From Candidatus Dormiibacterota bacterium (GTDB taxonomy: Bacteria; Chloroflexota; Dormibacteria; Aeolococcales; Bog-877): a stretch of 48,969 nt of DNA. The position numbers and the translations under genes were made by a program. Below are positions 1-48,969 of the stretch, in pieces; the stretch's first letter is position 1, and each line of letters begins with the position of its first letter. The notes beneath the pieces were generated by a model. The model saw only the letters and a list, made by a program, of their open reading frames with translations, ran no database searches and was not told the DNA's origin. The stretch lies in the NCBI GenBank assembly GCA_027313505.1, contig DAHVDN010000020.1:1-48969 (forward strand), read 5' to 3'.

Positions 1-1290
1 GCCAGCCTTGAGGTCTTACAGCAGGGTCAGCACGAGCGCGGGCTCTACTTCGGAGCTCACCCCCTGTGCGTAGCCCTGCGTCCGGAGTTCTTGACTCCCG
101 AGGAGTATCTAGAGGCAGCGCGGGCGGCCGAGGTCATCTGCTCCGCATTGGGACGCTTGGAGGAGGCTTTGCTCTCCGACGACGGCCTGCGTGCCGAACT
201 GGATCTCGACCCCACAGAGGAGAGGCTGGCCCTGGCGGAACCTGGGTACCGGCCGTCTTCACCGGTCTCCCGGCTGGACAGCTTTGTCTCCTCGGAGATC
301 GGGTACGTCGAGTTCAACGCGGAGTCTCCGGCCGGGATCGCCTATGGCGAGGAGCTCAGCCGCATCTTCTGGAGCCTACCTGTGCTCCAGGAGTTGATGA
401 TGAGGTTCTCCCTTAGGCCAATCGCCGCACGTGACCTGCAGCTCCAGGCCATGACGCGCGCCTTCCGCTCCTGGGGGGGTCGATCACGGGAACCTGTGGT
501 GGCCATCGTCGACTGGCCGAATCTGCCAACGGTTCGAGAGTTTGAGCTGTTCCGGGACGCATTTCAGGAGCACGGAGTGCGCACCTACATATGCGAGCCG
601 GCCGAGCTGGAGTACTCAGCTGGTGTGTTGAGGGGGCCCGATGGAGCGGCGATCAACCTGGTGTACCGCCGAGTTTTGGAGACTGAGCTGCTAGCGACGC
701 CAGGCGCGGGCGACGCTCTATGTACGGCCTACCTAGACGGCGCAATCTGCATGGTCAACTCATTCAGGGCGAAGCTGCTGCACAAGAAGATGAGTCTGGC
801 CCTGCTGTCCGATGACCGATACGGTCGCCTCTACACACCCCGCCAGCGTGCCGCGATCCGCCGGCACATCCCGTGGACCAGAAAGGTCAAGGAGGGTCCG
901 AGCCTCCGGGATGGAGAGCACATTCCGGATCTGGTGCAGTACGTGCTGAGGAATCGACTGGAGCTAGTGCTGAAACCGAACGACGAATACGGTGGCAAGG
1001 GAGTAGTCATGGGTTGGACTGTTGACCAGCATGAATGGGAGCAGACAGTTGCGGTGGCGCTCACCCAGTCGTATGTGGTTCAGGCGGCGATCAAGGTCCC
1101 GCGAGACACCTATCCGGTCGCGGTAGGAGGCAAGGTGGAGATGCTTAGTCTGGCGCGAGATATGGACCCGTATCTGTTCAACGGCCGGGTCGGTGGACTG
1201 TTGATTCGGCTCTCGTCGTCCGCCTTGCTGAACCTCACTGCTGGCTCTGGGAGCGTTGTTCCGGCGTTCCTTGTCGAGAACCCGACGTGA
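1..1290 (+). CDS. circularly permuted ATP-grasp ligase-like protein (5' partial)
   Basis: The reading frame is open to the window edge and the residues before the first possible internal start (TTG at 91) look like genuine family sequence, so the gene begins outside the window. The protein resembles glutathionylspermidine-synthase-like, circularly permuted ATP-grasp enzymes, which form amide bonds using ATP. Visible motifs are RRHIPWTR near position 860 and the nucleotide-binding stretch LVLKPNDEYGGKGVVMGW near 965-1020, followed by a YVVQ segment and an FNGRVGG segment near the C-terminus. Its stop codon overlaps the GTG start of the next gene (GTGA), so the two are translationally coupled. 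The partner is a GCS2-type ligase and the facing genes are two esterases, which suggests a pathway building a small peptide or amide. The substrate cannot be read from the sequence. Confidence 0.8.
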   Translation, partial: ASLEVLQQGQHERGLYFGAHPLCVALRPEFLTPEEYLEAARAAEVICSALGRLEEALLSDDGLRAELDLDPTEERLALAEPGYRPSSPVSRLDSFVSSEIGYVEFNAESPAGIAYGEELSRIFWSLPVLQELMMRFSLRPIAARDLQLQAMTRAFRSWGGRSREPVVAIVDWPNLPTVREFELFRDAFQEHGVRTYICEPAELEYSAGVLRGPDGAAINLVYRRVLETELLATPGAGDALCTAYLDGAICMVNSFRAKLLHKKMSLALLSDDRYGRLYTPRQRAAIRRHIPWTRKVKEGPSLRDGEHIPDLVQYVLRNRLELVLKPNDEYGGKGVVMGWTVDQHEWEQTVAVALTQSYVVQAAIKVPRDTYPVAVGGKVEMLSLARDMDPYLFNGRVGGLLIRLSSSALLNLTAGSGSVVPAFLVENPT

Positions 1291-2435
1291 CCGATCGGTG
1301 GTTGACGATCGGAGTCGAGGAGGAGTTCCAAATTGTCGACCAAAACGGGCAACTCCGCTCCCACATCGAGACGCTTCTGGCGCAGGCGACTCCGCTCCTA
1401 GGCGAGGACGTAAAGGCCGAGATGCTTCAGTCGGTGGTCGAGGTGGCCACTCCAATTTGCAGTGACACCGGCGAGGTGCGGGCCCATGTGGCCCGGCTGC
1501 GCCGCGGGGTCAGCGACCTCCTTGGCCCATTCGCGCTGCGGATAGCTTCGGCGGGAACACACCCCTTCGCCAACTGGCATGAGCAGCAGGTCACCGATCT
1601 CGAGCGTTACAAGATGCTCGAGGAGGAGATGCAGGACGTGATCCGGGAGCTGCTCATCTTCGGGATGCACGTGCACATCGCCATTCCCGATCCCGAGCTC
1701 AGGATCGAGATTGCCAATGAGGCGCGGTACTTTCTCCCCCACCTCCTGGCGCTGTCGACATCCAGCCCGTTTTGGATGGGTCGGCAGACCGGGCTCAAGA
1801 GCTATCGAAGTGTGGTCTGGTCCCGTTTCCCAAGGACCGGGATACCTCCGGACTTCAGCAGCTACGATGAATTCGACAACTACACGGAGCTTCTGGTAAA
1901 GACCGGCTCAATCGACAACGGCAAGAAGGTCTGGTGGGATCTTCGCCCCCACTGCACCTATCCGACGTTGGAGTTTCGGGTCTGCGACGCGGTCACCAAG
2001 CTTGACGAAGTTGTGTGTCTTGCCGGGCTCATCCAGGCGATCTGCGCCAAGCTGCTCAAGTTGCGTCGCTCCAACCTCGGATTCCGCAAGTACCAACCCA
2101 ACCTGATCGCCGAGAACAAATGGCGCGCGCTGCGCCATGGGTTGGATGGGAGTCTGATCGACTTTGGGAAAGCGCAGGAGGTGCCGATGCGGCAGCTGGC
2201 CGCAGAGCTGCTCGACTTCGTGGACGACGTCCTGGATGAGCTGGGCTCACGTCAAGACGTGGAGTATCTGCACACCCTCCTGGCTGAGGGCACCAGCGCT
2301 GATCGCCAGCTCAGATGCTTTGCCGAGACCGGCTCGCATCGCGAGGTGGTCGAGCTGTTGGCGCGGGAAACCTTGGAGGGGGTGGCGAACGTAGCTCATG
2401 CCTCAGGGCTTGGCGGGACCACAGTTCCGGGCTGA
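1287..2435 (+). CDS. carboxylate-amine ligase, GCS2 (YbdK/EgtA-like) family
   Basis: A 382-aa protein, the normal length for the glutamate-cysteine ligase family 2. Diagnostic motifs are IGVEEEFQIVD at the N-terminus (acidic metal/ATP site), GMHVHIAIPD near residue 125, and WDLRPHCTYPTLEFRVCD near residues 210-230. Family members join the gamma-carboxylate of glutamate, or another acid, to an amine with ATP. YbdK-type members have weak or uncharacterised activity, so the product should not be taken to be gamma-glutamylcysteine. The GTG start overlaps the ATP-grasp stop. The gene ends 23 bp from the convergent esterase with no clear terminator between them. Confidence 0.9.
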   Translation: MTDRWLTIGVEEEFQIVDQNGQLRSHIETLLAQATPLLGEDVKAEMLQSVVEVATPICSDTGEVRAHVARLRRGVSDLLGPFALRIASAGTHPFANWHEQQVTDLERYKMLEEEMQDVIRELLIFGMHVHIAIPDPELRIEIANEARYFLPHLLALSTSSPFWMGRQTGLKSYRSVVWSRFPRTGIPPDFSSYDEFDNYTELLVKTGSIDNGKKVWWDLRPHCTYPTLEFRVCDAVTKLDEVVCLAGLIQAICAKLLKLRRSNLGFRKYQPNLIAENKWRALRHGLDGSLIDFGKAQEVPMRQLAAELLDFVDDVLDELGSRQDVEYLHTLLAEGTSADRQLRCFAETGSHREVVELLARETLEGVANVAHASGLGGTTVPG

Positions 2436-2458
2436 GGAGTGCTGGCCGGACGAGGTCT

Positions 2459-3199
2459 TCAGCAGAATCGGGGTAGGTGGTGAGCGAGTTGGCTTCTCCA
2501 CGAAGGCCAGTCGTGGGGGACGTCCCACCCCCAGAGGTCAACCTGACTGGGAATTCCCTTGCGGGCGAGCAGCGCGCCGAACGACTTGGTGGACTCCAGC
2601 GCACCGGTGGTGTCTTCCCACATTCCCTGCCCGCACACCAGCAGCAGTCGAGCCCGCTCTTGCAACCATCGAAGGTGATCTCCCTCCGCATTGGCAACGT
2701 AGTCCATCGGGTTGTTGAAGTAGGTCGCTGAGCCTCGTTCCCACTGACCGCCCACTACCGAGACGTCATAGACCCCGGAAAGGCAAAGAGCGGTGGGGAA
2801 TAGATCTGCCCGCTTGAGACAGAAGTTGGCAGCGTGGTAGGCCCCGAAGCTGCAACCGATCAGGCCGATGTCCAACCGACCTTGGCAGTCGGCGTAGATG
2901 GTCGGGACCAAGTGGTTGACCACCCAGTCTTCGAACCGTCCGTGATGGCGGGCGCGGTTCTCCAAGGAGAGGTCGGGATTGCGCCATGACTCCTGGTCGA
3001 AGCTGTCCAAACAGTAGAGCTTCACCCTCCCTTGGTCGATCAGACCCGACACTGCGGCGACCATCCCCCGTTCTTCGAAGTCCTGGGCACGCCCCAGGTC
3101 TGTGGGGAACACCACCATGGGCTTGCCGAAATTGCCGTAAGCCAGCACCTTCCCGCTGCCCCCTTTTGGTGACTCGAGCTGGAACTGCTCCCGTCGCAT
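2459..3199 (-). CDS. esterase, COG4947-type alpha/beta hydrolase
   Basis: A 246-aa alpha/beta hydrolase with the nucleophile elbow G-C-S-F-G (Ser117) followed by AYHAANF, and a C-terminal VPHDWPSWR that supplies the likely catalytic His. The pattern MRRE...SPKGG..VLAYGNFGKPMVVFPTDLGRA is typical of the small cytosolic esterases of this family. I chose the ATG at 3199 because homologues start with MxREyhrw-like residues; a TTG at 3214 would add five residues and lie 1 nt after the upstream stop. It is the last gene of a probable minus-strand unit (MFS, enterochelin-esterase-like, this gene). It may cleave or release a product of the facing ligases. Confidence 0.85.
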   Translation of the reverse strand: MRREQFQLESPKGGSGKVLAYGNFGKPMVVFPTDLGRAQDFEERGMVAAVSGLIDQGRVKLYCLDSFDQESWRNPDLSLENRARHHGRFEDWVVNHLVPTIYADCQGRLDIGLIGCSFGAYHAANFCLKRADLFPTALCLSGVYDVSVVGGQWERGSATYFNNPMDYVANAEGDHLRWLQERARLLLVCGQGMWEDTTGALESTKSFGALLARKGIPSQVDLWGWDVPHDWPSWRSQLAHHLPRFC

Positions 3200-3215
3200 C
3201 AGCTGAGGCCCCAAC

Positions 3216-4289
3216 CTAGCCCCAGCAGCTCTGCAAGAGTCCGATCAGATGTGGCGCGAACGCGTCCCTCCAGGCCACCCAGTTGTGGCCGTCGGGTAGC
3301 CGATCCAAGGATGCCCGGTACCCCAGACGACCGAGGCCCGCGGCGATCGCGGTATTGGCCAAGAGTGTCTCCTCCACCCCCCCACAGGTGAGGACCGCAG
3401 GTACTGGCCGGGCAGCCGATTTGGCGCTGAGAAGGCTCTCGGTGAAGTTGCAAATCCTCTCCATGTGGTCAAACCTCAGGTCAGCCGAGAAGTAATGGTG
3501 ATTGAACACGCTTGCGGACTGCAAGAAGAGGCCGCCAAAGAGGCAGGGCATCGTCCATTGTGCGAAGAGCACCGCCACCCCTCCCAGGCTCGCTCCCATG
3601 CCCACCCGCCAGCGCGGGGCTCTTGGGATAGCGACCAGGCTGCCCAGATGCGGCAGGACCTCCAGCGCCAGCGATCGCGTGAAGCTTTCCGACGCAGAGT
3701 AGTCGCGATCGCGTTGCACAGGATGGAGCAGAGCCGCTCGCATGGGAGGAAGTCGGCCCAGCGCCACCTCATAATCGAGCAGCTGGGTCAAGCTCGAGTA
3801 TCTGTCATATTCCAGGCCATCCAGCGCTATGAGAAGGGGCAGCTCCTCGAGCGGGTCGCTTCCCGGTGCGCTCCATAGCCTGGCCGGCATCGGAGAGTCG
3901 AGAGACGGACAGGGGATTTCAAAATCCTCGATGCGGCCGCTCGGAAAAACCGCCATCCTGGTCCATTCAGGAGGTCGGTACTCCGGGAATTCGATCACGG
4001 ACTTGTCGCCGAACGGTCCCGAGGCTCGAAGTGGGTTGCCTGGGTCTGTCGCCAATTTGGAGCCGCCTGACCCGAGGTGGAGCTGGAAGAGGTACTCCAT
4101 CCGATTGACCAGAGGTCGTGAGAGGACCACCTCGAAACCACCCTCCGTCCGCTCCAAAGAAGGCCCCTCCCGCGGCCATACGACCTCCTGGAACAGGGCC
4201 ACCCGCTCGACCTCCGGACCCGGGTCAGGGAGTCGGAAGGTGACCTCAGTGCTGGTGACCAGAGGGCCTGGGGGAAAATTCCACGGCAT
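3216..4289 (-). CDS. enterochelin-esterase-like alpha/beta hydrolase
   Basis: A 357-aa protein with an N-terminal beta-sandwich-like segment (residues 1-120, resembling the Fes/CBM48-like domain) and a C-terminal alpha/beta hydrolase with G-M-G-A-S-L-G-G (Ser234) and the late motif LPDGHNWVAWRDAF containing the likely catalytic His. This is the architecture of Fes-like esterases that hydrolyse ester or amide bonds of siderophores and related peptides. The stop lies 16 bp upstream of the next esterase's ATG (1 bp from its alternative TTG), so the pair is coupled. No iron-uptake genes are nearby, so a siderophore role is unsupported. The adjacent ligases make a peptide-type substrate more likely. 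Confidence 0.82.
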   Translation of the reverse strand: MPWNFPPGPLVTSTEVTFRLPDPGPEVERVALFQEVVWPREGPSLERTEGGFEVVLSRPLVNRMEYLFQLHLGSGGSKLATDPGNPLRASGPFGDKSVIEFPEYRPPEWTRMAVFPSGRIEDFEIPCPSLDSPMPARLWSAPGSDPLEELPLLIALDGLEYDRYSSLTQLLDYEVALGRLPPMRAALLHPVQRDRDYSASESFTRSLALEVLPHLGSLVAIPRAPRWRVGMGASLGGVAVLFAQWTMPCLFGGLFLQSASVFNHHYFSADLRFDHMERICNFTESLLSAKSAARPVPAVLTCGGVEETLLANTAIAAGLGRLGYRASLDRLPDGHNWVAWRDAFAPHLIGLLQSCWG

Positions 4290-4295
4290 TCACCG

Positions 4296-4301
4296 ACCTT
4301 A
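4296..4301 (-). promoter_or_regulatory. -10 element TAAGGT, leaderless-type promoter
   Basis: Read on the minus strand, TAAGGT is followed by exactly 6 nt and the ATG of the enterochelin-esterase-like gene. This matches the TANNNT-N6-start layout seen at three other genes in the window. No Shine-Dalgarno sequence precedes the ATG. No convincing -35 was found. Confidence 0.4.
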
Positions 4302-4368
4302 TCGGGTCATGACGCCATGCCACCGCTTGACCGTGGGCGTGCTCAGACCGGTGACCTGAATGAGGGCC

Positions 4369-5595
4369 TTACGGCTGGCCAGCCGCGATCCGCTTCACGA
4401 GGAGGCGGCGGGCCACGAGCATCATGCCGGCGCCGAGAAGCATCTCGCCGCCGGCGACCGCCCAGGCGCCCGTATATCCCACCCTGACCACCAGCAGGCC
4501 GAAGACCAGCGGGCCGATCACGCTGCCGAGCCGACCGCCGGTCTGGGTGATCCCGGTGGCCCGCGCCGGGCCGCGCGGATGGGTTCTGACCACTGCAAAG
4601 TTGAACAGGCCGTTCCACCCCCAGCCGATGGCAAAGGCAACCACCGCTCCCGGGACGAACAGGGCAGGCGACCGTAGCGCGAAGCCAAAGGCCATGAGGG
4701 AGAAGCCGACCGCCCCAATCACCATCATGAAGACCACGAAGACCAGGTGGCGGCCCTGTCGGCGATCCGCCAAGAAGCCCACGAGAATACGGACGCCAAT
4801 TGCTCCGGCGCTGGCCAGAGCGGCAACCAGACCAGCCTCGGCCCGGCCCATTCCCTCCGCCACTGAGGATAGGACGAGAAAGGTCCCCAGCGAGGAGCAG
4901 GCCGTGAGGGTCAGGCCGAATCCAAGGGCCAGGGCTACCAGCGGGAGAGACGGTTCGTGTCGGGGCCGAACCGCGGCGGCGGCCCGCTGCGCGGCCACAG
5001 ATAGACGGGGATGGGGCAGCAGGAGAAGTGAGGCCAACGCGATCACGGCCGAGATCACGAAGGCCCAGCGCCACCCTATGGTGAGCGCGATGACGGGAAC
5101 CGAAACCCCGCCCAGCAGCGACGCCAGCGGGACCGATGCCTGTTTAATGCCGAACGCCAGCCCTTGGCGCCCAGCATCGATCCTACGAGACAGGAACAGG
5201 TTGGCGGCGGTCTGACCCGCGCTGCTCGCGGCCCCGGCTACAACGAGCGCCACCGCCAGCTCTGGCCAGGATTGGACCAAGGTCGCTATCAGCAACAGCG
5301 CCACGGCGCTCACCAGGGCCGCGTACCGGAGCATTCTCAGCCCACTGAACTGCTCCGCCATGTTCCCCGAAGGGATGGCGAAGATGGCGCTTGCCGCGTA
5401 GCTACAGGCCACCACTATGCCCAGATCAACCGGGTCGAAGTGCAACGATGACCGAATCTGAACCGCCAGGGTGCCGACCAAGAAGGTGGGCAGGGTTATG
5501 GCGGTCACTGCTGCCACCGCGGACCAAAGGTCCCGGCGCTGACCCCGCCGGGGGTTGGCGCCCGGATCCTCATCAGCTCCAGGCACTTCCATCAC
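4369..5595 (-). CDS. MFS transporter
   Basis: A 408-aa polytopic membrane protein with about twelve hydrophobic segments and a charged loop near the middle (around residues 195-215), the usual 6+6 major facilitator layout. The segment LVGFLADRRQGRHLV in the second half corresponds to the conserved MFS loop G-x-x-x-D-R-x-x-R-R. The N-terminal about 25 residues are hydrophilic. It starts at GTG 5595 or the next-codon ATG 5592. It lies 79 bp upstream of the two esterase genes on the same strand and may export or import the product or substrate of this locus. Substrate is not predictable. Confidence 0.85.
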   Translation of the reverse strand: MMEVPGADEDPGANPRRGQRRDLWSAVAAVTAITLPTFLVGTLAVQIRSSLHFDPVDLGIVVACSYAASAIFAIPSGNMAEQFSGLRMLRYAALVSAVALLLIATLVQSWPELAVALVVAGAASSAGQTAANLFLSRRIDAGRQGLAFGIKQASVPLASLLGGVSVPVIALTIGWRWAFVISAVIALASLLLLPHPRLSVAAQRAAAAVRPRHEPSLPLVALALGFGLTLTACSSLGTFLVLSSVAEGMGRAEAGLVAALASAGAIGVRILVGFLADRRQGRHLVFVVFMMVIGAVGFSLMAFGFALRSPALFVPGAVVAFAIGWGWNGLFNFAVVRTHPRGPARATGITQTGGRLGSVIGPLVFGLLVVRVGYTGAWAVAGGEMLLGAGMMLVARRLLVKRIAAGQP

Positions 5596-5608
5596 ACCTA
5601 AGGATTTT

Positions 5609-5622
5609 GGGGCCGCGGCCCC
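5609..5622. repeat. perfect 14-bp palindrome GGGGCCGCGGCCCC
   Basis: The palindrome lies in the 98-bp divergent region between the MFS gene (minus) and the sigma-factor gene (plus), 14 bp upstream of the MFS start. It could form a hairpin in the MFS leader or be an operator. It has no T-tract in either direction, so it does not look like a terminator. Confidence 0.4.
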
Positions 5623-5693
5623 GGTTGTGGTGCGGGTCTGGCGCGGGGGCGCCGGGCGGAAAGCCGCTGTCGGCGTAAGCTCAGTGCCTTGGG

Positions 5694-6368
5694 TTGCTCG
5701 AGGAGACGCTACTGGACTCCGAGTCGGTGATCCACCCCGCTCTCCCGTCCGAACATTCTGACGAAGAGATGGTGGACTCCCTGGCGGTTGGCGAAGTGAG
5801 CTGCGTGGTGTCTGACACCGACGCTCAGCTGATGTGGCGGCTCCGCGCCCAGGATGAGGCCGCTCTCACCGTTCTCTACGACCGGCATGCTGCGGTGGCA
5901 TTTGGTCTGGCCCTTCGAATGTTGCGGGACCGCGCGTCGGCAGAGGAGGTTGTTCAGGACGCATTTGTCTCACTTTGGAGACGAGCCGCAGCGTACGCGC
6001 CGGACCGCGCCAGCGTCAGAACCTGGTTGCTGACGATGGTTCGGAGCCGAGCCATAGACAGACTTCGACGGGTCACCGCCAAAGAGCTGGCCTCGGACCT
6101 CGACCACGAGCTGGTTGCGGTCAGCGACACCTGGCGACTCGCCACGGAGAGGTTGCGGGCAGAGGCGGTACGGCGGGCCCTTACCGACCTGCCGCCCGAG
6201 CAGAGACAGATTCTGGAGTGGGCCTACTTTGGGGGGCTTTCCCAAAGTGAGATCGCCGACCGCACCGGCATCGCGGTGGGGACGGTGAAGAGTCGGACTC
6301 GGCTCGCACTGGAGCGTCTACGCCGAATGTTGGCGGAAAGCGTGGCCTCAGAGGCGCTTGACTCATGA
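5694..6368 (+). CDS. ECF-family RNA polymerase sigma factor (SigK/RpoE-like)
   Basis: A 224-aa protein with region 2 (LYDRHAAVAFGLALRMLRDRASAEEVVQDAFVSLWRRAA, then SVRTWLLTMVRSRAIDRLRR) and region 4 (LPPEQRQILEWAYFGGLSQSEIADRTGIAVGTVKSRTRLALERLR). It directs RNA polymerase to a dedicated regulon and is held inactive by its anti-sigma partner. The N-terminal about 50 residues before region 2 are not conserved, so the start is uncertain: TTG 5694 lies 12 nt after a possible -10 (TAAGCT, 5676-5681), while ATG 5769 is an alternative. The stop overlaps the anti-sigma ATG (ATGA), so the two are coupled. The downstream Tat-cargo genes are the probable regulon. Confidence 0.92.
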   Translation: MLEETLLDSESVIHPALPSEHSDEEMVDSLAVGEVSCVVSDTDAQLMWRLRAQDEAALTVLYDRHAAVAFGLALRMLRDRASAEEVVQDAFVSLWRRAAAYAPDRASVRTWLLTMVRSRAIDRLRRVTAKELASDLDHELVAVSDTWRLATERLRAEAVRRALTDLPPEQRQILEWAYFGGLSQSEIADRTGIAVGTVKSRTRLALERLRRMLAESVASEALDS

Positions 6369-7162
6369 GTCATCGGCCGGGAGCGGACGTTCCCAAACTG
6401 AGCTGCGACCAAGCCCAGGACCTGCTCGGAGCGTACGTGCTGGACTCTTTGGATGAGTCCGAGGCGGCAGCGATGAAATGGCACCTTACAGATTGCGGGG
6501 CCTGTCGACAGGAGGCAGAAGAGCTCAGAGCGGCAGCGATGCAGATTGGCGAGGCAGTCGAAGCGGCCACGCCGCCATCCGGGTTACGGCAGCGGATCCT
6601 GGATGAGGTCGGCTCTCTCGGCCACATTGGCTCTGCTCCGGATCTCCCGTCGGGGGCGGTCAAGGAAGATTGGTGGCGAGCTTCGGGTCTGGCCTGGACG
6701 GTGGCGGCGGCGGCCGCAATTCTGATGCTAGCGGCCGGAGGTTGGGGTCTCACCGAGCACTTCGCTTCCAAGTACTCACCATTGGGTTCGACCCTCACTG
6801 CGACCGCCCTCAGCCCCGTCGACCGTCTCATCGCCAGCGGCTCCGCCACTGTCGTCTCTCTCGGGGCCCAGTCGGCCACTCCGGCTCGGGGAGCGCTGGT
6901 CACCGACCCGCTCACCGGGGCCACCTATCTGCTTCTCTCTGGCGTTCCCCCCCTCACAAAGGACAGGGTATACACACTCTGGTACATCGGGCTCCGGCAG
7001 GGGAGCATCCAGCCCCTCGCCATCGGTGATGTGACCCGCTCGGGGGCATACCTGATGCCGCGCTCACCCAGGGGGTTCATAAAGGTCGCCCTGACCCGCG
7101 AGCCCGGCGCGCACGACAAAACGCCCCTCGGGCCTGTTCTGCTGGCTGCCTCTCTGGCCTGA
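6365..7162 (+). CDS. anti-sigma factor, zinc-finger RskA type
   Basis: A 265-aa membrane anti-sigma factor. The N-terminal zinc anti-sigma domain carries H40-x3-C44-x2-C47. A single transmembrane segment spans about residues 107-129. The outer C-terminal domain has the RskA pattern LVTDPLTGATYLLLSGVPPL, then YTLWYIG. The cytoplasmic domain would bind the sigma factor encoded by the overlapping upstream gene, and regulated proteolysis of the extracytoplasmic domain would release it. Presence of the complete H-C-C motif suggests a functional, possibly redox-sensitive domain. Confidence 0.9.
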   Translation: MSHRPGADVPKLSCDQAQDLLGAYVLDSLDESEAAAMKWHLTDCGACRQEAEELRAAAMQIGEAVEAATPPSGLRQRILDEVGSLGHIGSAPDLPSGAVKEDWWRASGLAWTVAAAAAILMLAAGGWGLTEHFASKYSPLGSTLTATALSPVDRLIASGSATVVSLGAQSATPARGALVTDPLTGATYLLLSGVPPLTKDRVYTLWYIGLRQGSIQPLAIGDVTRSGAYLMPRSPRGFIKVALTREPGAHDKTPLGPVLLAASLA

Positions 7163-7179
7163 CGCCGGAGCTCTGGTCC

Positions 7180-7195
7180 GGCCGCTGAGGCGGCC
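7180..7195 (+). terminator. hairpin after the sigma/anti-sigma pair
   Basis: GGCCGC-TGAG-GCGGCC forms a perfect 6-bp stem with a 4-nt loop, 18 bp after the anti-sigma stop. There is no T-tract, so it may be only a weak terminator or an mRNA-stabilising stem that separates the regulators from the cargo genes. Confidence 0.3.
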
Positions 7196-7306
7196 CTTCA
7201 GTGATCCGCCTGGGGTCGCCGTCCGTATCCCGGATAGCAGCCCGACCGCAGTGACCGAGAGGCCGCCTCGGCCGGCAGTCCGTCAGCAGTACTTGAGGAG
7301 ATTCGC

Positions 7307-7579
7307 ATGAACCGAGTCACACGCCGCGTCTTTCTGCGGCGCGCATCGCTGGGAGTGGCGGCGGTGGGGGTCGCGACCACCGTGCCCAGCTTCCTTCGGG
7401 GGGCGGCGAAACCCGTTTCAACACCGGCTATGACATTAGGCAAGGTGACCCAGCAGGGGCCACTTGTCGCCCATATCCCGGATGCCGCCAGCGGTGAGAT
7501 CACTCTCATGATCGGGAGCCGCGAGATCAGTTACCGAAACGCCGCCTTGGCGCAGCAGCTGTTGGGTGCGGCTCAGTAG
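7307..7579 (+). CDS. small Tat-signal exported protein
   Basis: A 90-aa protein with a textbook twin-arginine signal, T-R-R-V-F-L-R-R at residues 5-12, a hydrophobic stretch ASLGVAAVGVATTV, and a cleavage region near FLRGAA. The mature part is only about 55 residues (VTQQGPLVAHIPDAASGEITLMIGSREISYRN region) and matches no family I know. GAGGAG lies 7 nt before the ATG. It precedes a DUF4331 gene whose product has no signal peptide, and TatA and TatC follow. One reading is that this protein carries the DUF4331 protein through the Tat pore as an escort; the other is that it is itself the cargo. Confidence 0.8.
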   Translation: MNRVTRRVFLRRASLGVAAVGVATTVPSFLRGAAKPVSTPAMTLGKVTQQGPLVAHIPDAASGEITLMIGSREISYRNAALAQQLLGAAQ

Positions 7580-7618
7580 CCCCCAACCGTCCATTCAACC
7601 GCTTTTTTGAGGTAAGAG

Positions 7619-9040
7619 ATGTCTTCGCACCGTGAAGCTCCGGAGATCTCCAAGGATCCCGTGGCCGACAACACCGACCTGTACGCCTTCGTAAGCCCCG
7701 ATAAGCCGGACACCGTGACCATCATCGCCAACTTCATTCCCCTGGAGGACCCCGCGGCCGGTCCGAACTTCTATGAGTTTGGTAACGACGTGGTGTACGA
7801 GGTCAACATAGCCAACAGCGGCGAGGGAGTCGCCGACATCACCTACTCCTTTGAGTTCTACACCCAGCTGAGAGATCCGGACACCTTCCTGTACAACGTC
7901 GGGACCATCTCCTCGCTGGATAGCGCGAACTGGAACCGCCGCCAGTTCTACAGCGTCACCAGGATCGAGGGCGAGCGATCCACGGTGCTGGGGCGGGACC
8001 TCCCCTGCCCCCCCTGCAACGTCGGACCGCTTTCGACTCCCGCGTACTCCTCCCTCGCTGCTGCTGCGGTGCACAGCCTGCCCGGGAACAGATTGGTCTT
8101 CGCCGGCCAGCGGGCGGAGGGATTCTACGTGGATCTCGGGGCCATCTTCGACCTCGGCGATCTCCGACCCTTCCAAAGCCTGCACATTGGGCCGCGTCCA
8201 TCTGCTTCAGGCGTCAATGCGACCGCTGGCCTCAACGTACACTCGATCGCCATCCAGGTCCCCAAGTCGGACCTGGGGCGGGGCGGGTACCCCGGGAGCG
8301 ACGCCACAGACCCGCGTTCGGTGGTCGGCGTCTGGGCAGTGGCCAAGCGGCATAAGGCCAGTGTCTTGCACGGTGACGGACCCTCCTTCGGAGTTGGTCC
8401 GTTCATTCAGGTGTCCCGCCTTGGAATGCCTCTGGTCAACGAGGTGATCATTCCGATGGGCAAGAAGGATGGCTGGAACCTGGACGCACCAGATCGAGAT
8501 CAGCAGTTCCTCTCCTACTACGAGCACCCGGAGCTGGCCGGCCTGCTGCCGGTGCTGTACCCGGACGTGTTTCCAAATCTCGCTGCACTCAACAAAGCGG
8601 GAACGGCTCGGGCCGACCTGGTGGCGATTCTCCTGACCGGGCTGCCTTCGGGAATCGTCCCGGGTTTTCAGAACTACACCGGCAAGACCCAGGCCGACAT
8701 GCTTCGCCTCAACATGGCGGTTGCACCGGCTTCAGCGCCAAGCCTGCTCGGTCTCCTGGGCGGCGACGCCGCAGGGTTCCCCAATGGGCGTCGGGTCTTC
8801 GACGACGTGACCTCGATCGAGCTGAGAGCGGTGGCCGGCGCCACCTACCAGCTGGTGGACTCGACCTACAAGCCCGACGGAGCCGCCTCGCTCATTTACG
8901 ACGTGATCGACCCTTCCAAGTACTCTCCCTCCTCCCTGAGCGGGATCGGGATGAGCTATCTCGACAGCTTCCCCTACCTTGGTACGCCCTACGACGGCTT
9001 CGACACCCCCTCGACAACAGCCACCTCTACCGGCGTTTGA
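7619..9040 (+). CDS. DUF4331 family protein without signal peptide
   Basis: A 473-aa protein starting MSSHREAPEISKDPVADNTDLYAFVSPD, the conserved start of the DUF4331 domain. The domain runs the full length, including LPCPPCNVGPLS near residue 123 and the GRRVFDDV segment near residue 390. Family members are usually exported and of unknown function. Here the domain starts at residue 1 with no hydrophobic leader, and a strong Shine-Dalgarno (TGAGGTAAGAG) fixes the ATG. Neighbours are a Tat-signal protein 39 bp upstream and tatA/tatC downstream. Confidence 0.88.
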   Translation: MSSHREAPEISKDPVADNTDLYAFVSPDKPDTVTIIANFIPLEDPAAGPNFYEFGNDVVYEVNIANSGEGVADITYSFEFYTQLRDPDTFLYNVGTISSLDSANWNRRQFYSVTRIEGERSTVLGRDLPCPPCNVGPLSTPAYSSLAAAAVHSLPGNRLVFAGQRAEGFYVDLGAIFDLGDLRPFQSLHIGPRPSASGVNATAGLNVHSIAIQVPKSDLGRGGYPGSDATDPRSVVGVWAVAKRHKASVLHGDGPSFGVGPFIQVSRLGMPLVNEVIIPMGKKDGWNLDAPDRDQQFLSYYEHPELAGLLPVLYPDVFPNLAALNKAGTARADLVAILLTGLPSGIVPGFQNYTGKTQADMLRLNMAVAPASAPSLLGLLGGDAAGFPNGRRVFDDVTSIELRAVAGATYQLVDSTYKPDGAASLIYDVIDPSKYSPSSLSGIGMSYLDSFPYLGTPYDGFDTPSTTATSTGV

Positions 9041-9048
9041 CAGAAGCG

Positions 9049-9441
9049 ATGACTGAGCAAGCCCCCGTCCAGCAGGCGAGCCGGGCAGTGATGGTAGATG
9101 TTGGGCCAGGGTATGGAGCCTTGGTCATCTCGGCTCAGCCGGAGATGCTGGGGCAGGAGCTGGAAATCAGTCCAGCCGACGCTCCGGAGCTTCGCCAACA
9201 TGTCTACGTCTTGATGCGCTCCCTCCCTCGGGGGACGGCCTACGCGGCCGTCTTCCCGAGGCTCCGCGCCGGGGAATATCTGTTGTGGGCCGCATCGGTG
9301 GCGCCTGTGGGCACAGTACTTGTCCAGGAGGGGACTGTCACAGCGGCCGCCTGGTCTCCGACCCCATCCCCTCTTTCGCCCGCCGCGTGTACAGGGAGTC
9401 CTGCAAATTCCCTTTCCAATCCCGTTTCACGAGGAGTTTGA
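9049..9441 (+). CDS. conserved hypothetical protein, small beta-rich
   Basis: A 130-aa protein. Its core (VMVDVGPGYGALVISAQPEMLGQELEIS..., then YAAVFPRLRAGEYLLW) resembles a family of small actinobacterial proteins of unknown function that I recognise only by pattern. The last 28 residues are low-complexity. A TTG at 9037 overlaps the DUF4331 stop, and an ATG at 9049 follows it; I use the ATG. The stop ends 1 nt before the tatA ATG. Its place inside the DUF4331-Tat unit suggests a shared function. There is no signal peptide or membrane segment. Confidence 0.6.
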   Translation: MTEQAPVQQASRAVMVDVGPGYGALVISAQPEMLGQELEISPADAPELRQHVYVLMRSLPRGTAYAAVFPRLRAGEYLLWAASVAPVGTVLVQEGTVTAAAWSPTPSPLSPAACTGSPANSLSNPVSRGV

Positions 9442-9442
9442 A

Positions 9443-9733
9443 ATGCTGGCACCGTCACACATCGTTCTGCTTGGGCTGGTAATCCTGCTGGCTTTGGTGG
9501 TCTTCGGCCCCAAGCGTCTTCCGGAGCTCGGCCAGGGGGTCGGGCGCGCTATCCAGGAGTTCAAGCATGCCTCCAGCCAGGCAGCGCGAGAATTCAACAC
9601 CACAAGTTCCGACCTTAAGAGCGCGGTGTCTCTCAACACCGCCACCCCTGAGGTTGTCCCGATTTTGGTCCCGACTAACGGGTCTCAGCCGACAGCGGTT
9701 CCCAGCGCGTCCGAACAAACTCAGAACAGCTGA
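9443..9733 (+). CDS. tatA: TatA/E family twin-arginine translocase subunit
   Basis: A 96-aa protein with a single N-terminal transmembrane helix (SHIVLLGLVILLALVVFG), the conserved hinge F-G-P-K-R-L-P-E-L-G, and an amphipathic helix (GQGVGRAIQEFKHAS). The C-terminal tail is polar and unconserved. The ATG at 9443 is set by GAGGAG 6 nt upstream, and homologues begin here; the longer open frame upstream is not part of the protein. TatA polymerises to form the pore for folded proteins. It is followed by tatC after 22 bp, with no tatB seen in the window, as in minimal TatAC systems. Confidence 0.93.
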   Translation: MLAPSHIVLLGLVILLALVVFGPKRLPELGQGVGRAIQEFKHASSQAAREFNTTSSDLKSAVSLNTATPEVVPILVPTNGSQPTAVPSASEQTQNS

Positions 9734-9755
9734 GTTCTGGGGACATCTTCAAGCC

Positions 9756-10556
9756 ATGGCCACCCAGCCTCTCCAATCCCCTCTCGCGCCGGGCCGCCGC
9801 TTCGGCGGCCCGGTTAGCGATCAGGAACCGCCCGCGCTCACTTTAGTCGAGCACCTTGAGGATCTCCGGCGGGTGGTGCTGGTATGCCTGATCGCCTGGG
9901 TTGGGGCAACGACCTTGGCGTTCGTCTTCAACCACGAGCTGATCCAGCTCCTAGAACGGCCATTGCGCATCGCGCTCGCCCACCGGGTGAGCTCCCCGTT
10001 CGGCAATAGCGTGATCGTCACCAGCCCCCTGGAGGGGCTTTCGATCCCGTTCAAGGTGTCGGCGGTGGCCGGGATCGTCATCTCTCTGCCCGTCCTTGCA
10101 TGGCAGAGCTGGACCTTCGTAGCCCCCGGACTGGTACGCCATGAGCGCCGTCTGTTTGGCCCCTTCATCGCGGCGACCCTCATCTGTTTCGGCCTGGGCG
10201 CCACCTTCGCCTATTTTGTGATGCCGGTAGGGCTCAGCTTCCTGTCGACCTTCCTGGGAAGCAACGCAGTCTATCTGCCCGACCTGGGTTCCTACCTGAC
10301 CTTTTTCGCCTTGGTAATCGTGGTCTTCGGGGTGGCCTTTGAGATGCCGGTCGTTCTCTGTCTGCTGGGCGCGCTGCGAATCGTGGACAGCGGCAAGCTC
10401 CGTCGCTCCAGGAAGATCGCTTACTTCTCGATCGCGGCGGTCTCCCTGGTGATCACCCCGGGAGCCGACCCCTTCACGCCGACCTTCCTCTCCGTTGCCC
10501 TCGTCATCCTTTACGAGGCCAGCATCCTGGTCATTCGTCACGGGCTGAGGCGGTAG
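9756..10556 (+). CDS. tatC: twin-arginine translocase subunit TatC
   Basis: A 266-aa protein with the conserved LTLVEHLEDLRRVV N-terminal motif (receptor site for twin-arginine signals), about six transmembrane helices, the F-V-A-P-G-L region, and the late ALRIVDSGKLRRSRKIAYFSIAAVSLVITPGADPF stretch typical of TatC. Residues 1-28 ahead of the motif form an unconserved extension, and a strong hairpin lies inside it. TatC binds signal peptides and recruits TatA. The gene ends 22 bp from a convergent DUF1707 gene. Confidence 0.94.
   Translation: MATQPLQSPLAPGRRFGGPVSDQEPPALTLVEHLEDLRRVVLVCLIAWVGATTLAFVFNHELIQLLERPLRIALAHRVSSPFGNSVIVTSPLEGLSIPFKVSAVAGIVISLPVLAWQSWTFVAPGLVRHERRLFGPFIAATLICFGLGATFAYFVMPVGLSFLSTFLGSNAVYLPDLGSYLTFFALVIVVFGVAFEMPVVLCLLGALRIVDSGKLRRSRKIAYFSIAAVSLVITPGADPFTPTFLSVALVILYEASILVIRHGLRR
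9789..9813 (+). other. strong GC hairpin inside the 5' end of tatC
   Basis: CCGGGCCGCCG and CGGCGGCCCGG form an 11-bp perfect stem with a 3-nt loop (CTT). It lies 33 nt after the chosen tatC ATG, in the unconserved leader part of the protein. It may tune tatC expression relative to tatA by slowing ribosomes or RNA polymerase, or tatC translation might begin after it. No in-frame ATG, GTG or TTG lies between the hairpin and the conserved domain, which argues against a later start. Confidence 0.5.
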
Positions 10557-10578
10557 TCCGGCCCATCGGAGGCATCGC

Positions 10579-11040
10579 TCAGACAATGCCGGAGTCTGGA
10601 GGCCCTCCACGGCGATGACCCCGGTGGCCCGAGGCCCCCCAGCGTCGCCCTCCCCGAAACCAAAACAGTCCAAAAAACACGAAGGGGACTGCGAAGGGGA
10701 AGCCAGTGTGAGCACTCCCGTTCAAAGCTCCGGCAACCAGACTCCCGCCGATACCGACCACCAGGATCGCTGGGATCAGATAGACGACCGGGGGGCCCAA
10801 GCGCTGCCAGAGGGGTGGTGGCGGGGGTGGTGGCCCCACCGGACGGGGCAGGTCTTGGAGCACCGGTGCCAGGTCTCCCATGGTCCGGGCGCGATACGCC
10901 CTCCCTACTCGGTCTTCCAGCTCGTCCAGCGCCAGACGGCCTTCGGCATGGTGTTGGCGGAGTTCATCCACCACCGCCTCGCGATCCGAATCCGAAGCCC
11001 GGACCGAGGGAGGACCTGTCGGACGCCCCACGGAACTCAC
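10579..11040 (-). CDS. DUF1707 domain membrane protein
   Basis: A 153-aa protein. The N-terminal DUF1707 domain carries the family signature VRASDSDREAVVDELRQHHAEGRLALDELEDRV and continues through AYRARTMGDLAPVLQDLP. A polyproline linker follows, then two hydrophobic segments and a Gly/Arg/His-rich tail. Function is unknown in the family, which is common in Actinobacteria. I chose GTG 11040 because a consensus-like -10 (TACAAT) ends 6 nt before it and there is no Shine-Dalgarno; TTG 11070 would add ten residues. Confidence 0.78.
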   Translation of the reverse strand: MSSVGRPTGPPSVRASDSDREAVVDELRQHHAEGRLALDELEDRVGRAYRARTMGDLAPVLQDLPRPVGPPPPPPPLWQRLGPPVVYLIPAILVVGIGGSLVAGALNGSAHTGFPFAVPFVFFGLFWFRGGRRWGASGHRGHRRGGPPDSGIV

Positions 11041-11046
11041 GGCCCG

Positions 11047-11052
11047 ATTGTA
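11047..11052 (-). promoter_or_regulatory. -10 element TACAAT, leaderless-type promoter
   Basis: On the minus strand TACAAT (5 of 6 to TATAAT) is followed by exactly 6 nt and the GTG of the DUF1707 gene. It implies a leaderless transcript and decides the start. No clear -35. Confidence 0.45.
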
Positions 11053-11472
11053 GTCCACAGGGAGCACCAACGCATCTCAGGGTTGCGCTGGGGCGCGCTC
11101 GCCAGAGTCGGGTCCGGGCGCGAGCTTGACCCCAAGGCGCACGGGACTCATCCGCGGTCACGGTCAGGCCAGTTGCACCCCCATGGGGGCGAGCCGTTGC
11201 AGGACCACACGCTTGGTCGCAAGCGGCAGATTGGCTTGCGCGGAACATAGATATCCACACATTCGGAGATCCAGAATCGGCCGGGGGCTGGGCCGTTGCC
11301 GCCCAACCCAAGCAGCCTGCCGGCCATTTAAATTCACAGTCGGGCAGGCGCCGGCCCCAAACGTTCGCTATTCTCACGGCTACTCTAATGGCAAGTCCAA
11401 GTTGCGCCGATGCCGGCGCTGGCCGACAGCACCTTGGAATTGACAGCCGGCAGACAGGAGCTCATAGCTTCG
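11053..11472. other. intergenic region without recognisable gene
   Basis: Divergent spacer between the DUF1707 gene and the alpha/beta hydrolase. Short open frames here are G/P/R-rich and look like chance. TCTAAT at 11384-11389 is a possible -10 for the downstream gene. AGGAG at 11456-11460 may serve its ATG at 11473, with a long 12-nt spacing. Confidence 0.5.
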
Positions 11473-12351
11473 ATGAAAACTCACCTTGTAAGAACCGGAT
11501 CGGGTAGGCGGCTGGACGTGGTGGAAGCGGGCGATCCGCGCGGCCGCCCGATTGTTGTTCACCACGGAACGCCCGGTTGCAAAAACCTCGCGGCGGAATG
11601 GGTATCCGACGCCGAGTCCAGAGGGGTGCGCCTGATCAGCTTCTCCAGGGCCGGCTACGGTCGTTCTAGCCGAGTTGAGGGGCGAGATGTGGCCCAGGTG
11701 GTCGCGGATCTGACAGTTGTCCTTGACCATCTGGGCGTCGAGAGGTTCGCCTCCTGGGGGCTTTCTGGAGGAGGTCCACACGTGCTCGCCTGCGCGTCCC
11801 TGATGCCGGACCGTGTGGTTGCGGCGGCCTGCCTTTCCGGAGTTGCTCCCTATGCTGCCGAGGGGCTGAACTGGATGGAAGGGATGGGGGAGGACAACCG
11901 AGAGGAGTTCGGCCAGGTGCTCGCGGGGAGCACGGACCAGCTCCTGGAGTCCGCCCGGGCCGCGGCCGCTGCGATGGCCAACGCCTCCCAGGATGACCTC
12001 GTGGAGGGGATGCGAACCCTCCTCTCGGACGAGGACGCCCGTGTGACCCGGGGACCATTTGGCACGTATCTGTTGTCCTCCATGGTGGACGGTCTCGGGG
12101 AGACCGCATTCGGCCAGTTGGATGACGACCTGGCCTTCATGCGACCGTGGGGTTTTGAGCTTTCGCGGATTCGGGTTCCTACCCAGGTCTGGCAGGGCGG
12201 AAGGGACCTGATGGTGCCCTCTTCCCACGGGCGATGGCTGTCTGGGGCCATACCCGGGGCCGACGCCCACCTCAACCCGGACTTCGGTCACCTGACTGTC
12301 CCGGCGGAGCACATCCCCGAGGTGCACAGCTGGTTGGTGGCGCACTTCTGA
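11473..12351 (+). CDS. alpha/beta hydrolase
   Basis: A 292-aa alpha/beta hydrolase. Visible elements are VVHHGTPGCK (oxyanion-hole region), SRAGYGRS, the nucleophile elbow W-G-L-S-G-G-G (Ser near residue 99), the acid in GGRDLMVPSSHG, and the catalytic His in NPDFGHLTVP. Length and motif spacing are normal for the HGTPG-type hydrolase/peptidase group. The frame is open to ATG 11410, but ATG 11473 starts closer to the conserved region and has AGGAG upstream. It is flanked by long spacers and appears monocistronic. Substrate unknown. Confidence 0.87.
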   Translation: MKTHLVRTGSGRRLDVVEAGDPRGRPIVVHHGTPGCKNLAAEWVSDAESRGVRLISFSRAGYGRSSRVEGRDVAQVVADLTVVLDHLGVERFASWGLSGGGPHVLACASLMPDRVVAAACLSGVAPYAAEGLNWMEGMGEDNREEFGQVLAGSTDQLLESARAAAAAMANASQDDLVEGMRTLLSDEDARVTRGPFGTYLLSSMVDGLGETAFGQLDDDLAFMRPWGFELSRIRVPTQVWQGGRDLMVPSSHGRWLSGAIPGADAHLNPDFGHLTVPAEHIPEVHSWLVAHF

Positions 12352-12914
12352 CCTACCGGGGGGTTCTCGGCGCTCGGAGCGACCAGTTGGTTCCTTTAGT
12401 CCCCCGTCGCGGTGATGCCAACACGTTGACCTCGGTCCTGTCGCCCAGCATTGGTGGGAGCGACATCGGCCAGGGGCAATGTGATGGAGTTTCGCTGCGG
12501 ATCCGCCTGCAGCCCCAACTTTGTCGGGTATCATGGCGTCCCGGGGAGCCGCTCCGCCACCGACGACAAAGTCGCCCCTTGACCGGCGTCAGCGATCCGA
12601 GGTGTCAGGGCGCTGGTGGTCCACCGGATGCGTGGTCATCAATCGACGTCGGTCGGCAGACCGTCCCCGGCGTGCCATTGAGCGGTGAAGCGGTCTCGAA
12701 GGAGGCGCGCTTCAGGGTCGGTCCCGGTCGGCCGCCACTGATGTATCGGGGCACAGGGGCTCTGGATGGTCCTCGAAATTGGGCCGCCGCCGGAACCACG
12801 GCTGCCTTTCATCGGGGCCATGAACCGACGGGGCAGATCGGTATTCTGGTCGTAAATCTCAAATGATCGCTGGGTCCCGGCAAGAGGTCGTGGGGCCACA
12901 GCAACGCTTCCCTG
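12352..12914. other. intergenic region without recognisable gene
   Basis: A 563-bp spacer between the alpha/beta hydrolase and the ABC ATPase. Open frames on both strands are short or arginine/glycine/proline-rich and resemble no family. I see no tRNA-like cloverleaf, long repeat or remnant of a known gene. A TATCAT hexamer near 12530 could be a -10 element, but lacks a matching -35. Confidence 0.5.
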
Positions 12915-13841
12915 GTGCAGACTGCTCTCGTGCAAGAGTCGGCCCTCTCATTTCGCGCAGTGAGCAAGCGATTCGGGTCACGGATGGCGGTGGATCGGTT
13001 GGATCTCGAGGTGGGGCGAGGCGAGGTCTTCGGTTTTCTGGGACCCAACGGCGCTGGCAAGACGACGACCATGCGAATGGCGCTGGGGTTGATCAAACCT
13101 ACCTCAGGGTGCGTGGAGGTATTGGGCCGCGATGTGCAACTCGAGGGGCGTCGAGTTCTTCCCCATGTCGGTCCTCTGGTGGAGACCCCTGCCCTTTACC
13201 CACACCTATCCGGGCGAACCAACCTGCGCATCTTCGGAGCGGAGCTGGGTCGAGTGTCGGCCGCTCGAATCGAATCCCTCTTGGAACTCACTGCCCTCGA
13301 CGAGAGACAGGATGACCGGGTGTCCTCGTATTCGCTCGGAATGAGGCAGCGGCTGGGGTTAGCGGTAGCTTTGCTGCACGATCCTGAGCTGCTGATCCTG
13401 GACGAACCTGCAAATGGCTTGGATCCGGCCGGGATTCGAGAGATTCGGGCGCTGCTTCGCCAGCTCAGAGACCAGGGCAAGACGGTCTTTCTGTCCAGCC
13501 ACGTGCTGGGAGAGGTAGGGAGGGTGTGCGATCGGGTCGCCATCCTTCGCCAGGGTGCGCTGGTCTACTCCGGACGGGTCGATGCGCTCCTCAGTGAAGC
13601 GGGTTACTTCGAGGTGAAAGTGGCTGAGGTGGACTCGGCCCTGGCATGGATCCGGGAGCAGGCTTGGGGCCGGTCCGCCCGTCTGGACAAGGACGGCACG
13701 ATTGTGAGTCCGTCTCCCAGCGGAAGGGGTAGAGAGCTCAATTCGACACTCAGCGCGGCCGGCTTCATTCCCGATGCCATTGGTCCCCGCCAGCGGGACC
13801 TGGAGGCGGTGTTCTTGGAACTCACCGAAGGACGGCCCTGA
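12915..13841 (+). CDS. ABC transporter ATP-binding protein
   Basis: A 308-aa ATPase with Walker A GPNGAGKTTT near residue 44, Q-loop region VGPLVETPALYPHLSG, signature YSLGMRQRL, Walker B LLILDEPANGLDP and the H-loop SSHVLGEV. A C-terminal extension of about 80 residues follows the ATPase core, as in ABC-2 export systems. It powers the membrane protein encoded immediately downstream. Start GTG 12915; GTG 12930 is an alternative. Likely exports a drug, lipid or peptide. Nothing in the flanks specifies which. Confidence 0.92.
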   Translation: MQTALVQESALSFRAVSKRFGSRMAVDRLDLEVGRGEVFGFLGPNGAGKTTTMRMALGLIKPTSGCVEVLGRDVQLEGRRVLPHVGPLVETPALYPHLSGRTNLRIFGAELGRVSAARIESLLELTALDERQDDRVSSYSLGMRQRLGLAVALLHDPELLILDEPANGLDPAGIREIRALLRQLRDQGKTVFLSSHVLGEVGRVCDRVAILRQGALVYSGRVDALLSEAGYFEVKVAEVDSALAWIREQAWGRSARLDKDGTIVSPSPSGRGRELNSTLSAAGFIPDAIGPRQRDLEAVFLELTEGRP

Positions 13842-13924
13842 ACACGAAGTCGCTGGCCAACTCACCACCCACCGAGGGCGAGGCCGTCCACGCCACTTTC
13901 GCGGCCGCCTTCGGAGCGGAGCTG

Positions 13925-14752
13925 ATGAAGCTTCGCCGGCAGCGGCCGACCTGGGTGCTGGTCGTTGTCGGAGTTCTCCTACTGGGGCTGGCGATGCTAC
14001 TCTTGGCGGCCGACCCCGCCGTGGCCTTCGCACGACATTCGCTATGGGCAAGCTCCGTTTACCAGCTGCTCTTGGTGGTGCAGTTGATGTTCGCCGCGGG
14101 CGCGGGCCTCATCCTTCTCACAACCACCTCGCGTTTGGTTGGCATGGAGTATTCCTTCGGCACCATCCGCGTGATTCTGGCCCGGGGAACCGGGCGGATC
14201 CAACTCTTCCTTGCCAAATTGGCATCCGCCCTGGTACTCGCTCTAATGCTTCTTATCGGGTACTGGTTGCTGGTTGCCCTCGGCACCGCCATCCTGGTGC
14301 TTCATCAAGCCGGATCACTGACCCCTCTCACCGAGCTCCCGGGTGTGGTCTGGGTCAACCTCGGCCAGGCGCTCCTCTCGTGCGCCATAAGCGCTGGCTC
14401 GTGCGTGGTCGTCGGAGTCACGATATCCACCCTGGCCCGTTCCGTGACTGGCGGAATGCTGGTCAGTGTGCTCTTCTTCCCCATCGACAACGCGCTGGAC
14501 CTGATCCTGATTCAACTTCACCGCATCGCTGTCCCAGGGCCGTGGGTGTGGGTGAGCGACTTTCTCCTTGGACCCAGCCTGAACCACCTGCCGACCCTGC
14601 TGACCAGCGGCCGAGAAGTCTCCGCGGGAGCGCTCCCGGCGCCGATCCTCCACTTCTCTCTGGCTGCGACGCTGCTGGTGGTGGTCTGTTGGCTGGTGAC
14701 TCTGACTCTGCTGGCGGCACTTGCGCTTGCCAGACGTGATGTCCTCGCCTGA
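13925..14752 (+). CDS. ABC-2 type transporter permease
   Basis: A 275-aa protein (from ATG 13925) with about six transmembrane segments. It begins KLRRQRPTWVLVVVGVLLLGLAMLLL, typical of permeases that place a KLRR-type motif just before the first helix. The frame stays open upstream and reads a plausible AAFGAELMKLRRQR, so translation may instead begin at CTG 13838, which overlaps the ATPase stop (CTGA). That would add 29 residues. It pairs with the upstream ATPase as a two-gene exporter. Confidence 0.82.
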   Translation: MKLRRQRPTWVLVVVGVLLLGLAMLLLAADPAVAFARHSLWASSVYQLLLVVQLMFAAGAGLILLTTTSRLVGMEYSFGTIRVILARGTGRIQLFLAKLASALVLALMLLIGYWLLVALGTAILVLHQAGSLTPLTELPGVVWVNLGQALLSCAISAGSCVVVGVTISTLARSVTGGMLVSVLFFPIDNALDLILIQLHRIAVPGPWVWVSDFLLGPSLNHLPTLLTSGREVSAGALPAPILHFSLAATLLVVVCWLVTLTLLAALALARRDVLA

Positions 14753-14858
14753 GTGATAAGTGACATGAGCACCGGGTTGAGGTGGGCCCAAAGCGTCGGA
14801 CTCGACCACAATTGCAGGTGACATCTCGACCGGCAGCCCATTGTTATCTGGAGCATCC

Positions 14859-16052
14859 ATGACTGAAGCTGTGATCCTGGCCGGAGTGCGCACTCCTGTT
14901 GGACGTTATGGGGGGGCACTCTCGACGGTCCGCCCCGATGACCTCGCGGCCTTGGCGCTGCGCTCGCTCGCCGAGCGTACTGGAGTGGACTTAGCCGATC
15001 TCGAGGATGTCTACCTGGGGTGTGCCAACCAGGCGGGGGAGGACAACCGCAACGTATCCCGGATGGCTCTTTTGCTAGCCGGCTATCCGCTGGCCGTTGG
15101 GGGCTGCACTGTCAATCGGCTTTGTGGCAGCGGGTTGCAGGCGGTCTCGGACGCGGCCCGGGCGATCCTCACCGGGGACGCGCGGCTCACGGTCGGCGGC
15201 GGAGTTGAGTCGATGAGCCGCGCACCGTGGTCGGTGCCCAAGCCAACCGGCGCCTTCGCCCGGGGCACCCAGGTGATGCACGACACCGCCCTGGGATGGA
15301 GATTTGTCAATCCGCGAATGGAGGAGCTCTACGGGACCGACTCCATGGGGATGACTGCTGAGCATCTGGCTCAGGAGTACTCCATCAGCCGGGGAGCCCA
15401 AGATCGGTTCGCTCTTCACAGCCACCACAAGGCGGTATCCGCGGAGGCACGGGGCGCCTTCACCTCCGAGCGCCTGGAGGTGCCCACCACGGCTGGGGTC
15501 GTCAAGCTGGATCAGGGCCCACGGGCGGATACCACTCTCGACCGACTCTCAGAACTTCGCCCGGCCTTCGCCAAGGATGGGACGGTCACCGCCGGGAACT
15601 CCAGCTCGCTGAACGACGGCGCGGCCGCCCTCATGTTGGCTTCTAGCGACTATGCCTTAGCCGAGGGGTTGGCCCCGCTAGCCACAATCCGCAGCATGGC
15701 GGTTGCAGGGGTCCCGCCTCGGATCATGGGGATCGGGCCGGTCCCGGCCACCAGAAAGGCGCTCCAGCGTGCCGGACTTGGCCTGAACGAGATCGGCCTG
15801 ATCGAGCTGAACGAAGCTTTTGCCGCCCAGTCGCTGGCAGTGCTTCAGGAGTGGGGAGTGGATCCCGAGGATTCCCGGGTGAACGTGAACGGGGGTGCCA
15901 TCGCAATCGGGCATCCCCTGGGGTGCTCCGGGGCCCGGATCTTGGTAACCCTGGTCCACGAGATGCAGAGACGGCAGCTCCAGTTCGGGCTCGCCACCAT
16001 GTGCATCGGGGTCGGTCAGGGCATCTCAATGGTTGTGGAGCTGGTCCGGTGA
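14859..16052 (+). CDS. acetyl-CoA acyltransferase (thiolase)
   Basis: A 397-aa thiolase. The acyl-accepting Cys89 lies in VNRLCGSGLQAV. The other active-site motifs are NVNGGAIAIGHPLGCSGAR (His) and CIGVGQG (second Cys) near the C-terminus. The PEGxGxG-like elements and 397-aa length fit the degradative thiolase/3-oxoadipyl-CoA thiolase group, which cleaves beta-ketoacyl-CoA to acetyl-CoA and a shortened acyl-CoA, or does the reverse. Start ATG 14859 has GGAG 6 nt upstream. No other beta-oxidation gene adjoins, so the pathway is open. Confidence 0.92.
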   Translation: MTEAVILAGVRTPVGRYGGALSTVRPDDLAALALRSLAERTGVDLADLEDVYLGCANQAGEDNRNVSRMALLLAGYPLAVGGCTVNRLCGSGLQAVSDAARAILTGDARLTVGGGVESMSRAPWSVPKPTGAFARGTQVMHDTALGWRFVNPRMEELYGTDSMGMTAEHLAQEYSISRGAQDRFALHSHHKAVSAEARGAFTSERLEVPTTAGVVKLDQGPRADTTLDRLSELRPAFAKDGTVTAGNSSSLNDGAAALMLASSDYALAEGLAPLATIRSMAVAGVPPRIMGIGPVPATRKALQRAGLGLNEIGLIELNEAFAAQSLAVLQEWGVDPEDSRVNVNGGAIAIGHPLGCSGARILVTLVHEMQRRQLQFGLATMCIGVGQGISMVVELVR

Positions 16053-16164
16053 GTGGCAGCTCCAAGCGGGGCCGGACACTGCTATAAGCTGCCCCCTGGT
16101 CGGGCGCCGCGGCTTGGTCCGTCGGCTCTTCCAGAGGGTTCCCAATGCACCACCGGAGTAGCGC

Positions 16165-17886
16165 ATGCTTCAATTCGACGAGATCGCCAGCAGCTATGTC
16201 GAGGATAGTGCTCGGCTGGACCCGGTCGAGGCACTGACCCGCGGCGACCTACGGTACTCAGCTGAACTTACTGACTACTCGCCATCGGGGGAGGAGGCCC
16301 GGGCCGAGTGCGCGAGGCGTGCCGTCCATCGCGCTCTGGTGGAGAACGGCAGCGACTCAAGGCTGGCGCTAGGACGAACCGCGATGGTTGATCGGCTTCG
16401 GGTCATGGTGGACCTCTTCGACGCCGGCGAGTGGATGCGCGGCGTCAGCGTATTCGGTCCCCAGCTGCAGATCAGGAGCAGCTTCGACCTGATGAGGCAT
16501 GACGACGACTCCGATTGGACGCTGATAGCTCAGAAGATGGAGCTGGTGCCCAAGGCGATCGCGGGCTTCGAAGCATCGCTGAGACAGGGTATTCAGCGAC
16601 GATTCGTGGCCTCGCGCCGGCAGGCCCTAGTGTGTGCGGCCCAGACCCGGGCGTGGTCCGGGGCCGGCCCCGGCGCGGGCTTCTTCTCAGCGCTTGCGGC
16701 TCGTTACCCAGGCCATGACACAAAGTTGGGTGAAGGGCTGCTGGCCGGAGCGCGGCTGGCCGAGGCCGCCTACTGGGAGCTGACCGAGTTCCTGGAGAAG
16801 GATTACGGGCCTGCCGGAGCGCTGACGGATGGGGTGGGGTCGGAGCGCTATTCGCTAGCAGTACGCCAGGCCCTGGGGACCGAGCTTGTCCTCGATGAAG
16901 CCTATGCGTTCGGCTGGTCCGAGCTCTCCAGCGTCGAGCACGAGATGGAGCTCCTAGCAGAGCACATCGCTCCGGGTAAGGGGGTCGCAGGGACCGTGCG
17001 GTTGCTGGAGCACGACCCTGATCGAGCCGTCGATGGAGTGGCCAACTTCCTTGTCTGGAACCAGTCCTTCTTGGATAGAACCATGGCCGAGCTCAACGGG
17101 ACCCACTTCGACATTCCAGAACCGGTTCTCACGGTTGAGGCGATGATCGCTCCTCCCGGGGGCAGCCCCGCGATGTACTACACCCCTCCCGCCTCGGACT
17201 TCAGCAGGCCCGGCCGGACCTGGTATCCGACGCTCGGTAGGACTCGATTCCCGCTATGGAACGAGGTCTCCACCGCATACCACGAAGGGGTCCCCGGCCA
17301 TCACCTGCAGTTGGCCCAAACCTGCTACCTCGCGCCCGAGCTTCACCCCTTTCAAACCATGCTCGGAGCAGTCTCAGGACACGTGGAGGGCTGGGCACTC
17401 TATGCGGAGAGGCTAATGGGGGAGCTCGGGTATCTCGAGAACCCGGACTATGGATTCGGACTGCTCGCCTCGCAGGCAATGCGGGCGGCCCGCGTGGTCG
17501 TGGACACAGGACTCCATCTGGGCCTCAAACTGCCTCATGGACAGAGTTTCCACCCGGGAGAGCTGTGGACCTGGGAGTTGGCGGTGGAGTTCATGATGCG
17601 AAAGAGCCTTCGCTCACGAACGTTCTGCGCGGGCGAGGTGGACCGGTACTTGGGGGTGCCGGCGCAGGCCATCTCCTACAAGCTTGGCGAGAAGGTGTGG
17701 TTGGAGGCGAGGGACGCAGCGCGGAAGAATTGTGGCAGTAGCTTCGACCACAAGGAGTTTCACAGGCACGCGCTCGGGCTCGGATGTGTGGGCCTGGAGC
17801 AGCTTAGGCAAGAGATGGAGCGACTTGGGCCGGAGGACATGTCTCGGGCGGGTGTTGGTCGAAGGGCATCAGCGGGGTCGGCCTGA
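16165..17886 (+). CDS. DUF885 family metallopeptidase-like protein
   Basis: A 573-aa protein, the usual length for DUF885. The metal-site signature Y-H-E-G-V-P-G-H-H-L-Q places H373, E374, H379 and H380 in the HExxH-like arrangement of this family, followed by GHVEGWALYAERLMGELG, with Glu as a likely third ligand. Family members are putative zinc-dependent carboxypeptidase-like enzymes. There is no signal peptide, so it is probably cytosolic. GGAG lies 6 nt before the ATG. The next gene's ATG begins 1 nt after its stop, implying coupling. Confidence 0.9.
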   Translation: MLQFDEIASSYVEDSARLDPVEALTRGDLRYSAELTDYSPSGEEARAECARRAVHRALVENGSDSRLALGRTAMVDRLRVMVDLFDAGEWMRGVSVFGPQLQIRSSFDLMRHDDDSDWTLIAQKMELVPKAIAGFEASLRQGIQRRFVASRRQALVCAAQTRAWSGAGPGAGFFSALAARYPGHDTKLGEGLLAGARLAEAAYWELTEFLEKDYGPAGALTDGVGSERYSLAVRQALGTELVLDEAYAFGWSELSSVEHEMELLAEHIAPGKGVAGTVRLLEHDPDRAVDGVANFLVWNQSFLDRTMAELNGTHFDIPEPVLTVEAMIAPPGGSPAMYYTPPASDFSRPGRTWYPTLGRTRFPLWNEVSTAYHEGVPGHHLQLAQTCYLAPELHPFQTMLGAVSGHVEGWALYAERLMGELGYLENPDYGFGLLASQAMRAARVVVDTGLHLGLKLPHGQSFHPGELWTWELAVEFMMRKSLRSRTFCAGEVDRYLGVPAQAISYKLGEKVWLEARDAARKNCGSSFDHKEFHRHALGLGCVGLEQLRQEMERLGPEDMSRAGVGRRASAGSA

Positions 17887-17887
17887 G

Positions 17888-18340
17888 ATGCTGGAGTCGC
17901 CGGAGGTTGAGACCCTGATCCTGGCCAACCATGTGGAGGCTGTCAACGGACTCCTGTACATCTCTGGCGGCGGGTGGACCGATCACTGGCGTCCACAGCC
18001 TCCCGTGGGAAGCGCTCCGATACTCAGCCATCTGGGGGTGGCCGTGACCGTGGTTGTCCCCGCGAGCGCCCCTCCGGTTCCTCAGCAGCTCTCAGTCACC
18101 GTGGAGGATGACCAGGGACGACAGGTCGCGGGGATGCAGACGCAGCTGAACCAGGCACGTCCCCCCGGGCTGCCTCCGGGCCAGGCGCAGAGGATCGCAC
18201 TGGCACTCACCTTCAACCTCGTATTCCCCATGGCTGGGGAGTATCGGATCGTTGCCCGTTTGGGAATCTCCAGCCCCAGGGAGCTCCCGTTCCGAGTGCA
18301 CGATGTCGCCCCGGAGCTTTCCGCTCCTTCCCTCAACTGA
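17888..18340 (+). CDS. conserved hypothetical protein, DUF6941-like
   Basis: A 150-aa protein starting MLESPEVETLILANHVEAVNGLLYISGGGWTD. The opening plus later VEDDQGRQV and GEYRIVARL...LPFRV segments match the pattern of DUF6941, small beta-sandwich proteins of unknown function; the assignment is from pattern memory. The ATG lies 1 nt past the DUF885 stop without a Shine-Dalgarno of its own, consistent with reinitiation. It converges on zwf with 46 bp between. Confidence 0.65.
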   Translation: MLESPEVETLILANHVEAVNGLLYISGGGWTDHWRPQPPVGSAPILSHLGVAVTVVVPASAPPVPQQLSVTVEDDQGRQVAGMQTQLNQARPPGLPPGQAQRIALALTFNLVFPMAGEYRIVARLGISSPRELPFRVHDVAPELSAPSLN

Positions 18341-18386
18341 GGAGCAGCTCCCCTCGGCGGGAGCGTCCGATCTGGTGTCGGGACAG

Positions 18387-19832
18387 CTATTTCCCGGACA
18401 AAGGGGTAAGGTCGTCGCCAGGGTTCAGCCACCGGGAACGGCCCAGCCGTTCAACCAGTTCGTCGGCTCCTTCCGGCCCCCAGGAGCCGGGCGGGTACGA
18501 CTCTGGATGGCCATCCCTCTCCCAGGACTGGATCAGGTCGGCAACTATCTCCCAGCTCCGGTCGATCTCATCGCCGCTGGGGAAGACGGTGTGTACCCCC
18601 GAGAGCACCTCGGTGAGGACGTGCTCGTAGGCATCGGGGAGCTCGCTTCCCGACAGCGCTGAGTACTCCAGATTCATCCCCGCGGGGACCATCTCAAAGC
18701 GCGTCCCGGGGCGTTTGGCGCCAATTCGAAGAGTGATCCCTTCCTGCGGTTGAATTCGAATCTGGAGCAAGGTGGGGATCGGGCGCTGGCGGCGGCCATC
18801 CAGACGCAGCGATGGAGAGTCTCTAAAGCGGATGACCACCTGGGTGGTCCGGTGCCGGAGCGATTTGCCGGTGCGGATGAAAAAGGGCACTCCATCCCAC
18901 CGCCAATTCTCCACGCTCACCATCGCCGCCACGAAGGTCTCCCTACGGGAGCCGGAGCCGACGCCGTCCTCGGTCAGGTAACCACGGTATTGACCCCGGA
19001 CCGCCAGTTGTGGATCGATCGGGCGGACCGCCCGGAGCAGCTCGAGCTTCGACTTGCGGATGTCGTTTGCGTCAAAGGTGGTGGGTGGTTCCATCGCCAC
19101 CAAAGCCAGTAGCTGAAGAACGTGGTTCTGGACCATGTCCCTCACAGCACCCGACTGGTCGTAGTAGCCAGCGCGGCTGCCGATGCCATCGGTCTCCGCA
19201 GCCGTTATCTGCACGCTCTGAACTAGGTTGCGGTTCCAGATCGCCTCGAAGATCGCGTTGCTGAACCTCAGGGCCAGAACGTTCTGAACTGTGTCCTTGG
19301 CAAGGTAGTGGTCGATCCTGTAGATCTGGTCCTCGGTGAAGGCCTCCTGGAGCTGGTGGTTGAGTTCACGGGAGCTGGCCAGGTCATGACCGAACGGCTT
19401 CTCCACCACCACCCGGCGAGAGGAGTCGCCGCGGCGGTTTAGGCCCACCGAAGCCAGCCCGGCGAGGATCGGAGGGAAGACCGCAGGCGGCGTGGCGAGG
19501 TAGAAGACGACTTGGGAGGAGCCATCCTGAGAGGCCAGCAGCTGCGAGTACGCTCCCTGGTCGGAGTAGTCCAAGCGCACCCATTCGGAGGTCTCTCCCA
19601 GGTGCCGGGTCTTGGGGTCCGATGTCAGCTGGGCTCGAAAGGAGGCGTCGTCCATGTCGGACCGACCTACCCCAACCACCCGAACGCTGCCATTGACCTC
19701 CCCTCGTCCCATGGCAGCCTGGAGGGCTGGTAGGACCTTCCGGCGAGCCAGGTCGCCGGACGCGCCGAATACCACTAGTGTCGTGGTCTCCTTTGAGGGC
19801 ACGACTACATTGTGGCGGCCCTTAGCTTTCAT
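18387..19832 (-). CDS. zwf: glucose-6-phosphate 1-dehydrogenase
   Basis: A 481-aa enzyme. The nucleotide-binding motif is VVFGASGDLARRK (residues 20-32), EKPFGHDLASS follows, and the active-site signature RIDHYLAKDTVQN contains the substrate-binding Lys and catalytic His. C-terminal elements GVPFFIRTGKSL and AYEHVL fit. It oxidises glucose 6-phosphate to 6-phosphogluconolactone with reduction of NADP, the entry to the pentose phosphate pathway. I use ATG 19832; the frame is open 22 codons further, but those residues are not conserved. It is not accompanied by pgl, opcA or tal. It is divergent from the FAD oxidoreductase gene with 75 bp between. Confidence 0.95.
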   Translation of the reverse strand: MKAKGRHNVVVPSKETTTLVVFGASGDLARRKVLPALQAAMGRGEVNGSVRVVGVGRSDMDDASFRAQLTSDPKTRHLGETSEWVRLDYSDQGAYSQLLASQDGSSQVVFYLATPPAVFPPILAGLASVGLNRRGDSSRRVVVEKPFGHDLASSRELNHQLQEAFTEDQIYRIDHYLAKDTVQNVLALRFSNAIFEAIWNRNLVQSVQITAAETDGIGSRAGYYDQSGAVRDMVQNHVLQLLALVAMEPPTTFDANDIRKSKLELLRAVRPIDPQLAVRGQYRGYLTEDGVGSGSRRETFVAAMVSVENWRWDGVPFFIRTGKSLRHRTTQVVIRFRDSPSLRLDGRRQRPIPTLLQIRIQPQEGITLRIGAKRPGTRFEMVPAGMNLEYSALSGSELPDAYEHVLTEVLSGVHTVFPSGDEIDRSWEIVADLIQSWERDGHPESYPPGSWGPEGADELVERLGRSRWLNPGDDLTPLSGK

Positions 19833-19907
19833 GGCCCAGGCCAAATTGCTTCTTGGTCGAGAGAGCTGGGCGATGCCCCCAGCCGACTGCGCCTCCAACC
19901 TGAGACC

Positions 19908-21575
19908 ATGCCCGCCGAGATGAGTCCGAACACCCGGTCGTCACCGACGACGAAATATGACGCGATTGTGATTGGTGGGGGGCACAACGGCCTGGTCTGT
20001 GCCGCCTATCTGGCCCGATCGGGCCAGCGAGTGTTGGTTGTGGAGAAGCGCCAGAAGGTGGGAGGCGCCGCGGCCACCGAGGAGGTGTGGCCAGGGTTTC
20101 GAGTGTCGATCCTGTCCTACGTGGTCAGCTTGCTGAGGCCGGCGATCGTCTCCGAATTGCAGCTGGCAAGGTTTGGTTACCACGTCTATCCTCTGGATCC
20201 CGCCTACTTCATGCCCTTTCCGGACGGGAGGGGCTTGCTCTACTGGGAGGATCTCGATCGGGCACAGGCGGAGATCGGCAAATTCTCCGAGCACGATGCC
20301 CTCGCCTTGGCTGCCTACGATCGACAGATCGGGCGGCTGGTCGCTGTTGTCCGGCCGCTCCTGGACAGGATCCCTCCAAGCGTTCGGCCCAGATCCGCTG
20401 CGGAGATTGTGGATGCGCTGAGCCTGACCCGGCACCTCCTCCGGAACCGGGGCGAGATGTCTGCTCTGGTCGACATCATGACCATGTCAGTGGCGGATTA
20501 CCTTGACCAGTGGTTCGACGACGAGGCGGTCAAGGGGGCGCTGTGTCCCGGTGGTGTGATCGGCGCATGGGCTGGCCCTCGCTCGCCAGGGACGGCGTAT
20601 GTGCTTCTGCACCACCGAATAGGGGAGGTCGGGGGATACCGCGGGGGTTGGGGCTTCGTCCGCGGGGGCATGGGGCAGCTCTCGGAGATTCTCGCTATGG
20701 CAGCGGCAGCCCATGGGGCAGAAGTCAGGACGGACGCCGAGGTGACTTCAATCCAGACCTGCTGTGGAAGAGCGACCGGAGTAGTCCTTGCAGATGGGAC
20801 GGAGCTGAGAGCCACTCGAGTGATTTCGGGGATTCACCCCTCGACCACATTCCTTGGCCTGGTGGGGCGGACAGCGCTTCCCGAGGCTTTGCTGGTCGAG
20901 ATGGACAGGTACCGGAGCCGCAGCGGTTCTGCCAAGGTCAACCTGGCCCTAGCGGAGCTGCCGGACTTCCGGGCGATGCCCGGAAAGGCGCTGGGGCCAC
21001 AGCATCCTGAGTTCATAATCAACCCTTCGATCGATTACCTGGAGACCGCTTGGACGCAGGCCCAGGCGGGTTGCTGGAGCACTAGTCCGATGATGGACTG
21101 CGTCATACCAACCACCAAGGACTCGTCGCTGGCTCCGCCGGGCCGCCACATCTTGACCTGCTTTGTCCAGTACGCCCCCTACCGGCTGGCCGGCACGGAC
21201 TGGGGGGTGGAACGTGAGCGTTTGGGGGACAGAGTGGTCGAGCTCTTGGGCGACTATGCTCCCAACCTTCCCGGCTCTGTCCTACACCGGCAGGTGATCA
21301 CTCCACTTGACATGGAGAGGGACTTCGGGCTGGTGGGGGGCAACATCTTTCACGGTGAGATGTCCTTGGACCAGCTCTTTTTTCTCCGACCGGCTTCACA
21401 GGCGGGGAGCTACCGAACGCCCATCGCCGGGCTTTACCTATGTGGCTCCGGGACCCACCCTGGCGGTGGGGTAATGGGTGCGCCGGGCCGAAACGCCGCC
21501 AGGGTGATCATGGGCGACGCCCGCCGCCATGGAGTCAGGCGCCTGAGCGGGCCGGGAAGGGCTACTTCCAGCTGA
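19908..21575 (+). CDS. FAD-dependent oxidoreductase, phytoene-desaturase-like (COG1233)
   Basis: A 555-aa flavoprotein with the dinucleotide-binding motif DAIVIGGGHNGLVCAAYLARSG, then VVEKRQKVGGAAATEE, and the C-terminal FAD motif GLYLCGSGTHPGGGVMGAPGRNAARVI. This is the PYROXD2/CrtI-like superfamily. No carotenoid genes (crtB, crtE) are near, so I do not call it a phytoene desaturase. Start ATG 19908; ATG 19920 is equally possible. It is transcribed away from zwf. Confidence 0.87.
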   Translation: MPAEMSPNTRSSPTTKYDAIVIGGGHNGLVCAAYLARSGQRVLVVEKRQKVGGAAATEEVWPGFRVSILSYVVSLLRPAIVSELQLARFGYHVYPLDPAYFMPFPDGRGLLYWEDLDRAQAEIGKFSEHDALALAAYDRQIGRLVAVVRPLLDRIPPSVRPRSAAEIVDALSLTRHLLRNRGEMSALVDIMTMSVADYLDQWFDDEAVKGALCPGGVIGAWAGPRSPGTAYVLLHHRIGEVGGYRGGWGFVRGGMGQLSEILAMAAAAHGAEVRTDAEVTSIQTCCGRATGVVLADGTELRATRVISGIHPSTTFLGLVGRTALPEALLVEMDRYRSRSGSAKVNLALAELPDFRAMPGKALGPQHPEFIINPSIDYLETAWTQAQAGCWSTSPMMDCVIPTTKDSSLAPPGRHILTCFVQYAPYRLAGTDWGVERERLGDRVVELLGDYAPNLPGSVLHRQVITPLDMERDFGLVGGNIFHGEMSLDQLFFLRPASQAGSYRTPIAGLYLCGSGTHPGGGVMGAPGRNAARVIMGDARRHGVRRLSGPGRATSS

Positions 21576-21704
21576 GCACTCTCGACCCAGCTGGCAATCT
21601 GCCCGGTCTCATTCCCCTCAACTTCGCAGCCACCGCCGGCTGACCCATCCTGTCCCGGGTCTCGACTCCTGGGACCCATTGGAAACTCGTGCCTTTGGTG
21701 TACC

Positions 21705-21710
21705 TAGACT
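21705..21710 (+). promoter_or_regulatory. -10 element TAGACT, leaderless-type promoter
   Basis: TAGACT is followed by 6 nt and the GTG at 21717, with no Shine-Dalgarno. TTGGAA at 21679-21684 is a possible -35, but with a long 20-nt spacer. Confidence 0.4.
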
Positions 21711-21716
21711 GGACCG

Positions 21717-22697
21717 GTGGAGACCCTGAGTCTCGGTACGTCTGGGCTTCTCACCTCCAGGCTGGGGTTCGGTTTGGCTGCGGTGGGCCGGCCCTCCTAC
21801 ATCAACCTCGGCCGGCCTCTCGACCTCGGCTCGGACAGGCGGCCGGAGATCCTGCGTGCGCTCGCCCATCGGCTCTTGGACGTCGCATATGCGGGCGGGG
21901 TCCGCTACTTCGATGCCGCCCGTTCCTACGGCCGTGCGGAGGAGTATCTGGCGAGTTGGTTGGCGTCGCGCCAGCCGATGCCCGATCCGGTCACCTGTGG
22001 GTCGAAGTGGGGATACACTTACGTCGGGAACTGGAGCATGAACCCGTCACTTCACGAGGTCAAGGATCACTCTCTTGCCGCACTGAGGCGGCAATTTCGG
22101 GAGAGTTCCTCAATTCTGGGGGCGACGCTACAGCTGTATCAGGTGCACTCCGCGACCTTGGAGAGTGGCGTCCTGACCGACAGTCAAGTCCTCCGCGAGC
22201 TGCTGCGTCTACGCCAGGAGGGCCTCTCAATCGGGCTGACCGTCAGCGGTTTGCGTCAGAGCGAGGTAATTCATAAAGCGCTGGCCATCAGAGTGGACGG
22301 CTTCAACCCCTTCTCCACTGTCCAAGCAACCTGGAACCTGTTGGAGCCTTCCGTCGGAGAGGCGCTGGAGGCGGCCCACGAGGCTGGGTGGGGGGTGTTG
22401 GTCAAGGAGGCGCTGGCCAACGGTCGGCTGCTGCAAATTCAGAACCCGAGGCTCGAGCCCCTTCTTGACCTCGCCAGAAGGCGGTCGGTGGGACCCGATG
22501 TCGTGGCGCTGGCCGCAGCACTGGCCCAGCCGTTCGTCGACACAGTGCTCTTGGGTTCAGTAACCCCCGCTCAGCTTCGGAGCAACCTGAAAGCGATTGA
22601 GGTAGCTCTGACAGTGGATGACCTCCTGGCGATGGCTGAGTTGAAGCAGTCGCCGGAGAGCTACTGGGAGGACCGAGGTCGGCTCAGTTGGAGCTGA
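21717..22697 (+). CDS. aldo/keto reductase
   Basis: A 326-aa (alpha/beta)8 oxidoreductase. The catalytic tetrad is visible as D66 (YFDAARSYG), Y71, K97 (GSKWGY) and H144 (QVHSAT). C-terminal NADPH-binding elements include VDTVLLGSVTPAQLRSNL. Overall it resembles the D-threo-aldose 1-dehydrogenase/YajO-like branch. Translation from GTG 21717 is supported by the leaderless-type -10 element. Its 3' end overlaps the convergent glycosidase by 14 bp. Confidence 0.88.
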   Translation: METLSLGTSGLLTSRLGFGLAAVGRPSYINLGRPLDLGSDRRPEILRALAHRLLDVAYAGGVRYFDAARSYGRAEEYLASWLASRQPMPDPVTCGSKWGYTYVGNWSMNPSLHEVKDHSLAALRRQFRESSSILGATLQLYQVHSATLESGVLTDSQVLRELLRLRQEGLSIGLTVSGLRQSEVIHKALAIRVDGFNPFSTVQATWNLLEPSVGEALEAAHEAGWGVLVKEALANGRLLQIQNPRLEPLLDLARRRSVGPDVVALAAALAQPFVDTVLLGSVTPAQLRSNLKAIEVALTVDDLLAMAELKQSPESYWEDRGRLSWS

Positions 22698-25065
22698 GGG
22701 GGGATGCCTCGGCCGGCGCCGACTTCGCTGTCCCGCGGCGGGGCCCAGAGCGAGGAGCTTCACGAGATGCCCTGGTTCCGCCTCTCGAAGCCCCCGCCTC
22801 CTGGTGCAGATCCGTACCCGAGGGTCGACCTCGGGGTGCCGGACCGAACTTGACCAGGTAGCGATCACCAGCAGTTGCAGTGAAGACAAGCCCGTTACCC
22901 AGGCGCCGGTATCCCACCCTCCGGCCACCTGGTCCCTCGACCCACACAGCGACGGCTGACCCCACGCCGGGGACCGCAACTTGGGTTGTCATGGCGCTGA
23001 CCACGGTGACCCTGGTCAGGGCGTCGCGGGGGCCGTAGCCGTAAAGCGCCAGCGCGCGTGAGCTGGCAAGGGTGGCCGCAGTCAGCCGCCCCCCGACGTG
23101 GTAGATCCACTGGCCGCTGGCGAGCAGCGAAGCCTGCCCCTGACCCCTCGCCTGGCCCAGGGTGAGGACCGCTCCCAGCGCCTTGGCCAGTGACCCGCTT
23201 ATGGGGGCGCCGCCCGCCCACTTTGTCGCGTAGTACAGGGCGGGAACTCCGAAGACGGCGCTCTGCACGGTGTGGGCGACCGCCTGGGTCTGGTTCAAAT
23301 GCCACCCGTCACCGTCGATCAGGCTGGTGGGGTCCACGGCTGCCACGATGCCCGCTCGGTAGCTCCAGGTGGACGCCATGGCGGCGTCGTAGAGACGCAG
23401 GGTGTCTTCGGTCCCGCCGAACTGAGGGGCGACCGCACTGCCGTCGATCAGCGCTCCAGGCTGAGTGGCCCACGCGGAGTGAGAGAGCAGTGTCATATAG
23501 CGAAGAAGCAGCGCTGCGCCGATGCCGAGCTGGGGCCTTGCCAGCTGCTCCTGGGTGGGGTTGGGAACTAGGAATCCCCAGTCAAGCTTCAGTCCATTCG
23601 CGCCGAGTTGCCCTGGACCGGACCCCAGCAGATCGGCCATCTGGGTTGCCATCTGCCCCTGAAATCCCGGGGCGGTGGGGTCCGCCAGAGTGTGCACCCC
23701 GGAAGGATGCTGCTGCTTCCACAGGGGCCACCACAGGATCACCTTGAGGCCCTGCGAATGAAGCGTCTGAATGAGCGCTCTCATTCCGGTCACACCTCCG
23801 AAGCGAGCGCTGGGAGTCGGATACCCGAGCTGCGCCTGCCATTGGGCGTCGATTATCACCGTGAAGTGCCTGATTCCGAACCGCTGACGCCAGCTGTTCA
23901 CAAAGGAGGACACCCAGCTCGCCGTGTACTTAGGAGAGGTACGCGCCGCACCACCCACCAGTTGCTGGCCCCAGGTGTCGACCATCGGCCACGCCCACCA
24001 GGAGGGGCGCTTTCCGGGGGGGGCGGCAACCGGCGCCTGGCCCAGTTGTGAGAGCGAGGTGTGGTACGCGAGCAGACCGGCCGCGGTGCTGTCTCCAAAG
24101 GTGACGACGAAAGACGGGAAGCTCAACCACTTACCGCTCGCTCCTCCACCAGGGACTGCCTGGGGCGGCGCGATTCCGCCTCCCGCACCCACATCCTTAA
24201 TCGCCGAGAGTTCGCTGAGCGGGTAGTTGACCGCGATCGCTCCCTGTGCGGTCAGGGACAGGGAGGTCGCATTGGGTACCTGAACCAATCCCACGCCAGT
24301 CCAACCCCTGGCCTCTTGGAACAGGAGGTCGAAAGGAGCCGGGGCGAAGGGCGCAGTGTGGTAGGGGTGGTGCACACCCAAGAAGGTGGTAGGTGTCGGC
24401 TCAATGGTGGCCGGCACGGGATCCGGGCTGAAGGCGCGATCCAACCATGCCGTGGGCAGCCCGTGGGGTCCATTGCTGAAGAAGGTTGCACCCACGAAGT
24501 GGTCTGAACCCATCTCACTGCTGAACGAGACGGTGAAGAAGCTGGGGTAGCCGATGAGCACCGCCTTCTCGAAAAGTTGCCCGGTCCGATCAAAGATGAA
24601 CAGAGTGAGGATGGAGCGGTCGGTGGTCGCGGCGAAGTGGGTACCCGGGGGCAGTTGGGTTCGGCCCACCAAGGTGGTCAGAGGCATTGTGTACTTGCCC
24701 TGAGGCGACTGCACCGAGACTTCCCCGGTAGCTCTGTCCAGCAACAAGGTGTAGCCCAGCTCCTGGAGGGCCAGCGGGTCGGTGGCCACGGTGGGCCAGG
24801 TCCAAACGTCGGTCAACATGGAGGTTGCCAGGCTCGAGTACTGGTGGGCCAGCGGAGGCCCCGAGCTATCTCGGGACACCCACACCTCTCCAGCGGTCGC
24901 CACCCCAACCAGCAGGAGAGCGGCGATCAGGAGGCGAGGTCGTCCCCATCTGGACCTCTTAGCGAAGGACGCTGTGGTGGGTACTGGCGTCTGCCCGTCA
25001 GGAATTGGCACGTCGTCTACCGATGGGACCATCAGCTCCAGCATGGGGCCTCGGAGATAAGGCAC
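22684..25065 (-). CDS. membrane-anchored glycoside hydrolase, GH31/GH36-like
   Basis: A 793-aa protein with a cytoplasmic N-terminus, one transmembrane/signal-anchor segment at about residues 44-59 (LLIAALLLVGVATAGE), an all-beta N-domain, a TIM-barrel segment (SWWAWPMVDTWG, FTVIIDAQWQ, GLKVILWWPLWK), and the catalytic-site motif G-L-K-L-D-W-G with Asp495 as likely nucleophile. A C-terminal beta domain and an Arg/Gly/Ser-rich tail of about 60 residues follow. Clan GH-D (alpha-galactosidase and alpha-glucosidase type) fits best; the sugar cannot be stated. GTG 25065 is the longest start; ATG 25044 with GAGG upstream is an alternative. It probably acts outside the membrane. Confidence 0.8.
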   Translation of the reverse strand: MPYLRGPMLELMVPSVDDVPIPDGQTPVPTTASFAKRSRWGRPRLLIAALLLVGVATAGEVWVSRDSSGPPLAHQYSSLATSMLTDVWTWPTVATDPLALQELGYTLLLDRATGEVSVQSPQGKYTMPLTTLVGRTQLPPGTHFAATTDRSILTLFIFDRTGQLFEKAVLIGYPSFFTVSFSSEMGSDHFVGATFFSNGPHGLPTAWLDRAFSPDPVPATIEPTPTTFLGVHHPYHTAPFAPAPFDLLFQEARGWTGVGLVQVPNATSLSLTAQGAIAVNYPLSELSAIKDVGAGGGIAPPQAVPGGGASGKWLSFPSFVVTFGDSTAAGLLAYHTSLSQLGQAPVAAPPGKRPSWWAWPMVDTWGQQLVGGAARTSPKYTASWVSSFVNSWRQRFGIRHFTVIIDAQWQAQLGYPTPSARFGGVTGMRALIQTLHSQGLKVILWWPLWKQQHPSGVHTLADPTAPGFQGQMATQMADLLGSGPGQLGANGLKLDWGFLVPNPTQEQLARPQLGIGAALLLRYMTLLSHSAWATQPGALIDGSAVAPQFGGTEDTLRLYDAAMASTWSYRAGIVAAVDPTSLIDGDGWHLNQTQAVAHTVQSAVFGVPALYYATKWAGGAPISGSLAKALGAVLTLGQARGQGQASLLASGQWIYHVGGRLTAATLASSRALALYGYGPRDALTRVTVVSAMTTQVAVPGVGSAVAVWVEGPGGRRVGYRRLGNGLVFTATAGDRYLVKFGPAPRGRPSGTDLHQEAGASRGGTRASREAPRSGPRRGTAKSAPAEASPLSSN

Positions 25066-25137
25066 GATTAACGGAAACGCACCAGTTCTCCCATGGACAG
25101 CACCGCTTTGTCCCTAGCTTCCGCATCGCTGGCTCTC

Positions 25138-25752
25138 CTATCGAGACTCCTGGGACGGACTCTGTGCCTGGCTGGCCCAGAGCAGGACCGCTGAGTCGGG
25201 GACCTCGGATCCGTCACTGTGAATACGTTCGACCCGTTCCAAACGTTCCACCTGTAGCCCGACTGGGGTGACGTGCCGGAGCAGATCCTCGGTGTAGAGC
25301 AGTTCGGGATCCGGGGGCCCATGCTTGCCAAGGTCATCTCGATGGTGACCGATGACGAAAAGATGTCCTCCCAGGCGGAGCCCCTCTGCCGCGCCGGCCA
25401 GGATCTGTCCCAGCGCCTTCGAGCCGGGGTGGAGATTGGCTACCACGGCAAGGTCAAAGGCCCCTCTCGCGACCTGGTACTCGAGCAGGTCGGCAACCAC
25501 CAGACTCAGCCTCACCCCGGCCGCGGCAGCACGCTCCGCAGCCTGCTTGAGTCCCACCGTCGAGCTGTCCACTCCGGTCACCTCGAAGCCATGGGAGGCG
25601 AGCCAGATGGCGTTCCGCCCCGGGCCGCATCCCAGGTCGATCGCTGTCCCGTGGGCAAGCTCCTTGGTCAACTCCACCAACAGCGGGTCCGGCTCGGCGC
25701 TCCAAACCCGCTCGGAGAAGCGGCGGTCCCATGGTCCCCTTCGCCCGCTCAT
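25138..25752 (-). CDS. class I SAM-dependent methyltransferase
   Basis: A 204-aa methyltransferase with motif I IDLGCGPGRNAIWLASHG (residues 38-55), VTGVDSS (motif Post I) and VVADLLEY (motif II). It resembles the TehB/thiopurine-methyltransferase-like group. The start ATG 25752 is set by GGGAG 5 nt upstream; the longer open frame upstream is not conserved sequence. It lies 72 bp downstream of the glycosidase start on the same strand, so it is transcribed first if they share an mRNA. Substrate unknown. Confidence 0.88.
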   Translation of the reverse strand: MSGRRGPWDRRFSERVWSAEPDPLLVELTKELAHGTAIDLGCGPGRNAIWLASHGFEVTGVDSSTVGLKQAAERAAAAGVRLSLVVADLLEYQVARGAFDLAVVANLHPGSKALGQILAGAAEGLRLGGHLFVIGHHRDDLGKHGPPDPELLYTEDLLRHVTPVGLQVERLERVERIHSDGSEVPDSAVLLWASQAQSPSQESR

Positions 25753-26044
25753 GCAATCTCCCGGATGGGTCGCTGGCCGTGCTGGACTGGCGTGCCTCCG
25801 CCTGATCTTTACACCTGCCAGACAACGACTGGCCTTGGTGAGTTCCACCCAGACGTCATATGGGGTGTTGGTCGTCTCTTGAAACGCCGCTAAAGCAGAG
25901 TCTCGTCCCCCACACGGGGAGCTCACCCGAGCCCGGGGCGATAGGTGGAAGTGTCGGCGAGCTACCGCGGGTGGCGACCGGTCGGCGGGGTCCTCCTCCA
26001 CCCCTCCTCTCGGGGCTGGTCGCTCGAAACCGGTACCCTGCTGC

Positions 26045-27943
26045 TTGGCGGCCGTAGCCCCCGGGGAGGCGCTCTCATCCCCAGTGGTGTCGACATGGAC
26101 TTTGCTTGAGGTGTTGTCGGTGGGGCTCGGACGCAGACTTCTTGGCAGGCCGCTTCGATCGAGTGAAGGTGCTAGGGAGCAGATCAGCCCAATCGAGGGG
26201 CTCTCCGCGCTGTCGCTGGACGCCCTGACCTCGGTCGCTTACGGGCCCCAGGCGCTTCTGGTGGCTCTGGGTGCCGGCGGTCTGATGGCTCTACGCCTGG
26301 CCCCATGGATCAGCGTCGCCATAGTGGGATTGCTGGGCTTGCTTGTGGCGTCCTACATGCAGGTGATCGTCGCCTATCCCGGCGGGGGCGGTGCCTACGC
26401 GGTGGCCAGGGCCAACCTGGGGCGCCGGCTATCGCTGCTGGCGGGCGCCGCCCTCATCGTCGACTACACCCTCACCGTGGCGGTGTCGATATCCGCTGGG
26501 GTCGAATCCGTGACCTCGGCGTACCCCAGCCTTGCCCCGTACACCGTTCCCGCGTGCGTCGGGGTCCTGACCGTCATCACCTTCCTAAACCTGAGGGGCC
26601 TGGCAGAGGGGGCCAGGGCCTTTCTGGTCCCCACTTTGGCCTTCATAATCGTGATCCTCGGGATCATCGTCGTGGGTCTCGTCCATCCGCTCGATCCTGG
26701 TCTGCATCAGCCTGGGGCCGCCCAGGTTTCGACTCACGCACTTCAGTCCGTGGGGTTGCTCTTGGTACTCCAGGCCTTTTCGGCAGGGTGCAGCGCGCTG
26801 ACCGGGGTGGAGGCGATAGCCAATGGGGTGCCGCTCTTCCGAAAACCACGGGTCACCAGAGCGCGCCAGACCGAACTGATGCTGGGGATCCTCCTTGCAG
26901 CGATGCTGCTGGGGCTGGCGGCGCTGGTCCAGCGCTTCAGGGTTGAGCCGAGGACGGGGGACGCGGTCCTCAACCAGATCGTGGGATACGCCATCGGCAG
27001 GGGCTGGGCGTTCGACGCCATATCCCTGCTGGTGATGCTGGTGCTGGCGCTGGCTGCGAACACCTCCTTTGGCGGGCTTCCGGTCCTGGCCAGCCTTCTG
27101 GCAGAAGACCACAGGCTTCCTCATGCATTCGCGATCCGGGGAGACCGGCTGGTGTTCGGCAGTGGTATCTGGGTACTGGGACTGCTTTCGGCGGTCCTCC
27201 TGGTTGCTACCGGCGGCAACACCAACGCCCTCATCCCTCTGTTCGCGATCGGAGTCTTCACCGGATTCACCCTGGCTCAGGCCGGGATGGTGCGCCACTG
27301 GCTAAGCGGGCGCCAGTCGGGATGGAGATGGCGCGCCGTCATCAATGCCATCGGAGCCACCGCGAGCGGGATTTCCACCGTGATTTTCGTGGTCACAAAG
27401 TTTCGAGAGGGGGCTTGGGTGGTGGTGGTCGCGGTGCCGCTTTTGATCCTGCTGTTCGTTCGAGTCCACACCTACTACAGGAGTGTCGCCGCCGAGCTTC
27501 GCCTCGGAACCGTGCCGGCCAAGCCGCGTCGAGGCAGGACCCTCGTGGTGGTTCCCTTCACCGACATCTCGCGTCTCACCCGTGAAGCGCTCTCCCAGGC
27601 GCTTTCGATGGGCGACGAGGTCTTCGCGGTGACGGTCGTGTTCGCTGAGGATGATGCACGAAGAGTTGCCGTGGAGCAGGAGTGGCAGCGCTGGGATCCG
27701 GGAGTGCCCCTGGTGGTGCTGCGCTCGCAGTACCATTCCGTCGCGAGACCGCTGCTTCGCTACATTGGCAGCCTCAAGCCGTCGCCGACGCGCCGGGTGG
27801 TGATGCTGATTCCCATTTTGGTACCTCGACGCTTCTGGCACCGGGCACTACACAACCATCTCGACTTGGTTTTGTCGGCCGCGCTGAGGCGCCGCCGCCA
27901 CGTCGTGGTGGCGCGGCTGACTCTTCCCTTGCACGACGAGTAG
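26045..27943 (+). CDS. kimA: KimA-like potassium/proton symporter (APC superfamily)
   Basis: A 632-aa protein with about twelve transmembrane helices (residues 50-460) and a cytosolic C-terminal domain. It follows Bacillus KimA (YdaO) closely: LSALSLDALTSVAYGPQALL, YPGGGGAYAVARANLG, ALIVDYTLTVAVSISAGVESVTSA, CSALTGVEAIANGVPLF and the C-terminal RFWHRALHNHLDLVLSAALRRRRHVVVARLTLPLH. KimA imports potassium with protons and is inhibited by c-di-AMP. Two starts are possible: TTG 26045, 5 nt after TACCCT (leaderless type), or GTG 26120 with GAGG 8 nt upstream, which begins where KimA begins. No c-di-AMP riboswitch was recognised upstream. It lies 383 bp before the Ehr operon. Confidence 0.88.
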   Translation: MAAVAPGEALSSPVVSTWTLLEVLSVGLGRRLLGRPLRSSEGAREQISPIEGLSALSLDALTSVAYGPQALLVALGAGGLMALRLAPWISVAIVGLLGLLVASYMQVIVAYPGGGGAYAVARANLGRRLSLLAGAALIVDYTLTVAVSISAGVESVTSAYPSLAPYTVPACVGVLTVITFLNLRGLAEGARAFLVPTLAFIIVILGIIVVGLVHPLDPGLHQPGAAQVSTHALQSVGLLLVLQAFSAGCSALTGVEAIANGVPLFRKPRVTRARQTELMLGILLAAMLLGLAALVQRFRVEPRTGDAVLNQIVGYAIGRGWAFDAISLLVMLVLALAANTSFGGLPVLASLLAEDHRLPHAFAIRGDRLVFGSGIWVLGLLSAVLLVATGGNTNALIPLFAIGVFTGFTLAQAGMVRHWLSGRQSGWRWRAVINAIGATASGISTVIFVVTKFREGAWVVVVAVPLLILLFVRVHTYYRSVAAELRLGTVPAKPRRGRTLVVVPFTDISRLTREALSQALSMGDEVFAVTVVFAEDDARRVAVEQEWQRWDPGVPLVVLRSQYHSVARPLLRYIGSLKPSPTRRVVMLIPILVPRRFWHRALHNHLDLVLSAALRRRRHVVVARLTLPLHDE

Positions 27944-28036
27944 GTGGACCTAAGGTACCTCCCGTGCCCTTCGGATAGGCGCCTCATCCGTGCCATCCCC
28001 CAAGAGGTGTGACTCTCACTCCCACGGTGTTCGAAC

Positions 28037-28067
28037 TTGACACCATCCACCCACGGTCTGTGAGAAT
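28037..28067 (+). promoter_or_regulatory. candidate promoter of the Ehr operon
   Basis: A perfect -35 hexamer TTGACA (28037-28042) is followed 19 bp later by GAGAAT (28062-28067), 4 of 6 to TATAAT. The spacing is slightly long. It is the best housekeeping-type promoter upstream of the six-gene operon. Confidence 0.45.
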
Positions 28068-28096
28068 GTCGGGAGCAGCGCGATGAGGCCCGCGTA

Positions 28097-28112
28097 AGTC
28101 GGATCGCCGACT
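28097..28112 (+). promoter_or_regulatory. interrupted palindrome AGTCGG-ATCG-CCGACT
   Basis: Six-base perfect arms around a 4-nt centre, 30 bp downstream of the candidate promoter. It could be an operator or a leader hairpin. Its arm and spacer sizes equal those of the 48127-48142 palindrome, but the sequences differ. Confidence 0.4.
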
Positions 28113-28326
28113 GATGGCTTCTATTGAGAAGTCCCTGGTCCATCACCATCAGGAGAGCCGCGTTGCCACACCCGCTGGAGCTGGCGCAGCCCTGCGTCCT
28201 CAGTTGGCCATGTCGCATCCGTGATTGCGCGAACGGCCGCCGACTGGTCGGCACCGCCTTCGGCCACTTTGACGACCGACGGGAGGACGCGAGAACTGGA
28301 GTCTGCGGCAGAGATCACCAGCCGCC

Positions 28327-29274
28327 GTGCTAGCTGCTGCACTCGGCCAGCTGGTCGCCGTCTTGACCGTGTTGGCGCTGGCGCCGCTGCTGAAGGGGGT
28401 CATCGAGAACCTCAAGGCCAAGGTGCAGTCACGTCGCGGGGCCTCTCCTTTCCAGCCCTACTATGATCTCCGCAAGCTTCTGGGCAAGCAGCGCACAGTC
28501 ACCCCAGAGGCCTCGTTCATCTTTCGCATTGCCCCCTACGTGGTGTTCGCGACGCCCATCGCCTTCGCCATGCTGATCCCCGTGCTGACGGCCATGCCCC
28601 TCAGCTGGGCACTCATGGCCGACATGGTGGGGAGTGGCTTTGTCATTGGGATTGGGGGATTCTTCGCCAACCTGGCAGCGATGGACAGTGGCAGTCCTTT
28701 CGGGGGTCTGGGTGCCAGTCGATCGCGCTTCGTCTCGTCACTGGCGGAGCCGACCTTCATCGTGGTGTTCTTTGCGGTGGGCTTCATCTCAGGGGGCACC
28801 GTCCCGTTTGTGGTCAACGACTCCCTGTTCACCAGCTCCTCCCAGATCGTCCCCAGCCACGCACTCGTGGCTGCGGCCTTTCTCATGGTCATCCTTGCCG
28901 AGGCCGGCAGGCTCCCAATCGACAATCCCAACAGCTCCCAGGAGCTGTCGATGATCGAGTCCTCACGGCTCCTGGAGTTCTCCGGGCCTGACCAGGCTCT
29001 GATGGAGTGGGGAGGCTTCATGAAGCTCTTTGTGTTGTTGATCGTGTGGCTCAACGTGCTGGTGTTGCCATTGGGGCTGGCCAATGCCGTCAGCGTTGAG
29101 GGCTTTGCTGTCGCCGTGGCGACTTTGGTCGCCAAGATGTTTGGCGCAGCCGTCCTGCTGGTGGGAATCGAGTCGGCCCTGGCAAAGATCCGCATCCTGC
29201 GCGTACCCGAGTACCTCGGCGGCAGCTTCGTCCTGGCCTTCCTGGGATTGGTCCTCTATACGGTGGGCCACTGA
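28327..29274 (+). CDS. HyfC/NuoH-like membrane subunit of Ehr-type complex
   Basis: A 315-aa membrane protein of the respiratory-complex-I subunit 1 (NuoH/HyfC/EchB) family with about eight transmembrane helices. Conserved features are the loop SRRGASPFQPYYDLRKLL near residue 35 and the acidic loop AEAGRLPIDNPNSSQELSMIESSRLLEFSGPDQALMEWGGFMKL near residues 195-240, which in this family contacts the quinone or active-site channel and couples redox change to ion movement. It anchors the small and large subunits to the membrane. GTG start 28327 has no strong Shine-Dalgarno. First gene of the operon; HyfE follows after 33 bp. Confidence 0.9.
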   Translation: MLAAALGQLVAVLTVLALAPLLKGVIENLKAKVQSRRGASPFQPYYDLRKLLGKQRTVTPEASFIFRIAPYVVFATPIAFAMLIPVLTAMPLSWALMADMVGSGFVIGIGGFFANLAAMDSGSPFGGLGASRSRFVSSLAEPTFIVVFFAVGFISGGTVPFVVNDSLFTSSSQIVPSHALVAAAFLMVILAEAGRLPIDNPNSSQELSMIESSRLLEFSGPDQALMEWGGFMKLFVLLIVWLNVLVLPLGLANAVSVEGFAVAVATLVAKMFGAAVLLVGIESALAKIRILRVPEYLGGSFVLAFLGLVLYTVGH

Positions 29275-29307
29275 TGGCTGATGTGCCGCTCCTGAGTCAG
29301 GGGGGCC

Positions 29308-29955
29308 GTGATGCTCCCTGAGGTGATCCTGGCGGCCCTCATCCTCTTGGTCAGCTTCCAGTTCATCGTTACCCGAAGGTTGGGCGCGGCGGTCTTCGCC
29401 TATGCGCTGCAGTCCTGGTTGCTGGGTGGCGTGGCGATTGCGCTGTTCGCGGACTCCGGACTTATTGAGCTCCTGCTCTTCGGGCTGCTCATCATCATCG
29501 TCAAGGGCGTCATAATCCCCCAGTTCTTGGGCTATCGGACCAAGTCGGTCTTGGCGGGGCGCAGAGAGACCTCCTACTATGTCCGTTTCCCCACAGCGCT
29601 GCTCCTCGGAGCGGGGCTGACGTTGGTGGGATTCTTGGTCGCGACCCGAATTCCGTTTGCCCCCCAGCTGCTGCCGGAGTCAGTCCTGGGAATAGCCATG
29701 GCTGTGTTCCTTCTGGGTCTCTTCACTACCACCGCGAGGCGGGACGCGATTCTTCAGGTGGTCGGCCTGTTCGCGGCCGAGAACGGACTTCTGTTGGTGG
29801 GTCTGGTGGTGGCTCCGAGTCTCAGCCTGCTGATCGAATTCGCGATTGTTCTGGATATCTTGATCGCGGTCTTGGTTGTCGGATTCCTGGTTGCGCGGAT
29901 GCACCAGGAGGTTGCCAGCACCGATACCTCCGAGCTGACGAGGCTGCGCGGTTGA
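29308..29955 (+). CDS. HyfE-like membrane subunit (NuoK-related)
   Basis: A 215-aa protein with about seven transmembrane helices that matches HyfE by layout and by segments such as LLLFGLLIIIVKGVIIPQFLGY, AAENGLLLVGLVVAPSLSLLIEFAIVLDILIAV. HyfE is the NuoK-type small subunit of hydrogenase-4-like complexes; the buried Glu in AAENG and the Glu in LIEF are in the usual ion-path positions. Start GTG 29308 is directly followed by ATG 29311, with a GGGGGG-containing stretch upstream. Its stop overlaps the TTG start of the next gene. Confidence 0.88.
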   Translation: MMLPEVILAALILLVSFQFIVTRRLGAAVFAYALQSWLLGGVAIALFADSGLIELLLFGLLIIIVKGVIIPQFLGYRTKSVLAGRRETSYYVRFPTALLLGAGLTLVGFLVATRIPFAPQLLPESVLGIAMAVFLLGLFTTTARRDAILQVVGLFAAENGLLLVGLVVAPSLSLLIEFAIVLDILIAVLVVGFLVARMHQEVASTDTSELTRLRG

Positions 29956-31436
29956 TCAACTCCTTTCTGCTCATCGGCGTCTTGGCAGTGCCCCTTATCG
30001 CGGCAGGGGCCAGTGGCCTGGTTCGGCGTGACGAAACGCGATACGCGATCGTGATCCCGAGCGCCCTCGTCACGGTGGCGTTGGCTGGAACCCTGATCGC
30101 CCGGGTTGTATCGGGCGGGCCGGTCAGCGCCTTGGGGGGCTGGCTGTACATGGACGACCTGAACGCTGTGGTTCTGCTGGTGGTGATGTTCGTTTCAGCA
30201 CTCGCCGGCGCCTACTCCATTGCCTACTTCCGATCGCCGGCCCAAGGACACGTGCTCCGCCGCGGGGAGCTGCGAAAGTACTTTGCCCTGTTCCACCTCT
30301 TCACCCTGACGATGGTGCTGGTCTCTGTTTCAGGAAACCTGGCCCTGCTTTGGACTGCGGTCACCGCCACCACCTTCGCCTCGGCCCCGCTGGTCGACTT
30401 CTACGGCTCTAGGGAGCCACTGGAGGCCGCATGGAAGTTTCTGATTCTTGCCGTGGCCGGAGAATTGGTCGCTCTTCTGGGTTTCCTCCTTCTTTACGCG
30501 GCGGGCATCGCGGCTCTAGGCCGCTCTTACAGCTTCTCCATCCCGGTCGTGAGTGGAGCCGCAGCACATCTGTCGCCATCCCTTGCGGGTCTAGGCTTCC
30601 TGCTCGTCCTGGTTGGTTTCGGGACTAAAGCCGGACTGGCGCCGATGCACACCTGGCTACCGGATGCTCACAGCCAGGCGCCGGCCCCGGTGTGCGCCAT
30701 GCTCTCGGGCGCGGAACTGAACTGCGCGATGCTGGCCATCGTCCGAGTGCTGTCGCTAGCTACCCCGTCCCAGGGCGGGAAGGGGGGAGATCTCCATGCG
30801 GCGCTGCTCGGTTTCGGGCTCCTGTCCATGGCGGTGGGGGTCTTGTTTCTCATCTCGCAGCGTAACTACAAGCGCTTGTTGGCCTACTCCTCGGTGGAAC
30901 AGATGGGCCTGATCGCGGCCGGGTTCGGCATCGGCGCTCCGCTGACGGTGCTGGGGGCCCTGCTGCAAATGGTCACCCACAGTCTCGCAAAAACTCTGAT
31001 GTTCTTCAATGCGGGCAACCTGCTGCTGCGCTTCCGCAGCACCACCATCGCCGATGTCGGCGCAGTCGCGAGGGCCGCGCCGGCAACTGCGGCGCTGCTC
31101 ATTCTCGGTGCCCTGGCCATCGCGGGGGCACCACCATTCGGGTTGTTCGTGTCGGAGTTCGCGATAGTGAGCGGTGCGCTACGACATTCGGATTGGGCTG
31201 TGGGCTCACTCATCGCCGGCCTGCTGCTGATCGGTTTCATCGGTTTGGTCGTGCCATTCAGCCGGATGACCTTCGGGGACGGGCGACCGTCAGAGCCGCA
31301 GCCCCGCGAGAACCTCGGGGTGGCGGTGCTAGCCCCTGGGTATGTACTACTAGCTGCCGTACTGGTGCTCGGCTTTTGGATCCCGGGACCACTGCACTCC
31401 CTGGTGGTAGGTGCCAGCCGGGTGGTCAACCGATGA
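29952..31436 (+). CDS. HyfF-like antiporter-type subunit
   Basis: A 494-aa protein of the NuoL/M/N-Mrp antiporter family, HyfF branch. Hallmarks are SLEAAWK-like REPLEAAWKF (residues 155-163), GFGTKAGLAPMHTWLPDAHSQAPAP (K226 in TM7), THSLAKTLMFFNAGN (TM8 Lys) and PPFGLFVSEF. As I recall HyfF, the transmembrane-5 glutamate that is part of the ion path sits in W-x-A-x-E-A-T-T. Here that site reads W-T-A-V-T-A-T-T (Thr138). New acids appear at E171 and E255. It starts with TTG 29952 overlapping the HyfE stop, and ends overlapping the next ATG. Confidence 0.9.
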   Translation: MINSFLLIGVLAVPLIAAGASGLVRRDETRYAIVIPSALVTVALAGTLIARVVSGGPVSALGGWLYMDDLNAVVLLVVMFVSALAGAYSIAYFRSPAQGHVLRRGELRKYFALFHLFTLTMVLVSVSGNLALLWTAVTATTFASAPLVDFYGSREPLEAAWKFLILAVAGELVALLGFLLLYAAGIAALGRSYSFSIPVVSGAAAHLSPSLAGLGFLLVLVGFGTKAGLAPMHTWLPDAHSQAPAPVCAMLSGAELNCAMLAIVRVLSLATPSQGGKGGDLHAALLGFGLLSMAVGVLFLISQRNYKRLLAYSSVEQMGLIAAGFGIGAPLTVLGALLQMVTHSLAKTLMFFNAGNLLLRFRSTTIADVGAVARAAPATAALLILGALAIAGAPPFGLFVSEFAIVSGALRHSDWAVGSLIAGLLLIGFIGLVVPFSRMTFGDGRPSEPQPRENLGVAVLAPGYVLLAAVLVLGFWIPGPLHSLVVGASRVVNR

Positions 31437-32992
31437 GAGGGGATCTGCAGCGCCTCGCCGAAGCCATGGGTGTGAAGTTGGAGTGGCCGCGCGAGGATGA
31501 AGCTATTCTGCGCTGCCCCCAAGACGCCTTCCGGGAGATCGCCGGCGAGCTCGCAAGGCGCATGACTCTCTCAGACTTCTTCGCCACCAACTCCTCAGGG
31601 TCCAAGCCCCACCTGACGGCCATTTTTCAGGCGCCAGGCGAGCCCGCGTGGCTGCTGGTGATGGTCGAGCTCTCAAGCCCTTCCTTCGCCTCGGTTACCC
31701 CCGACATCCATGCGGCCAGCTGGTACGAACGCGAAATCTTTGAGATGCACGGAGTCCAGCCCGTAGGCCACCCCGCGCTTGGTCCGTTGCGGCTCGACCA
31801 ATTGCCGGTGCCGCCCGCAGTCGGCCGAGGTGGTGGCGTCGGCGTTGACGTCCTGCCCAGCCCATCTCTTCCCCGACCCCGGCCGTCAGTAACCGGCCAG
31901 GGAGTCTTCCAATTGCCCCTCGGCCCCGTTCGCAGTGGCCCCCAGGAATCCGCGGAGTTTCTTTTCGCCTCGGGTGGCGAGGACATAGTCGAGGTCGACC
32001 TCCGCCTCGGGTTCAAATACCGGGCGGTTGAGGTGCTGGCGGAGGGCCAACCGATGGATTGGGCCCTGCATCTCGCCGAGCGGATGGCGGGCACTTCCAG
32101 TTTTGCCAATGGACTCGCCTTCACCCTGGCGGCGGAGCGCGCGTTGGGGGTCGGTGTGAGCGCCGCTTGTGACGACACCCGGGTGCTACTGGCGGAGCTT
32201 GAGCGCTTGCAGAGTCATTTCGGTACAATCGGCCGCCTTGCCGACACCACCGGACTACTGGTTGCCTCGGCGCAGTACGGGCTGCTCCGCGAGGAGGTGC
32301 TCAGGGCCTGTGGAGGTATCGCCGGCCATCGCTACCTACGCGGAGTCCTGCGGGTCGGTGGCATGGAGATGTTGCCCGGTCCGGCAGCACGGGGTCAACT
32401 TCAATCGCAACTAAAGGGCTGGGCGGTGCGTGCCACCGGGTTGCGGAGGCTTCTGGAGCAGACCGCTACCTTCATAGACCGTCTCGATACCACGGCGGTC
32501 CTTCAGGCCGACTACGCCGATGAACACAACCTTGTTGGACCGGTCGGCAGAGCCTCCGGCGTTGACCGGGACGTCCGTCGTGACCACCCGTACGCTGCCT
32601 ATCCAACCGTCTCCTTGGCGGTGCCGACCATCGCTGATGGTGACGCCGAGGCCCGCTTCCAAATCTTTGCCGAGGAGATTGCCCAATCTCTCTCGGTGAT
32701 GGCACAGCTCTTAGATCAGTGGCCGACTTCGGAAGGGGAAGGGGAAGGGGAAGGGGTCGAACTTCCAGTGCGGGCGGGATCGGCGCTGGGGTGGGTCGAG
32801 TCACCAGGTGGCGAGACTCTCACCTGGCTGGAGCTCGATGATGAGGGCCGGGTGGTGCGGTGGAGGACACGGCCGGGGTCGGTGGTCAATTGGCACCCCT
32901 ACGCGCACGCCTGTGGCAGCGGCAACAACCTAACCGACTATCCGGTGATTGAGGCCAGCTTCTCTCTCTCGGTAGCGGAGTTCGATCGATGA
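31433..32992 (+). CDS. HyfG/HycE-like large subunit lacking all Ni-Fe cysteines (Ehr type)
   Basis: A 519-aa fusion of a NuoC-like domain (residues 1-125, with ASWYEREIFEMHGVQPVGHP) and a NuoD/HyfG-like domain. Recognisable parts are QESAEFLF, ELERLQSHF, the VGPVGRASGVDRDVRRDHPYAAYP stretch and the end NNLTDYPVIEASFSLS. In hydrogenases the first Ni-Fe motif reads ERVCGICSFAH; here it is E-R-M-A-G-T-S-S-F-A-N (residues 216-226). The second motif DPCxxC at the C-terminus is absent. All four metal ligands are gone, so the subunit cannot hold a Ni-Fe centre. ATG 31433 overlaps the upstream stop. A SEGEGEGEG tract near residue 435 comes from a DNA repeat. Confidence 0.92.
   Translation: MRGDLQRLAEAMGVKLEWPREDEAILRCPQDAFREIAGELARRMTLSDFFATNSSGSKPHLTAIFQAPGEPAWLLVMVELSSPSFASVTPDIHAASWYEREIFEMHGVQPVGHPALGPLRLDQLPVPPAVGRGGGVGVDVLPSPSLPRPRPSVTGQGVFQLPLGPVRSGPQESAEFLFASGGEDIVEVDLRLGFKYRAVEVLAEGQPMDWALHLAERMAGTSSFANGLAFTLAAERALGVGVSAACDDTRVLLAELERLQSHFGTIGRLADTTGLLVASAQYGLLREEVLRACGGIAGHRYLRGVLRVGGMEMLPGPAARGQLQSQLKGWAVRATGLRRLLEQTATFIDRLDTTAVLQADYADEHNLVGPVGRASGVDRDVRRDHPYAAYPTVSLAVPTIADGDAEARFQIFAEEIAQSLSVMAQLLDQWPTSEGEGEGEGVELPVRAGSALGWVESPGGETLTWLELDDEGRVVRWRTRPGSVVNWHPYAHACGSGNNLTDYPVIEASFSLSVAEFDR
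32731..32756 (+). repeat. (GGAAGG)4 hexanucleotide repeat, G-quadruplex-like
   Basis: Four tandem GGAAGG units plus GG give four GGGG runs (32735-32756) separated by AA, a textbook G-quadruplex motif on the coding strand. It encodes alternating Glu and Gly in the large subunit. Unit changes would keep the frame. Confidence 0.85.
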
Positions 32993-33831
32993 GCCGGTGG
33001 ATTGCCAAAGGTCTGAAAGGGGGTATCCACACCACCCGCTTTCCGGAGACGGTCACTACCGGAGAGGAGGGGGCCCCGTCGACCGTGAGAGTCAGGTTGC
33101 AGGGACTCAACCCTGCTGTGGCTCTGGCCGCCAGTTCCCGTTGCCCCACCTCAGCCATCAGCACCGATGGGTCAGAGACTGCTGGTGAGCTTCGCTTCGA
33201 CGCTGGGGCCTGCGTTCTCTGCGGACGCTGCAGCCGGGAGTTTCCATCCGCATTCACCCAGGTCCGCGATCCTCGAGTCGCCGTCGTGAGTCGCGACCGC
33301 CTCCGCGCGACGTTCAGCTGGGACGAGGAGCATGAGTTAGCGCCCGTGTCGCTTCAGGCGACCGCCCAACTCCTGCAGCAAGCGACATCTCGGCTCTTTC
33401 GTCACTCCCTGCACATACGCCACGTAGACGCCGGCTCGTGCAACGGGTGCGAATCCGAACTGCAGATGTTGAGCTCCCCCTATGTGGATCTCCAACGGTT
33501 GGGGATCTTCTTCACTCCCACGCCGCGTCACGCCGACGTTCTGCTCGTGACCGGCGTCGTGACTCACAGCATGACCGGGCCCCTTCTGGAGACCTACGCG
33601 GCCATGCCATCGCCCAAGTTGGTGATTGCGGCAGGGGCATGTGCCATCAGCTGCGGGAGCTTCGAAAACAGCAGTCTGACCAATGGTCCGCTGGACAGGT
33701 TGCTGGCGGTCGATGCTTACATCCCAGGTTGCCCTCCGACGCCCCAAGCTCTTTTGCACGGTCTGCTGCTAGCCGTTGGCCGGGCCGGCGAACGGTACCG
33801 GGCCGGACAGGAGGAGCCGGATGGCGCTTGA
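32989..33831 (+). CDS. HyfH/HyfI fusion: half-ferredoxin plus NuoB-like small subunit
   Basis: A 280-aa protein. Residues 1-100 form a HyfH/NuoI-like domain in which only C52 (RCPTSAI), C75, C78 and C81 (ACVLCGRCSREFP) remain; the position that would be the last cysteine of the second motif is F85. In two-cluster ferredoxins exactly these four hold one [4Fe-4S] cluster. Residues 140-270 form the NuoB/HyfI small subunit with C151 and C154 (GSCNGCESEL), C218 (AGACAIS) and C248 (IPGCPPTP), the proximal-cluster ligands. Electron flow would go through two clusters to the membrane arm. ATG 32989 overlaps the upstream stop. Confidence 0.9.
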   Translation: MSRWIAKGLKGGIHTTRFPETVTTGEEGAPSTVRVRLQGLNPAVALAASSRCPTSAISTDGSETAGELRFDAGACVLCGRCSREFPSAFTQVRDPRVAVVSRDRLRATFSWDEEHELAPVSLQATAQLLQQATSRLFRHSLHIRHVDAGSCNGCESELQMLSSPYVDLQRLGIFFTPTPRHADVLLVTGVVTHSMTGPLLETYAAMPSPKLVIAAGACAISCGSFENSSLTNGPLDRLLAVDAYIPGCPPTPQALLHGLLLAVGRAGERYRAGQEEPDGA

Positions 33832-35911
33832 GCTTTTGGCGGTCGCATTGGCGCTGTACTCCGCGGCCAGTCTGCTGGGCTTTGGGGTACTGCGGTGGCG
33901 GTTCTCTGCAGAGCTCTCGGTAGCCGCCGCCCTGATAGGTGGGCTGCTGACGGTGGCCATGGCGGCCGTCTGGCTGGGGGGGGGGCGCGGGAGCCTCACG
34001 CTCCCGATCAGCACTCCAATAGGGGGCCTGGCATTCAGGGCCACCCCGCTGGCGGGCACCTTCTTGCTGCTCAGCGGAGTCGTCGGCGCCGGTATCTCGC
34101 TCTACACGGCCGGATACGCAGCTCACGTGGGTGGCCCGCTCCGACAGGCCAGCTTGCACTGCCTGTTGAACCTCAGCTTTGCTTCCGTACTGCTGGTTTT
34201 GGCTGCCGCTAACGCGTTCACCTTCCTGCTGGCGTGGGAAATGATGGTGATAACTACCTACGCCTTGGTGACCCTGGAATTCGATCGCCCGGGTCGTCCC
34301 CAGGCGGCGCTGCTCATGTTGGTGTTGGCCAAGGTCGGCTTCGTGTCCATGGCCATCGGATTCATCGCACTAGGTGCGCTGCGGGCGGGGGTCTCCTTTG
34401 CCTTCCTCTCCCACCATCCATCCGCAAGCGGAGCGCTGGCTTCCGCCGCCTTCGTGCTCTTCTTGATCGGCTTTGGGGTCAAGGCCGGTCTGGTCCCACT
34501 TCAGGGATGGCTATCTGAAGCTCATCCAGCAGCTCCGGCCAACGTCTCCGCCGCCCTTTCGGGCATCGTGGTTTCGATGGGTATCTATGGACTGGTGCTG
34601 ACCCTGGTCACGCTACTCCCCTCGCCCGCAGGTTGGTGGGGCTACTTGACCATGGGCGCGGGTGTTGTGACCGCCGCCTACGGCGTCCTGTTTTCACTGC
34701 TGGTCCCGAACCTCAAGCGGATGTTGGCCTACAGCACCATCGAGAACCTCGGCTTTATGGTCGCCATGTTGGGGGTGGCGCTGGTGTTTGCGAGCAGCCA
34801 CCTCCATCTTCTCGCGGCAGCGGCCCTGGTGGTGGTCATTCTCCACGCCTTCTATCATGCCCTCCTCAAGAGCACTCTGTTCTTGGGCGCGGGCTGTGTT
34901 GACGTCGCCGCGGGTGGTCTCGACATGGACCGGTTGGGCGGGCTGGCGCGCCGCATGCGCTGGTCGACGATACTTTTCTTCATCGGTGCCATGGGCCTGT
35001 CCGGTGTGCCCCCGCTCAACGGCTTTCAAACCGAGTGGCTGGGCTTGCAGATGCTGATTCGGGGCCGGATACTCGCCACTCCAGAGAGTCGCGTTTACAT
35101 GGCAGCGGCGGGCATGGTGCTGACCTTGACCTTTGCGCTGGCAGCGACTGCCTACATTCGCGTCTTCGGTGGCACCTTCCTGGGGGCGCCCCGAAGTCGC
35201 CGCGCAGAGCACGCGGTGGAAGTGCCGATCACCATGCGACTTGGGATGCTGATGACGGCCGGAGTGGCCGTTCTGACAGCCCTCATCCCGCCGCTGGGCC
35301 TGGGTGGACCGGTGGCCTCGATAGAAGGGGCCACCCATGTTCCAGGACTGCTCAATGCGCTGCTCCCACCGTTCTTCCTGCACCCGAACCAGTTTGCCCT
35401 GCCCATTCAAGTGGGGGGAACTTTTCTCAGTGGGATTCTCCACGCCAACGGAATGGTCATCGTGCCGACCAGCTTCAGCTACGCCTTCATTTCGCCAACC
35501 TTCATCTTCTTGAGCCTGGCATGCATCATTGCCCTGACCGCTGCAGGGATCCGGCTGCTGGGCCGTGGTGCGCCGCGCAAGAGTGACGTCTGGATTGGTG
35601 CCGGAGGCGAGTACCGGGCCTCAATGCAGTACACATCCAGCAGCTTCACCAACTTGTTCCGCTCAACCTTCGGGGGGGTCTTTCGGGACCAGCGCCAGAT
35701 CCAGCGCGACTATCACCAGGCTCCTTTCTTCACCCACTCCGTGCGTTACGTACGTCGGGTCGTGGAGCCCGTTGAAACCTATGCATACCGACCGGTCGTC
35801 AACTGGGCTCAGTCGCTGTCGCTTGCCGCGGGCAAGCTTCAGTCTGGCCATGTGAATCTGTACCTGCTTTACCTCCTGGTCGTATTCCTCATAGTGCTCG
35901 TGGTGGGCTGA
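33821..35911 (+). CDS. HyfB-like antiporter-type subunit
   Basis: A 696-aa polytopic protein of the HyfB/HycC (NuoL-related) family. Ion-path residues are present: E in LLAWEMMVITTY (TM5), K in GFGVKAGLVPLQGWLSEAHP (TM7), H and K in ILHAFYHALLKSTLF (TM8), and E in LNGFQTEWLG. The C-terminus has the HyfB-type soluble stretch ending GEYRASMQYTSSSFTNLFRSTFGGVF and a final helix. AGGAGG lies 8 nt before ATG 33821, which overlaps the small-subunit stop by 11 bp. It is last in the operon, whereas hyfB is near the front in the E. coli hyf operon. Confidence 0.92.
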   Translation: MALELLAVALALYSAASLLGFGVLRWRFSAELSVAAALIGGLLTVAMAAVWLGGGRGSLTLPISTPIGGLAFRATPLAGTFLLLSGVVGAGISLYTAGYAAHVGGPLRQASLHCLLNLSFASVLLVLAAANAFTFLLAWEMMVITTYALVTLEFDRPGRPQAALLMLVLAKVGFVSMAIGFIALGALRAGVSFAFLSHHPSASGALASAAFVLFLIGFGVKAGLVPLQGWLSEAHPAAPANVSAALSGIVVSMGIYGLVLTLVTLLPSPAGWWGYLTMGAGVVTAAYGVLFSLLVPNLKRMLAYSTIENLGFMVAMLGVALVFASSHLHLLAAAALVVVILHAFYHALLKSTLFLGAGCVDVAAGGLDMDRLGGLARRMRWSTILFFIGAMGLSGVPPLNGFQTEWLGLQMLIRGRILATPESRVYMAAAGMVLTLTFALAATAYIRVFGGTFLGAPRSRRAEHAVEVPITMRLGMLMTAGVAVLTALIPPLGLGGPVASIEGATHVPGLLNALLPPFFLHPNQFALPIQVGGTFLSGILHANGMVIVPTSFSYAFISPTFIFLSLACIIALTAAGIRLLGRGAPRKSDVWIGAGGEYRASMQYTSSSFTNLFRSTFGGVFRDQRQIQRDYHQAPFFTHSVRYVRRVVEPVETYAYRPVVNWAQSLSLAAGKLQSGHVNLYLLYLLVVFLIVLVVG

Positions 35912-35920
35912 GATTATCCC

Positions 35921-35977
35921 GCTGCTCCACTTCCCAACCCAGCCTGAGAGCTCTTGGGGGGGCCGAGCCGGAGCAGC
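35921..35977 (+). terminator. possible stem-loop terminator of the Ehr operon
   Basis: GCTGCTCC (35921-35928) and GGAGCAGC (35970-35977) are perfect 8-base inverted arms, beginning 9 bp after the last stop codon. The loop is long (41 nt) and there is no T-tract, so the call is tentative. Confidence 0.25.
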
Positions 35978-36135
35978 CCCCAGGTGGAGTGGCGACGCCG
36001 GTCCAGAGCAGGTGGTAGCGCCGGCAGGACCGCAGGTCGCAAGCTAGTGTTCCCTGGGGCGGAGGTTGGGTGGACCCGCTGGGTCAGGTTCGGGAGTGGG
36101 CCACGGGTCCCTTGTTCGATCATGAGAGGTGATGC

Positions 36136-37008
36136 ATGAGGCTAGTCAGCTACTGGGCCGGAGCGGGTCTCGAAGCGGGGTTCGAGGACGGCGGCAGAGT
36201 CCTGTCCGCGCGTTCAGTGAGCCCCAGAACGGACGTGCCGATCACGGTGAGAGCTCTGCTCCAGGAGGGGGTGGATCTGCGGGAGATGATGTCGGTTGCT
36301 GACACGCTGCTCAAGGACGACGACCTGCTGGCAGGCAGGCTGGGAGAGATCCGGCTGGGGCCCCCGGTCCCAGATCCTGACAAGGTGATCTGCCTCGGCC
36401 AGAACTACGCAGATCATGTCGCTGAGATGGCCAACACCCGTCCGGACGTGCCGAACCTCTTTACAAAGTTCCGCAATTGCCTGATCGGGACCGGGGATGC
36501 CATCAGATTGCCCCGCTCCAGCCGGCAGGTCGACTACGAAGGAGAGTTGGCGGTCGTGATCGGGAGAACCTGTCGCCAGGTGTCCGAGCGGGAGGCGCTC
36601 GGGCATGTCGCGGGCTACACGGTTATCAACGACGTCAGCGCTCGTGACCTGCAACTCAGAACCAGTCAGTACACGGTGGGAAAGGCTGCCGACACGTTCG
36701 GGCCGATGGGGCCCGGCATCGTGCCTGCCTTCGCGATCCCCGACCCGCAGGTGCTGCAGTTGGCGACATACCTGAATGGGGAGCAGATGCAGTCAGGGAA
36801 CACGTCGGCCATGCTGTTCTCGGTGGCGGAGGCGATCAGCTTCATCAGCGAGGTCATCACGCTGGAGCCCGGGGACATCCTTGCGACGGGTACCCCGGCC
36901 GGAGTCGGCTACAAGAGGGTTCCTCCGCGTTTTTTGCAGCCGGGCGATCTGATCGAGGTGGAGGTGGAGCGGGTCGGGCGACTGTCCAATCCCGTCATCC
37001 AGGGTTGA
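36136..37008 (+). CDS. fumarylacetoacetate hydrolase family protein
   Basis: A 290-aa FAH-family enzyme. Conserved elements are KVICLGQNYADHVAEM, DYEGELAVVIGR (two metal-binding Glu), the Asp in INDVSARDLQ, GKAADTFGPMGP and ITLEPGDILATGTPAGVG. Family members hydrolyse or decarboxylate acylpyruvate-type acids or isomerise products of aromatic catabolism; the substrate is not set by sequence. GAGAGGT lies 5 nt before ATG 36136. A MarR regulator follows after 84 bp, which may control it. Confidence 0.92.
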   Translation: MRLVSYWAGAGLEAGFEDGGRVLSARSVSPRTDVPITVRALLQEGVDLREMMSVADTLLKDDDLLAGRLGEIRLGPPVPDPDKVICLGQNYADHVAEMANTRPDVPNLFTKFRNCLIGTGDAIRLPRSSRQVDYEGELAVVIGRTCRQVSEREALGHVAGYTVINDVSARDLQLRTSQYTVGKAADTFGPMGPGIVPAFAIPDPQVLQLATYLNGEQMQSGNTSAMLFSVAEAISFISEVITLEPGDILATGTPAGVGYKRVPPRFLQPGDLIEVEVERVGRLSNPVIQG

Positions 37009-37092
37009 GGTGATTTCAAACCGATCGCTGGTGGGGTTCGGCTGCAGCCCGGTCGGGCTTGGTTTGGCCGATAAGGGGCCGCGTGTTCTGGA

Positions 37093-37578
37093 ATGGATGA
37101 AGGCCTTTCGCCGGTAGCGGCGACCCTGAGTCTGCTGCAGGCACACCGGTTGCTTGAGGTCTCACTTGATCGGCGCCTCAGCGCGGCAACTGGATTGTCG
37201 CTCTCCGCGGCCGAGGTCCTGGTTCGGCTGGGAGCCGCCGCAGGCGGGCGCATGGGGATGCTTGAGCTGGCCTACGCGACCTGCTTCAGCAAAAGCGGCG
37301 TCAGCCGGATCGTTGACCGCTTGCAGAGGCGCCGACTCGTCATCCGCCGAGTGTCCCCGGAAGATCGGCGGATGACCTGGGTGGAGGTGACGGAGGCGGG
37401 TCGAGAGTTGATGTGGGAGCTCCTCGCCGCTCTCCAGGTGGCTGTGGAGGAAGATTTCGCGCGCTATCTCAGCGACGACGACGTGACCGGCCTCGCTGAT
37501 CGACTGGACAAGTTGGTGGCGGGGATCCGTGGGGCCGAGGAGGAAGAGGCGGCTATCGAGGAGCACCGAGCGCGGTAG
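37093..37578 (+). CDS. MarR family transcriptional regulator
   Basis: A 161-aa winged-helix protein. The DNA-recognition helix and wing are visible in GMLELAYATCFSKSGVSRIVDRLQRRRLVIRRVSPEDRRMTWVEVTEAG (residues 55-103). Helical dimerisation segments flank it, and a Glu-rich stretch sits at the C-terminus. MarR dimers typically repress neighbouring catabolic or stress genes and are released by phenolic or oxidant ligands. It lies between an FAH-family gene and an aldo-keto reductase, both plausible targets. Confidence 0.88.
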   Translation: MDEGLSPVAATLSLLQAHRLLEVSLDRRLSAATGLSLSAAEVLVRLGAAAGGRMGMLELAYATCFSKSGVSRIVDRLQRRRLVIRRVSPEDRRMTWVEVTEAGRELMWELLAALQVAVEEDFARYLSDDDVTGLADRLDKLVAGIRGAEEEEAAIEEHRAR

Positions 37579-37791
37579 GGAGTGGATTCCTGCGCCAGTC
37601 ACCGGCGTAGCTGCCACCCCCAGGCGCCCCTGTGTGGCTCCGGCCATAAATTCACTATTGGAGTTGCGCCCGGCGGTAGCCCGGCGCGACCTGCGAACCT
37701 ATCTATGAAGGGTCGGCGTTGAACGCTGCGAGGCTTCGCTGGTCGCAGCGGCCGTCGACAGTGGTATGTGTCCCGAAGCAGGAGGCTTGGT

Positions 37792-38757
37792 TTGGGTGTC
37801 GAATTGAAGATGCGGAGATTGGGGGTGGCCGGGCCCGAAGTTTCGGAGATCGGAGTGGGTACCAACAACTTCGGCCGGAGATTGGACCAGCTGGGGGCCG
37901 AGCAGGTGGTGTCGGCGGCGCTTGACCAGGGGATCAATCTCTTCGATACGGCTGACATCTATGGGGCTGGGGATAGTGAACGCTATCTGGGCGCGGCACT
38001 CCGGGGTCGCCGAGGTGAAGCCATCGTGGCAACCAAGTTCGGGATGGCCATGCCTGGCCTCGAGCCCTCCGACCACAGGGGCTCCAGAGAGTACATTCGA
38101 GCGGCTGTCGATGGCAGCCTGTCTCGGCTGAAGATGGATGTCATCGACATCTATCAGATGCACCAGCCCGACCCCAACACCCCCATCGCGGAGACCCTCG
38201 GAACGCTGCACGAGTTGGTGGAGGAGGGAAAGGTCAGATGGCTGGGGGTTTCGAATTTCGCGGGCTGGCAGTTGGTCGACGCTCAGTGGATCGCCCACGC
38301 CGGACATCTGACCGAGTTGACCTGCTCCCAAGACGAATACAGCCTCCTAAACCGGGGCATCGAGCGTGAGCTTCTTCCCGCGGTCGAACACCTTGGACTT
38401 GGGCTGCTCCCCTACTTCCCGCTCGCGAGCGGTCTGCTGACAGGTAAATACCGCCGCGGAGAGCCTGCCCCACCGGGAACACGGCTGGCGGGGGGAGCCC
38501 ACGCGGATGAATTGAATGATCCAAGCCGCTTCGACATTCTGGAGAAGCTGGAGGAGTTCGCACGGGAGCGTGGGATCTCTCTGCTCCAGGTGGCCATCGG
38601 CAGTCTTCTGGGGAGAGCCGCGGTCTCCTCGGTCATTGCCGGCGCGATGAAGCCGGAACAGGTCAGCGCCAATATCGCCGCATCGAGCTGGGTTGCGTCG
38701 TCGGCCGACTGGAAGGCACTTGACCGGATAACGGCCGCCGGCCGGTCCTCGCAATAG
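37792..38757 (+). CDS. aldo/keto reductase
   Basis: A 321-aa (alpha/beta)8 enzyme with catalytic D52 and Y57 (LFDTADIYG), K82 (VATKFG) and H124 (IYQMHQPD), and the NADPH-binding tail SSVIAGAMKPEQVSANIAAS. It resembles the YccK/potassium-channel-beta-like AKR group. I chose TTG 37792 because AGGAGG (37780-37785) lies exactly 6 nt upstream; ATG 37810 is the next in-frame start and lacks such a site. It follows the MarR gene by 213 bp. Confidence 0.88.
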   Translation: MGVELKMRRLGVAGPEVSEIGVGTNNFGRRLDQLGAEQVVSAALDQGINLFDTADIYGAGDSERYLGAALRGRRGEAIVATKFGMAMPGLEPSDHRGSREYIRAAVDGSLSRLKMDVIDIYQMHQPDPNTPIAETLGTLHELVEEGKVRWLGVSNFAGWQLVDAQWIAHAGHLTELTCSQDEYSLLNRGIERELLPAVEHLGLGLLPYFPLASGLLTGKYRRGEPAPPGTRLAGGAHADELNDPSRFDILEKLEEFARERGISLLQVAIGSLLGRAAVSSVIAGAMKPEQVSANIAASSWVASSADWKALDRITAAGRSSQ

Positions 38758-38785
38758 TCATCGCTCCAAAGGCCGACCCCCACTT

Positions 38786-39613
38786 ATGAAGATCTACATC
38801 TCCTGCGACATGGAGGGGGTGGCCGGGATCAGCGGCTGGCACCAGCTTGCTCCTGGGCCGGAGTTCGAGCTTGGGCGTCGGCTGCTTCTGGCGGAGGTGA
38901 ATGCGGCCATTGATGGGGCCTGGGATGCAGGAGCGACAGAGTTCCTGGTGAATGACTCACACGGATCGATGGAGAACCTTCCTCCGGAGCAACTGCACGG
39001 CAGAGCGGAATACCTGTCAGGTCGGCACAAGCCGATGTACATGATGGAAGGTCTGGATGAGAGCTTCAATGCGGTGTTCTTCATCGGCTACCATGGTGCC
39101 GTCGACGGACCCCCTTCGGTCCTCTCGCACACCTACAATCCCGCCGTGGTGTCCGGAGCCACCATCAACGGTGTCAGAGCTGGGGAGGGTGGCATAAATT
39201 CCCTGGTGGCTGCCCACTTTCGCGTTCCTGTGGCCCTGGTGACCGGTGACCAGCACGCTGCGACTCAGACCGCATCGTTCTGTCCCGGGGTGACGAGCGT
39301 GGTGGTGAAGCAATCGGTCACGAGGTTTGCCGCCAGGAGCCTGCACCCCGAGACCTCCCGACAACTAATTCGGGAATCAGCGGCCAGATGCCTGTCCGGA
39401 CTTGGCTCGGTCCCCTCCCCCGAGTTCCCTCCCGGAACGCATCTTCGTCTCACTTTGCGCCATGCAGATCTTGCGGAGATCGCCGCCGCAGTGAGGGGCG
39501 TCACCCGGGATGGCGACACCACCGTCGTGGTAGAGGGCGAGTCTTTGCGGGCCCTCTTTGGCAGCTTCACGGCGGTTCTCCAGATCACAAGAGCGATGGC
39601 GCACGAGCAGTAG
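38786..39613 (+). CDS. M55 family D-aminopeptidase (DppA-like)
   Basis: A 275-aa enzyme with the M55 metal ligands D8 and E10 (SCDMEGVAG), H59 (NDSHGSMENL), H103 (IGYHGAVDG) and E134 (GEGGIN). DppA cleaves D-amino-acid peptides such as D-Ala-D-Ala with zinc and forms a decamer. Length is normal. The gene starts 28 bp after the aldo-keto reductase stop and may be co-transcribed with it. No dpp transporter genes adjoin. There is no signal peptide. Confidence 0.92.
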   Translation: MKIYISCDMEGVAGISGWHQLAPGPEFELGRRLLLAEVNAAIDGAWDAGATEFLVNDSHGSMENLPPEQLHGRAEYLSGRHKPMYMMEGLDESFNAVFFIGYHGAVDGPPSVLSHTYNPAVVSGATINGVRAGEGGINSLVAAHFRVPVALVTGDQHAATQTASFCPGVTSVVVKQSVTRFAARSLHPETSRQLIRESAARCLSGLGSVPSPEFPPGTHLRLTLRHADLAEIAAAVRGVTRDGDTTVVVEGESLRALFGSFTAVLQITRAMAHEQ

Positions 39614-39617
39614 GGTT

Positions 39618-39668
39618 GCCTCAAGCTGAATTTCATCCCAAGAGTTCCCAAGCTCGAACTCTGAGGCA
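39618..39668 (+). terminator. compound stem-loop after the M55 gene
   Basis: Outer arms GCCTCA (39618-39623) and TGAGGC (39662-39667) enclose inner arms AGAGTTC (39641-39647) and GAACTCT (39656-39662) with an 8-nt loop and a one-sided bulge. It starts 5 bp after the stop. It probably marks the transcript end; there is no T-tract. Confidence 0.35.
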
Positions 39669-40401
39669 GCGGACATCACGACCTGGAGAACTCCGTCCAT
39701 CTCGGGTGAGAGCGGTGCTGTGGTGCGTACGGCGCGGAGTCCGGGAATGCGGACATGGCACTTGGTGACTTTGAAAACTGGGACCAAATGGCCAACTGGG
39801 TCTAGACGACCGTCGGACCACGCGACCCAAGCTTCCCAGTGGTTAAATCGCGGTTTGGTCTGTAAGGCCCAGGAAGTGACTCGCCTTGAGCCTTCAGGCC
39901 GCCGTGCCCGGGACGCTCAAGCCCTCTGCTACCAGTGACCAAGGTGCTCCCGGTGGCTGGCACGCGGTGCATCTTCGACCCGCCGAAGGGTGAGTCGTGG
40001 CTTACGAATCGACGCGAACATCCAACTGGCACGCGAGGGGAGGGCTGGCTCCCTCGTGGTCCCAGGAGTCCCCACCTTTCCCGGGGCGGTTCCGGGGCTC
40101 CGTCAGGAAGAAAACTTCAACAACCTGAGAGGCTAGCTTCTGGCGGTTTTGGAAGAGAGTTGCCGGTCGCCCTTCAGCTCCGGTGGGCAAGGAATGCTGT
40201 GGACGCTCCACTCGCTTAGGGCCACCGCTCGGACCGGGATCCCGTGGGTCGGGGGAGCGGACCGCGCGGGTCACGGTGGGGACCCGGCGTAGCTCGCTCG
40301 CGGCGAACCTTCCATCAAGGAGCGGGCCGGGCGTAGATCCCCCCGGTCACTGGAAGCTGAACTTTCTCCATTCCGATCCGCTCGGGGGCCCACAAAAGCA
40401 G
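39669..40401. other. intergenic region without recognisable gene
   Basis: About 730 bp between the M55 gene and the S53 peptidase. Open frames are short or G/P/R-rich. The S53 frame itself is open back to GTG 40183, but those residues are not conserved. I see no RNA gene or mobile-element remnant. Confidence 0.45.
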
Positions 40402-42027
40402 ATGAGCGAACCTTGGGTGGTGCGCTGGGTGCGGTGCGCCGAGGGCAAAAGTTTGATACTGCTCGCCGTGACAGTCGCACCGGCCGACTCAACGAGCGTC
40501 GAAGCCGCATCCGGCGAGGAGGAGAGAGCCATCGAGGTGTCCCTCATCCTGCGCCCACGCTCGGACGTCCAGTGCCCTTCCGCTCAGGAAGTCGGGGCCC
40601 TTCCGGTCCCGTTGCGCGTCCCTATTGATCGCGCACAGCTCGGGAGTCTGAGGGGAGCACACGCGGAGGACGCAGCCGCGGTGGTCAGATGGGCCACCGC
40701 GAGGGGCTTCGCAGTGATCGAGGCAGCGCTGGGCCGGAGGGCTATCCGTCTTTCCGGCGCTCCCACGAGCCTTGCTCTGGAGCTCAACGCCGACCTCAGG
40801 GTGGACGCCCGGTCCCATCCCCCCGGTCGCAGGGTGGTGGGCACTCCCGAACTGCCTGAAGAGCTCCGCGAGATCGTGGTGGCCGTGCTCGGCCTCGAAA
40901 CCGGGCCATTCGTCCCGACTCGAATTCGCCGGTTGCCCATCCCAGACCCATCGATGCCACTGGCGCAGGCCGCGCCCCTCAGCTTCGAGCCACCCACCAT
41001 CGCCCGCCTTTACCAATACCCCGACAGCGCCAGCGCCAGAGGTCGATGCATCGGCCTGCTCGAACTTGGCGGCGGTTACAATCCGCGAGATCTCGCAACG
41101 TACTTCGCAGGTCTCGGGCTCGCAACCCCAGAGTTGACTGCCATCCCGGTTGACGGAGGGTCTAACCAGCCGACCGGGGATCCCAACGGCCCCGATGGCG
41201 AGGTGACTCTGGATATCGAGGTCGCCGGGTCGGTTGCCCCACGAGCGCGACTCGCCGTCTATTTCGCGCCCAACACCGACCAGGGCTTTCTGGCGGCGAT
41301 CATGGCCGCCGTCCATGACCGAGTCAACTCCCCTTTGGTGCTTTCGATAAGCTGGGGCGGCCCGGAGGCCAATTGGCCGGCGAGTACCATCACAGCTTTT
41401 GAGCATGCCCTTGAGGACGCGGCCCTGATTGGCATGACCGTCTGTGTGGCGGCCGGGGACAACGGCTCTTCCGACGGCCTCAGCGACGGGTTGGCCCATG
41501 TCGATTACCCTGCCTCCAGCCCCCACGTGCTCGCCTGTGGAGGGAGTCGACTGGAGGCTGCGGGATCTCAGATCAGCAGCGAGGTCACCTGGAATGACCA
41601 GCCGTCGGATGGCGCCACCGGTGGGGGGGTCAGCGCTGTGTTCCCCCTTCCGTCCTGGCAGCAATCCGCCAACGTCCCACCGTCTGCCAATCCCGGGCAG
41701 TTCCACGGTCGTGGGGTCCCGGACATCTGCGGCGACGCTGACCCGGCGACCGGGTACCGTGTTTTCGTCGGCGGGGAGGCTGCCGTCTTCGGTGGCACCA
41801 GCGCGGTCGCGCCCCTCTGGGCGGCTCTGATCTCTATCTGTTCAGGTGCTCTAGGGAAGCATATTGGCTACCTCAACCCTCTTCTCTACGACGGGTTGAC
41901 CCAGGGGGCGATCAACGACATCACTGAGGGGAGCAACGGTTCCTACAAAGCTGGGCCGGGATGGGACCCCTGCACCGGCTGGGGCAGTCCTATCGGCCAA
42001 TCCCTTTTGAGGGGCCTCCAGGGGTGA
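40402..42027 (+). CDS. S53 (sedolisin/kumamolisin-like) serine-carboxyl peptidase
   Basis: A 541-aa precursor. An activation prodomain (about residues 35-215) precedes a catalytic domain with E267 and D271 (GEVTLDIEV), D353 (AAGDNGSSDG) and S467 (GGTSAVAP). These spacings (+4, +86, +200 from the Glu) equal those of kumamolisin's Glu78, Asp82, Asp164 and Ser278. A C-terminal calcium-site pattern DIT...GPGWD is present. Such enzymes cleave proteins at acidic pH. No convincing signal peptide is seen, as in kumamolisin precursors. The start is uncertain: ATG 40402 gives the family's usual length, while the frame is open to GTG 40183. Confidence 0.9.
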   Translation: MSEPWVVRWVRCAEGKSLILLAVTVAPADSTSVEAASGEEERAIEVSLILRPRSDVQCPSAQEVGALPVPLRVPIDRAQLGSLRGAHAEDAAAVVRWATARGFAVIEAALGRRAIRLSGAPTSLALELNADLRVDARSHPPGRRVVGTPELPEELREIVVAVLGLETGPFVPTRIRRLPIPDPSMPLAQAAPLSFEPPTIARLYQYPDSASARGRCIGLLELGGGYNPRDLATYFAGLGLATPELTAIPVDGGSNQPTGDPNGPDGEVTLDIEVAGSVAPRARLAVYFAPNTDQGFLAAIMAAVHDRVNSPLVLSISWGGPEANWPASTITAFEHALEDAALIGMTVCVAAGDNGSSDGLSDGLAHVDYPASSPHVLACGGSRLEAAGSQISSEVTWNDQPSDGATGGGVSAVFPLPSWQQSANVPPSANPGQFHGRGVPDICGDADPATGYRVFVGGEAAVFGGTSAVAPLWAALISICSGALGKHIGYLNPLLYDGLTQGAINDITEGSNGSYKAGPGWDPCTGWGSPIGQSLLRGLQG

Positions 42028-42063
42028 GAATTCTGTGATGGACTCGGTCCGGCTCGCACCACG

Positions 42064-42447
42064 ATGAATGTAGAGGGCATTCACTGGGTCGGAGTGAAGA
42101 CCACTGATGTGCGGAGGATGGCGGAGTTCTTCGAGCGGGTTTTGGGATTGAGGCGCCGGATGGCGGAGGACCAGTTCGCGATTCTGGATCTCCCGGGAGG
42201 AGGGGAGCTCGCCTTGTTTGGACCGGAGGGACCTGACCCCGTCTTCCAGTTCTTCAGCAATCAGGTGGAGGTCGGGTTTGATGTGAGCGACCTTGACGCC
42301 GCCATAGCCGAGCTGGTGGAGAAGGGCGTCGAGCTCTTGGGTGAGGGCGGCGGGGACCGGGAATCCGGTCGTTGGCAACACTTCCGAGGCCCGGATGGGA
42401 AGGTTTTTGAGATCACCGAGCATCCTGCGCATCCCACGGGAAGCTGA
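42064..42447 (+). CDS. VOC (glyoxalase/bleomycin resistance) family protein
   Basis: A 127-aa vicinal-oxygen-chelate fold protein with the paired beta-alpha-beta-beta-beta layout: GIHWVGVKTTDVRRMAEFFERVLGL, then LALFGPEG, VEVGFDVSDLDAAIAELVEKG, and WQHFRGPDGKVFEITEHP. His8 and the late Glu in FEITEH occupy usual metal-ligand positions. Function (isomerase, dioxygenase or binding) cannot be set. It follows the S53 gene by 36 bp. Confidence 0.88.
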   Translation: MNVEGIHWVGVKTTDVRRMAEFFERVLGLRRRMAEDQFAILDLPGGGELALFGPEGPDPVFQFFSNQVEVGFDVSDLDAAIAELVEKGVELLGEGGGDRESGRWQHFRGPDGKVFEITEHPAHPTGS

Positions 42448-42544
42448 ACCTCGCCTCGGCCAACGCCATTTCCGGCCACAGTGGCAAGCTCGGACTTTGA
42501 CACTCGCGGAAATCCCTACGGCACCAGCCTCCATTTAAGCCGAT

Positions 42545-43125
42545 GTCGGAGTTTTGGCCGACAGCTTACGACAGAGCTACCGGGAGGTTGAGGCTGTCCA
42601 AGGGGTCGATTTCCAGGTGATGTCAGAGGCGACATTTGGCTTCCTCAACCCCAACGGTGCTGGCAAATCGACAACTATCTCCATGTTGCGCCCGATCGCC
42701 ATCCCCACCGGCGGGGTCGTTCGTGTCTGGCTCTGATGTGGTTCAAGGGCAATCTCAGGTGCGCCGGCACATAGGGCGGGTGCTCTAGGAGACAACGCTC
42801 GATGATTACCTCACCACCACCGAGAACCCCGATCTCCACGACACCCCCGAAGCGATCAGGGGCAGTGTGGGCCAGGACTAAGTTGGACTTCACATGGCCG
42901 ACGATCCGGCAACGATCTGCAGTTTGTAGGAGCATTTCTAACTTCAAGCTCCGGCGAGCAAGGGGCTGTTGCTATCTTCGTCGCCGATGTGTTCGGGCTC
43001 CGGCTATTTGCCGGCCTCGGGGTCCCAGTTCGCTCGGTGCGGGTGGCTCGCGCAAACCTTGACGACGACTACTTGACCTACACCGGGCGGACCATAGGGG
43101 ACGCCGAGGCGATCGGATCGGACAA
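42545..43125 (+). pseudogene. decayed DrrA-like ABC transporter ATPase
   Basis: The N-terminal piece reads VLADSLRQSYREVEAVQGV and Walker A NPNGAGKSTT in one frame to TGA 42734-42736. A 1-nt shift near 42720 continues the family sequence as VSGSDVVQGQSQVRRHIGRVL, then a TAG (42786-42788) where homologues have Gln, then ETTLDDYLTTTENPDLHD to TAA 42879. Signature and Walker B segments are missing. The C-terminal piece resumes near 42955 in another frame with LGVPVRSVRV, LDDDYLTYTGRTIGDAEA. A frameshift, two stops and an internal deletion leave no functional ATPase. Confidence 0.8.
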
Positions 43126-43149
43126 GCTGCGGCAGTATCACTGGGTGCG

Positions 43150-43412
43150 GGCGAGGCGCCGGTCAGGTGGCGACTTTCAGCTCCACCGCTCTGCCCGCCT
43201 GGCTCAGGGTGCCGGGCAAGATCGACCCGCTCTCGTACGCTGTCGCCCTCCTTAGACAGGCGGTGTTCAATCAGCGTCATCCTCCCCAAGCGCTGAGACT
43301 GAGCCTGGACCCCGGAATCAGGTGGGGCAATCAGCATCTCCTGTGTGGTTTGTGCTGGCCACGCTCACGGCCGTCATCAGGCAGATCTCCAAGACCGACT
43401 GGGCTCGGCCGG
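43150..43412 (+). pseudogene. decayed DrrB-like ABC-2 permease
   Basis: Only the C-terminal part of the permease remains. One frame (from 43167) reads STALPAWLRVPGKIDPLSYAVALLRQAVFNQ, the conserved loop and helix start of DrrB-type permeases. Another frame (around 43340-43400) reads WFVLATLTAVIRQISKTD, the usual permease end. Frame loss and absence of the first helices show decay. It directly follows the DrrA remnant, so a complete drug-export operon once stood here. Confidence 0.7.
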
Positions 43413-43418
43413 GCCATC

Positions 43419-43424
43419 TAATAT
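43419..43424 (+). promoter_or_regulatory. -10 element TAATAT, leaderless-type promoter
   Basis: TAATAT is followed by exactly 6 nt and the GTG at 43431. CCGACT (43395-43400) 18 bp upstream is a weak -35. There is no Shine-Dalgarno. The promoter lies just past the permease remnant. Confidence 0.5.
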
Positions 43425-43430
43425 GGGTGG

Positions 43431-44831
43431 GTGGCGGGTGGTCCGGAGCGGGTGTTCGAGGCGGTCAACCTGCTCGCCGACCCAATTTACGAGTACTGCC
43501 AGATCACCAAGCAGCTGGATGATGGGGCGAGCTCCGAGCAGGCCCTCCTGGATAATCCCTGGCTGCAGAGGCAGCGGAGAGTTCACCAGCTCCAATCCGC
43601 ATGGTGGGTGTTCCACACCGCTGAGCATTCCCGATTCCAGCATGCGGTCGGCGCCATGCATCTCACAGGCCTCTTCACCTCCCACCTGTATCCCAGCCTT
43701 TCGGAGAGCTTCCCGAGCCTCCCCTCCGAGGCTCTGGTCGTGGAGACCATGCGGGTGGCGGGGCTGCTTCACGATGTCGGGCATGGCCCCTTCGGGCACT
43801 TTTTTGACGCCCAGGTTCTCAAGCCGTATGGCATCGATCACGAGGACATTGGCCGAGCGCTGGTCCTGGGTCCTCTCGCCGATCTGATCTCCAGCCTGCG
43901 CCGGAGTCCGGATGGGGACTTCGCCCCGAATGAGGTGATTGATCCCCGCTGGGTGGCTTTTGTCATGGCTCCCGCCACGATGCGGGGGTTTGATCCCCCG
44001 CCCTGGCTGGTGGCTCTCAAGCCGGTGCTATGCGGAGCCATAAGCACGGACAACATGGACTACGTGCCCCGGGATGCCTACATGTGCGGGGTGGCAGTGG
44101 GCCCGGTGGACCTACCCCGACTTCGACACTACATGTTCATCAAAGACGGATCCTTGGTGCTGCACCAGCACGGAGCCCCGGCGCTTGAGATGTTCCTGTC
44201 GGCGCGACTGTACATGTACAACCACGTTTATTTCCACCGAACAGTGCGCCGGATTGATTTGCATCTACGGCCGGTCTTTGCGCCCACCTGTGAAGGGCTG
44301 CTCCCGCCGGGTAACCCCCTTAACCACCTAGACGAGTATCTCCGCCTCACCGACTGGTCGCTCATGGCGGAGGTCGAGCGACTTCAACTACATCCCCGCT
44401 CACGGGCGGAGCAGGAGTTGGGTGACGGCTGGCGTGCTGTGACCGAGCGGCGTCTGCCCTGGCGGTTGGTCTTCGAGGCCTTTCATGAGCTGAGCGTGGC
44501 TGGCGAACGGCCGGCCCTCCGTGACCGCGAGGCCATCGAGGTCAGTATCCGCGCCCAGCTCCCCACCAAATGGTCCGGGGTCGGATTGGAAGTTGACCTG
44601 GCCAGCACAGCCCCCCGACCCGAGAACCCGGCCGCTGCCGGTCAGCAGCTCAGCATTTACGACCCCATCTCTGAGAAGGTCGAGGTGGAGGCGGCCCCGG
44701 AGCTGATGGCGAGGCTGTTACCGCTGCGAACCGTGTGGCTGCGGGTTTACAGCGATGAGTCAGCTGCGGGGCCAGCCATCCGCTCCGCCTCACAACTGGT
44801 CCTCGCCGAGATCGCAGGGAGGACCGTCTGA
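43431..44831 (+). CDS. HD domain phosphohydrolase, SAMHD1/dGTPase-like
   Basis: A 466-aa protein with the HD metal site spread as H66/H71 (AEHSRFQHAVG), H114-D115 (LLHDVGHGPFGH) and D207/D210 (STDNMDYVPRD). This matches the YdhJ/SAMHD1-like HD proteins that hydrolyse nucleotides or nucleotide second messengers. The C-terminal about 200 residues continue the family-specific domain. GTG 43431 is supported by the leaderless -10 element. It ends 4 bp from the convergent mrp gene. Its exact substrate is unknown. Confidence 0.87.
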   Translation: MAGGPERVFEAVNLLADPIYEYCQITKQLDDGASSEQALLDNPWLQRQRRVHQLQSAWWVFHTAEHSRFQHAVGAMHLTGLFTSHLYPSLSESFPSLPSEALVVETMRVAGLLHDVGHGPFGHFFDAQVLKPYGIDHEDIGRALVLGPLADLISSLRRSPDGDFAPNEVIDPRWVAFVMAPATMRGFDPPPWLVALKPVLCGAISTDNMDYVPRDAYMCGVAVGPVDLPRLRHYMFIKDGSLVLHQHGAPALEMFLSARLYMYNHVYFHRTVRRIDLHLRPVFAPTCEGLLPPGNPLNHLDEYLRLTDWSLMAEVERLQLHPRSRAEQELGDGWRAVTERRLPWRLVFEAFHELSVAGERPALRDREAIEVSIRAQLPTKWSGVGLEVDLASTAPRPENPAAAGQQLSIYDPISEKVEVEAAPELMARLLPLRTVWLRVYSDESAAGPAIRSASQLVLAEIAGRTV

Positions 44832-44835
44832 TCGG

Positions 44836-45939
44836 TCAACCGACTGGCAGCCGGGGACCGGTAGGCATAACCGGGCCGGCTTGGGACTCAAAGTTGACCC
44901 GGCTGATCTCCCCAGCTAGCGAGGCGGAGATCTCCTTGAAGACCGCTGCCTGAATCGACTCCGGCTGCGCCAGCATCAACGGCTGACCCGCTCCCCCGCC
45001 GATCCGGACCGCTGGATCCAGCGGGATCTCTCCCAGAAATGGGATCCCGCGGGTCTTCGCGAGCTCCCGTCCTCCACCCCTGCTGAAGACCTCGGTCACC
45101 TCGCCGCAGTGCGGGCAGGCGAATCCGCTCATGTTCTCGATTACCCCCAAAAGCGGCACCCTGAGCTGCTCGAACATAGCAATCCCACGTCCCACATCTG
45201 CCAAGGAGACATCCTGGGGGGTGGTGACGATGACCGCTCCGGTCAGAGGGATTGACTGTGCCAGGGTGAGCTGAACGTCACCGGTCCCGGGTGGCAGGTC
45301 ACACACCAGGTAGTCAATCTCGCCCCAGTTCACCTCGAAGAGGAACTGCCGGAGCGCCCCAGCCAGCATCGGACCTCGCCAGATGATCGGCTTGTCAGGG
45401 TCGATAATGGTTCCGATTGAAACCACCTCAAGTCCGTTCTTCTTAAGGGGGATCATCCGCCCATCCTGAGCCTCCGGGCGTTCGTCGAGGCCGAGCATTA
45501 TCGGCACGTTGGGGCCATAGATGTCGGCGTCCAAAAGACCCACTCGGGCTCCGGTTCGTAGCAGCGCAAACGCCAAGTTGACGGCGACTGTGGTCTTGCC
45601 CACACCCCCCTTGCCGGCGCTGACCGCGATCGTGTTGCGCACCCCAGGAATGTCCTGCCTTCCGGTGACCCCCTTGGTCCGGGAGACATCAGAGTCCCAC
45701 TCCAACTCGACGCGCTCGATCCCGTCGACCCGTCCCACGACCGCGTCGGAGATCTCACTCTCAATGCGGTCCTTAAGTGGGCAGGCCGGGGTGGTAAGTA
45801 CCACCCGCAGCTTCACCGTTGACCCCTCGACCCTGAGGTTCTTGAACATCCCCAGTTGCATCATTGGCCGATGGAGCTCGGGATCTTGGACCTTGGCTAA
45901 GGCGTCCTCAAGCGCGGCCAGGCGCTTCTTATCGTTCAT
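44836..45939 (-). CDS. mrp: Mrp/ApbC family iron-sulfur cluster carrier ATPase
   Basis: A 367-aa protein with an N-terminal MIP18/DUF59 domain (residues 1-85) and a P-loop ATPase domain: deviant Walker A SAGKGGVGKTT (107-117), DADIYGPNVP, DLPPGTGD and the CxxC pair in GFACPHCG that holds a bridging [4Fe-4S] cluster. It transfers Fe-S clusters to apo-proteins. The cluster-rich Ehr complex and others in the cell are possible clients, without direct evidence. On the minus strand TATGAT (45959-45964) is a likely -10, and AGGAG precedes the ATG. It is divergent from the Fur-family gene. Confidence 0.93.
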   Translation of the reverse strand: MNDKKRLAALEDALAKVQDPELHRPMMQLGMFKNLRVEGSTVKLRVVLTTPACPLKDRIESEISDAVVGRVDGIERVELEWDSDVSRTKGVTGRQDIPGVRNTIAVSAGKGGVGKTTVAVNLAFALLRTGARVGLLDADIYGPNVPIMLGLDERPEAQDGRMIPLKKNGLEVVSIGTIIDPDKPIIWRGPMLAGALRQFLFEVNWGEIDYLVCDLPPGTGDVQLTLAQSIPLTGAVIVTTPQDVSLADVGRGIAMFEQLRVPLLGVIENMSGFACPHCGEVTEVFSRGGGRELAKTRGIPFLGEIPLDPAVRIGGGAGQPLMLAQPESIQAAVFKEISASLAGEISRVNFESQAGPVMPTGPRLPVG

Positions 45940-45997
45940 CGGCTTCCCACTCCTAAGTGATCATAGCCGAGCGGTCAGAGGAGACCCGGTGGAAGGC

Positions 45998-46026
45998 TTG
46001 TTGCAATAGTGGCCAACAGCTATCAT
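45998..46026 (+). promoter_or_regulatory. promoter of the Fur-family gene
   Basis: TTGTTG (45998-46003), a 17-bp spacer and TATCAT (46021-46026), with ATG only 10 nt further. The half-sites ATAG and CTAT around the -10 region form a short imperfect inverted repeat that could serve autoregulation. I could not match it to a known Fur, Zur or PerR box. Confidence 0.45.
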
Positions 46027-46036
46027 CCTGATTCAC

Positions 46037-46486
46037 ATGGACGGGTTGGAAGCGCTGCGAGAGCAGGGCAGGCGGCTCACGCCGCAGAGGAGGCTGGTCT
46101 TCAGCGCTCTGCTGGAGAGCCCGGGACACGCCACGGCCGACGAGCTCTGCGCCAGCATCTCCCATAAGGTACCTGGATTCCAACGCACGACGGTGTACCG
46201 GACGTTGGATCTGCTGGTCGAACTGGGCTTGGCCCGAAAGGTTCAGCTCGGGCATGTGAATGCCTACGAGGCGGTACAGGCTGGAAACGAGTCGCACCAG
46301 CACCTGCTCTGCGACCACTGCGGGGCCACCTTTGACGTCAGCGCTCCCGAAGTGCCTGAGTGGGTAGAGCGGGCGGCAGTAAAGATCGGGTTCGGCGTGG
46401 GGCGCGTGGAGCTGGTGGGGCACGGTAGTTGCCAGGCGTGTGCCAGGGGACAGGCTGGTCCCATCCCGGGCCGGCCGGTTGGCTGA
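46037..46486 (+). CDS. Fur family transcriptional regulator
   Basis: A 149-aa regulator. The winged helix shows LTPQRRLVFSALLESPGHATADELCASI and RTTVYRTLDLLVELGLARKV. The metal-sensing domain contains the H-Q-H motif and structural zinc pairs C92-x2-C95 (LLCDHCG) and C132-x2-C135 (GSCQACA). Whether it senses iron, zinc, manganese or peroxide is not decided by these residues. It is divergent from mrp, an Fe-S gene, which would suit an iron or oxidant sensor. Confidence 0.9.
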   Translation: MDGLEALREQGRRLTPQRRLVFSALLESPGHATADELCASISHKVPGFQRTTVYRTLDLLVELGLARKVQLGHVNAYEAVQAGNESHQHLLCDHCGATFDVSAPEVPEWVERAAVKIGFGVGRVELVGHGSCQACARGQAGPIPGRPVG

Positions 46487-46508
46487 CCATGGGCCTGCCG
46501 TTGCTGGT

Positions 46509-46976
46509 TCAGTCGGCCTTCGCGAATTCAGCGGCCAACCGCTGCAGTTGAAGTCGGAGGCGCAGCTGGCCCTCCGCGCCGAGTACCGCGAGCAGGTGGT
46601 GCTCCTGCTCGTCGGCACGTCGTCCGATCTCCTCGATCATCTGGGCTCCCCTTCCGGTGACCACTATCACCCGGATCCTGGCGTCAGAGCTCGACGTTTT
46701 TAGTTCCACCAGCCCCAGCTGGTTAAGCTTTCCCGCCAGGCGGCGGACATTCATCGGGCCGGTTCCCAACAACCGGGCCAGGGCTCGCAGACCAGTGTTG
46801 GGTTGGCAGCCGGCAGCCAGCAGGGCCGCTGCTTGGGGGGCTGACAGGCCGAGGTCGGCCAGCCGCAGCTCCCAACTTGAGCGCAGCGCGCGATGGGCCC
46901 TGCCTACCAGAAAACCAGTGCTTCCCTCTAGGGCAGGCTCGCGCGTTTCCGCCGGGGCGATGTCCCCTGCCGCCAT
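46509..46976 (-). CDS. MarR-like winged-helix regulator
   Basis: A 155-aa protein with the MarR layout: helical RAHRALRSSWELRLADLGLSAPQAAALLAA, a winged helix GLRALARLLGTGPMNVRRLAGKLNQLGLVELKTSSSDARIRVIVVTGRG, and C-terminal helices. I chose ATG 46976, 4 bp after the upstream stop, over GTG/ATG starts further inside the upstream gene. It is the last gene of the minus-strand aldolase operon and may repress it through the palindrome at 48127-48142. Confidence 0.82.
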   Translation of the reverse strand: MAAGDIAPAETREPALEGSTGFLVGRAHRALRSSWELRLADLGLSAPQAAALLAAGCQPNTGLRALARLLGTGPMNVRRLAGKLNQLGLVELKTSSSDARIRVIVVTGRGAQMIEEIGRRADEQEHHLLAVLGAEGQLRLRLQLQRLAAEFAKAD

Positions 46977-46980
46977 CCGG

Positions 46981-47402
46981 TCAGTTGGCGCCTGGCAGCT
47001 CACCATCGGGCGCGGTCCGCTCCTCAATAAGCAGCTTAGAGAGCACCTCCACGCCCAGGGAGTAGGCGGGCACCCCCGAGGTGATGAGCGCCAGCTCCAC
47101 GGCTCCCATCAACTCCGGCAGTGTCGCCCCTGCGCGTAGCGCGGCCCGGGCATGCAACCGGGCCGGACCACCTTTCCCAGTCCGACCAGCTGGGTGAAAT
47201 GCACGATCTGACCGTGCTTGAGTCCGAGAGGGTTGTCCATTATCAGAGCTCGCCTCATAGCCTCCACCGCCGCCACCGAGCCCAGCCTCTCGGTGGCCGC
47301 TGCCAGCTCCAGTCTTCTCTCGATGCCCCCGGGAACCGACCCAGTCAGCTCTCGGTACGACTGCCGGATGACTTCCTCGGGGTCGGTGCCGGGGTCGGTC
47401 AC
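46981..47402 (-). pseudogene. carboxymuconolactone decarboxylase family gene with -1 frameshift
   Basis: The N-terminal frame starts with GTG 47402 (overlapping the aldolase stop as GTGA) and reads MTDPGTDPEEVIRQSYRELTG through IVHFTQLVGLGK, then runs to a stop at 47109. The C-terminal family sequence GGPARLHARAALRAGATLPELMGAVELA and onward lies in the -1 frame to 46981. The switch falls on the heptamer G-GGA-AAG (47172-47178), and slipping there gives a co-linear domain of normal length (about 140 aa). It may be a programmed frameshift, a recent mutation or a sequencing error. The CxxC of AhpD-type relatives is absent. Confidence 0.75.
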
Positions 47403-48070
47403 GGCCGCACCCGCGCCATCGAGATGCGTACCTCCTCAAGCGCGCCTGCCGGGAAATTCACAGGTTCGGCTAGGTGGGACGCGGCCAGCTCCCCTTCGGC
47501 AGCCTCCTCGAGCACGGTCACCAGAGCCGCTGCAGCCTGTGGGCTCTTCCCAAACACCAGCACCCCGTGGTTTCCAAGAATCACCGCTTGGGTGGAGGAG
47601 TGCTCGCTCACCGCCTCGACAATGCCTCCTACCGAGCGCTCCGAACCCCGAGGTGCCCAAGGTACGACGGGGACCTCCTCGGCCTGCCCAAACCGCAGAA
47701 GCGCCTCGTAGCGGCAGGGCAGAGGCCGGTTGGCCATGGCGAAGGCCAGCAGGTTGGGGGAATGCGTGTGGATGATCCCACCCACGGCTGGACGCACCCG
47801 GTAAACCTCGCCGTGCATCGCCACGATCTCGGCGTTGGTGGGATCAAGTGCTCCGGCCAGCACGGTCCCATCCAGGCGAACGCGGGCTATTCGGTCGGGG
47901 CTGAGATCACGAACCGCCCCGTCTACGGTCAAAAGCATCTCATCCCTTGAGACGCGCCCGGACAGGTTGGCGTGGCCCGTGTGGGACATGACACTGTTTC
48001 TGAAGAGGGCTTGGGCCGCCTCCACGATCGCTCCGCGGACTTCCCGCTCTTCCCTCTTCCCATCGTTCAC
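47399..48070 (-). CDS. class II aldolase/adducin family protein
   Basis: A 223-aa protein of the fuculose-phosphate-aldolase fold. Zinc ligands H101 and H103 (IIHTHSPN) and H168 (LGNHGVLVFG) are present, and E81 in TNAEIVAMHGEVY is the likely acid/base residue. SHTGHANLSGRVS near the N-terminus is the phosphate-loop region. Family members cleave sugar phosphates or decarboxylate hydroxy-keto acids. GTG 48070 has GGAGG 6 nt upstream. It is first in an operon with the frameshifted decarboxylase and a MarR regulator. Confidence 0.9.
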   Translation of the reverse strand: MNDGKREEREVRGAIVEAAQALFRNSVMSHTGHANLSGRVSRDEMLLTVDGAVRDLSPDRIARVRLDGTVLAGALDPTNAEIVAMHGEVYRVRPAVGGIIHTHSPNLLAFAMANRPLPCRYEALLRFGQAEEVPVVPWAPRGSERSVGGIVEAVSEHSSTQAVILGNHGVLVFGKSPQAAAALVTVLEEAAEGELAASHLAEPVNFPAGALEEVRISMARVRP

Positions 48071-48617
48071 CGGTCACCTCCAGAGCCAGGGCGGGGCCGA
48101 CTCAGGACACCCGCTTCGTCTCATTTTGTAGTTATGACTACATTGTGGAATGATTGGTAGCTGTTGTGCGGTGAGGCGCCCCTGCTCGGCCCTTCCTTTC
48201 CCACTTCCGAGTGGTTCGCTGGGGTCGGGCCTGAGGTCCGATCGAAAGCAGACCCTGCTCAGCACCCGGCCACTCCCGGGGCGCGGAGGTACAGCTGCCT
48301 TCGAGGAGCATCCACGGGCGACCGGAGTGAAGTGGAACCCGCCCCGGTAGATCGCCGGCCTCCCGAGCTGCCGGCGGAAAGTGGGAACCGAGGAATAACC
48401 GCCTCTGGAGTGCTGGCGGCTGGTGAACCCTCTCTCGTCGATATCCTCCCTCAGCCCGTCGTCCGACGGCTACATGAGGGACGTCGCCATGGTTGTTGGT
48501 CCGGGAAAGGACGACGGCTGTCCATCCGGACGCTTTCCGATCGTCGCTCTATCGAACGCCTCGAAGGCCTCCTCAGAGGAGGCGGTGGGGCAGCATCACT
48601 CGCCGAGGAGAGAAAAC
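48071..48617. other. intergenic region with operator, no recognisable gene
   Basis: An AT-richer island at 48120-48160 carries the promoter region and palindrome of the aldolase operon. The rest holds only Arg/Gly/Ser-rich frames that look like chance, including one of 242 codons beginning at 48164. Confidence 0.5.
48127..48142 (-). promoter_or_regulatory. palindromic operator TGTAGT-TATG-ACTACA
   Basis: Perfect 6-base arms with a 4-nt centre in the most AT-rich stretch of this end of the window, 57-72 bp upstream of the aldolase start. The size and symmetry fit a MarR-dimer site, and a MarR gene closes the operon. Confidence 0.5.
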
Positions 48618-48869
48618 ATGAACCCGGGATCCGCACAGCAGCTGGTAAGCGCAGAGCGTCGTGCCGTTCGAGCCAGGTTTCGGTGGTTCGAGAGCGGAGG
48701 AGGGGACTTCGCGCAAGCAGCGCTGGACGCTCGGAGGTTTCAGTGCCGTCTGCATCGTCCCGTCTTTTGGGGCCGGGTGCGCACGGGAGCGCTCAAACAC
48801 ACGCTGGTGCTCCAACTACCGAAGCCCGCACACCGCAACCCGTTGGTCGCGACCAACGACCGCACCTGA
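48618..48869 (+). CDS. possible small protein, unknown
   Basis: An 83-aa frame whose ATG is preceded by GAGGAGAG with 5-7 nt spacing, an unusually good ribosome binding site for an otherwise unsupported region. The first residues, MNPGSAQQLVSAERRAVRARFRWFE, recall short actinobacterial proteins of the MN-x-LA-x-R-x-x-LR type, but the remainder has no family look and its end crosses an 18-bp palindrome. It may be a degraded or chance gene. Confidence 0.3.
   Translation: MNPGSAQQLVSAERRAVRARFRWFESGGGDFAQAALDARRFQCRLHRPVFWGRVRTGALKHTLVLQLPKPAHRNPLVATNDRT
48841..48858 (+). promoter_or_regulatory. perfect 18-bp palindrome upstream of the edge gene
   Basis: CGTTGGTCGCGACCAACG is fully self-complementary and ends 66 bp before the ATG at 48925. 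It is suitable as a TetR/MarR-type operator or, in RNA, a hairpin. Confidence 0.45.
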
Positions 48870-48924
48870 TCGGTCTTCCGAGTGACGATTAGAAGGCTAC
48901 GCTAGCGCAAAAAAAGGAGAGGCG

Positions 48925-48969
48925 ATGAGATACATGATGCTCATCTGCGTCGATCCAGTCGAGCGAGGG
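48925..48969 (+). CDS. YCII/DGPF-type protein (3' partial)
   Basis: Only 15 codons lie in the window: MRYMMLICVDPVERG, the typical opening of YCII-related (DGPF-domain) proteins, which are small enzymes of unknown role often next to ECF sigma factors. AAGGAGAGG lies 2 nt before the ATG, preceded by an A-rich stretch, and TACGCT (48898-48903) is a possible -10. The identification rests on the opening motif and ribosome binding site only. Confidence 0.55.
   Translation, partial: MRYMMLICVDPVERG

Follow-up and report, generated by a model that had tools for sequence, protein, structure and literature searches.

To our knowledge, no role has so far been assigned to the energy-converting hydrogenase-related (Ehr) complexes. 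They were described in 2013 (as cited in passages of PMC6349859, PMC10284858, and PMC6728331). The stretch of DNA analyzed here (the window, 48,969 nucleotides, contig DAHVDN010000020.1 of assembly GCA_027313505.1) comes from a Dormibacterota MAG, that of a soil bacterium, with a genome that is 92% complete. It encodes a complex that has in common with Ehr complexes a group 4 hydrogenase-like set of subunits and a Cys-less large subunit. The other Ehr operons compared begin with gene B, retain GPVHAGxxEPGHF and NKSFNLSYSG-like motifs, and lack a fluoride riboswitch, whereas the window belongs to a clade that begins with gene C, has R167 and K195 in the large subunit, and has the riboswitch.

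Hydrogenase-3 and -4 of E. coli (HycE, HyfG) have the same fold as the window complex and the same types of subunit (C, E, F, G, H/I, and B). The window complex differs from them in having no Ni-Fe ligands and no counterpart of HyfA, HyfD, or HyfJ in its operon, and hyp genes were not found in the search described below. Respiratory complex I (NuoB, C, D, H, L, and M) is related by modular homology and shares the proximal cluster, but its quinone-site Tyr and His are absent from the window complex, and the window operon has no NADH module.

The founding paper on the fluoride riboswitch is that of Baker et al. 2012. The “formate hydrogenlyase” of fluoride regulons was previously explained as a shift to fermentation. 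Genes for a “formate hydrogen lyase” are listed under the crcB/fluoride riboswitch (Weinberg 2010, PMC2864571; PMC11139923), and both sources take them as formate hydrogenlyase. They have the same class of riboswitch as the window and are probably the same genes, yet the Ni-Fe site is absent in every riboswitch-linked operon that we examined. In the fluoride resistance island of Enterobacter cloacae FRM, the partners under the fluoride riboswitch are ppaC, eno, gpmA, and crcB (PMC5533749), which are also the types of partner seen in the islands of relatives of the window operon; a hydrogenase-like complex is not mentioned in the text of that paper.

The operon and its subunits

A preliminary description of the window had proposed a six-gene hydrogenase-4-like operon with tight overlaps. 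All six genes were confirmed, with subunit types assigned by Pfam and NCBIfam; the open reading frames are all on the + strand, in the order C-E-F-G-H/I-B. They are listed here together with the gene upstream.

26045-27943, + strand: APC-family permease (Pfam AA_permease_2), upstream of the operon
28327-29274, + strand: gene C, NuoH/HyfC-like membrane subunit (Pfam, NCBIfam); E141, E206, and E217 kept
29308-29955, + strand: gene E, HyfE-like membrane subunit (NCBIfam hydrogenase 4 membrane subunit, E 1.2e-23)
29952-31436, + strand: gene F, HyfF/NuoM/N-like antiporter subunit (Pfam, NCBIfam); K226 and E402 kept, TM5 Glu replaced by Thr
31433-32992, + strand: gene G, fused NuoC+NuoD/HycE-like large subunit, 519 aa (Pfam, NCBIfam; profile alignment)
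32989-33831, + strand: gene H/I, fused single-cluster ferredoxin domain and NuoB/HyfI-like small subunit (Pfam)
33821-35911, + strand: gene B, HyfB/NuoL-like antiporter subunit (Pfam, NCBIfam); E155, K236, and E420 kept (numbered from 33776)

The E-F, F-G, and G-I junctions are 4-base overlaps. Gene B was called from 33776, but the ATG at 33821, which follows GGAGGAG, is the more likely start. The locus had been regarded as a compact variant, and the order and gene set stand, but they are not peculiar to the window, being the standard form of a large C-first clade. The permease gene, which probably lies outside the operon, is syntenic with the gene preceding the clade-B operon of the congeneric genome L027.

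The four Ni-Fe cysteine positions of the large subunit were located by profile alignment, using E. coli HycE (7z0s_E) and Pyrococcus Mbh (6cfw_L) as references, in which the cysteine columns are unambiguous. In the gene G product these columns hold A219, S222, S513, and E516, so that the proposed loss of all four ligands is borne out, and cysteines at shifted positions are ruled out. Close homologues have the same replacements (A-S-S-E, or nearly so), and the loss is therefore not a sequencing error. The large-subunit fold is predicted to be retained nevertheless: the AlphaFold model has a pTM of 0.85, and its best match in the PDB is HycE (TM 0.87). The canonical quinone residues of the complex I 49-kDa subunit (Tyr, His) were not found in the aligned window sequence, where the Tyr position is G220 and the two quinone/loop His positions are R167 (the first loop His) and Q171. 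R167 (93%) and K195 (100%) are specific to large subunits of the fluoride-riboswitch clade.

The remainder of the complex had been described as intact. This holds for the predicted large-subunit fold and for the proximal [4Fe-4S] cluster, whose ligands in the small-subunit half of H/I (C151, C154, C218, and C248) are conserved across all operon types compared, but not throughout. The ferredoxin half of H/I could ligate one [4Fe-4S] cluster rather than two (C52, C75, C78, and C81), and in the window's lineage this one is retained. Most of the charged Lys and Glu residues of the proton path in the membrane arm are conserved, but the TM5 glutamate of the HyfF-like subunit is lost, being T in the window and T, S, or A in all of clade A, which argues against pumping by this subunit.

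The preliminary description had seen no hyp or endopeptidase gene in the window, and this now extends to the genome. Neither HypD nor a HycI-type protease was found anywhere in the 92% complete genome, in searches whose controls were positive, and no other [NiFe] large subunit (PF00374) was found in it. The operon contains no formate dehydrogenase gene, and no Mo enzyme or formate dehydrogenase partner was seen near it among the neighbor families scanned. Elsewhere the genome has a formate dehydrogenase-like gene in which an in-frame TGA stands in a selenocysteine-like context. Complex I is also encoded (NuoD is present). A crcB gene was not found in the genome, which does encode a CLC protein (L147).

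The fluoride riboswitch in the leader and in related operons

The leader of the window operon has an RF01734 aptamer, as identified from its sequence and pairing, and the operon is predicted to be under fluoride control. The features of the leader are as follows.

28037-28042 and 28062-28067, + strand: promoter-like TTGACA and GAGAAT, read from the sequence, directly before the riboswitch
28070-28130, + strand: fluoride riboswitch aptamer RF01734, clade-B type (Rfam 22.5 bits, E 5.5e-4)
28116-28133, + strand: 7-bp hairpin reusing the 3′ strand of the pseudoknot, a possible expression platform
28163-28167, + strand: TTGCC, where the homology to relatives ends, at the start codon of their clade-B gene C

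The match came from a narrow scan of 521 nt and lies below the Rfam gathering score of 34; a scan of the whole window had missed it. All standard pairs are present in P1 (4/4) and the pseudoknot (6/6), and the aptamer is homologous to the leaders of relatives. The promoter-like pair, which has a 19-nt spacer and resembles those of clade-B leaders, was not listed by the consensus scan. A T-run follows the 7-bp hairpin in L027 but not in the window, where gene C begins 197 nt from the aptamer. By blastn, 26148-28167 of the window aligns to 1427-3433 of L027 with 74% identity, and homology to both L026 and L027 breaks off at 28167; the clade-B operon itself is gone from the window locus. A second RF01734 match in the genome lies between genes for an MFS transporter and a dynamin-like GTPase, families that also occur beside the operons of relatives.

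Across related operons, an RF01734-type riboswitch precedes gene C in 51 of the 52 C-E-F-G-(H)I-B operons with leader sequence, and was found in 0 of 31 operons that are B-first Ehr or Cys-bearing. Covariance model R1 leaned too far toward proteobacterial sequences and did not recover the clade-A leaders or the window; model R2 includes both, and the R2 scores of its 31 training sequences, of which the window is one, are by construction. Four plasmid operons outside the sequences used for the models also have the riboswitch, and one B-first operon does not. P1 and the pseudoknot covary, with 98.4% of cells paired and a covariation score reached by none of 500 shuffles. Nine other Dormibacterota genomes have clade-A operons with a riboswitch of their own just before gene C.

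In a tree built by a quick method, the Cys-less large subunits of C-first operons fall in one clade (SH-aLRT 100), which is nested among Ehr sequences and contains the window protein. The fluoride-regulated complex is found in Dormibacterota, Pseudomonadota, Acidobacteriota, and Actinomycetota, and in plasmid-borne islands. Plasmids of Burkholderia and Mycobacterium carry the operon in islands, together with eno, DUF190, and further genes of the fluoride response. Overall, the islands of relatives contain crcB, eno, ppa, DUF190, MutS pairs, and phosphoglycerate mutase, and some members of the clade adjoin crcB and CLC genes.

Possible role of the complex

The identification of the complex as Ehr-type and unable to hold Ni-Fe, as the preliminary description had it, is well supported on sequence grounds by the missing cysteines, the absence of HypD and HycI, and the position nested among Cys-less Ehr sequences. 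The riboswitch in the leader, together with the fluoride-response neighborhood of relatives, is the strongest clue to a role, and was absent from that description. Since the genes stand behind a fluoride-sensing riboswitch both in the window and in the family, the complex probably serves in fluoride defence and not in hydrogen metabolism.

We give roughly an even chance to the reading that this Ni-Fe-free Ehr-type complex of the C-first fluoride-riboswitch subfamily is a fluoride-induced, redox-driven ion pump that offsets lost proton-motive force. A rise in fluoride would raise expression of the operon through the riboswitch. Low-potential electrons from a ferredoxin-like donor would enter the Fe-S clusters and pass to an acceptor bound where the cousins of the complex hold Ni-Fe or quinone, and the energy released would drive H+ (or Na+) outward via the HyfB-, HyfF-, and HyfC-like subunits, making good what the cell loses in proton-motive force and pH through HF entry and F− export. 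Accumulation of HF lowers the proton-motive force, and antiporters are common among riboswitch-controlled genes (2024 review, PMC11139923). An ion-translocating redox complex with a non-hydrogen partner had already been suggested; the proximal Fe-S ligands and most proton-path residues agree with such coupling, which we infer, but the lost HyfF glutamate does not. The position of that glutamate, T/S/A in clade A, is evidence against the pump, as are the lack of the canonical complex I quinone Tyr and His, the undetected crcB, and a weak riboswitch (22.5 bits) that stands 197 nt ahead of gene C and lacks a terminator T-run.

These same features of the leader could mean that this is a generic Ehr complex whose task is unrelated to fluoride, and that the riboswitch, left over from the lost clade-B operon, is decaying; the leader is of clade-B type and its homology ends at the clade-B start codon. 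We regard this as quite unlikely, as no pair of P1 or the pseudoknot is broken and the clade-A operons of the nine other Dormibacterota genomes have a riboswitch of their own just before gene C. The label given to these genes in the fluoride literature, which would make the complex a functional group 4 [NiFe] hydrogenase or formate hydrogenlyase, deserves almost no credence: HycE is the closest solved relative, and the formate dehydrogenase-like gene with its in-frame TGA is present elsewhere in the genome, but the reading is already contradicted by the sequence, in that the four ligands are absent here and in the other clade members examined, the genome has no detectable HypD, HycI, or other NiFe large subunit, and the operon has no formate dehydrogenase gene.

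The complex might alternatively act as a ferredoxin:quinone oxidoreductase and so amount to a fluoride-induced, cut-down complex I. The NuoD-like fold and proximal cluster are kept, and the encoded complex I makes a quinone pool likely, but with Gly and Gln at the quinone-binding Tyr and His positions, and Arg for the first loop His, we consider this unlikely. There is a slim chance that the complex is an exporter of fluoride or HF, driven by redox or proton-motive force, with R167 and K195 as a candidate anion site. Both residues are specific to the fluoride clade and the genome lacks a detectable CrcB, but other clade members have crcB and CLC genes alongside, and we know of no precedent for anion export in the complex I/group 4 hydrogenase superfamily. 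Direct handling of fluoride by a redox-driven pump or exporter, in which the cavity that once held Ni-Fe or quinone, now with the clade-specific Arg167 and Lys195, would bind F− or HF and tie its expulsion to the flow of electrons, is a very slim prospect.

Judged by its ligands, the “formate hydrogenlyase” of fluoride regulons is no formate hydrogenlyase wherever we checked, because the riboswitch-linked C-first clade is Cys-less. Two puzzles are thereby joined, the Ehr complexes without a role and this component of the fluoride regulon: the latter is a subclade of the former that lacks the Ni-Fe site. An Ehr complex thus gains an inducing signal, a testable phenotype, and culturable hosts. 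The finding also raises the possibility that restoring the proton-motive force belongs generally to fluoride defence.

The large subunit and its genome

The six hydrogenase-4-like genes of the preliminary description (order C-E-F-G-H/I-B, 28327-35911, + strand) were confirmed at their positions, and Pfam and NCBIfam identify the products as NuoH/HyfC-, HyfE-, HyfF-, HycE/NuoCD-, NuoB- and HyfB-like. The 519-residue large subunit (gene G) matched no NiFe-hydrogenase model in Pfam, and alignment with HycE and Mbh bore out the claimed loss of all four Ni-Fe cysteines, which are replaced by A219, S222, S513 and E516. Equivalent substitutions are found in ten close homologues (52-66% identity), and several of the top named matches are from Candidatus Dormiibacterota MAGs. 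The fold had been described as otherwise intact; AlphaFold predicts a normal fold (pLDDT 79.9, pTM 0.85), with E. coli HycE as the top PDB match (TM 0.87).

In a maximum-likelihood tree built by a quick method from 97 large subunits, in which branches are long, all proteins from operons beginning with gene C (C-first) fall into one clade (SH-aLRT 100). As expected for an energy-converting-hydrogenase-related (Ehr) complex, this clade, the window included, is nested within Cys-less Ehr sequences. Its types are clade A, clade B, D-like and P type; clade A, which contains the window, is monophyletic (support 100).

The genome carrying the window (3.18 Mb, 92% complete) encodes the complex I subunit NuoD. 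The absence of hydrogenase maturation genes, previously noted in the window, extends genome-wide to HypD and a HycI-type protease; the genome also lacks any PF00374 protein. All three were detected in control genomes. Unlinked to the operon is a gene for a formate dehydrogenase-like molybdopterin protein (L154, G000:C44:7707-9368) with an in-frame TGA (context ARI*HSATVPGLGTSFGRG), which probably encodes selenocysteine.

Fluoride riboswitches and neighbouring genes

Two features lie in the leader:
28070-28130, match to the Rfam fluoride riboswitch RF01734 (narrow scan of the window, 22.5 bits, E 5.5e-4)
28163-28327, breakpoint identified by leader homology, a clade-B riboswitch leader now standing ahead of the clade-A operon

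The riboswitch match falls short of Rfam's gathering threshold (34), and the claim is therefore weak if taken alone. In favour of the candidate, every P1 (4/4) and pseudoknot (6/6) pair is preserved, and leaders homologous to it occur in two congeneric genomes (77-79% identity). Covariation across 31 aptamers also supports it: 98.4% of cells are paired, falling to 46-57% in sliding controls, and 0/500 shuffles attained the covariation score.

A custom covariance model (R2) was run over 100 loci, and matches were assigned to operon starts by script. In this locus set, composed of the best 80 alignment matches plus relatives and not an unbiased census, a riboswitch lies near the start of gene C in 51 of the 52 C-first operons with leader sequence present, 31 of the aptamers counted being the training set. 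By type these are clade A 10/10 distinct operons, clade B 10/10 (L039 among them, inspected by hand), D-like 5/5 and P type 26/26; the sole exception is a second operon in L088. R2 found none in the 31 B-first operons with leader sequence present (Cys-bearing group 4 and classical Ehr). The association is backed independently of R2 by Rfam's own model and by plasmid loci outside the training set. RF01734 occurs immediately 5' of gene C in 7/7 scanned loci, all Pseudomonadota, and scores about 20-30 bits ahead of gene C in 13 Dormibacterota operons. Plasmid operons of Burkholderia cenocepacia, B. multivorans, Caballeronia and Mycobacterium branderi are C-first and Cys-less with RF01734 upstream (in M. 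branderi it precedes a NUDIX gene heading the operon), while a B-first Azospirillum operon, also outside the training set, has no RF01734. A second match in the window genome (29.2 bits, G000:C210:8129-8191, L145) lies between MFS transporter and dynamin-like GTPase genes.

Clustering and Pfam names give CrcB, DUF190, enolase, MFS, MutS domain V pairs and cyclopropane synthase as neighbour families of related operons; CrcB and enolase are among the established fluoride-response genes (PMC11139923). Tandem pairs of MutS-domain-V proteins of about 500 residues, shorter than mismatch-repair MutS, recurrently adjoin operons (L029, L031, L036-L041, L066, L081, L106, L111, L114, L123, L149, L150), and in clade B the pair overlaps the 3' end of gene B. 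The M. branderi plasmid (L151) has a fluoride island of histidine phosphatase, universal stress protein, NUDIX, the six-gene complex, eno, DUF190 and MFS, adjoined by PE/PPE and WXG100 genes.

Origin of the window leader

Genomes G002 and G003 have adjacent, convergent clade-A and clade-B operons, each with its own riboswitch. Homology of the window to the clade-B leader spans a permease and the riboswitch and ends five bases into the clade-B gene C; the clade-A gene C starts 160 bases further on. On the most economical interpretation, the clade-B operon has disappeared and its leader now stands in front of the clade-A operon, a natural regulator swap. Adjacent pairs of Ehr operons from different subclades (convergent, divergent or tandem) occur in several unrelated genomes (L026, L027, L044, L079, L088, L108). 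In L027, from a congeneric genome with a clade-B leader, a terminator hairpin downstream of the riboswitch competes for a pseudoknot strand. The window keeps this type of hairpin and has lost the T-run, and a working switch there is putative; it is possible that the regulatory link to fluoride has decayed.

Function of the complex

Proximal-cluster cysteines are conserved across every operon type. P-type proteins retain all eight ferredoxin cysteines, while clades A and B and 3/4 D sequences have lost the four ligands of one ferredoxin cluster (aligned positions 40, 45, 48, 85) and retained all four of the other. Because clusters are lost or retained whole, this suggests that electron transfer still goes on. 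The acceptor is possibly a quinone; the quinone Tyr and His of complex I are absent from the family large subunit. Family-specific residues include R167 (a His in hydrogenases and complex I), K195, T273, W454, E507 and A508, and direct handling of fluoride by the complex is also possible. Retained membrane residues are E155, K236 and E420 (HyfB-like), E141, E206 and E217 (HyfC-like), and K226 and E402 (HyfF-like, gene F, 29952-31436). The TM5 Glu of the HyfF-like subunit is T/S/A in 10/10 clade-A members, against E/D in clades B, D and P, and pumping by the window version may therefore be reduced.

Ehr complexes without Ni-Fe ligands have been described previously (PMC6349859; PMC6728331; PMC10284858). 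'Formate hydrogen lyase' and mutS were named beside the crcB motif in 2010 (PMC2864571), and a 2024 review took this 'formate hydrogen lyase' as formate oxidation in fermentation (PMC11139923). Our literature search found no paper joining the two, although the link may have been remarked elsewhere. What is new here is that the fluoride-linked complex forms a separate clade, Cys-less and distinct in gene order, and it is therefore not formate hydrogenlyase. The C-first clade is very probably a fluoride-linked Ehr subfamily, and the window operon is likely still to belong to it in function. Homology, the conserved clusters and HF physiology make it an even call that the complex is a redox-driven ion pump, which would use redox energy to pump ions and so repair the proton-motive force.
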